From IMG/VR virus record IMGVR_UViG_3300030090_003432, positions 1-31,808 of that record: a DNA stretch of 31,808 nucleotides, one strand, 5' to 3'. Below, one piece after another: positions 1-31,808 of this stretch. Both the position numbers and the translations under genes were made by a program. The stretch's first letter is position 1. Each line of letters opens with the position of its first letter. This DNA comes from a virus. The notes beneath the pieces are model-generated. The model had not been told where the DNA came from. It worked only from the letters and a program-made list of their open reading frames with translations, and searched no databases.

Positions 1-2
1 CT

Positions 3-3000
3 AGAGTTCCAAGAAAAAAAGGTCAACATAGAGGTTCTAAATCACATTCAGATTTATATACAGATGAAAATCCAAAAGGCACAATAAAAGGTTTAAAGTT
101 TGCTACCGTTAAAGATGCTCAGGCATCAGTCAGTAAAATTAAAAATAGTGGTCGTTCACACGCTCATAAGATTCAAGCGGCTGTCGCTATGGAACAAAGA
201 GCACGAGAAATGGGTAAAACATCTCAAGCTGCTGTCTATCGTAGATATATCAATCAAATGAAAAAGAAGACAAAAAAGAAAAACGAACAAGGTTTAGGTT
301 CAAACAAAAAAGTTGTAGGTACGGATGACTACACGTTTGGACCTGATTGGATACCTACAAGTCTTGGACAACGTAAAAAAATGAAAAGACTACATAAAAA
401 AATAAATAGAAGTTTGAGAACAACAGAAGATATTCCATCACCGAGTCGTAAAGGTGTAAAAAAGATGAAACGTAAAGGACATAGTTCAGTTCCTTATGGT
501 AGTGGTTATAAAAAAGTAGATGAAGCGTTACCAAAAAAAGTTACAGATAAATATAAAAAATTAAAAAATAAACCAGAAACAGATGCTGGTAAAGATTTTT
601 CTCGACATCATAAATATTCAATGGCAGCTGATAAGATGGGAAGATTATCAGAACCAGACACATACGATTTTGATGATGATTATAAAGAAAAAGGAGGATG
701 GCAAAAAGAAAAAGACAAAAAGACAAAAGGATACGAACCAGTAAAAGAAGACAGAACTAAAATCAAAAAAGTAGTTGGTATCTATGGTGGTAGATTTCAA
801 CCATTTGGTCCTCATCACAAAAAAACCTACGAGTGGTTAAAAACCCAAGTTGACGATGCATATATCGTTACATCTAATCTAAAATCTTTACCAAGACACC
901 CAATGAACTTTGCAGAAAAAGTTCGTCATATGGTTAAAATGGGTATACCTAAAAATAAAATCATTATGGAAACGTCTCCATATCAAGCTAAAAATACTTT
1001 AAAGAAATTTGATGAAAAAACAACTGCAGTAATTTATATTTTTGGTAAGAAAGATGCTAATAGATTAAAGGCTGGAGCATACTTTGATGATTATAAAAAG
1101 AATAAAAAGAATATGGTTGGATATAGAGAACGTGGATATATTCTTACAGCACCACACGTTTCAGTTAAAGTCGGGGGTAAAGAAGTGAGTGGAACCGTAA
1201 TGAGACAATTACTTGGTTCACCTGATTATGAAAAAAATAGAAAAAAATTATTTAAAACATCTTTTGGATATTTTGACCAGGGAATCTATAATATGATGAC
1301 TAATAAATTTAAAAAGTTATTTGAGTCTTTTGATAATTTTCTTTCTAAAAATAATATACAAGATATAATAAAAGAAAGTAGTCTTACCATAGGTTCACCT
1401 GTTGACGACGGACCTCCTATTTTTTATAAAGGATTCAATGATTATGAAGTCGAAAGTAAAAAATGGATTGATTCAATGTATCAAGACACTGGTTGGGAAA
1501 TTATCGATTATATTTTAAGTCCTAACGCTATGAGTCCTAGTTATGATTATACACTAAAGTACTCGATAGTGCCCGCTGTATCTTTCTCAGATAACTCGAA
1601 ATACGAACAACACATAAATAACGTAGTGTTACGAAATGTTGGTTATGAAGTAGTAAAGTGGATGGGATTAGATGATAAAGGGGTACATACAGATGCACCT
1701 CCATTACCGGGAGCTGACGGTGAAACAGAAAATACAGATTTAAAAGAATCACAAGTTTTTTCGGTTGATTGGTGGACTCAAAAGTTATGGTTGGAAGAAT
1801 CAGAAGGTATGACATTAGAAGAGGGTGTCAAATTTGATAACTTCTTAAAACAAGTTAGTAAAGCGGCTAAACAACCTCTTGATAAAATTCGTAAGACAAT
1901 GATGAATAAGAATACTTTTTCTATTGCTAAATTAAATGATTTTAGTTTAGAAAAAGTTACTAAAAATGCTAAAAAAGGATTTCAGGCTTATCAAAGAATT
2001 ATAAATTATGTACCAGATAAAATAGCTGAAAAACTATCAAAAACAAAGTTCGGTCAAAAGAAAGAAAAAGGATTAAAAAAATTAGATAATTTTTTACAAA
2101 ATCATCCTAAATTGAAAAGAGTTATGGGACTTGGAGCGGCAGCAGCTGTAACATATGCTTGGACAAAGATGACTTTTATAGGTGACCCTGAATACGATTT
2201 AGATTTGTCAGCAGCAGCAACAGCAGCTGCTACAGGTGATGTTTCGTTTAGTGATTTATTCGCTGGTGAAATGGGTACAAAGTTTTTAATTTTGACAGCA
2301 GTGGGAGGTGCTACAGGATTGACAGCTCCTTATGTAAAACTATTAGGTAAAGCAGGAACGATGGCTGCAGGACTCACTTTCGGAGCAATTAGAGCTTATA
2401 AAAAAAGAAAAAAAGAAAAATTAGATAAACAAAAGAAAACAAAAGGTCCTGACATTGTTAAGAATCCCAATCCTCGAGGTCGAAAGAAAATGATTTCGAA
2501 ACAAAGTGCTGTTAGATGGGTATCGAAAAACAAAGGAGAGAAAGCTGCTAAAAAATATGTGAAGAGTTTATCAGAGATTATTAATTTAGATAACGAAGTA
2601 TCATTGATAATTGAAGGAGGAGCTTACGGACATATGGACCATCCTTTTGACGACAAAAATCTTACATTTTCAGATTTAAAGCAGATAATTATTAATGGAC
2701 TCGGTGGTAAATTAAACCGAGAAGATAATGTTACAGAGAAACTTGATGGTCAAAACTTAATGGTTTCTTGGGTAAATGGTAAATTGGTTACAGCTAGAAA
2801 CAAAGGTCAACTTAAAAACTTCGGAGCAACAGCAATGGACACAGCTGGTGTAGCATCTAAGTTCGCTGGTCGTGGTGATATAAAGAATGCTTTTGTTTTT
2901 GCTATGAAAGATTTAAGTAAATCTATTGGTAAGTTATCAGACGCTCAAAAAGAAAAAGTATTTGGTAATGGTAAACGATGGATGAATTTAGAGGTTATGT

Positions 3001-3836
3001 ATCCTAAAACAGCAAATGTAATTGATTATGATGTGGCAGAAATAGTATTTCATGGTACATTAGAGTATGATGAAAGTGGTACTGCAATAGGTCAACCAAA
3101 AGATTCAGCTCGTATGTTAGCTGGTATGATTAAACAAGTAAATCAAAATGTACAAAAAAATTATACAATAGGTAAACCTCAGTTTTTAACCGTACCAAAA
3201 GTACAAAATTTCGGTAAAAAGAAAAGAGGATATCTAAACCGACTAAATAAATTACAAAAACAATTTAATCTGAAAGATAATGATACATTAGCTAAATATC
3301 ACCAGTCATTTTGGGAAGAGTTTATATTCAATGCATCAAAACAATACAAATATAAGATACCGAATAAAGTTTTAGTCAATTTAACAAAGAGGTGGGCTTT
3401 CTTTGATAAGTCATATAAGATACCTACGATGAAAAAGGACATTAAAAACAAAAAATTTCTTGATTGGGCTCTCTCATTTGATAAAAATGACCATCAAAAA
3501 TGGGTAAAAGACAATATGAAACCTTTTGAAGTATTGTTTTTCGATGTAGGAGCTGAAATATTAAAAAATATAGGTGGATTTTTATCAGTATCACCAGATA
3601 AAGCAGTTCAACGTATCAGAAAAGATGTGATAAATGCTATATCAGTAGTGAAAAAGAGTAAAGATGTTAAAAAAATAGAAACTTTAAAGAATCAAGTTGA
3701 CAAATTAAATAAAATCGGAGGATTATCTTCGATTGTACCATCAGAGGGAATAGTTTTTAAGTATAAAGGTAAAACATATAAGTTTACAGGTGCTTTCGCA
3801 CCCATAAATCAAATTTTAGGGTTATTAAATTTTTAG
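3..3836 (+). CDS. Giant multidomain protein with two nucleotidyltransferase-type domains (5' partial)
   Basis: The frame is open to the left edge (it reads RVPRKKGQHRGSK before the first ATG at 189), so the N-terminus is missing. Numbering from that ATG: residues 196-340 look like a HIGH-type nucleotidyltransferase (NMN adenylyltransferase/cytidylyltransferase fold), with GRFQPFGPHH as the HxGH-like motif and VSGTVMR near 333 as the ISGTxxR-like motif. Residues 690-790 are Ala/Gly-rich and hydrophobic, possibly membrane-interacting. Residues 808-1215 resemble the covalent nucleotidyltransferase (DNA/RNA ligase) superfamily: KLDGQN (candidate nucleotidylated Lys851), LEVMYP near 935 as motif III, and EGIVFKYKGKTYKF near 1186 as motifs IV/V. 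The N-terminal part is Lys-rich. The substrate is unknown. The gene lies directly upstream of the packaging genes, and its stop codon overlaps the next gene's ribosome-binding site. The two domain families are inferred from motifs alone. Confidence 0.8.
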   Translation, partial: RVPRKKGQHRGSKSHSDLYTDENPKGTIKGLKFATVKDAQASVSKIKNSGRSHAHKIQAAVAMEQRAREMGKTSQAAVYRRYINQMKKKTKKKNEQGLGSNKKVVGTDDYTFGPDWIPTSLGQRKKMKRLHKKINRSLRTTEDIPSPSRKGVKKMKRKGHSSVPYGSGYKKVDEALPKKVTDKYKKLKNKPETDAGKDFSRHHKYSMAADKMGRLSEPDTYDFDDDYKEKGGWQKEKDKKTKGYEPVKEDRTKIKKVVGIYGGRFQPFGPHHKKTYEWLKTQVDDAYIVTSNLKSLPRHPMNFAEKVRHMVKMGIPKNKIIMETSPYQAKNTLKKFDEKTTAVIYIFGKKDANRLKAGAYFDDYKKNKKNMVGYRERGYILTAPHVSVKVGGKEVSGTVMRQLLGSPDYEKNRKKLFKTSFGYFDQGIYNMMTNKFKKLFESFDNFLSKNNIQDIIKESSLTIGSPVDDGPPIFYKGFNDYEVESKKWIDSMYQDTGWEIIDYILSPNAMSPSYDYTLKYSIVPAVSFSDNSKYEQHINNVVLRNVGYEVVKWMGLDDKGVHTDAPPLPGADGETENTDLKESQVFSVDWWTQKLWLEESEGMTLEEGVKFDNFLKQVSKAAKQPLDKIRKTMMNKNTFSIAKLNDFSLEKVTKNAKKGFQAYQRIINYVPDKIAEKLSKTKFGQKKEKGLKKLDNFLQNHPKLKRVMGLGAAAAVTYAWTKMTFIGDPEYDLDLSAAATAAATGDVSFSDLFAGEMGTKFLILTAVGGATGLTAPYVKLLGKAGTMAAGLTFGAIRAYKKRKKEKLDKQKKTKGPDIVKNPNPRGRKKMISKQSAVRWVSKNKGEKAAKKYVKSLSEIINLDNEVSLIIEGGAYGHMDHPFDDKNLTFSDLKQIIINGLGGKLNREDNVTEKLDGQNLMVSWVNGKLVTARNKGQLKNFGATAMDTAGVASKFAGRGDIKNAFVFAMKDLSKSIGKLSDAQKEKVFGNGKRWMNLEVMYPKTANVIDYDVAEIVFHGTLEYDESGTAIGQPKDSARMLAGMIKQVNQNVQKNYTIGKPQFLTVPKVQNFGKKKRGYLNRLNKLQKQFNLKDNDTLAKYHQSFWEEFIFNASKQYKYKIPNKVLVNLTKRWAFFDKSYKIPTMKKDIKNKKFLDWALSFDKNDHQKWVKDNMKPFEVLFFDVGAEILKNIGGFLSVSPDKAVQRIRKDVINAISVVKKSKDVKKIETLKNQVDKLNKIGGLSSIVPSEGIVFKYKGKTYKFTGAFAPINQILGLLNF

Positions 3837-3844
3837 GAGTAGTT

Positions 3845-4369
3845 ATGGCAGGCTATAGTAAAGAGAATAAACGTCAAAATGACGCTTTACAATCAATTTT
3901 AAGAGGAGGAACACCTGAACAAAAAATTCAAGTAGGTTATACGGGAAAAAAACAGAAATCAGGTGACCAAATAGACAGATTATCTGATATAATGAAGGAA
4001 GCTCGAATGCCTTGGTTCTGTCCTAAGTGTGAAAAGGTTATGAAACATAGAATGGACAACAAAACTTGGGCTCTGTACAATCATTGTTTTGATTGTCAGA
4101 TAAAATTAGAAAATAAGATGAGAATCGATGGAACTTACGATGAATGGAAAGAAAATAACATAAAAGAGAGTAAGTTAGCTTATATCAAAGACCAAAGAAC
4201 ACAAATTAAAGAATTTAAAGAACAAAACACACCTGAGTTCTTTGAACAATACAGACCAGACGGGTATTCAGTTGATAAAGACAAATGGACAATGAATGCT
4301 GAAGAAATGAACAAAAAAGCTGATGAATATTTAGAATTTTTAGATAAATTAGAAGAATCTCTAGTTTAA
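3845..4369 (+). CDS. Zinc-ribbon protein of unknown function
   Basis: This 174-residue protein starts at an ATG five bases after AGGAG. Two CxxC pairs (Cys59/Cys62 and Cys81/Cys84, in WFCPKC and HCFDC) suggest one structural zinc site. The N-terminal 50 residues are polar and include YTGKKQKSGDQ. The C-terminal half is charged and probably helical. An IKES site near 117 fits the (L/I)xE pattern cut by T4-type prohead protease. Position just upstream of terminase would fit a packaging role, such as a small-terminase substitute, but nothing in the sequence shows that. I do not recognise a named family. Confidence 0.75.
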   Translation: MAGYSKENKRQNDALQSILRGGTPEQKIQVGYTGKKQKSGDQIDRLSDIMKEARMPWFCPKCEKVMKHRMDNKTWALYNHCFDCQIKLENKMRIDGTYDEWKENNIKESKLAYIKDQRTQIKEFKEQNTPEFFEQYRPDGYSVDKDKWTMNAEEMNKKADEYLEFLDKLEESLV

Positions 4370-4370
4370 C

Positions 4371-4378
4371 ATATTTAT
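4371..4378 (+). promoter_or_regulatory. Candidate late promoter octamer ATATTTAT
   Basis: This exact octamer is the first of seven intergenic copies. It lies in the 23-base gap before the small gene at 4393, 14 bases ahead of its ATG, in the context CATATTTATATACAGG. Role as a late promoter is inferred from repeated placement upstream of gene groups. Confidence 0.5.
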
Positions 4379-4392
4379 ATACAGGAAGATAG

Positions 4393-4659
4393 ATGATTCA
4401 AGATAAAGAAGTTTACGTAATAAGAGGAAAAGAACTCAAAGATTTGATTTCATTATTATCTGACCTAAAATTTGTAGCACTTGAGTACGCTAAAACAAAT
4501 CAAACAGAAATCGATGAAACTGAAAAAGTTTATGACGATATGGTTGATAGTATGCTACAATCAAAACTATTTAAAACATTTAAACTAGAAGATTTACGAA
4601 GTGAATTTTCTTTTAATGAATTACTAAGAAATGCCGGTCTTAAATTAGGGAGAAATTAA
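4393..4659 (+). CDS. Small acidic protein of unknown function
   Basis: This 88-residue protein has an AGGAAG ribosome-binding site four bases before its ATG. It is predicted to be largely helical, with many Asp/Glu/Leu residues and no cysteine, signal peptide or membrane segment. Its stop codon abuts the next ATG, so the two are probably translated together. It lies two genes upstream of the large terminase, where some phages carry a small terminase, and its size and helical content would fit. No diagnostic motif is visible and I do not assign it. Confidence 0.65.
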   Translation: MIQDKEVYVIRGKELKDLISLLSDLKFVALEYAKTNQTEIDETEKVYDDMVDSMLQSKLFKTFKLEDLRSEFSFNELLRNAGLKLGRN

Positions 4660-4953
4660 ATGGCAGAAGTAAAACGTGGCTCAGGAGCCAGAACAGATGT
4701 GTCTAGTCGTAGTGCACCAACTTTTAAACCAAGTGCTAAATACAATAAAATTGTAGAGTTTGGAGCAGGTGACCATCACTTATCTGGTTCACATGCTGGT
4801 TCAGATGGATTTATAATACAAACAGCAGGTACAACGGTTCTTCATCCAGTTGAAGGAGCACCAGTCGCAGCTAGTGCTATAAATGCTAAAGAAGTTTATG
4901 AAATAGGACTTTCAAGAATCACTGGAAGCGGAACGGTTTCTGTATTATACTAA
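4660..4953 (+). CDS. Small beta-rich protein, possibly structural
   Basis: This 97-residue protein starts immediately after the preceding stop, with GGGAGA as ribosome-binding site. The first 25 residues are polar and probably disordered. The rest is rich in Gly/Ser/Thr/Val (GSHAGSDGFIIQTAGTT, then EIGLSRITGSGTVSVLY), a composition typical of small beta-sandwich virion proteins such as decoration or fibre-tip subunits. It contains no cysteine. The terminase gene begins one base after its stop. A structural role is inferred from composition only. Confidence 0.65.
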   Translation: MAEVKRGSGARTDVSSRSAPTFKPSAKYNKIVEFGAGDHHLSGSHAGSDGFIIQTAGTTVLHPVEGAPVAASAINAKEVYEIGLSRITGSGTVSVLY

Positions 4954-4954
4954 T

Positions 4955-6538
4955 ATGGAAAGAAATTCAAAAGGACAACTCAAAGATGTGATTAAACAGG
5001 AGTATGTGAAGTGTGCTTCCGACCCTGTTTATTTTTTGAAAAAGTATTGTATGATACAACATCCGATACAGGGTAAAGTTCCTTTTGCACTTTATGACTT
5101 TCAGGAAAAAACCGTAGGAGAGTTTGTAAATAATAGATTCAATATTATTTTAAAAGCTCGTCAACTAGGTATTTCCACATTGACAGCCGGATATAGTTTA
5201 TGGATGATGACTTTTCATCCAGATAAGAACATCTTGGTAATTGCTACTAAACAAGAGGTAGCAAAAAACTTGGTAACAAAGGTTCGTGTGATGCATGCTA
5301 ACTTACCAAGTTGGTTAAAACAACCTTGTGTTGAAGACAACAAGTTGAGTTTGAGATATAAGAATGGTTCTCAGATAAAAGCTGTATCAAGTGGTGAGGA
5401 TAGTGGTCGTTCTGAAGCACTATCATTACTGATACTTGATGAGGCAGCGTTTATTGATAAAATTGATGGTATATGGGCAGCAGCATCACAGACGTTATCT
5501 ACAGGTGGACAATGTATCGCTCTCTCAACACCTAATGGTGTAGGTAATTGGTTTCATAGAACTTGGATGGACGCTGAAGATAAATTAAACGATTTTAATT
5601 TTATCAGATTACATTGGACCGTACATCCTGATAGAGAACAGGAGTGGAGAGATGAACAAGATACACTTTTAGGTCCTTCATTAGCTGCTCAGGAATGTGA
5701 TTGTGATTTTATAACATCAGGTCAAAGTGTAGTCGATGGTATTATACTTGAAGAGTATAGAGAAAAACAAATTAAAGAACCAATCGAAAAAAGAGGTATT
5801 GATTCAAATGTTTGGATATGGGAACCTCCAAACTATACGAAAGATTATGTTGTTTGTGCTGACGTTAGTCGTGGTGATAGTACAGACTATTCAGCTTTTC
5901 ATATACTTGATGTAGAGACATTAGAACAAGTAGCTGAATATAAAGGTAGGATGTCTACGAGAGATTATGGTAATCTGTTAGTTAATATAGCTACTGAATA
6001 TAATAACGCTTTATTAGTGATTGAGAACAACAATATTGGTTGGGCTACAATTCAACAAGTCATTGATAGAGAGTATGAAAATTTATTTTATATGAGTAAA
6101 GATTTACAAGTTGTTGATGTACATAGACAGATAAATAATAAAATTAACAGAATGGAAAAACAACTTGTACCAGGATTCACAATCACTTCTAAAACGAGAC
6201 CTTTGGTAGTTTCTAAGTTAGAAGAATTTTTTAGAGAAAGAGCTGTTACGGTTCATTCTCAGAGATTAATAGATGAATTATTTGTATTTATTTATAATGG
6301 AAGCAGAGCAGAAGCAATGTCAGGATATAATGATGACTTAGTAATGTCTTTCGCTATGGGATTATGGATAAGAGAAACAGCCCTGAGATTAAGGGCTGAA
6401 GGAATAGAATTACAAAAAAAAGCAATGAATAGTATAACATCAAATCAAGGTGTTTATACACCAACAAACAATCAGAATGATTCTTGGAAATGGGAAACAG
6501 GAAAAAAACGAGAATCATTAGAATGGTTGATTAATTAA
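4955..6538 (+). CDS. terL: Terminase large subunit (gp17-like packaging ATPase/nuclease)
   Basis: This 527-residue protein matches the TerL layout. The N-terminal ATPase has KARQLGIST (67-75) at the Walker A place, LLILDEAAF with Asp162/Glu163 as Walker B, and STPNG near 191 as the coupling motif. The C-terminal RNase H-like nuclease has ADVSRGDSTD with Asp303, VIENNN with Glu357 and YNDDLV with Asp460/461 as metal ligands. It would drive ATP-powered packaging of DNA through the portal and cut the concatemer. T4 gp17 is about 610 residues, so this is a shorter version. The Walker A segment lacks the usual Lys before Ser/Thr (Ile73 is there). No good ribosome-binding site is visible, so translation is probably coupled to the gene upstream. 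Confidence 0.95.
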   Translation: MERNSKGQLKDVIKQEYVKCASDPVYFLKKYCMIQHPIQGKVPFALYDFQEKTVGEFVNNRFNIILKARQLGISTLTAGYSLWMMTFHPDKNILVIATKQEVAKNLVTKVRVMHANLPSWLKQPCVEDNKLSLRYKNGSQIKAVSSGEDSGRSEALSLLILDEAAFIDKIDGIWAAASQTLSTGGQCIALSTPNGVGNWFHRTWMDAEDKLNDFNFIRLHWTVHPDREQEWRDEQDTLLGPSLAAQECDCDFITSGQSVVDGIILEEYREKQIKEPIEKRGIDSNVWIWEPPNYTKDYVVCADVSRGDSTDYSAFHILDVETLEQVAEYKGRMSTRDYGNLLVNIATEYNNALLVIENNNIGWATIQQVIDREYENLFYMSKDLQVVDVHRQINNKINRMEKQLVPGFTITSKTRPLVVSKLEEFFRERAVTVHSQRLIDELFVFIYNGSRAEAMSGYNDDLVMSFAMGLWIRETALRLRAEGIELQKKAMNSITSNQGVYTPTNNQNDSWKWETGKKRESLEWLIN

Positions 6539-6549
6539 AGAGGTAAAAA

Positions 6550-8391
6550 ATGGCTGACACAGGCTTAAGAAGTAGATTATTAAGACTATTTTCTACGAAT
6601 GTAGTAGTTAGAAATGTAGGAGGTAAAAAACTCAAAGTTTCGGATACGAGTCGTACTCAAGCATATCAGAAAAGTAATCTAATTGACAGATATCAAAAAA
6701 TATTTACGGGTGTAGGACTTAGTGGTTACTCAGATGCTTTGATGACCAAGACAATGAGACTAAACTTATTCAAAGATTATGAGTCTATGGATAGTGATGC
6801 TATAATTTCCTCAGCTCTTGACATTTATGCTGACGAATCTACGATGAAATCAGAATACGGTGATGTTTTAGAAATCAAAACTGATAATGACCAGATAAGA
6901 GAAATATTACATAATTTATTTTATGATGTAGTGAATATTGAATTTAATTTATGGCCTTGGGTTCGTAATATGTGTAAATATGGTGATTTCTTTTTGAAAC
7001 TAGAGATAGATGAAAAATACGGTATCACGAATGTTGTACCTCTTTCCGTATACGATACTTCAAGAATTGAAGGTATAGACCCCGACAATCCTGAATATGT
7101 AAAGTTTCTTATCGAATCAACAACAAGTGAACATAGATATAAAGCTGAACGCTCATCAACAAGAACAGAATTAGAAAATTATGAAGTAGCTCACTTTAGG
7201 TTATTATCAGATTCAAATTATTTACCTTATGGTAAGTCTCAAATCGAAGGTGGTAGAAAAACTTGGAAACAAGTTACATTAATGGAAGATGCTATGATGA
7301 TTCATAGGATTATGAGAGCTCCTGAAAAAAGAATTTTTAAACTTGATATAGGTAATATACCTCCTGCTGAAGTTGATAATTATATGCAAAAAGTTATCAA
7401 TAAGATGAAAAAAGCTCCTGTTGTTGATGAAGACACTGGTGATTACAACTTACGATACAATATGCAAAACATAACAGAAGACTTCTTCTTACCAGTACGA
7501 GGTGGTGATAGTGGTACGAGTATCGATTCATTACCAGGTTTGACTTATGAGGCTACAGAAGACATTGAGTATCTTAAAAATAAATTATTATCATCTCTTA
7601 GAATACCTAAAGCGTTTTTAGGATTCGAAGAAAATGTTGGTTCTAAAGCTACTTTAGCTGCTGAAGATGTAAGATTTGCTCGTACAATAGAAAGAATACA
7701 AAGAATAGCTATAAGTGAATTAACAAAAATGGCTATCGTTCATTTATATGCTCAAGGGTATCAAGATGCTGATTTAGTCAATTTCGAACTTGCTTTGACA
7801 AGTCCCTCAACAATATACGAACAAGAAAAGATTGAACTCTGGAATAGTAAAACAAGTTTAGCTTCTTCAATGTTACAAGATGGACTTGTGTCTTCAGAAT
7901 GGATTTACAAAAATGTATTTGGTTTTACTGAAGAACAAATTAAAGAAGAAGATGATAATATAGCCTTTGATTACAAACAAAAGTTTAGACGTTCCCAGAT
8001 TGAGAATGAAGGTAACGACCCAGCTAAATCAGGTGAAGCAAAAGGTACTCCATCAGATATGGCAATGGGAAGAACAGGACACGAATTAGATGATAAGGGA
8101 GGAGCACCAGAAGGTGGGTTTGAAGGAGCAGGAAGACCGAAAGAACCTAACAAGTATGGAAAAGATAGTGGTGCTCGAGGTAGAGACCCATTAGGAGCTC
8201 ACGATATGAAGAAAGGTGGTAGTGGAGCACCTAAATATGGTAGACCGCTTGCTCTAGCTCACTATGATGCCTTGAAAAAATCGATGAATTTTAATAAAGT
8301 TGATACAAAAATTATCACGGAAACTTCTGAAGTTGAAAAAGAGTATAAGGATGAGGTAACTTCTTTAACTAAAGACACTTCAAATGAATAA
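6550..8391 (+). CDS. 20: Portal vertex protein (gp20-like)
   Basis: This 613-residue protein directly follows terminase, with GAGG before its ATG. The central region resembles the T4 gp20 family: FLKLEID, then YGKSQIEGGRKTWKQ, then MMIHRIMRAPEKRIFKLDIGN, the conserved portal segment, followed by RIPKAFLGFEENVGSKAT. Twelve copies would form the ring that nucleates the prohead and carries DNA. It is longer than T4 gp20 (524 residues), mainly because of a Gly/Lys-rich, probably disordered stretch at about 495-570 and a charged tail. ITET near the C-terminus fits the (L/I)xE cleavage pattern. Confidence 0.93.
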   Translation: MADTGLRSRLLRLFSTNVVVRNVGGKKLKVSDTSRTQAYQKSNLIDRYQKIFTGVGLSGYSDALMTKTMRLNLFKDYESMDSDAIISSALDIYADESTMKSEYGDVLEIKTDNDQIREILHNLFYDVVNIEFNLWPWVRNMCKYGDFFLKLEIDEKYGITNVVPLSVYDTSRIEGIDPDNPEYVKFLIESTTSEHRYKAERSSTRTELENYEVAHFRLLSDSNYLPYGKSQIEGGRKTWKQVTLMEDAMMIHRIMRAPEKRIFKLDIGNIPPAEVDNYMQKVINKMKKAPVVDEDTGDYNLRYNMQNITEDFFLPVRGGDSGTSIDSLPGLTYEATEDIEYLKNKLLSSLRIPKAFLGFEENVGSKATLAAEDVRFARTIERIQRIAISELTKMAIVHLYAQGYQDADLVNFELALTSPSTIYEQEKIELWNSKTSLASSMLQDGLVSSEWIYKNVFGFTEEQIKEEDDNIAFDYKQKFRRSQIENEGNDPAKSGEAKGTPSDMAMGRTGHELDDKGGAPEGGFEGAGRPKEPNKYGKDSGARGRDPLGAHDMKKGGSGAPKYGRPLALAHYDALKKSMNFNKVDTKIITETSEVEKEYKDEVTSLTKDTSNE

Positions 8392-8406
8392 TTATTATTT
8401 AACTTT

Positions 8407-8414
8407 ATATTTAT
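8407..8414 (+). promoter_or_regulatory. Candidate late promoter octamer ATATTTAT
   Basis: An exact copy of the repeated intergenic octamer in the 60-base gap after the portal gene, 37 bases before the ATG at 8452. It would start a transcript for the prohead core genes. Confidence 0.5.
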
Positions 8415-8451
8415 TTATGACAAAATATATAATGAAATGGAGTATTATATA

Positions 8452-9324
8452 ATGGCTCGCAAATTAAAGCATTCTAAAATAAAGAATACAAGTATTCTTT
8501 TTGAATTACTAACAAGACAAATTACAGCTGATGTTTTAGCTGGAAAAAGCACTAAATCAGTTAAAATAGTCAAGAAATATTTTAATGAAGAAACAGAACT
8601 AGGTAAAGAATTACAATTTTATCGTATTTTATCTGAAAAACATTATCACTCAGAAACAAAAGCCAGAGATTTGTTATCTGCAGTTGTTGAATCAAGAAAA
8701 AAACTTAGTAATGCAAAGTTACGTAATGAAAAATATAATTTAATCAAAGAAATAAAAGAGAATTACAACTCGACAGATTTTTTTAATGGTAGAATTACTA
8801 ATTACAGATTATTAGCAGCTATCTATAACACTTTTTTATCAGAAAGTGCTACTACCGTATCATTTAATCCGGAACAAACTACAAGTTCCAAACACACGAT
8901 TTTAGAACATATTACAAATAAAAAAATCACAACAAAACAAGTAAAAGATAAAATTTTAAAAGAGTATTCTCAAAACGACAAAGATTTGAGATTACTTACA
9001 TATCAAATTTTGGTAGATAAATTTAATACAAAATATAAGTCATTAAACGAATCTCAAAAAAATCTACTTAAAAGTTACATTAATAATATCAGTAATACAA
9101 ATTCATTACGTGAGTTTGTAAATATAGAAGTCAAAAAAATCGAAGGATTACTCGAAAAACACGTTGACCAAGTAAGTGATACAATCACAAAGATAAAATT
9201 GACCGAGTCTATAAATCAAATAGGTAATTTGACAAAAGGAAAAATTGTAAACGAAAAACAAGTTTTGACTTTAATGAGATATTATGAACTTGTTAAGGAG
9301 ATTGAAAATGTCCACTCAAATTGA
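8452..9324 (+). CDS. Helical protein of the portal-protease interval, function unknown
   Basis: I chose the ATG at 8452 (MARKLKHSKIKN) over the one at 8437 because GGAG at 8439-8442 then sits nine bases upstream, whereas it would lie inside the longer reading. The product is 291 residues, rich in Lys/Glu/Leu/Asn, with long predicted helices and no membrane segment. A FLSES site near 140 fits the gp21-type (L/I)xE pattern. In T4 this interval holds small core genes (67, 68), so a prohead-core role is plausible, but no recognisable domain is seen. Its end overlaps the next gene by 17 bases. Confidence 0.8.
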   Translation: MARKLKHSKIKNTSILFELLTRQITADVLAGKSTKSVKIVKKYFNEETELGKELQFYRILSEKHYHSETKARDLLSAVVESRKKLSNAKLRNEKYNLIKEIKENYNSTDFFNGRITNYRLLAAIYNTFLSESATTVSFNPEQTTSSKHTILEHITNKKITTKQVKDKILKEYSQNDKDLRLLTYQILVDKFNTKYKSLNESQKNLLKSYINNISNTNSLREFVNIEVKKIEGLLEKHVDQVSDTITKIKLTESINQIGNLTKGKIVNEKQVLTLMRYYELVKEIENVHSN

Positions 9325-9949
9325 ACGACTTAGAGCGTTAGTCCGAGAACTCATCAAAAAAGAATTAGAGGAAGTTTCTGTAACAGGAGCTATTGATGGT
9401 GGTGAAGGTCCTCCTAAAACTCCTTACGCATTCCAATCTAAACCTAAAAAGAAAAAAGATAAAGAAAAAGAAAAGAAAATAGCTAACGCAGCAGGATACT
9501 CAAAAGTATCTGAAGCTAGATTTGCTTTAGATATAAAAGATGAAGGTGGTGTGAAATTGACAATCATAGTTGACGCAGGTTCAGCAGGAGCGGCTAAAAT
9601 GAAAGTAGCTAGAAAACTCAAAGGTGGTGCTAAAAGTATATCCAATGTAAGGAGAGTTCAACCTGGTAAGGCTAAACAAGTTGATAAGAAACTTGAAAAT
9701 GTTAATGAGGGAAAGTATCACGATTATAGAAATGATGAATCTTTATCACCAAAACAAAAAATTGGATATTCAATGAGAGAAGTCAGAGATAAATTAAATG
9801 AATTAGACAGACTTGTCAAAATGAATGTCAGACTGAAGAATGAAGTAGGTGTTGATTCTACATCTTATTGGAAAAGAACACATTCAGCAATGAAAAAAAT
9901 TAGTGAAAGATTAGTAAAACTAGCTAATAAAGTTGGTCAACTTTACTAA
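9308..9949 (+). CDS. Basic protein with candidate capsid-targeting N-terminus
   Basis: I chose the ATG at 9308 because AAGGAG ends seven bases before it. An earlier ATG at 9284 lies inside the previous gene and lacks such a site. The product has 214 residues. The N-terminal helix of about 22 residues ends in ELEE followed by VSVTG, fitting a (L/I)xE prohead-protease site. Then come a Gly/Pro/Lys-rich linker (near 35-65), a likely small alpha/beta domain (FALDIKDEGGVKLTIIVDAG onwards) and a C-terminal helical region. It could be an internal head protein. No named family is recognised. Confidence 0.78.
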   Translation: MSTQIERLRALVRELIKKELEEVSVTGAIDGGEGPPKTPYAFQSKPKKKKDKEKEKKIANAAGYSKVSEARFALDIKDEGGVKLTIIVDAGSAGAAKMKVARKLKGGAKSISNVRRVQPGKAKQVDKKLENVNEGKYHDYRNDESLSPKQKIGYSMREVRDKLNELDRLVKMNVRLKNEVGVDSTSYWKRTHSAMKKISERLVKLANKVGQLY

Positions 9950-9969
9950 AAAATAAAACGGAGTTTATA

Positions 9970-10584
9970 GTGAAACAATTAATCGTAGATTATTTACCCT
10001 TTGAAATTAAACCTGAACAAATATCAGAATCCATTAGTGAAAATAATGGTAAATTGGTTGTTAGAGGAGTTCTACAAAGAGCTGAAGCTGAAAATCAAAA
10101 TGGTAGAATTTACCCTAAAGAGATTCTACATAGAGAAGCTAAAAAATATACAAAAGAATTTATTAAAGAACGTAGAGCTATGGGTGAGTTAGACCATCCC
10201 GATAGTTCAGTCGTGAATTTACAGAATGTATCTCACAACATTAAAGAAATGCATTGGGAAGGTGATAATCTATTAGGTACCGTTGAAGTGTTAAGTACAC
10301 CAAGTGGTAATATATTAAAAGAATTATTCAAGTCTGGTATCAAACTTGGTATCTCTTCTCGTGGTATGGGTTCAGTTGAAACCGTCAATGAGGATGACCG
10401 TCAAGTTACACAAGTACAACCTGACTTTGAACTTATAGCATTTGACTTTGTATCTAACCCATCTACTCACGGAGCCTTTATGTATCCAATGAATGAGTCG
10501 GTAGATAAAGATTTACCAGCAGGTAGAACTTGCGGAGAATATTGTAAAGTAGAAGCTATCATCAATGATATAATGAGAGGATAA
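9970..10584 (+). CDS. 21: Prohead maturation protease (gp21-like)
   Basis: This 204-residue protein starts at GTG, six bases after CGGAG. It matches the T4 gp21 prohead protease family (T4 gp21 is 212 residues). Early it has GRIYPKEIL. His76 lies in MGELDHPDS, the conserved catalytic-His context, and the nucleophile is Ser129 or Ser130 in LGISSRGMGS. LIAFDFVSNPST follows, as usual in this serine protease fold. It would act inside the prohead, cutting core and capsid proteins after (L/I)xE. An ISES site at 18-21 could be autoproteolytic. The C-terminal tail has CGEYC. Confidence 0.93.
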   Translation: MKQLIVDYLPFEIKPEQISESISENNGKLVVRGVLQRAEAENQNGRIYPKEILHREAKKYTKEFIKERRAMGELDHPDSSVVNLQNVSHNIKEMHWEGDNLLGTVEVLSTPSGNILKELFKSGIKLGISSRGMGSVETVNEDDRQVTQVQPDFELIAFDFVSNPSTHGAFMYPMNESVDKDLPAGRTCGEYCKVEAIINDIMRG

Positions 10585-10586
10585 AG

Positions 10587-11072
10587 ATGAAAATTTTAGA
10601 ATCATACAAAAAAATAGCAAAAAGTATGTTGACAGAACATGCTTGGGATAGAAAGTTCGGTGAACCTCTCCCAACATTAGCTGACGTAATGAATGAAGCT
10701 TCACAAGATGATGACGATTACGTACATATTGGTTACGGTAAATATAAAGAAAAAAATATGGTCGATGACCCACAAGCTCCAACCTATTCAAAAAATCCGG
10801 CAGGAGCATTTGTACTAGATAAAGAAGATGATAAAAAAGATTCAAAAGACGGTGATGATAAAGAAGCTCCTAAGGGAGCAGGTTTAGATTCTGATGATTT
10901 CGAAAGAGACTTCGAAGATGATGAGGACGCTAAGGCAGCTGCTTTCGCTGATATGGAAGATGAATTTGGTGATGATGATATGGACGAAGGTCACGGTAAA
11001 ATTATTACAATAAATGGAAAAAAATATAAACAAATCGAAAAGAAACCTATAGATGCATCTCACTGCTCTTAA
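10587..11072 (+). CDS. Acidic core-type protein with candidate capsid-targeting N-terminus
   Basis: This 161-residue protein starts two bases after the protease stop. Residues 1-17, MKILESYKKIAKSMLTE, form a short amphipathic helix ending in LTE, a candidate gp21 cut site. The middle (about 70-135) is highly acidic and Asp-rich, like head scaffold proteins. The C-terminus has HGKIITINGKKYKQ, which resembles HEGVIEIDGVKYAP in the scaffold protein at 14987, suggesting a shared small motif. A role as a minor core or internal protein is inferred from position, acidity and that motif. Confidence 0.75.
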   Translation: MKILESYKKIAKSMLTEHAWDRKFGEPLPTLADVMNEASQDDDDYVHIGYGKYKEKNMVDDPQAPTYSKNPAGAFVLDKEDDKKDSKDGDDKEAPKGAGLDSDDFERDFEDDEDAKAAAFADMEDEFGDDDMDEGHGKIITINGKKYKQIEKKPIDASHCS

Positions 11073-11090
11073 TAGGTCAGGAGTAATATT

Positions 11091-11425
11091 ATGAGTCAAC
11101 CCACACAAAAAATGGACAAATACAATAGGTCTGTCCAACATCAATGATTCCATCACGCAACTTGGGGGTCTCCTAAGTATAAGAATGAAGGAATAGGTGA
11201 AGTAACTTGGCATTCTCTAACAGAAGATGGGAAAGTCGAAGTTTGTAATATTAAATTTGGTGATAAACACTACAAAAATGTAAGTGTTGAACATCTTAAT
11301 CCAGTTAAAATACAAGAACATTCTCACAAAAGAAGTGGTAATGAACTTGATGATAAGAAAAAGAAAAAGAAGAAAAATGAAACGATTGATTTTAAAGACA
11401 CTTATAAAAGAATCGGTGGAAAATG
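11091..11425 (+). pseudogene. Intact-looking ORF interrupted by one in-frame TGA
   Basis: An ATG at 11091, seven bases after AGGAG, reads 18 codons (MSQPTQKMDKYNRSVQHQ) to a TGA at 11145-11147. The same frame then stays open for 92 codons (FHHATWGSPKYKN and on) to a second TGA at 11423-11425 that overlaps the next gene's ATG. No ATG, GTG or TTG occurs in frame after the first TGA, so the 3' part has no obvious start. Its composition (mixed alpha/beta residues, then a Lys-rich run near the C-terminus) looks coding. TGG to TGA would be a single-base change restoring a Trp. Candidates are a recent nonsense mutation, programmed readthrough or a sequencing error. Function is unknown. Confidence 0.7.
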
Positions 11426-11734
11426 AGTAAAAACTATACTGGCATGATGAATAAATGGAAAGATTGGAGACTAGACAAAGATACATCTCTAAAAATTTCA
11501 GAAGATAAAATCAAAACGGGATTTGCTGGATATGACAATTACTTTAAAACTATCGAAGGACATATGGTAAGTGTGGGTCGTAGTCTAAAGACTTTAATTA
11601 AAGATTTAGCTCAAGATACAAAAGATGGTGATGCTGATTACAAAAAACAAGTAAAAGAATTACAATCGTTCTATAAAAAATATGTGATTGAGATGGATGT
11701 AAAATTTAAGCAGTTTAAAAGGAAAAACACGTGA
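11423..11734 (+). CDS. Small helical protein of unknown function
   Basis: This 103-residue protein overlaps the stop of the interrupted ORF by ATGA and lacks a strong ribosome-binding site of its own, so it probably depends on translation of the upstream frame. It is Lys/Asp-rich, with aromatic residues near the N-terminus (MMNKWKDWRLDKD) and likely helices throughout. It contains no cysteine. No clear capsid-targeting N-terminus is seen. It lies in the core-gene interval and ends in a GTGA overlap with the next gene. Confidence 0.72.
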   Translation: MSKNYTGMMNKWKDWRLDKDTSLKISEDKIKTGFAGYDNYFKTIEGHMVSVGRSLKTLIKDLAQDTKDGDADYKKQVKELQSFYKKYVIEMDVKFKQFKRKNT

Positions 11735-12186
11735 TTAAACTTCAAGAATTAATCGAAGAAAATTGTCATTGTGGGGACTCTTGTTGTGAATCAAAAGAAC
11801 CTATGAATGAAAGTGTCGATGATTTAAAGAAAATTGTAGGTGAATTAGAGAAAGCATCTAAACTTCACGCCGGTCAATCGAAAGCATTAGCTAAAGCTTC
11901 TAAAATGCATGCAGGACAAGCTAAAAGAATACAATCACATCTTAGTGATATGGATGAATCTATTGTAGAGGGCCCTGACGACAGAAGATTTACAAAAGTA
12001 CAATTAGGTATGTTAATCAGACAAGAGGCAGAGTTCAGAAAAAGAATGCAAAAAATTGAACAAGGATTCTTGAGAGACCCTAACGAAGCTAATAAGAAAT
12101 TATCAAAGGCTATTCAGAAGTCTTATAAAGATAATGTAACTAAGTTTATGAGAGACGTTGTGGGTTACATTAAGAAAATGAAATAA
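11731..12186 (+). CDS. Candidate internal head protein with Cys cluster and HAGQ repeat
   Basis: This 151-residue protein starts at a GTG that overlaps the previous stop (GTGA). Residues 1-10, MIKLQELIEE, are close in form to the capsid-targeting sequence of T4 internal proteins and end in a (L/I)xE site. A CHCGDSCC cluster (Cys12, 14, 18, 19) follows immediately and could bind metal. Two copies of a KAS-LHAGQ/KAS-MHAGQ helical repeat lie at about 41-50 and 55-64. IVEG at 78-81 is a second possible cut site. The C-terminal half is basic and helical. The stop codon and next start share one base (TAATG). Confidence 0.75.
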   Translation: MIKLQELIEENCHCGDSCCESKEPMNESVDDLKKIVGELEKASKLHAGQSKALAKASKMHAGQAKRIQSHLSDMDESIVEGPDDRRFTKVQLGMLIRQEAEFRKRMQKIEQGFLRDPNEANKKLSKAIQKSYKDNVTKFMRDVVGYIKKMK

Positions 12187-13205
12187 TGCCTTCTGTATCT
12201 AAAGCTCAACAAAAGTTTATGGGTATTGTTCACGCATACAAAAAAGGTGATATACCTGCTAGTAAAGTGAGTAAAGCAGTTAAAGATGCTGCTAAATCAA
12301 TGAAAAAAAAGTCAACTAAAAAAATGGCTTCTACAAAACATAAAGGTCTACCTAATAAGGTGAGAAGTGAAAATATGAATGAAGACGGACATACAGACGT
12401 AGCTTCTATTGTTAGAAAGTTAAAAACTTCTGCAGAAGATATACGTGATATTTTCAACAAAATAAATTCAATGAGTGATGAAGATTCATTACCTTCTTGG
12501 TGGACTGATAAGATTACACTATCTGCTAACTATTTAAATAAAGCTCGTGATTTTATTCTAAATCCTACTGAAGGTGTCGATGAGGGTTTTGGAGGTGAGC
12601 TGACTGGTGAGGATAAAAAGAAATTCGAAAAAGCAAGAAAAGAAAATGCAGAACAACTTGGTTACAAATTGACAGGTACTTCAGATATAAAAGAATCCGT
12701 AAATGAAAGATATACACTTTACACAACTAATAAAATAGGTGACAAAGTAAAAAAAATTAAAAGTTATAGTTCAAGACAAGCCGCTGCAGTAGCGATGGGT
12801 AGACTTGTTAAAAACTTAGAAACAGATTATTTTCCTAAAAACGTTGATGGTTTGATGTATGTAAAAGAAGCATTTTCTTTAGGAGCTGATATGATACTAG
12901 GAGGTATAGCTTCCGTTGTTAAAAAAGCAGGTATGAGACCCAAGTCAGCTAAAATGATGGGTGGAGGATTCAAAGTCAGTAAAAGAGATAAAGTTGGATT
13001 TAAAATAGATGTTGAGATTCGTGGTCTTGATAAAAAGAAAACATTCCCACTACAATTTGAAACTGAAAGAGGTATGTTATACGTAGTTATCAAGAACAAA
13101 CCAATCAAATTAGGTAAATACACAATGGTTACACAAGCAGCTCAAAACTTGAAAAAAGTTGGAGCAGCTTTGATTGGTGATAAAAATGTTAAAAGGATAG
13201 CATAG
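12186..13205 (+). CDS. DUF3008-like N-terminus fused to a larger core-region protein
   Basis: This 339-residue protein starts in a TAATG overlap. Residues 1-58 (MPSVSKAQQKFMGIVHAYKK, then ASTKHKGLP) match the DUF3008 family as I recall it: small basic proteins found in phages and bacteria with no known function. Residues 60-135 are helical. IKESV near 169 fits a prohead-protease site. Residues 175-339 form a separate, probably alpha/beta region (RYTLYTTNKIGDKVKK, then GFKIDVEIRGLDKKKTF). Proteolysis could separate the DUF3008 part from the rest. The stop overlaps the GTG of the next gene by one base. Confidence 0.78.
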   Translation: MPSVSKAQQKFMGIVHAYKKGDIPASKVSKAVKDAAKSMKKKSTKKMASTKHKGLPNKVRSENMNEDGHTDVASIVRKLKTSAEDIRDIFNKINSMSDEDSLPSWWTDKITLSANYLNKARDFILNPTEGVDEGFGGELTGEDKKKFEKARKENAEQLGYKLTGTSDIKESVNERYTLYTTNKIGDKVKKIKSYSSRQAAAVAMGRLVKNLETDYFPKNVDGLMYVKEAFSLGADMILGGIASVVKKAGMRPKSAKMMGGGFKVSKRDKVGFKIDVEIRGLDKKKTFPLQFETERGMLYVVIKNKPIKLGKYTMVTQAAQNLKKVGAALIGDKNVKRIA

Positions 13206-13576
13206 TGAAGTTAGCTGTACTAGAAAATTTAATAAGAGAAGCCTTTGATAATGGATTTTTTGAAGAGGTTACCGAGGATATAATTAATGATGATAAAGAA
13301 TTTAATCATTTATTAAAAGCCTTTGTATCTGAACTACGTAAAAAAAGAGTTGTAAGAGGTAAAAAGTTATATAAAAAAACCGTTTGTCCTACAAATAAAA
13401 GATATGTCCCTGCTTTGAAAAAATGTGTTGTGAAGACAGCTGGTGAAAAGATGAGAAAAAGAAGAGCTATGCGTAGAGCGGCTATCAAAAAAAGAGGACA
13501 AATGGCTAAAATTATCAGAAAACGTAGAAAATCTATGAAGAAAAGAAAAGCTTTCGGATTGAGGCGAGGAAGATGA
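13205..13576 (+). CDS. Very basic small protein with candidate capsid-targeting N-terminus
   Basis: This 123-residue protein starts at GTG in a TAGTG overlap. Residues 1-12, MKLAVLENLIRE, end in a (L/I)xE site before Ala13. The middle is acidic. Two cysteines in CPTNKRYVPALKKC may bind metal or form a small loop. From about residue 77 on it is almost wholly Lys/Arg (for example RRAMRRAAIKKRGQ), which suggests contact with DNA. Cutting at residue 12 would release a histone-like peptide inside the head. This role is inferred from composition and context. It overlaps the next gene by ATGA. Confidence 0.78.
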   Translation: MKLAVLENLIREAFDNGFFEEVTEDIINDDKEFNHLLKAFVSELRKKRVVRGKKLYKKTVCPTNKRYVPALKKCVVKTAGEKMRKRRAMRRAAIKKRGQMAKIIRKRRKSMKKRKAFGLRRGR

Positions 13577-13914
13577 GTAAAGATTCAACATATAAAAACT
13601 TAATGAAGGAACTCAATGAAGCTCCTATCACCTCTCCTTCACAAATGGGTTTCAGTACACCTGAGGCTAAGCAACAAGTTGAACAAGATATTATAAAGAT
13701 GGGAAAGATTTTAGGTAAGGCATCACAACAAGTTGTTAAAACAATGATGGACGGAGTCAAAAGTAAAAAGTATGATGCTTTTGATTTACAAAGAGCAATA
13801 ATGTCAGGTCCTGTCAAAGATACTGGCACAGGTCAACGAGACTTAATGAGAGGACTTTGGAACCGCGTAAGAAGTGGATTCAGAAGATATTCTAAAAGAG
13901 GAAAACTGAGATAA
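13573..13914 (+). CDS. Small protein with candidate capsid-targeting N-terminus
   Basis: This 113-residue protein starts in an ATGA overlap. Residues 1-16, MSKDSTYKNLMKELNE, form a short helix ending in LNE before Ala17, again a T4-type cut site. A helical centre is followed by a basic C-terminus (GLWNRVRSGFRRYSKRGK) that could bind nucleic acid. It has no cysteine. It is the last gene before a candidate promoter. Function unknown, probably a head-internal protein. Confidence 0.75.
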   Translation: MSKDSTYKNLMKELNEAPITSPSQMGFSTPEAKQQVEQDIIKMGKILGKASQQVVKTMMDGVKSKKYDAFDLQRAIMSGPVKDTGTGQRDLMRGLWNRVRSGFRRYSKRGKLR

Positions 13915-13917
13915 CTT

Positions 13918-13925
13918 ATATTTAT
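13918..13925 (+). promoter_or_regulatory. Candidate late promoter octamer ATATTTAT
   Basis: An exact copy in the 34-base gap before the gene at 13949, in the context CTTATATTTATATATAC, 23 bases ahead of its ATG. Confidence 0.5.
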
Positions 13926-13948
13926 ATATACATTTAATGGAGACCAAA

Positions 13949-14632
13949 ATGTCTAAGAAAATAAAAATGAAAGATTTATTAAAAGAAAATTTTAGTGGTA
14001 CTATGATAGGTGGCCTTGTAACGACTCCGGCATCTAATCAAATTAGTATGTCTAAAATTGTAAAAGAAAAATACGGTGTAGAGGAAGAAGATAGTATTGA
14101 TGTGAAAGGTTTGACCAGTGAGTTAGCCACTTACAATAAACTAGGAGAGTCTATCTTTGGTGAATCAAACATTATGAAGATAGCTGAAAAACTAAGTTGG
14201 ATAGCTAATCAGGCTAAAGGACATACATTAAGTGAAACAGAAGATTGGTTTGACAAGATTACCGTAAACCGTAATATGAAAGAATTGACAGGTCTCTCAA
14301 AACAATTCAGTAAAATAGCTTCTGAAGCTAAAGGTCTTCAACAAAGAATGGGAGCACTATATGAAGATATGGGTAACATTCTTGGTCGTTATTATGATGT
14401 AGGTGAAGGACACGTAGACGGACACGATGTAGATGATGATATGACACCTGAGAAAGAAAAAGAGACAAAGATAGGTGAATACAATATAGATGAAGGTGAA
14501 TACGAGAAGTTCTTTCAAGCAGCTATGAAAAAGTTTGGTATCTCTTCACCAGATGAATTAGAAGATGATAAGAAAAAAGAATTTTTTAATTACGTTGATA
14601 AAAACTATAAAGCTAAAAAAGAGACCGATTAG
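13949..14632 (+). CDS. Core-region protein with candidate capsid-targeting N-terminus
   Basis: I chose the ATG at 13949 because GGAG at 13939-13942 lies six bases before it. The ATG at 13937 would place that site inside the gene. The 227-residue product begins MSKKIKMKDLLKE, ending in a (L/I)xE site before Asn14. Long helices follow (about 50-150), then an acidic His/Asp-rich linker (GEGHVDGHDVDDDM) and a C-terminal module, KKFGISSPDELED onwards, that looks like an independent small helical domain. It probably belongs to the prohead core. Its stop overlaps the AGGAGG of the bS21 gene. Confidence 0.78.
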   Translation: MSKKIKMKDLLKENFSGTMIGGLVTTPASNQISMSKIVKEKYGVEEEDSIDVKGLTSELATYNKLGESIFGESNIMKIAEKLSWIANQAKGHTLSETEDWFDKITVNRNMKELTGLSKQFSKIASEAKGLQQRMGALYEDMGNILGRYYDVGEGHVDGHDVDDDMTPEKEKETKIGEYNIDEGEYEKFFQAAMKKFGISSPDELEDDKKKEFFNYVDKNYKAKKETD

Positions 14633-14640
14633 GAGGTTAT

Positions 14641-14826
14641 TTGATTTACATAAAGGTTCATAAGAACAACGTTGAAAAGGCTATCAGTAAATTAAAAAAA
14701 CAAGTTAAAGAAACTAAATTGATGTTAGAGTTGAGAGAGAATGAGTTTTACACGAAACCATCAGCTCGTAAACGTGAAAAAAGAGCTAAAGCTCGTTTAA
14801 GACAGAAAAAACAATCTTTTAGTTAA
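14641..14826 (+). CDS. rpsU: Ribosomal protein bS21 homologue
   Basis: This 61-residue protein matches bS21. It opens MIYIKVHKNNVEKAI, the usual IKVxxNE-like strand and helix, and then has EFYTKPSARKREKRA, the diagnostic EFYxKPSxxRK signature, followed by a basic helix. Its length is typical of small bS21 proteins. bS21 sits on the 30S platform near the anti-Shine-Dalgarno end of 16S rRNA and aids initiation. The start is TTG, four bases after a perfect AGGAGG, and no ATG is in frame upstream. Other marine phages are known to encode bS21. Here it sits inside the late head module, which suggests a supply of bS21 late in infection. Confidence 0.9.
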   Translation: MIYIKVHKNNVEKAISKLKKQVKETKLMLELRENEFYTKPSARKREKRAKARLRQKKQSFS

Positions 14827-14844
14827 GTTTTTTTTCTATTGTAT

Positions 14845-14852
14845 ATATTTAT
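14845..14852 (+). promoter_or_regulatory. Candidate late promoter octamer ATATTTAT
   Basis: An exact copy in the 160-base gap between bS21 and the scaffold gene, in the longer palindromic context TATATATTTATATATG. It would give the scaffold mRNA a leader of more than 100 bases. Confidence 0.5.
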
Positions 14853-14866
14853 ATATGTACAAAAAA

Positions 14867-14977
14867 ACACTACGGCTATTTTGCCACCTTGTAGTGTACT
14901 CATAAATGTTAATCACATTATAGTTCCCAATAACTATATTAATTCCAAACCGATGATTATTAATTAATCATTAGGAG
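14867..14977 (+). promoter_or_regulatory. Structured leader of the scaffold gene: two hairpins before the ribosome-binding site
   Basis: ACACTAC (14867-14873) can pair with GTAGTGT (14891-14897), enclosing a small GGC/GCC hairpin (14874-14885). No T-run follows, so it is not a simple terminator. A second hairpin pairs ATGATTA (14953-14959) with TAATCAT (14965-14971) and ends one base before AGGAG (14973-14977) of the gene at 14987. Both pairings are seen directly. Control of translation or mRNA stability is inferred. Confidence 0.4.
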
Positions 14978-14986
14978 AAAAAAGTA

Positions 14987-16198
14987 ATGGATGACTTATT
15001 AAAAGAAGCCATTGCAGATGCAAAAGCAGTTCGTGAAACCGCTCTTGAAAACGCTAAAATCGCTTTAGAAGAAGCTTTTACTCCTCGCCTACAATCTATG
15101 CTTTCTAAAAAAATTCAATCAGAGATTGAAGTTGAAGAAGGTGAACACGAAGACGATGAAGAAGAAGCAGAGGAAGGATACCATGAAGATGATATGGACC
15201 CAACCGATGATGAACCAGCAGACGAAGGTATGCATGGTGATGAAGACGATGAGGATAAAGAGGAAGGCGCTCACGAAGGCGTAATCGAAATCGATGGTGT
15301 CAAATATGCTCCTGTAGTATCTGAAGAAGATGATGAAGACGAAGAAGATGCTGAAGAAGGAATGCATGAAGACGAAGTAGTCGAAGGTGAAGATGAAGAT
15401 GAAGATGATATGGATGAAGAACTTGACCTAGAAGCTGTACTTCGTGAATTAGAAGAAGACACGGTTGATGAAGTAGAGGAGCCAGTCGAAGAAGGTGAAG
15501 ACAAAGAAGATGATGAAAAGAAAGATGAAGCTGTTGAAGTAGTAGACGAAGACGTTGAAGAAGTTGACGAGGACGTTGAAGAAGTTGATGAAGAAGTAGA
15601 TGCCACAACAGGTATCGGTTCTTCAGATAACAAAAAAGGAACAGCTGACAAATCTTCAGGTATCGGAACACCAGATAAAGCTAAACATACTGAGTCTGTT
15701 GAAGATTCAAAAGATGTTGTTGCTGAAGGTGAAGAAGAAGTTGAAGAGGAAATCGACCTTGATGAAATCATCGCAGCTCTTTCTGAAGAAGAAAAAGATG
15801 ATGAAAAGAAAGATGAAGCTGCTGAGTTGAAATCTGAACTTGACGAGCATCGCAATGTCGTTAAATATCTAAGGTCCAAATTGAATGAAGTTAATTTGTT
15901 AAATGCAAAGCTTTTATTCACAAACAAACTTTTCCGTTCATTTGGTTTAACAAATGACCAGAAAATGAAAGTTGTGGAGAACTTTGATAGAGCACATAAC
16001 TTACGTGAAGTTAAATTAGTTTACTCTACTTTAGCTGAATCATTTGGAACAAAAACAAATAAAACCGAAATCAAAGAATCAAAAGGTTCAGCTTCAAAAG
16101 CTGTAGCTTCAACAAAATCCGAAAAGCAAGAACAAGAAGTGATTGCTGAAGGTTCAGAGTTGAGAGACAGATTTAAGAAGTTGGCTGGTATTCTTTAA
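14987..16198 (+). CDS. 22: Prohead core scaffold protein (gp22-like, acidic)
   Basis: This 403-residue protein directly precedes the major capsid gene, as gene 22 does in T4. The N-terminus MDDLLKE ends in a (L/I)xE site. Residues 45-270 are extremely acidic and repetitive: five EGxH units (51-54, 64-67, 80-83, 94-97, 125-128), tandem EDVEEVD units near 188-205, two KKDEA units, and paired helices LDLEAVLRELEE and IDLDEIIAALSEE. The C-terminal 120 residues are a coiled-coil-like conserved part (LRSKLNEVNLLNAKLLF onwards), ending VIAEGSELRDRFKKLAGIL with another cut site after IAE. It would form the removable core of the prohead. Assignment rests on position, composition and C-terminal form. 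Confidence 0.85.
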   Translation: MDDLLKEAIADAKAVRETALENAKIALEEAFTPRLQSMLSKKIQSEIEVEEGEHEDDEEEAEEGYHEDDMDPTDDEPADEGMHGDEDDEDKEEGAHEGVIEIDGVKYAPVVSEEDDEDEEDAEEGMHEDEVVEGEDEDEDDMDEELDLEAVLRELEEDTVDEVEEPVEEGEDKEDDEKKDEAVEVVDEDVEEVDEDVEEVDEEVDATTGIGSSDNKKGTADKSSGIGTPDKAKHTESVEDSKDVVAEGEEEVEEEIDLDEIIAALSEEEKDDEKKDEAAELKSELDEHRNVVKYLRSKLNEVNLLNAKLLFTNKLFRSFGLTNDQKMKVVENFDRAHNLREVKLVYSTLAESFGTKTNKTEIKESKGSASKAVASTKSEKQEQEVIAEGSELRDRFKKLAGIL

Positions 16199-16225
16199 TA
16201 AAATATATTTTTTGGAGAAAATATA

Positions 16226-17887
16226 ATGTCTAAAAATCTTGGAACAATCGAAAAGTTGATGGATGGATATAATCCACACCGTCAACGCATGGAAGAAACC
16301 CGTGGATTGGTCAAGAAGTGGGAACCAACCGGACTTTTAGAAGGTTTAAATACAGAACACAAAACTCACGGAATGGCAGTATTGCTTGAGAACCAGGCAC
16401 GTCAGTTAATTGACGAGTCCTCTCATACAGGTACTTCCGCTAATTCTGAAGAGTGGTCAGGTGTTGCTCTACCATTGGTAAGAAAAATCTTTGGTGAATT
16501 AGCAGCACAGGAATTTGTTAGTGTTCAGCCTATGAATCTTCCTTCCGGTCTGATTTTCTATCTTGACTTTAAATACGGTACTGCCCAAGCTGGTTTCGCT
16601 AAGAATCAAGAAGTATTTGGTATAACTTCTGCTTCTGGCGACCCATCTCAGGGTCTTTATGGTGCTGGTACATTTGGGTATTCCGCAAATGACTACACCG
16701 GTACTGCACAAGCAGTTGCAGCCTTAACAGGTTCAACTACTTGGTCAGATGTTGACTTTGAACCAGACTTGTCTGCTTCAAATGCTTCATCAGCAATCGG
16801 TACACAATTAAAAACTTTCGATATCCCAGTATCTACTTTGTCAAATCCTGACTTGAGTGGTGCAAGGGCTTTCGAAATTACAGGTTCAACAGCATTTACT
16901 GCTTTCTATCCTGCTTACACCAAAATTCTTGACGGTGTAGACGGAAACGAAGTTGACCCAGATAGTGGTGCAGCTACTCACATTCGCTTTATTGTACAAG
17001 AAGCTTCTGTACCTGACGGTGGAACAGCTTCAATATTGTATCATAAGCAGCCAACCGATACAACTCGTGGCGACTTTGAAGCAACAGGAACACAAGTTGA
17101 TGCTAATCCTGAAACTGATATTGATATACCTGAAATCGACATCGCAATGCGTTCAATCGCAATCGTTGCTAAAACTCGTAAGTTGAAAGCTGTTTGGACT
17201 CCTGAGCTTGCTCAAGACCTTAACGCTTATCACTCAGTTGATGCAGAAGCTGAACTTACTTCACTACTTAGTGAGTACGTATCAATGGAAATCGACCTTG
17301 AAATCCTTGATATGATTCGTTTAGCTGCTAATGCTAAGACTGAGAGATGGTCAGCAAGAGTTGGATTTGAGTTCGATTCAGATTCTTCACTATTTACAGA
17401 GTCCTCAGCTAACTCTAATGCTTACACAAAAGGTGAGTGGTTCCAAACTCTTGGAAACAAAATACAAAGTGTAAGTAACGCAATTCATCAAAAGACTCTC
17501 AGAGGTGGTGCTAACTTTATAGTAGTATCTCCTGAGACAGCAACAATCCTTGAATCTATTCCTGGATATGCTACAACTTCTGATGGTGATGCAAACAATA
17601 AATCCTATGCAATGGGTGTACAGAAAGCTGGTTTATTAAATAACCGCTTTACCGTATATAAGAACCCATACCAGTTCGAGAACACCGTTCTTGTTGGTTT
17701 CAGAGGAAGCAATTTCTTAGAAACTGGTGCTGTGTATGCTCCTTATGTACCGTTGATAATGACACCTCTTGTATATGACCCAAAGAACTTTACTCCACGT
17801 AAAGGTGTAATGACACGTTACGCGAAGAAGATGGTTAGACCAGAATTCTACGGTAAAGTTATTATTGCTGACGTTAACTACGTTTAA
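16226..17887 (+). CDS. 23: Major capsid protein (gp23-like)
   Basis: This 553-residue protein (T4 gp23 is 521) starts eight bases after GGAG. T4-like landmarks are KWEPTGLLEGL near the N-terminus, VSVQPMNLPSG, KTRKLKAVWTPELAQDLNAYH, DAEAELTSLLSEYVSMEID, NFIVVSPETATILES, and near the end APYVPLIMTPLVYDPKNFTP. LIDE (61-64) before Ser65 aligns with the T4 gp23 maturation site after residue 65, so the first 64 residues are probably removed by gp21. It forms the icosahedral shell. The gene stands as its own unit between a structured spacer and a strong terminator, which fits very high expression. Confidence 0.96.
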   Translation: MSKNLGTIEKLMDGYNPHRQRMEETRGLVKKWEPTGLLEGLNTEHKTHGMAVLLENQARQLIDESSHTGTSANSEEWSGVALPLVRKIFGELAAQEFVSVQPMNLPSGLIFYLDFKYGTAQAGFAKNQEVFGITSASGDPSQGLYGAGTFGYSANDYTGTAQAVAALTGSTTWSDVDFEPDLSASNASSAIGTQLKTFDIPVSTLSNPDLSGARAFEITGSTAFTAFYPAYTKILDGVDGNEVDPDSGAATHIRFIVQEASVPDGGTASILYHKQPTDTTRGDFEATGTQVDANPETDIDIPEIDIAMRSIAIVAKTRKLKAVWTPELAQDLNAYHSVDAEAELTSLLSEYVSMEIDLEILDMIRLAANAKTERWSARVGFEFDSDSSLFTESSANSNAYTKGEWFQTLGNKIQSVSNAIHQKTLRGGANFIVVSPETATILESIPGYATTSDGDANNKSYAMGVQKAGLLNNRFTVYKNPYQFENTVLVGFRGSNFLETGAVYAPYVPLIMTPLVYDPKNFTPRKGVMTRYAKKMVRPEFYGKVIIADVNYV

Positions 17888-17926
17888 TATCAGTAATGAT
17901 TTAGGTCGTACTTAGGTACAATACTT

Positions 17927-17958
17927 AAAAGGGTGAGTTTTACGACTCACCCTTTTTT
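17927..17958 (+). terminator. Rho-independent terminator after the major capsid gene
   Basis: GGGTGAGT (17931-17938) pairs with ACTCACCC (17945-17952) around a six-base loop TTTACG, followed by six T. The A-run before the stem can pair with the T-run. It lies about 40 bases after the capsid stop codon and would isolate capsid mRNA from the neck genes. Confidence 0.9.
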
Positions 17959-17978
17959 GTTTATAATTGTTAATTGTT

Positions 17979-17986
17979 ATATTTAT
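17979..17986 (+). promoter_or_regulatory. Candidate late promoter octamer ATATTTAT
   Basis: An exact copy just after the capsid terminator, 34 bases before the gp13-like gene. Since transcription should stop at the terminator, a promoter is needed here, which makes this the best-supported copy. Confidence 0.6.
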
Positions 17987-18020
17987 TAATGAGAAAATAC
18001 ATATAATTTAGGAGATTTTT

Positions 18021-19178
18021 ATGGCTCAAGAACCGATATGGGCAGGTAGTAGTTCATTTTCAGAAGGAGATACACCCTGGGGATTTTACGATACTGATAC
18101 TGAATTTACATCATCTGCTGACAAATTTGCAGATTGGTGTGCTCGTAGACTAGGTTATCCTATTATGGCAGTAGAACTACAATCAGGTTCATTTTATGCT
18201 ACTTTTGAAGAATCAGTAAGTGAATATTCAGCTCAAGTAAACCAATTCAATATAAGAGAAAATTTATTAACTCTACAAGGTCAGGCAACAGGTTCAGATA
18301 ATAATGTAACTCACAAAAGAATTACTCCGACTTTAGGAAGAAGTGTTCAACTTTCAAAACAATACGGTACAGAAGCTGGTGTTGGTGGTGATGTTGATAT
18401 CAAAAAAGGTTCGATTACAATTCATAGTGGTTCACAAGAGTATGACTTGAATGCATTATATGCAGATGTTTCTGAGAGTGGAGCTATAGAAATCAAAAGA
18501 GTGTATTATGAAGGTACACCGGCTATGCAAAGATTTTTTGACCCATATGCTACAACAGGATATGGTACAATAAATATGGTACAAGGTTTCGGTTTCGGAA
18601 ACTATTCACCAGCAGTTTCTTTCACTTTAATGCCAATATTTGAAGATTTGTTAAGAGTTCAAGCTATCGAATTAAACGACGCAATTAGAAAGTCAGCTTA
18701 CTCATTCAATCTTGTAAATAATAAAGTTAGAATATTTCCAGACCCTGAAGAATCAAGTACTTTATATTTCGACTACGTTGTAACAAACGATAGAGATAAT
18801 CCTTTACAGGCTGATTATAGTGGTTCTGTAAATACTATCTCAGATTATTCAAATGTTCCTTATGATAATATGGAATACAAACATATTAATGATGTAGGTA
18901 GACAATGGATAAGAAAGTATGGATTAGCTCTCACAAAAGAATTGTTAGGTATTATTCGTTCTAAATACGGAACTATTCCGATACCTAATGCTGAAACAAC
19001 GTTGGACGGAGAAACTTTGAGAAGTGAAGCAGCGGCTGAAAAGGAAGGACTCATTACAGAACTAAGAGAAACTTTAGAGGCAACAAGCAGAAAAGCTATG
19101 TTAGAAGCTGACAAAGATGAAGCAGAGTTTCTACAAGAAAAACTTAATAAAGTTCCATACCCAATCTACATAGGATAA
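18021..19178 (+). CDS. 13: Neck protein (gp13-like)
   Basis: This 385-residue protein starts six bases after AGGAG. The segment CARRLGYPIMAVEL (40-53) corresponds to the start of T4 gp13 (RRLGAPIINVEL). The C-terminal part near 294-350 (IRKYGLALTKELLGIIRSKY, then TTLDGETLRSEA and AEKEGLITEL) matches the end of T4 gp13, including the final residues ending in Ile-Gly. It is longer than T4 gp13 (309 residues), with an N-terminal extension and middle insertions. gp13 binds the portal after packaging and, with gp14, closes the head and forms the tail-binding surface. Confidence 0.88.
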   Translation: MAQEPIWAGSSSFSEGDTPWGFYDTDTEFTSSADKFADWCARRLGYPIMAVELQSGSFYATFEESVSEYSAQVNQFNIRENLLTLQGQATGSDNNVTHKRITPTLGRSVQLSKQYGTEAGVGGDVDIKKGSITIHSGSQEYDLNALYADVSESGAIEIKRVYYEGTPAMQRFFDPYATTGYGTINMVQGFGFGNYSPAVSFTLMPIFEDLLRVQAIELNDAIRKSAYSFNLVNNKVRIFPDPEESSTLYFDYVVTNDRDNPLQADYSGSVNTISDYSNVPYDNMEYKHINDVGRQWIRKYGLALTKELLGIIRSKYGTIPIPNAETTLDGETLRSEAAAEKEGLITELRETLEATSRKAMLEADKDEAEFLQEKLNKVPYPIYIG

Positions 19179-19182
19179 TTAT

Positions 19183-19668
19183 ATGGCAAGTCGATACTAT
19201 CCTCAAAAAGACATAAATACTTTCGATAAGTTCAATAAAGAACTTGTGGGTAATTTAGTAGCTGAAAAAGATGGAATAATAAATCAGACGGTTGTTATTT
19301 ACAAAATTTCAGCTTACGATACCGAAGTAAATATGTATGGTGAAACATCAGGAGGTAAAGTTTTTAAACCTGGAGTTCAAGTAGCTTGTATAGTAAGTGC
19401 CGATGAACAAACGACTACCACTGATGAATTTGGTCCTGACTTACAACAAACAGCTATATTTTCTTTTATAAGACAAGCTTTACAAGACATAAGTTATGTT
19501 GTTGAGATAGGAGATGTAATTGACTGGAATAACGGATACTGGGAAGTTTCTTCTATTAATGAAAATCAACTTATAGGAGGACAAACAGATTTTAACCATT
19601 CAGTCGTTTGTACAACGTTCTTAGTAAGAATTTCACATCTAAACATTGAAAGAGTGAGAAGTGTATAA
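19183..19668 (+). CDS. 14: Neck/head-completion protein (probable gp14-like)
   Basis: This 161-residue protein lies between the gp13-like and gp15-like genes, the T4 order. GDVIDWNNGYWEVSSIN near 119-135 resembles the beta-strand core of gp14-type neck proteins (a GDxI stretch followed by xxEI/V). It is much shorter than T4 gp14 (256 residues). It would act with gp13 at the head-tail junction. The sequence match to T4 gp14 is weak, and synteny carries most of the weight. AGGA precedes the ATG, and the stop is in a TAATG overlap with the next gene. Confidence 0.68.
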   Translation: MASRYYPQKDINTFDKFNKELVGNLVAEKDGIINQTVVIYKISAYDTEVNMYGETSGGKVFKPGVQVACIVSADEQTTTTDEFGPDLQQTAIFSFIRQALQDISYVVEIGDVIDWNNGYWEVSSINENQLIGGQTDFNHSVVCTTFLVRISHLNIERVRSV

Positions 19669-20447
19669 TGTCATTAAAACCCTTACCCCGAAAACAACGA
19701 GTAGAAAATCGTGGTTATCAATACTCAAGGAAAGACAAAGATAGAACTAAAGACATTTCTGTTACTTTAGAAGACATTGATTCAGCAATCTTTTTTTATT
19801 TTGATAATGTAATTAAACCATCTGTAAAAGAAAACGGAGAACACATAAAAGTTCCTGTAATGTACGGTTCAGTTGAGAGATGGAAATCAATACTCAGAGA
19901 TGGTTTTTTACGAGATAAGAAAAAACAAATTATAACTCCATTGATTGTTTTTAAAAGAACAACAATAGGTATAGATGGTTTAGTTCCTCAGGATAAGTTA
20001 GACGCTAACAATCCTAATCAATTTTTTCCTTTTCAAACAAAATACACACAACTAAATAGATATGATAACTTAACTACTCAAATAGGAGCTATTCCTCAAC
20101 AAGAGTATTATAACGTTACTTTTCCTGACTATGTAACCGTTTCGTATGAGTTTATAATATGGACTACTTATATAGAACAAATGAATACATTAGTTGAAAG
20201 AATAAATTATGCTGACGGTGCTTACTGGGGTAATCCAGACAAAATGAGATTTAGAAGTAAAGTTGAAAGTTTTGAAGATGCTACTGAAATAACTGATGGA
20301 GAAAGAATTGTCAGGACAAATTTTGAAGTTACAATAAATGGATATTTAGTTTCAGAAAAAGGTAACGAAAATAAATCTACGACTGAAAAATTTATCACAC
20401 CAAAAAAATTAACATTTGTAAATGAGGTAGTAACGGATGTCGTCTAA
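19668..20447 (+). CDS. 15: Tail completion and sheath stabiliser (gp15-like), first copy
   Basis: This 259-residue protein (T4 gp15 is 272) shows the gp15 pattern: HIKVPVMYGSVERW like IRVPITYAS, IITPLIVFKR, then VSYEFIIWTTYIEQMNTLVE like the T4 segment MIYELSIFTRYEDDMFQIVE, and a final VRTNFEVTINGYLV like IEWSLTFEVNGWMYP. In T4, a gp15 hexamer caps the tail and connects it to the neck. The N-terminus MSLKPLPRKQRV recurs nearly unchanged in the following gene. It overlaps that gene by 11 bases. Confidence 0.85.
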   Translation: MSLKPLPRKQRVENRGYQYSRKDKDRTKDISVTLEDIDSAIFFYFDNVIKPSVKENGEHIKVPVMYGSVERWKSILRDGFLRDKKKQIITPLIVFKRTTIGIDGLVPQDKLDANNPNQFFPFQTKYTQLNRYDNLTTQIGAIPQQEYYNVTFPDYVTVSYEFIIWTTYIEQMNTLVERINYADGAYWGNPDKMRFRSKVESFEDATEITDGERIVRTNFEVTINGYLVSEKGNENKSTTEKFITPKKLTFVNEVVTDVV

Positions 20448-22113
20448 ACCATTACCAAGAAAACAAAGAGTCTTAAATAGAGGTTTCCTTTATACAAGGA
20501 CTGGAGATGATGTATCTGATTTATCAGTAAATTTAATCGATATTGATTCTTCTATATTGTATTATTTCGAAAATATTATACAACCTTCAGTCGAAGATAA
20601 TGGTGAAAATGTCAAAGTACCAATAATGTATGCCTCACCCGAACGTTGGAAATCAATTCAACGTGATGGTTTTTTAAGAGATAAAAAAAGACAAATAATA
20701 ACACCTGTCGTTGTTTATAAAAGAACCTCAGTCGAAAGAGATGAGACGGTACCTCAAGACAAATTAGATGCTAATAATCCTAATCTTTTTTACTCGTTTG
20801 AGAAAAAATATTCACGTTCACATAGATACGATAACTTTGGACTACAACAAGGTCTTTTACCTCAAAAAGAATATTACAATGTTATGTTTCCTGATTATGT
20901 TAATATTACGTATGAATTTATAATCTGGACAACATATATGGAACAAATGAATAAAATTGTCGAGAAAGTTATTTATTCAGATGGAGCATATTGGGGTGAC
21001 CCAGAAAAATTAAGATTCAGAAGTAGAGTAGAAAGTTTTAGTGATGTAACTGAAGTCTCTGATGCAGAGAGATTAGTCAGAACAAACTTTACGGTATCAC
21101 TAAGAGGATATTTGTTACCTAAAGGAAACTTTGACCATCGTTCAACCACACAAAAATATCTTACTCCTAAAAAAGTTATAATAGGAGAAGAGGTAGATAC
21201 AGCTGTAACAAAAAATGTAGGTAAAGCAGGTCAGTTTTTAGAAGACTTACCAAGTGCTACTACACAATTACCCTCAACACCTACTGGTGATGTTTCAGTT
21301 TCAGTTACGAACGGAATAATCTTCATAGGAGGAACTGGTGTTACTCTTTCAGCAGACGGTGTATTATTCGATGGTAGTACACCTATTACTCAGACGGTTT
21401 CAATAGGACAATCTGTAGCTACAACCGATAATGTAGTATTTAATCAAGTATCAGCAAGTTCATTAGTATTGGGAGGTACAACATTCGATAGTGATAGTAT
21501 TACAGGAAACATAAATATAACTGGTTCTGTAACACTTGGAAATACAACAATAAATGGAAATGCTGTGATTGAGGGCTCAATAACAGCTCAAGAATTTAAA
21601 ACAGAGTTTGTTTCGGCTTCTATTTTATTCAGTAGTGGTTCAACTATTTTTGGTGATACGATAGATGATACTCACAACTTTACAGGTAGTCTTTTAATTT
21701 CAGGTTCAAGTTTTTCTCTTAACAACACTTCATTTGATGGTATATCTAACGATACAACATTAGGAGATAGTAGTCAAACACAAGTTGTTACAGAGCATGC
21801 AGTTAAAAGTTATGTCGATACTGAAGTAAGTGATACTAATACATATTTTAGAAAACAATTTGTAAAAACATCAACCACAATAACGACAGCTACAGCAAGT
21901 TTTTCAGCTGCTACAGCCTCGGCTCCTACCAGTTTAACTGCTACAGGAGAAAATGATTTTGTATTTTTTGTAAATGGTCAATATATGGAACACGATGCTC
22001 TTGAAATTGAACAAAGTGGTTCTGTATTTTTATTGAAAGTAGATAACGATAGTATTGGTTATGATTTAGAATCAGACGATGAGATATTAGCTATTGGTAA
22101 ATTTGACTCTTAG
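20437..22113 (+). CDS. Second gp15-like domain fused to a fibre-like tail
   Basis: This 558-residue protein begins MSSKPLPRKQRV. Its first ~245 residues are a close paralogue of the preceding gp15-like protein (shared RWKSI, RDGFLRDKK, VPQDKLDANNPN, YYNVxFPDYV, YEFIIWTTY, YWGxPxKxRFRS). From about 265 on it is Gly/Ser/Thr-rich beta repeat (TGVTLSADGVLFDG onwards), with GSTIFGDTIDDTH near 402 and a C-terminal SSQTQVVTEHAVKSYVD followed by FVFFVNGQYMEHDALEIEQ. The whole C-terminal part is shared with the next gene. The simplest reading is a neck/collar protein carrying a fibre, with the gp15 fold as anchor. This is inferred from the fusion, as T4 gp15 has no such tail. Confidence 0.85.
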   Translation: MSSKPLPRKQRVLNRGFLYTRTGDDVSDLSVNLIDIDSSILYYFENIIQPSVEDNGENVKVPIMYASPERWKSIQRDGFLRDKKRQIITPVVVYKRTSVERDETVPQDKLDANNPNLFYSFEKKYSRSHRYDNFGLQQGLLPQKEYYNVMFPDYVNITYEFIIWTTYMEQMNKIVEKVIYSDGAYWGDPEKLRFRSRVESFSDVTEVSDAERLVRTNFTVSLRGYLLPKGNFDHRSTTQKYLTPKKVIIGEEVDTAVTKNVGKAGQFLEDLPSATTQLPSTPTGDVSVSVTNGIIFIGGTGVTLSADGVLFDGSTPITQTVSIGQSVATTDNVVFNQVSASSLVLGGTTFDSDSITGNINITGSVTLGNTTINGNAVIEGSITAQEFKTEFVSASILFSSGSTIFGDTIDDTHNFTGSLLISGSSFSLNNTSFDGISNDTTLGDSSQTQVVTEHAVKSYVDTEVSDTNTYFRKQFVKTSTTITTATASFSAATASAPTSLTATGENDFVFFVNGQYMEHDALEIEQSGSVFLLKVDNDSIGYDLESDDEILAIGKFDS

Positions 22114-22558
22114 GAAAATATAATGGCAAAAGTTTTATTCAAAAAACCCTTAAAATTTCTTGATGGTACAGGAGTTGATGTTAATCCTAATGAAGATTTA
22201 AACGGTTCTGAAAAACATAGAGTTACTTTTAACATAGGTCAAGATGTCAATACAGATTCAGACGTTCGATTCAATCAACTAAATATAACCACAAATACTT
22301 TTATTCTTGATGATAGTAGTATGGTTTTGTTTGAAAATCAAATTACAGGTTCATTTACACAAACTGGAACTTTTATTGTTTCAGGTGATTTAACTGGTAG
22401 TGGTAATTTAACTATATTAGGTTCAATTACAGCAGATGAAATTTTTAGTGAGGTATCAGAATCAATCACAATATTTGATAGTGGTTCAACGATATTCGGT
22501 GATAGTATTGATGATACTCATAATATTACTGGAAGTGTATTAGTAAGTGGTTCATTAG
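21634..22558 (+). repeat. GSTIFGDTxxDxH module shared between fibre genes
   Basis: The stretch at 21634-21711 in the gp15 fusion recurs at 22480-22558 in the next gene, and once more at about 30526-30601 in the giant fibre. Each copy encodes GSTIFGD, a DxxH segment and a following TGSxxxxGS. Confidence 0.8.
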
Positions 22559-22965
22559 TTTTCAACAACTCTACTATTGATGAAATATCATCAGATACCT
22601 CATTGACAGATAGTAGTCAAACTTCATTAGTAACTGAAAATGCTGTCAAAACTTATCTTGATAATGAAGTAGCAGGTAGTGTAGACAAACAAACTTATTT
22701 ACGAAAGAGTTTTGTACATACAGGAAGTTTCGTGAATAGCACAACAGCTAGTTTTACTGCTATCACTGCTTCAGCTCCAACAGGATTTTCAAATACAACT
22801 GAAGAAGATTTTATGTTTTTTACAAATGGTATGTTGATGGAGTATGATGCTATAAATATACAACAAAGTGGGTCAATTTTATTACTAAAAGTAAATGCTA
22901 ATAGTATTGGGTATCAATTACAAACAAATGATGAATTTGTTGGATTTGGTAAATTTAATTCATAG
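22123..22965 (+). CDS. Fibre-like structural protein (paralogue of the preceding C-terminus)
   Basis: This 280-residue protein starts after AGGA. The N-terminal MAKVLFKKPLKFLDGTG is distinct. Then comes a NIGQDVNTDSDVRFNQL segment like the upstream SIGQSVATTDNVVFNQ, a Gly/Ser beta-repeat region, GSTIFGDSIDDTH (near 120), and a C-terminal SSQTSLVTENAVKTYLD and FMFFTNGMLMEYDAINIQQSG. It therefore copies the C-terminal architecture of the gp15 fusion without the gp15 anchor. It may form mixed trimers with that protein or be a separate short fibre. Confidence 0.82.
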   Translation: MAKVLFKKPLKFLDGTGVDVNPNEDLNGSEKHRVTFNIGQDVNTDSDVRFNQLNITTNTFILDDSSMVLFENQITGSFTQTGTFIVSGDLTGSGNLTILGSITADEIFSEVSESITIFDSGSTIFGDSIDDTHNITGSVLVSGSLVFNNSTIDEISSDTSLTDSSQTSLVTENAVKTYLDNEVAGSVDKQTYLRKSFVHTGSFVNSTTASFTAITASAPTGFSNTTEEDFMFFTNGMLMEYDAINIQQSGSILLLKVNANSIGYQLQTNDEFVGFGKFNS

Positions 22966-22992
22966 ATACCACTTTTCTTTTACCATCTTCAG

Positions 22993-23000
22993 ATATTTAT
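22993..23000 (+). promoter_or_regulatory. Candidate late promoter octamer ATATTTAT
   Basis: An exact copy only four bases before the ATG at 23005, in the context CAGATATTTATATG. If it is a -10-like element the transcript would start at or inside the next ORF, giving a leaderless mRNA or serving the large gene at 23264. Confidence 0.45.
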
Positions 23001-23004
23001 ATGT

Positions 23005-23298
23005 ATGAGAAAACGAAGTTGGCCCAACAGAAAGAATCGTCCTTGTCCTGATTGTGGGAAAATGTTAACCTACACGAGAAAAGATACATTCGATAGGGCT
23101 GTAGGTAATAATTCAGTATGTAAATCTTGTGCTCAAATGGATAGAAAACTTACGTTAGAAACGATTGAAAAAATGAAACAACCAAAAACTATCGAACACA
23201 AGAAGAAGATTTCAAAATCAATTACGAATTGGTGGGAAGACAGAAAACAGAAAGATATAGAGTATGGCTTTAATAGACAGCAAGCAGTTAAATCCTAG
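23005..23298 (+). CDS. Zinc-finger and NUMOD3-like protein, possible homing endonuclease remnant
   Basis: This 97-residue basic protein sits between two fibre genes. RPCPDCGKM (Cys14, Cys17) and VCKSCAQ (Cys39, Cys42) form a zinc-ribbon pair. The following LTLETIEKMKQPKTIEHKKK and ISKSITNWW resembles the NUMOD3 DNA-binding repeat found in phage homing endonucleases. No HNH or GIY-YIG catalytic core is present, so it may be a degraded or DNA-binding-only relic, or a small regulator. No ribosome-binding site is seen before its ATG. Its last 35 bases overlap the next gene. Composition differs from its Ser/Thr/Gly-rich neighbours, consistent with insertion. Confidence 0.6.
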   Translation: MRKRSWPNRKNRPCPDCGKMLTYTRKDTFDRAVGNNSVCKSCAQMDRKLTLETIEKMKQPKTIEHKKKISKSITNWWEDRKQKDIEYGFNRQQAVKS

Positions 23299-26095
23299 AT
23301 TTACTGGTTCGTTTATATTGTCTGGTTCAACCCAGACATTTATAGGTAGTTCCGACTTTCAAGGAAGTGTTACTGCTAGTGGCGACATTAGTGCAAGTGG
23401 TACTATATTTGCTGATAAATTTCAATCTGCTGGTAGTAATAATGAAATATCTTTTGACGATGATTTATTCGTAACAGGAAATATAAGTGGTTCTGTAACC
23501 TCAACAGGTTCATTTGGTAAAATAGTTATAGATGATGATATTGATTTGGTAGAAGACCAAAGAATACATTTTGAAGCAGATAGAGGAACTTACATTGAAT
23601 CACACGCTTCAGACACATTTAGAGTGGTTGTTAATGACCGCCAAATGTTTTTACTAGACGAAGATACTGGTAATAGAGTTGTATTCGGTAATGGAACTAA
23701 AGTTTTTATAGGTGCTAATAATAATAAAATACCGACGGCATCTTTACATATTGGGGGAGATATATTTCTCAGTGGTTCAAATGGTAACGTAACTGCAAGT
23801 GGTAACTTCAGTGGTTCATTCACTTCAACTGGTTCGTTTGGTCTTATTCAAGCTGACGGAAGTGGACTAAGTAATATACCTAAAAGTGCTATAGTAGGAC
23901 AATTAGGAATTTTTGCTCAGACTGGTTCTGCTCAAGCCACAACTAACGATTTACAAGTAAGTGGTTCACTCAAAATATCCGGGTCAACTCTCACCGTAAA
24001 CACATTATTAACATCATCAACAGCTATCAGTACAAATAACATAACAAATGGTTATCCTACTTCTAATCCATGGGGTGAAAGTTTAGAAGGAAGTTATTTT
24101 AATAACTTTGATAATACATCACACGTTTCAGAAATATTAAGATTTATGTCAGGTGTTTTAAGTCATTCATTAGATGTGGCAGATGCATCACCAAATACAA
24201 AAACATTTGGAAGTATAGATACAAATGAAAATAATCTAGGTTCTACTGATACCGTTGAAGGTTATGTACCTACAAACTATACAGACTTAAACAAACCTAC
24301 TTTGAATTATTTAGTAACAAAAGGTTGGGCTAGTGTAGGTTCAGAAATATTTTCAGGCATTTCAGTTTATCACGATAATGGTTCAACTTATTCTGTTGAT
24401 TTCGATTCTAATAGTGGAGGTTCAACAAATATAAGTTCATCAGCAGATAGTGAGTTATTTGGTTTAGGAGGTTTGACGAGCGGAGGAGCCACAGAGTTTA
24501 AAGTACGAGTAGTAGCTACACAATCATTTAGTGATATACCAAGTGTACCTAATCCTTCATCTTCGAATACATTTACTACACAATCTAATTTAGATTTATC
24601 AGTCGATTCATTTACAACTTCAGATGGTCTTACGTTAGCTAAAATTAATACATCTCAACCGGCTGTGATACCGGCTGCATTTCAAGATGGTAAATTTGCT
24701 GATGTGGGAGGTTCTACGATGACAGGTTCGTTGACAAGAAAATATCACGCCTCAGAAACAAGTTTCACAAGTGTTTCTTCGAGTGGATATTATAATTTTC
24801 ACGGATTAGCAGTAGGTATAGCAACTGGTTCCGGAGTATTTAATTTCAATGACGGTACAGACAAAAATAGATTTTGGGCTCCTGTAGACCAAATTGAAAG
24901 TGATATAGGAACAAACTCATTAGCTGATGTAGGTACAACTCACAAACCATTGACTGCAACATCTCGTAGTTTAAGTGGTGCTCCTTATATGTTAGATGGT
25001 ACTTATGAAGTCTCAACTAAAATTACAGGATTGTTCAATCCTTTATATGCCGCCTCAACAACTTTAGTAGATATGTCAACTACTTCAGTTGGTGTAGGAA
25101 GTGTCTCAATAAGTGGAGACGTGGTTTCCACAAGCGGAGGAACGGTTCAAACGAGTGGTAAAGTGTTTCAAAGTGATGGGACGACTGCTGTAGATAGTGG
25201 TGTTCCGAGATATAATGATATCGTAATAGTTACTGGTTCAATAACATTTGATAGTGGTAATGATGATAATATTAGTCAAACTGGTTTCGGTGATACTACG
25301 TTTGGAATAAGAACAAAAGCTAGAAATAAAGCTAGTTCTCAATCTACATTAGACACTCAGACTATTTTGTATCATTCAGCTAGTACATTTGACCAACCTC
25401 ACGAGAGCGGTAGTTTAGGAGTATATGGAAGAGCTCAAGGATACGACGGAGGAGCTTTAACAGGAACAAGTGAGGCATTCTCAGGTGAAGATTTTAGAAT
25501 CGTACTTGATAATAACGTTTTAGGATTCAATGGTTCAGCTTTCAACACGAGTTATGCTATCAATACTTTAGGAATATATGATTTACAAGTAAAACCAGGT
25601 TTCTTAGTAGACCCAGGAGGAACTTATAGATATTGGTATTCATCAGGTTTCGGTAATGCTGCTACTTACAAATACTATATTAGAAGATTTCAGACAAGTG
25701 GAACTAAGACTTCGATGACACTTGATGTTGGTAAAACATTAGTAAATTGGAATTCGTCAACAGATGGAGTTGCTGTAGGATTGATATTTAAAAGTGCCGC
25801 TAGTGGTAGTGGAGTAAATAGTACACAAAGTACAGCTAGATTATATGACCCTAGTCCTCTTACAAGTAATTTGATAGAGGCAGGGGTAAGTGCTGACAAC
25901 TTTAAAAATCCTTTTACAGACGATTTAGATTTGTATGGAAATACAGGAGGTAGTTTATCTTCAACTCAATACACTATACCAATTAGAAATGCTGACGGGA
26001 TATTTTTAGATGATTCAGATAATGAATTATATGTAATATTAAGATACAAAGGTGATGAGGCACCTGTAACATCAATAAGTTTAGGATTTAGTTAG
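23264..26095 (+). CDS. Large fibre or appendage protein
   Basis: This 943-residue protein begins inside the end of the zinc-finger ORF. The N-terminal MALIDSKQLNPRFTGSFILSG and modules near 75-90 and 185-205 (SGSVTSTGSFGKI, SGSFTSTGSFGLI) recur in the following genes. GSGLSNIPKSA near 203 also resembles common fibre linkers. The rest, from about 240, is a long Ser/Thr/Gly/Asn-rich, probably all-beta region with aromatic residues (for example GTYRYWYSSGFGNAATYKYY) and no cysteine. It is probably a virion surface protein involved in receptor contact. The exact appendage is unknown. Confidence 0.82.
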   Translation: MALIDSKQLNPRFTGSFILSGSTQTFIGSSDFQGSVTASGDISASGTIFADKFQSAGSNNEISFDDDLFVTGNISGSVTSTGSFGKIVIDDDIDLVEDQRIHFEADRGTYIESHASDTFRVVVNDRQMFLLDEDTGNRVVFGNGTKVFIGANNNKIPTASLHIGGDIFLSGSNGNVTASGNFSGSFTSTGSFGLIQADGSGLSNIPKSAIVGQLGIFAQTGSAQATTNDLQVSGSLKISGSTLTVNTLLTSSTAISTNNITNGYPTSNPWGESLEGSYFNNFDNTSHVSEILRFMSGVLSHSLDVADASPNTKTFGSIDTNENNLGSTDTVEGYVPTNYTDLNKPTLNYLVTKGWASVGSEIFSGISVYHDNGSTYSVDFDSNSGGSTNISSSADSELFGLGGLTSGGATEFKVRVVATQSFSDIPSVPNPSSSNTFTTQSNLDLSVDSFTTSDGLTLAKINTSQPAVIPAAFQDGKFADVGGSTMTGSLTRKYHASETSFTSVSSSGYYNFHGLAVGIATGSGVFNFNDGTDKNRFWAPVDQIESDIGTNSLADVGTTHKPLTATSRSLSGAPYMLDGTYEVSTKITGLFNPLYAASTTLVDMSTTSVGVGSVSISGDVVSTSGGTVQTSGKVFQSDGTTAVDSGVPRYNDIVIVTGSITFDSGNDDNISQTGFGDTTFGIRTKARNKASSQSTLDTQTILYHSASTFDQPHESGSLGVYGRAQGYDGGALTGTSEAFSGEDFRIVLDNNVLGFNGSAFNTSYAINTLGIYDLQVKPGFLVDPGGTYRYWYSSGFGNAATYKYYIRRFQTSGTKTSMTLDVGKTLVNWNSSTDGVAVGLIFKSAASGSGVNSTQSTARLYDPSPLTSNLIEAGVSADNFKNPFTDDLDLYGNTGGSLSSTQYTIPIRNADGIFLDDSDNELYVILRYKGDEAPVTSISLGFS

Positions 26096-26097
26096 AT

Positions 26098-27516
26098 ATG
26101 GGATTAATAGATTCAGGTTCAAAATCGAATAGACTACTAGCGAGTAGAAGATTTACAAGTACGGATATTAAGACTGCTCAAGAAGCATTTACCTCTGTAC
26201 TAGATATACAAGCGTCTGAAGTTTATACTCAGGGTGATAAAGTTCCATCATCTGGTTTACCTTTTAGTGGTAGTACACAACAACGTTCGTATTATTCAGA
26301 TGGTGATAATATTTTATTATATTACTATCGACAAAGATTGACAAAATCAAATGTTGATAGTGATGTATTTTTCTTTATGGACCCAACGGGTAGTAACTCT
26401 GGTGTAACACCTCAGTTGATTCAAGATGACCAACAAACTAATTTTATATCACCAAAATATTCTGTATCATCATTAGCTAACTCAACGACTGAAGATGCTC
26501 CTCCTGGATATGGTGTAAAGGTATTCAAATCAACTTCTGAAAATAGTGGTTCTTTAGGAGATGGTGATGTAGTTTCAGCTAATGATTATCAGTTTGATTA
26601 CAAAACTGGTGTATTACAATTTGATGCTAATAAACCTGGTTCGAGTGATATAGTTTATATGACAGCCTACCAGTATGTAGGTACCACATTAGAGACAGGT
26701 GTTAATATATCTGGTGATGTTAGTTCGTCATTTACAAGTACAGGTTCATTTGGTAGATTAGAAATAGCAGGAAATTCTAATTTAGTTGGTAATTTGACAA
26801 TTGGTGGTAATATTACGATTGGTGACGCAGATACAGATTCAATAGCAATATCTGCAGATTTAAGTTCTAGTTTGATTCCGAATGCTGATGTTACGTATGA
26901 TTTAGGTACAAATAGTAAAAGGTATCAGTTCGGTTACATAGAATCAGTATCGAGTACAAATATTACTGCTAGTGGTGATTTATCAGTCGAAGCAACAGCA
27001 TCACTAGGAAAAGTCGTAGCTGGTGATTTGACTGAAGAAATTTATGTATCAGTAATAGACCCTGGTAGTGGTAATAGATACGTTTTTGAAGGTGAAGTTA
27101 CTCCTAATTTTAGTTTAGATGAAGGTAAATCTTATAGATTTGATTTATCAGATAGTTCAGTTGATGGTCACCCATTTAAATTTAGTCAAACTGAAAATGG
27201 AACACATGGAGGAGGAAGTGAATACACAACAGGAGTATATTCAAGTTCAGCAGACCCTGGTTCAGCTAATTCATTCATTGAGTTAAGAGTAGATAAAGAT
27301 ACTCCGAATCATTTATATTATTATTGTTCTCAACACCCTGGAATGGGAAGTAATGCTTTAATATTGAAGAACGATTTGACAAATTTACACCTAGTGAGTG
27401 GTTCTTCAGTATCAACAGGTTCATTCGGAAAATTGATAGGTGATGGTTCTGAAATAACAAATCTCAACGAGGAAGACCCGAATGCTATAGCTTTTGCGTT
27501 AGCATTAGGAGGATAA
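26098..27516 (+). CDS. Fibre-like structural protein with cupredoxin-like domain
   Basis: This 472-residue protein starts two bases after the previous stop. Residues 1-200 include a domain opening MGLIDSGSKSNRLLASRRFT. Residues 205-310 carry fibre modules SSSFTSTGSFGRLEIAG and LIPNADVTYDLGTNSKRY. Residues 314-425 look like a cupredoxin-type beta-barrel: YRFDLSDSSVDGHPFKFS with His358, and YYYCSQHPGMG with Cys410, His413 and Met416, the same kinds of ligands as type 1 copper sites. SVSTGSFGKLIGDGSEI follows near the C-terminus. Actual copper binding is not shown and the barrel may be used only as a stable fold. Confidence 0.83.
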   Translation: MGLIDSGSKSNRLLASRRFTSTDIKTAQEAFTSVLDIQASEVYTQGDKVPSSGLPFSGSTQQRSYYSDGDNILLYYYRQRLTKSNVDSDVFFFMDPTGSNSGVTPQLIQDDQQTNFISPKYSVSSLANSTTEDAPPGYGVKVFKSTSENSGSLGDGDVVSANDYQFDYKTGVLQFDANKPGSSDIVYMTAYQYVGTTLETGVNISGDVSSSFTSTGSFGRLEIAGNSNLVGNLTIGGNITIGDADTDSIAISADLSSSLIPNADVTYDLGTNSKRYQFGYIESVSSTNITASGDLSVEATASLGKVVAGDLTEEIYVSVIDPGSGNRYVFEGEVTPNFSLDEGKSYRFDLSDSSVDGHPFKFSQTENGTHGGGSEYTTGVYSSSADPGSANSFIELRVDKDTPNHLYYYCSQHPGMGSNALILKNDLTNLHLVSGSSVSTGSFGKLIGDGSEITNLNEEDPNAIAFALALGG

Positions 27517-27532
27517 GATTTATGAAAAATGT

Positions 27533-27540
27533 ATATTTAT
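27533..27540 (+). promoter_or_regulatory. Candidate late promoter octamer ATATTTAT
   Basis: An exact copy in the 49-base gap before the gene at 27566, in the context GTATATTTATATATG, 25 bases ahead of the ATG. Confidence 0.5.
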
Positions 27541-27565
27541 ATATGATAAAGTTTAGGAAATTTTA

Positions 27566-27892
27566 ATGGCTAATACATTTAAAAATGCCACGGTAGTAGC
27601 AGCTTCAAAGGATGTAGATAATTATTTATACACAACACCGGCAGCCACGACAGCTATCGCTCACGCAGTATTTATATCAAATGTTGGTGACGAAACAATA
27701 CAAGCTGACTTAAAGTTATATGATGTTTCAGCTGCAACAACTTCGAGTATAATAACAAATGCTCCAATATTACCAGGGGGAACTTTTGTATTAGATAAAC
27801 CTTTAAATTTAGAAGCTTCAGATTCAATAGTGGTACAACCAAATGTGTCAGGAAGTACAGAAGCTATAGCTTCTATATTAGAAATTACTTAA
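27566..27892 (+). CDS. Small beta-rich virion-type protein
   Basis: This 108-residue protein starts after AGGA. It is rich in Ala/Thr/Val/Ile with alternating hydrophobic strands (AHAVFISNVGDETI, then DSIVVQPNVSGSTEA), which suggests a beta-sandwich. The LYDVSAATTS and ILPGGTFVLDKPLNL segments are typical of small phage head or fibre accessory proteins that coat a surface. It has no cysteine and no signal peptide. It lies among fibre genes and is probably a structural component. I do not recognise a specific family. Confidence 0.75.
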   Translation: MANTFKNATVVAASKDVDNYLYTTPAATTAIAHAVFISNVGDETIQADLKLYDVSAATTSSIITNAPILPGGTFVLDKPLNLEASDSIVVQPNVSGSTEAIASILEIT

Positions 27893-27904
27893 TAGGAGAT
27901 ATTA

Positions 27905-28150
27905 ATGGGATACATTGGACAAGACCCGAGGTTTAAACCTATATCATTGTTTGAATTTAATGATGATAATGATTTGACACCTACGGATAGATTTTTTCCC
28001 ATAGAAGACCCTCATTTTGAGTTATTAGATAATGGTCAAGATATTACGTTTAAAGCAAGTAATTATTTTAAAAGTGCAGGTGAGGTAGGTGATTTATCAT
28101 TAGACCCTGTAACTGGTGACCACGAAGCTGAAGATTTAATCGTATTTTAA
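27905..28150 (+). CDS. Small acidic protein of unknown function
   Basis: This 81-residue protein follows AGGAG by seven bases. It begins MGYIGQDPRFKPISLFEFND and is acidic, with several aromatic residues. The first residues (MGYIGQDPRF) resemble the N-terminal linkers of phage fibre-associated proteins, so it may be a connector or chaperone for the giant fibre gene that starts 13 bases later. That reading is weak. No domain is recognised. Confidence 0.7.
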   Translation: MGYIGQDPRFKPISLFEFNDDNDLTPTDRFFPIEDPHFELLDNGQDITFKASNYFKSAGEVGDLSLDPVTGDHEAEDLIVF

Positions 28151-28162
28151 TTAGGAAATAAA

Positions 28163-31100
28163 ATGGCAACAAAAAATATAGTCCCCAGAATTACTAACGA
28201 AGGAAAGTTAGGTAAACCAGATAAACGGTGGGCGCAAGGAAATTTTTCAACAGGAAGTTTTGGACTCATAAGTGGTTCATTGATTCCAGACGCTAAAGAG
28301 TCCCACGACTTAGGTACAGCAGCAAGACCTTGGAAAGAAATATTTGTCTCGACAAGTTCATTAAACTTTGTCAATCCTGCTAATGATAGTGTTATACAAA
28401 CATTAGCGGCTACAGAAGATGGTTTTGACTTTGGAGGAGCAGAAGTAAGTGGTTCCACAATCAGTGGTTCAAAATTACACGTTACAGGAGATGCTTTCAT
28501 TGGAGGTAATCTTACTTTAGGTGACGCTAATACTGATTCAATAGAAATTACAGCAGATTTAACTTCAGATTTGATACCTAATGCAAGTGATAGTTTTAAT
28601 CTAGGAAGTGAAACTCAAAGATGGAATGATTTATTTTTAAGTGGTTCAATTTCAGCTAGTGGAGGACCAGTAGATATTGATAGTGCTACAACCGTTGCCA
28701 TAAATAGTACTACAACAACAATTATTGAAGCCACTACAACATTGAGTGCTAAAGGAAATGGAGGAGCATCATTCGGTGATGATACAGGTACTTGGGAGTT
28801 TGATGGAGCAGGAGCTGTATCAGAAACAGGTATAACATCATTTAGTCTTACACCTTCAAGTACGGTTGATGTTGACGCTGGAGGCGCAATCACGATAGAT
28901 GGTACATCATTAACAATAGGAGGTGATGGTGATACAGAAGCTGTCAACATAACAAGTACAGATGGTGTTAGTGTAACAGGAGCTATTACTGGTTCAACTC
29001 ATATAAGTGCTAGTGGTAATTTATCAGCAACAGGTAATTTAGATATTGATGGTACAGGTAACATTCAAGGTGTTGTAACTCTACAAGACGCATTATCAGT
29101 AAGTGGAGCTATCACAGGTTCAGCTATAAGTGGTTCAACTGGAGCCTTCACGTCAATAGATGTTGATGGAGGTACTATTGATAACATCACTTCATTGACA
29201 GCTGGTGGTAATTTAGATATCGGTTCTCACGATTTGAGAGCAGCAACAATCACTGCTGATGGATTGACAAGTGGTAGAGTAACATTCGCTACAACTAATG
29301 GACAATTAACCGATGATTCAGATTTAACATTTAGTGGTGATACTCTAACAGCTACAAAGATTGGAGCATTCGAAGCCGCAGGAGCTATTGATTTCTCAGA
29401 TGAGAATATGACTAACGTAAATATTGATAGTGGAGCTATAGATGCTGTTACTTTAGGTACTAACTCAGCTGTAACTGAAGCACAAATAGACGATATAAAT
29501 ATAAATGGTAGTACAATAAAAGATTTTGCAACATTAAGTGGTTCATCAGCTGCTACAATTTCAGTAGGAGGAAACGTTACAGCAGGTGGAGGTACTTTAG
29601 GAGATATTAAAGTAGGAGTTACAGCTGACGGAGAAATTGATTCAACAGGAGCTATCACAATAGATGGTGGCACTGGTGTTACAATTCAAGAAGATGGCAC
29701 TGATATCATAGCTATTGATACTAATCAAGATGTATTGTTTAGTCGTACAGGAGGTTCATCTTCAGACCCTGATGTTGAGTTTGATGGATATACAAAGTTT
29801 GATGGTATATCAGAATTTACAGCAGATATTACCTCTAGTGCAGATATTAGTGGTTCGAGTACAGGAACTTTGACATTTGGTAATGCAACAATTACAAATG
29901 CATCAATTACTTCATTAGCAGCAGCTTTAGATGCTAATAATCAAAACATTACAAATATTGATATTGATAGTGGTACAATAGACGGAACAGACGTAACGGT
30001 CGGTTCTGGTAAAACACTTGACGTAAGTGGAGGTACACTCACATTAGCTAATGACCAGATAAGTGGTGATAAGATAAACGGAGGTACAATTGGTTCAGTA
30101 ACTATCTCACAATTAGCTGGAGCATTAGACGCTGACAATCAGAATATCACAAACATAGATATTGATAGTGGAGCTATAGACGGAGTAACTTTAGGAACCA
30201 ACTCAGCAATCACAGAAGCTCAAATCGATAGTATCAACATTGATGGTACAACGATTAAAGATTTTGCAACATTAAGTGGTTCATCAGCAGCAACAATTTC
30301 TGTTGGAGGAACAATAAGTGCTAATCAGTTGGGTACAGATGATGACCCAGTTACAGCTTATATAAACAATGGTGAAATTGATGGAACGGTGATAGGAGGT
30401 GAATCAGCCGCAGCAGCTACATTCACTACGATAAATGCTTCAGGAGATATTAGAACTGAAGGAAACGTCATAGCTGAAAATTACATTGTGAGTTCTTCTG
30501 TAACGCATATGACACAATCATTTAGTGAGGGTTCAACAATATTCGGTGATACAATAAATGATTCACATCAATTTACAGGTTCAGTTGAGATAACAGGTAG
30601 TTTTGTAGTTAACCCTCACGGGTCAAATTTAATCACTGGTTCAAAACTCACAATAGACTCAGCTGGAGGATATAGTGGTTCTTCAACTTCAATAGGTTCA
30701 TTTGGAAAAATAAATATAGCTAATGATACAATCAAATTAGGTGTTGACGCCGTTAGAGAAATTTCTTCAGATGGAGAACTTGTGATTGATGGTGGTACAG
30801 GTGTCAAGGTACAAGAGGGTGGTACTGATGTAATAGCTATTGATACTAATCAAGACACTTTATTTAGTAGAACTGGTGGTTCGACATCCGACCCTGATGT
30901 TGAGTTTGATGGTTATGTGAGATTCGATGGTTCAGTAGAAGCTGATTCAGGTATTGATGTGGATGGTAATATAACGGTAGACGGAAACATTACAGGTGAC
31001 CATGGTACAAACAATTTACAAATCACTTCAACAAATGCAGCTGTATTAGTTGAGGGTATTACATTTGATGGTAATAACGTAACTATTCCTGGAGACTTAA

Positions 31101-31808
31101 CGGTTCAAGGTGAACAGACAGCTGCTTCTAACGCAGAGTTAGTTGTTTCATCCTCAACGATAACGGTTGCCAGTGGTAGTACAGCTAGTGCTGATTTAGA
31201 CGGAGCAGGATTAAACTTTGGTGACGATGGTACTACAGCTAATTTTAGATACGTACATTCAGGTACAAAAATTACATCTAGTGTAGCTTTCGAAGCACCT
31301 TCAGCTACATTTGATGGTGGTGTAGATATTGATAATTTCAATATAGATGGAACAGAGATAGCATTATCAAGTGGAGATTTAACATTAAACGTAGCAGGTG
31401 ATGTCAATATCGATGCTGACGGAGGTGATTTTACTCTTACAGATAATAGTGTTCCTTTAGCAACTATAAATGCTAATCTAATAAGTGGTTCACATGCAGC
31501 AGACATACAAGTAGGTGGAAACGTTACAGCTTCAAATGCATTATTCAGTGGTCGTGTTGAAATAGATGGTGTGGTTGATATTGATGGAACGATTGATATT
31601 GATAACGATACGATTAATATAGACACGAGTGGAGCAGGAGCTATTGATTTTGGAGCAGCTTCAACCATAGTAACAGCCGCTGGAGACCTTACTTTAGAAG
31701 CAGAGGCTAACAACGCAAAAGTAGTTATTAAAGGCGACCACGAAAGTGGAACTGCTATACATCTTGATGGTAATGCAGCAGCAGGTTCTGTAATAGATGT
31801 TGATGCCG
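28163..31808 (+). CDS. Giant repetitive fibre protein (3' partial)
   Basis: An ATG at 28163 after AGGA opens a frame that I read codon by codon to the right edge with no stop, giving at least 1,215 residues. The N-terminal MATKNIVPRITNEGKLG is followed by two LIPxAxxxxxLG motifs (LIPDAKESHDLGTAARPW and LIPNASDSFNLGSETQRW), common in phage fibres. The rest is Ser/Thr/Gly/Asp/Ile-rich beta repeat (IDIDSG, ITGS, SGAIT). Internal duplications are listed as separate repeats. GSTIFGDTINDSH recurs from the two upstream fibre genes. It is probably a long fibre or appendage shaft. There is no visible enzyme motif. Many minus-strand ORFs over it are shadows. Confidence 0.88.
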   Translation, partial: MATKNIVPRITNEGKLGKPDKRWAQGNFSTGSFGLISGSLIPDAKESHDLGTAARPWKEIFVSTSSLNFVNPANDSVIQTLAATEDGFDFGGAEVSGSTISGSKLHVTGDAFIGGNLTLGDANTDSIEITADLTSDLIPNASDSFNLGSETQRWNDLFLSGSISASGGPVDIDSATTVAINSTTTTIIEATTTLSAKGNGGASFGDDTGTWEFDGAGAVSETGITSFSLTPSSTVDVDAGGAITIDGTSLTIGGDGDTEAVNITSTDGVSVTGAITGSTHISASGNLSATGNLDIDGTGNIQGVVTLQDALSVSGAITGSAISGSTGAFTSIDVDGGTIDNITSLTAGGNLDIGSHDLRAATITADGLTSGRVTFATTNGQLTDDSDLTFSGDTLTATKIGAFEAAGAIDFSDENMTNVNIDSGAIDAVTLGTNSAVTEAQIDDININGSTIKDFATLSGSSAATISVGGNVTAGGGTLGDIKVGVTADGEIDSTGAITIDGGTGVTIQEDGTDIIAIDTNQDVLFSRTGGSSSDPDVEFDGYTKFDGISEFTADITSSADISGSSTGTLTFGNATITNASITSLAAALDANNQNITNIDIDSGTIDGTDVTVGSGKTLDVSGGTLTLANDQISGDKINGGTIGSVTISQLAGALDADNQNITNIDIDSGAIDGVTLGTNSAITEAQIDSINIDGTTIKDFATLSGSSAATISVGGTISANQLGTDDDPVTAYINNGEIDGTVIGGESAAAATFTTINASGDIRTEGNVIAENYIVSSSVTHMTQSFSEGSTIFGDTINDSHQFTGSVEITGSFVVNPHGSNLITGSKLTIDSAGGYSGSSTSIGSFGKINIANDTIKLGVDAVREISSDGELVIDGGTGVKVQEGGTDVIAIDTNQDTLFSRTGGSTSDPDVEFDGYVRFDGSVEADSGIDVDGNITVDGNITGDHGTNNLQITSTNAAVLVEGITFDGNNVTIPGDLTVQGEQTAASNAELVVSSSTITVASGSTASADLDGAGLNFGDDGTTANFRYVHSGTKITSSVAFEAPSATFDGGVDIDNFNIDGTEIALSSGDLTLNVAGDVNIDADGGDFTLTDNSVPLATINANLISGSHAADIQVGGNVTASNALFSGRVEIDGVVDIDGTIDIDNDTINIDTSGAGAIDFGAASTIVTAAGDLTLEAEANNAKVVIKGDHESGTAIHLDGNAAAGSVIDVDA
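29410..30316 (+). repeat. Internal duplication in giant fibre (offset 738 bases)
   Basis: A segment of about 170 bases at 29410-29578 recurs at 30148-30316, exactly 246 codons later. Both encode NIDSGAID or DIDSGAID, LGTNSA, TEAQID, TIKDFATLSGSSAATISVGG. DNA differences are mostly silent or conservative, so the copies are under protein-level constraint. Confidence 0.85.
29653..30930 (+). repeat. Internal duplication in giant fibre (offset 1125 bases)
   Basis: About 150 bases at 29653-29805 recur at 30778-30930, 375 codons later. Shared protein elements are IDGGTGV, IAIDTNQD, LFSRTGGS and DPDVEFDGY. A different block lies between, so this is dispersed rather than tandem. Confidence 0.85.
29917..30183 (+). 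repeat. Short internal duplication in giant fibre (offset 198 bases)
   Basis: Residues LAAALDANNQNITNIDIDSG near 29920 and LAGALDADNQNITNIDIDSG near 30118 are near-identical units 66 codons apart, each leading into a new beta segment. Confidence 0.8.

Follow-up and report, generated by a model that had tools for sequence, protein, structure and literature searches.

A recurrent N-terminal tag resembling T4 capsid-targeting sequences on unrelated proteins encoded beside the prohead protease of an uncultured marine T4-like phage and its relatives

Results

Genes of the locus

In this study, we examined a 31.8-kb fragment of an uncultured marine T4-like myovirus (the window; IMG/VR record IMGVR_UViG_3300030090_003432, positions 1 to 31,808), in which a series of small genes lies around the prohead protease gene, ahead of those for the scaffold and the major capsid protein. 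Among named phages, its gp21 is closest to those of Microcystis phage Mel-JY01 (61%) and Flavobacterium phage immuto (52%). The features are as follows, a slash marking each candidate cleavage point.

4955: TerL
6550: portal
9308 to 9949, + strand: gene B, N-terminus MSTQIERLRALVRELIKKELEE; helical, ending ...KKELEE before VSVTGAIDGGEGPPKTPYAF
9970 to 10584, + strand: prohead core serine protease gp21 (Peptidase_S77), GTG start (PF03420, 110 bits; phrog_207, 9e-55)
10587 to 11072, + strand: gene C, class 2 tag (MKILESYKKIAKSMLTE), then a shared module HAWDRKFGEPLPTLADVMNE with a second candidate site, then an acidic body
11423 to 11734, + strand: gene D, class 3 tag (W+xWRL...ISE/DKI), site displaced to residue 28
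11731 to 12186, + strand: gene E, class 1 variant MIKLQELIEE, GTG start, then CHCGDSCC and a second candidate site PMNE/S
12186 to 13205, + strand: gene F, DUF3008 N-terminal module (~60 aa; PF11450, 8e-11) ending SENMNE/DG, then a variable body
13205 to 13576, + strand: gene G, tag MKLAVLENLIRE, GTG start, strongly basic histone-like body
13573 to 13914, + strand: gene H, N-terminus MSKDSTYKNLMKELNE, class 4 tag (S-x-x-x-YKxLMxE), body with a basic C-terminus
13949 to 14632, + strand: gene I, tag MSKKIKMKDLLKE/NFSG; conserved in relatives and in Mel-JY01 (there VIAE/NVSG)
14987 to 16198, + strand: gp22-like scaffold, N-terminus MDDLLKE/AIADA; highly acidic, with 13 further [LIVM]xE/[ASGND] sites
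16226 to 17887, + strand: gp23-like major capsid protein, candidate propeptide site QLIDE/SSHTG (homologues ISE/ANRTG and VSE/ANVTG)

The first-pass annotation had named six N-terminal motifs ending in (L/I)xE, in genes B (9308), C (10587), E (11731), G (13205), H (13573) and I (13949), all of which we found at these positions; gp22 (14987, MDDLLKE) is a seventh motif-bearing gene. Its description of the bodies as acidic (C; 43 D+E, 24 K+R), Cys-rich (E, CHCGDSCC) and histone-like (G; 41 K+R, 12 D+E) agreed with the sequence and residue counts. Within the first 25 residues, [LI]xE was present in 7 of the 9 genes from B to gp22 versus 2 of 18 other window genes scored (Fisher P=0.0012), a count that excludes gp21 although gp21 has [LI]xE too. 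The tagged window proteins are 103–339 aa long and lack a multi-enzyme architecture, in contrast to polyvalent proteins, in which many domains share one long polypeptide. Scanning the bodies of the window genes against Pfam and PHROG revealed no effector domain and no match to the IPI-III/Alt families, and no T4-like late promoter (TATAAAT) was seen on the coding strand within the cassette.

Tag classes and boundary

We compared the window with 80 IMG/VR relatives, giving 81 loci. In the relatives, the gp21–gp22 segment is a cassette region whose genes start with one of a small number of recurrent tags, most often M-I-K-L-K-x-(L/I)-(L/I)-x-E. The tags recognized were:

Class 1: MIKLK(D/N/E)(I/L)(L/I)xE
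Class 2: MKIL(E/K)SYKKIAKSMLTE
Class 3: M..YKxMMDKWKDWRLxE
Class 4: MSKKSxYKKLMxE
Class 5: SHRKFK..LLE
DUF3008 module as tag: ends NMNE, LMSEN or LFEN

Some tags are followed by further recurrent modules (WDRKFGEPLPTLxxVMxE, NMRRFGTKNLxE). As in T4 capsid-targeting sequences (CTS), the tag is a short segment, of 10 residues in class 1 and 13–22 in classes 2–4; those of D (LKISE, ending at residue 28; equivalent to WRLSE/DKI in relatives) and of the DUF3008-type F (NMNE at residue 66, after DUF3008) are longer.

In genes near gp21 picked solely by a MIK start, position 4 was L or M in 96%, position 7 hydrophobic in 97%, position 8 L/I/M/V in 96% and position 10 Glu in 88%, a few tags having D, K or H at position 10, and the information content was 2.9 bits at position 10 but fell to 0.9 one residue later, at position 11. 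This is the L/I-x-E ending after which gp21 of T4 cuts (PMC9026906). Position by position, it also agrees with mutagenesis of T4 IPIII, in which the first 10 residues suffice, positions 4 and 7 serving targeting and positions 8 and 10 processing (PMC9026906). An alignment of homologues, proposed in the first-pass annotation as a check, gave the predicted outcome: the tag is conserved, the bodies vary and conservation ends at the Glu. Across 111 aligned tagged proteins, I2, K3, L4 and E10 were invariant, partly as a result of how the proteins had been chosen. The one usable structural model, of the tagged cargo in locus L166, placed residues 1–27 outside the folded body (pLDDT <50).

Specificity of the tag

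In the 81 loci we scored 286 genes lying between gp21 and gp22 and 389 genes flanking them: [LI]xE was present within 25 residues of the start in 62% of the former and 30% of the latter, compared with 17.5% in shuffles, whereas a stricter KLKxxLxE-like tag was found in 103 of the 286 and in a single one of the 389. Start sites were assigned with a simple ORF caller and so carry some noise, and since the loci are mutually related and orthologues are counted, the percentages describe this set and are not independent trials.

Unique gp21 loci totalling 0.90 Mb contained 16 matches to the class 1 DNA pattern (17.8 per Mb), and 257 Gb of prokaryotic genomes about 60 (~0.23 per Gb), so that the pattern is roughly 70,000-fold denser in the gp21 loci. 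The majority of the prokaryotic matches are not plausible as ORF starts; among those that are, several come from contigs that also carry T4-like head genes. In 18 tagged records there were 37 matches to the pattern and 0 to its reverse; 12 of these records have the portal gene and 11 of those 12 also gp21, with its S77 domain, the twelfth ending ~2 kb past the portal, and the other six have neither, as expected of fragments. The tag is thus nearly restricted to gp21-bearing T4-like phages. Two further matches lie in an uncultured phage of 484 kb. No tag of the window itself matches the strict DNA pattern exactly, E and I being close variants, and we found no report of these tag sequences in the open-access literature.

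Bodies behind the tag

At least 120 stretches in IMG/VR carry the class 1 DNA pattern. With their first 14 residues removed, 280 tagged proteins fell into 104 single-linkage clusters (blastp E<1e-3), a number that would shrink with distant relationships below blastp sensitivity. The same tag therefore heads otherwise unrelated proteins, and tags and bodies are exchanged. Near-identical bodies carry different tags in two pairs of loci (L072/L062, 87.5%; L047/L013, 90.8%), the former being an E-type body with class 1 and class 3 tags; H-like bodies stand behind a class 5 tag and, in L190, a class 1 tag; and the DUF3008 module precedes differing bodies. Codon identity of tags was 0.69 within genomes versus 0.61 between them, which gives little sign of recent tag duplication within a genome.

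Tagged bodies of the relatives contain Pfam domains of recognizable enzymes, namely NUDIX (4e-14), RimK (an ATP-grasp ligase; 1e-32), GNAT (2e-7), M23 (3e-22) with Phage_lysozyme2 (5e-29), Zeta_toxin (in Zeta-toxin-like kinases; 2e-10), RNase_T (an exonuclease; 7e-11) and Hydrolase_2. One locus has four tagged genes in tandem, one of them NUDIX, and a 160-kb record has six class 1-like tagged genes at several places, not among its head genes alone. An ADP-ribosyltransferase (ART) assignment is suggestive only for L147/L158, which have an ART-like R-S-E motif behind the tag and two weak PDB profile matches (E 0.2 and 0.67), and for L324, with an ART-PolyVal match below the cut-off. The same assignment was dropped for the L166 cargo, whose predicted structure (pLDDT 74) gave no significant PDB match; the model of the L320/L247/L006 cargo was unusable (pLDDT 46).

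A gene with an in-frame UGA

Between C and D lies a gene (11091–11426) that reads MSQPTQKMDKYNRSVQHQ-UGA-FHHATWGSPKYKNEG... This TGA, at 11145, is invariant across all 34 loci compared and recurs in three remoter homologues (identity as low as 34%), with the upstream frame open. Differences by codon position were 0.16/0.09/0.34 and 0.22/0.16/0.43 on the two sides of the UGA, third positions being highest on each, and all but one of the aligned homologues lack a start codon directly after it. A 7-pair hairpin (11160–11178) begins ~15 bases past the first base of the UGA and shows paired changes (97.3% of cells paired, versus 69–70% when slid by one); in L389, L424, L425 and L167 the stems differ yet pair, and the loop region has GG, mostly GGUC. 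Where these genes have HxUGA, the cyanophage proteins related to the downstream domain (profile match 97%) have HxC, in a stretch aligned with low confidence. The hairpin resembles a bacterial SECIS element, such as that of E. coli fdhF. The UGA is suggested as a candidate selenocysteine codon, with stimulated readthrough as its rival; no phage tRNA-Sec scored above the cut-off in 14 records, and an Rfam search of the gene gave no meaningful match.

Discussion

We found one short tag, with a sharp boundary after Glu 10, at the head of many unrelated proteins. Its close agreement with T4 makes it highly probable that these tags act as T4-type CTS, directing proteins into the head and being cut by gp21 after the Glu, and it is very likely that the tag loads many unrelated proteins into the virus head. 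During head assembly, its hydrophobic face (positions 4 and 7 in the main class) would bind the prohead core, made of gp22, the product of gene I and others, and so bring each tagged protein into the prohead; once the shell is closed, gp21 would cut after Glu 10 (P3 = L/I/M, P1 = E) and leave the body free inside.

The tagged genes of the window appear to be of two kinds. Homologues of B and I occupy the corresponding place in Mel-JY01, and that of B in immuto too; they carry a matching (I/L/M)xE site although the residues ahead of it differ, those of B retaining (L/M)xE before xVTG/STTG. For this reason B and I, along with gp22, are probably core proteins and not effectors, and would build the core. 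C, D, E, F, G and H are present in some close relatives and missing from others, and are for that reason likely cargo, probably delivered with the DNA, as would be dozens of genes, enzymes included, in the relatives. The view in the first-pass annotation that unrelated bodies share a targeting tag is strongly supported, by tag/body exchange, the link to the S77 protease and the T4 CTS positions; it goes too far for B, I and gp22, since some of the tags are probably ordinary core-protein cleavage sites. From the T4 precedent (IPs, Alt) and the enzyme domains behind the tag in relatives, we infer that at least some tagged bodies are injected into the host, which we regard as likely, and they may act there as effectors.

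A chance origin, with the motif a by-product of Glu-rich helices, had been raised as a caution at the outset, and the frequency of [LI]xE alone among flanking genes speaks for it as regards that bare motif. It is already refuted for the class 1 tag, and as an account of the N-terminal motif is hardly tenable, given a 10-residue tag on ~100 unrelated bodies that is nearly absent from flanking genes and from bacterial genomes. More substance attaches to the proposal that all tagged proteins are scaffold or core parts, cut up and expelled at maturation with none delivered to the host. The conservation of B, I and gp22 as core-locus genes speaks for it, as do the many internal [LIVM]xE sites in gp22 and several bodies and the weak match of G, which is present in the closest relatives only, to a head scaffolding family (phrog_3503). 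We nevertheless consider it unlikely, because the relatives place the tag on folded enzymes (NUDIX, RimK, exonuclease, GNAT, lysozyme) that have no obvious scaffold role and vary from phage to phage.

The tag might instead be an uncut targeting signal that docks cargo permanently in the head, its Glu kept for helix capping or binding. The few tags with D, K or H at position 10 would fit this, all the more as Asp at that position in T4 stops processing and still allows targeting (PMC9026906). However, conservation ends at the Glu, P3 is hydrophobic and P2 variable as in T4 gp21 sites, and the candidate sites of the major capsid protein, gp22, B and I obey the same rule, so that we give the uncut signal little credence. 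Several observations do count against a cleaved targeting tag on delivered cargo. The window tags of C, D and H are unlike the main class and tied to it by position, ending and exchange alone; tagged genes in other genomes are often distant from gp21; the class 1 DNA pattern was not found in Mel-JY01, immuto, C48C1, pT24, GR7B, RM378 or Peetri; and the tagged lysozymes and M23 enzymes could act at lysis and not be head passengers.

Taken as a whole, the data incline us towards a large, mostly uncultured T4-like clade in which one 10-residue label would load unrelated proteins for injection, ~100 or more in number and with many enzymes among them, and in which swaps of tag and body between phages would exchange the repertoire. 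If such a plug-and-play label exists, the proteins of first-minute host takeover and counter-defence would be predictable straight from metagenomes. Injected sets are known for a few model phages only, because the proteins are small, variable and without a common domain. As the tag would mark head-packed proteins, it could be used to list those that such phages may deliver into the bacterium; and as the label outlasts changes of body, the injected set of uncultured phages could be listed by sequence and tested by proteomics. It would also provide a second, independent CTS for comparison with that of T4, and ready-made packaging tags for protein delivery.

Comparison with known systems

It has already been suggested that the CTS allows T4-like phages to recruit a variety of proteins (PMC9026906). 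Like the CTS of T4 IPI-III and Alt, the tags described here are N-terminal, of 10–20 residues, end in L/I-x-E, share positions 4, 7, 8 and 10, and accompany an S77 protease and bodies that differ between phages (PMC9026906). Unlike in T4, we find MIKLKxLLxE together with several other classes, ~100 unrelated bodies behind one tag, recognizable enzymes and post-tag modules. The DarB/Dar antirestriction proteins of P1 likewise rely on an N-terminal signal, by which a large protein enters the head and is delivered, but no N-terminal consensus was found for them (PMC9024508), whereas here it is explicit. In phiKZ and SPN3US, the prohead protease cuts many inner-body and ejection proteins after x-x-E, and two SPN3US paralogues have a common N-terminus (PMC5694885, PMC9026906), a further likeness; propeptides there are mostly >100 residues, the phiKZ site is S/A-x-E, and no common short tag has been reported. 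With polyvalent proteins, MuF fusions and virion-packaged ART/Nudix enzymes (PMC5512222, PMC9503650), our system would have injected ART/Nudix enzymes in common, as well as the reasoning from gene context; there, however, delivery is deduced from fusion to head domains or proximity, while here the mark is a short detachable label on separate proteins, including some encoded at a distance from the head genes. Internal proteins borne by a CTS are thus of a known kind, and what is new is that an uncultured clade shows an explicit consensus, that so many unrelated bodies follow the tag and enzymes are among them, that tags and bodies are exchanged, and that there are post-tag modules.

In-frame UGA

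Among the genes in the tagged region of the window, one is interrupted in frame:
11091-11426, + strand, gene with an in-frame TGA at 11145-11147 and a hairpin at 11160-11178

This UGA is invariant in 34 of 34 loci and in three distant homologues, at identities down to 34%, and divergence is biased to third codon positions on both of its sides. A little 3′ of it lies the covarying hairpin, with GG(UC) in its loop. In cyanophage relatives the HxUGA is replaced by HxC, in a part of the alignment that is of low confidence. From these sequence features, we consider the UGA a good candidate, and probably a genuine one, for a selenocysteine codon; the rival explanation is stimulated readthrough at the same codon. 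Possibly, this gene is a bigger surprise than the capsid-tag finding itself.

Modules and large proteins

Immediately after the tag (the capsid-targeting-like N-terminal segment ending in [L/I]xE), we observed a second common module, WDRKFGEPLPTLxxVMxE, in gene C (10587), E-like genes, the related loci L063, L073, L044 and L066, and others. It is borne by differing bodies, and other phages (L192, L193, L196, L206) have NMRRFGTKNLxE in its position. Such post-tag modules may be released as a peptide or serve in a second step of docking. In gene E (11731-12186) and its relatives, a Cys-rich C-x-CGxxCC segment (residues 12-27 of E) is flanked by two candidate cleavage sites; it occurs after two different tags and might be set free as a small peptide.

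At the other end of a tagged protein we place a further module:
14490-14629, + strand, C-terminal module of gene I, the last ~45 residues, YEKFFQAAMKKFGISSPDELEDDKKKEFFNYVDKNYK

Tenacibaculum phage pT24 and Vibrio phage phiKT1024 have matches to it in genes annotated as DNA ligase, and further matches are proteins without a name in phages of Vibrio and Pseudomonas; it is a mobile C-terminal module.

Long in-frame insertions were also seen in portal genes of three records holding tagged genes, G017 (behind L156), G001 (L163) and G011 (L142), giving open frames of 1440, 1021 and 982 aa, respectively. In G001 the match to gp21, the prohead protease, is split within a 367-aa frame; these insertions and the split match look intein-like.

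Two further genes concern large or enzyme-like proteins:
1-3836, 1277-aa ORF upstream of the terminase gene TerL
L082 (Mel-JY01, a Microcystis phage) 10395-11561, gene with an ART-like R-S-E motif between gp21 and the scaffold gene gp22

The former, possibly a multi-domain injected protein, has a segment that weakly resembles cytidylyltransferases (PF01467, with a score under the cut-off), and its homologue in G002 carries an N-terminal GSGKS P-loop domain similar to the tagged Zeta_toxin-like bodies of relatives. The motif of the latter, VYRG/A...STTLNP...ESE, is also found after a class 1 (MIKLKxLLxE-type) tag in L147 and L158, and in all three is reminiscent of T4 Alt.
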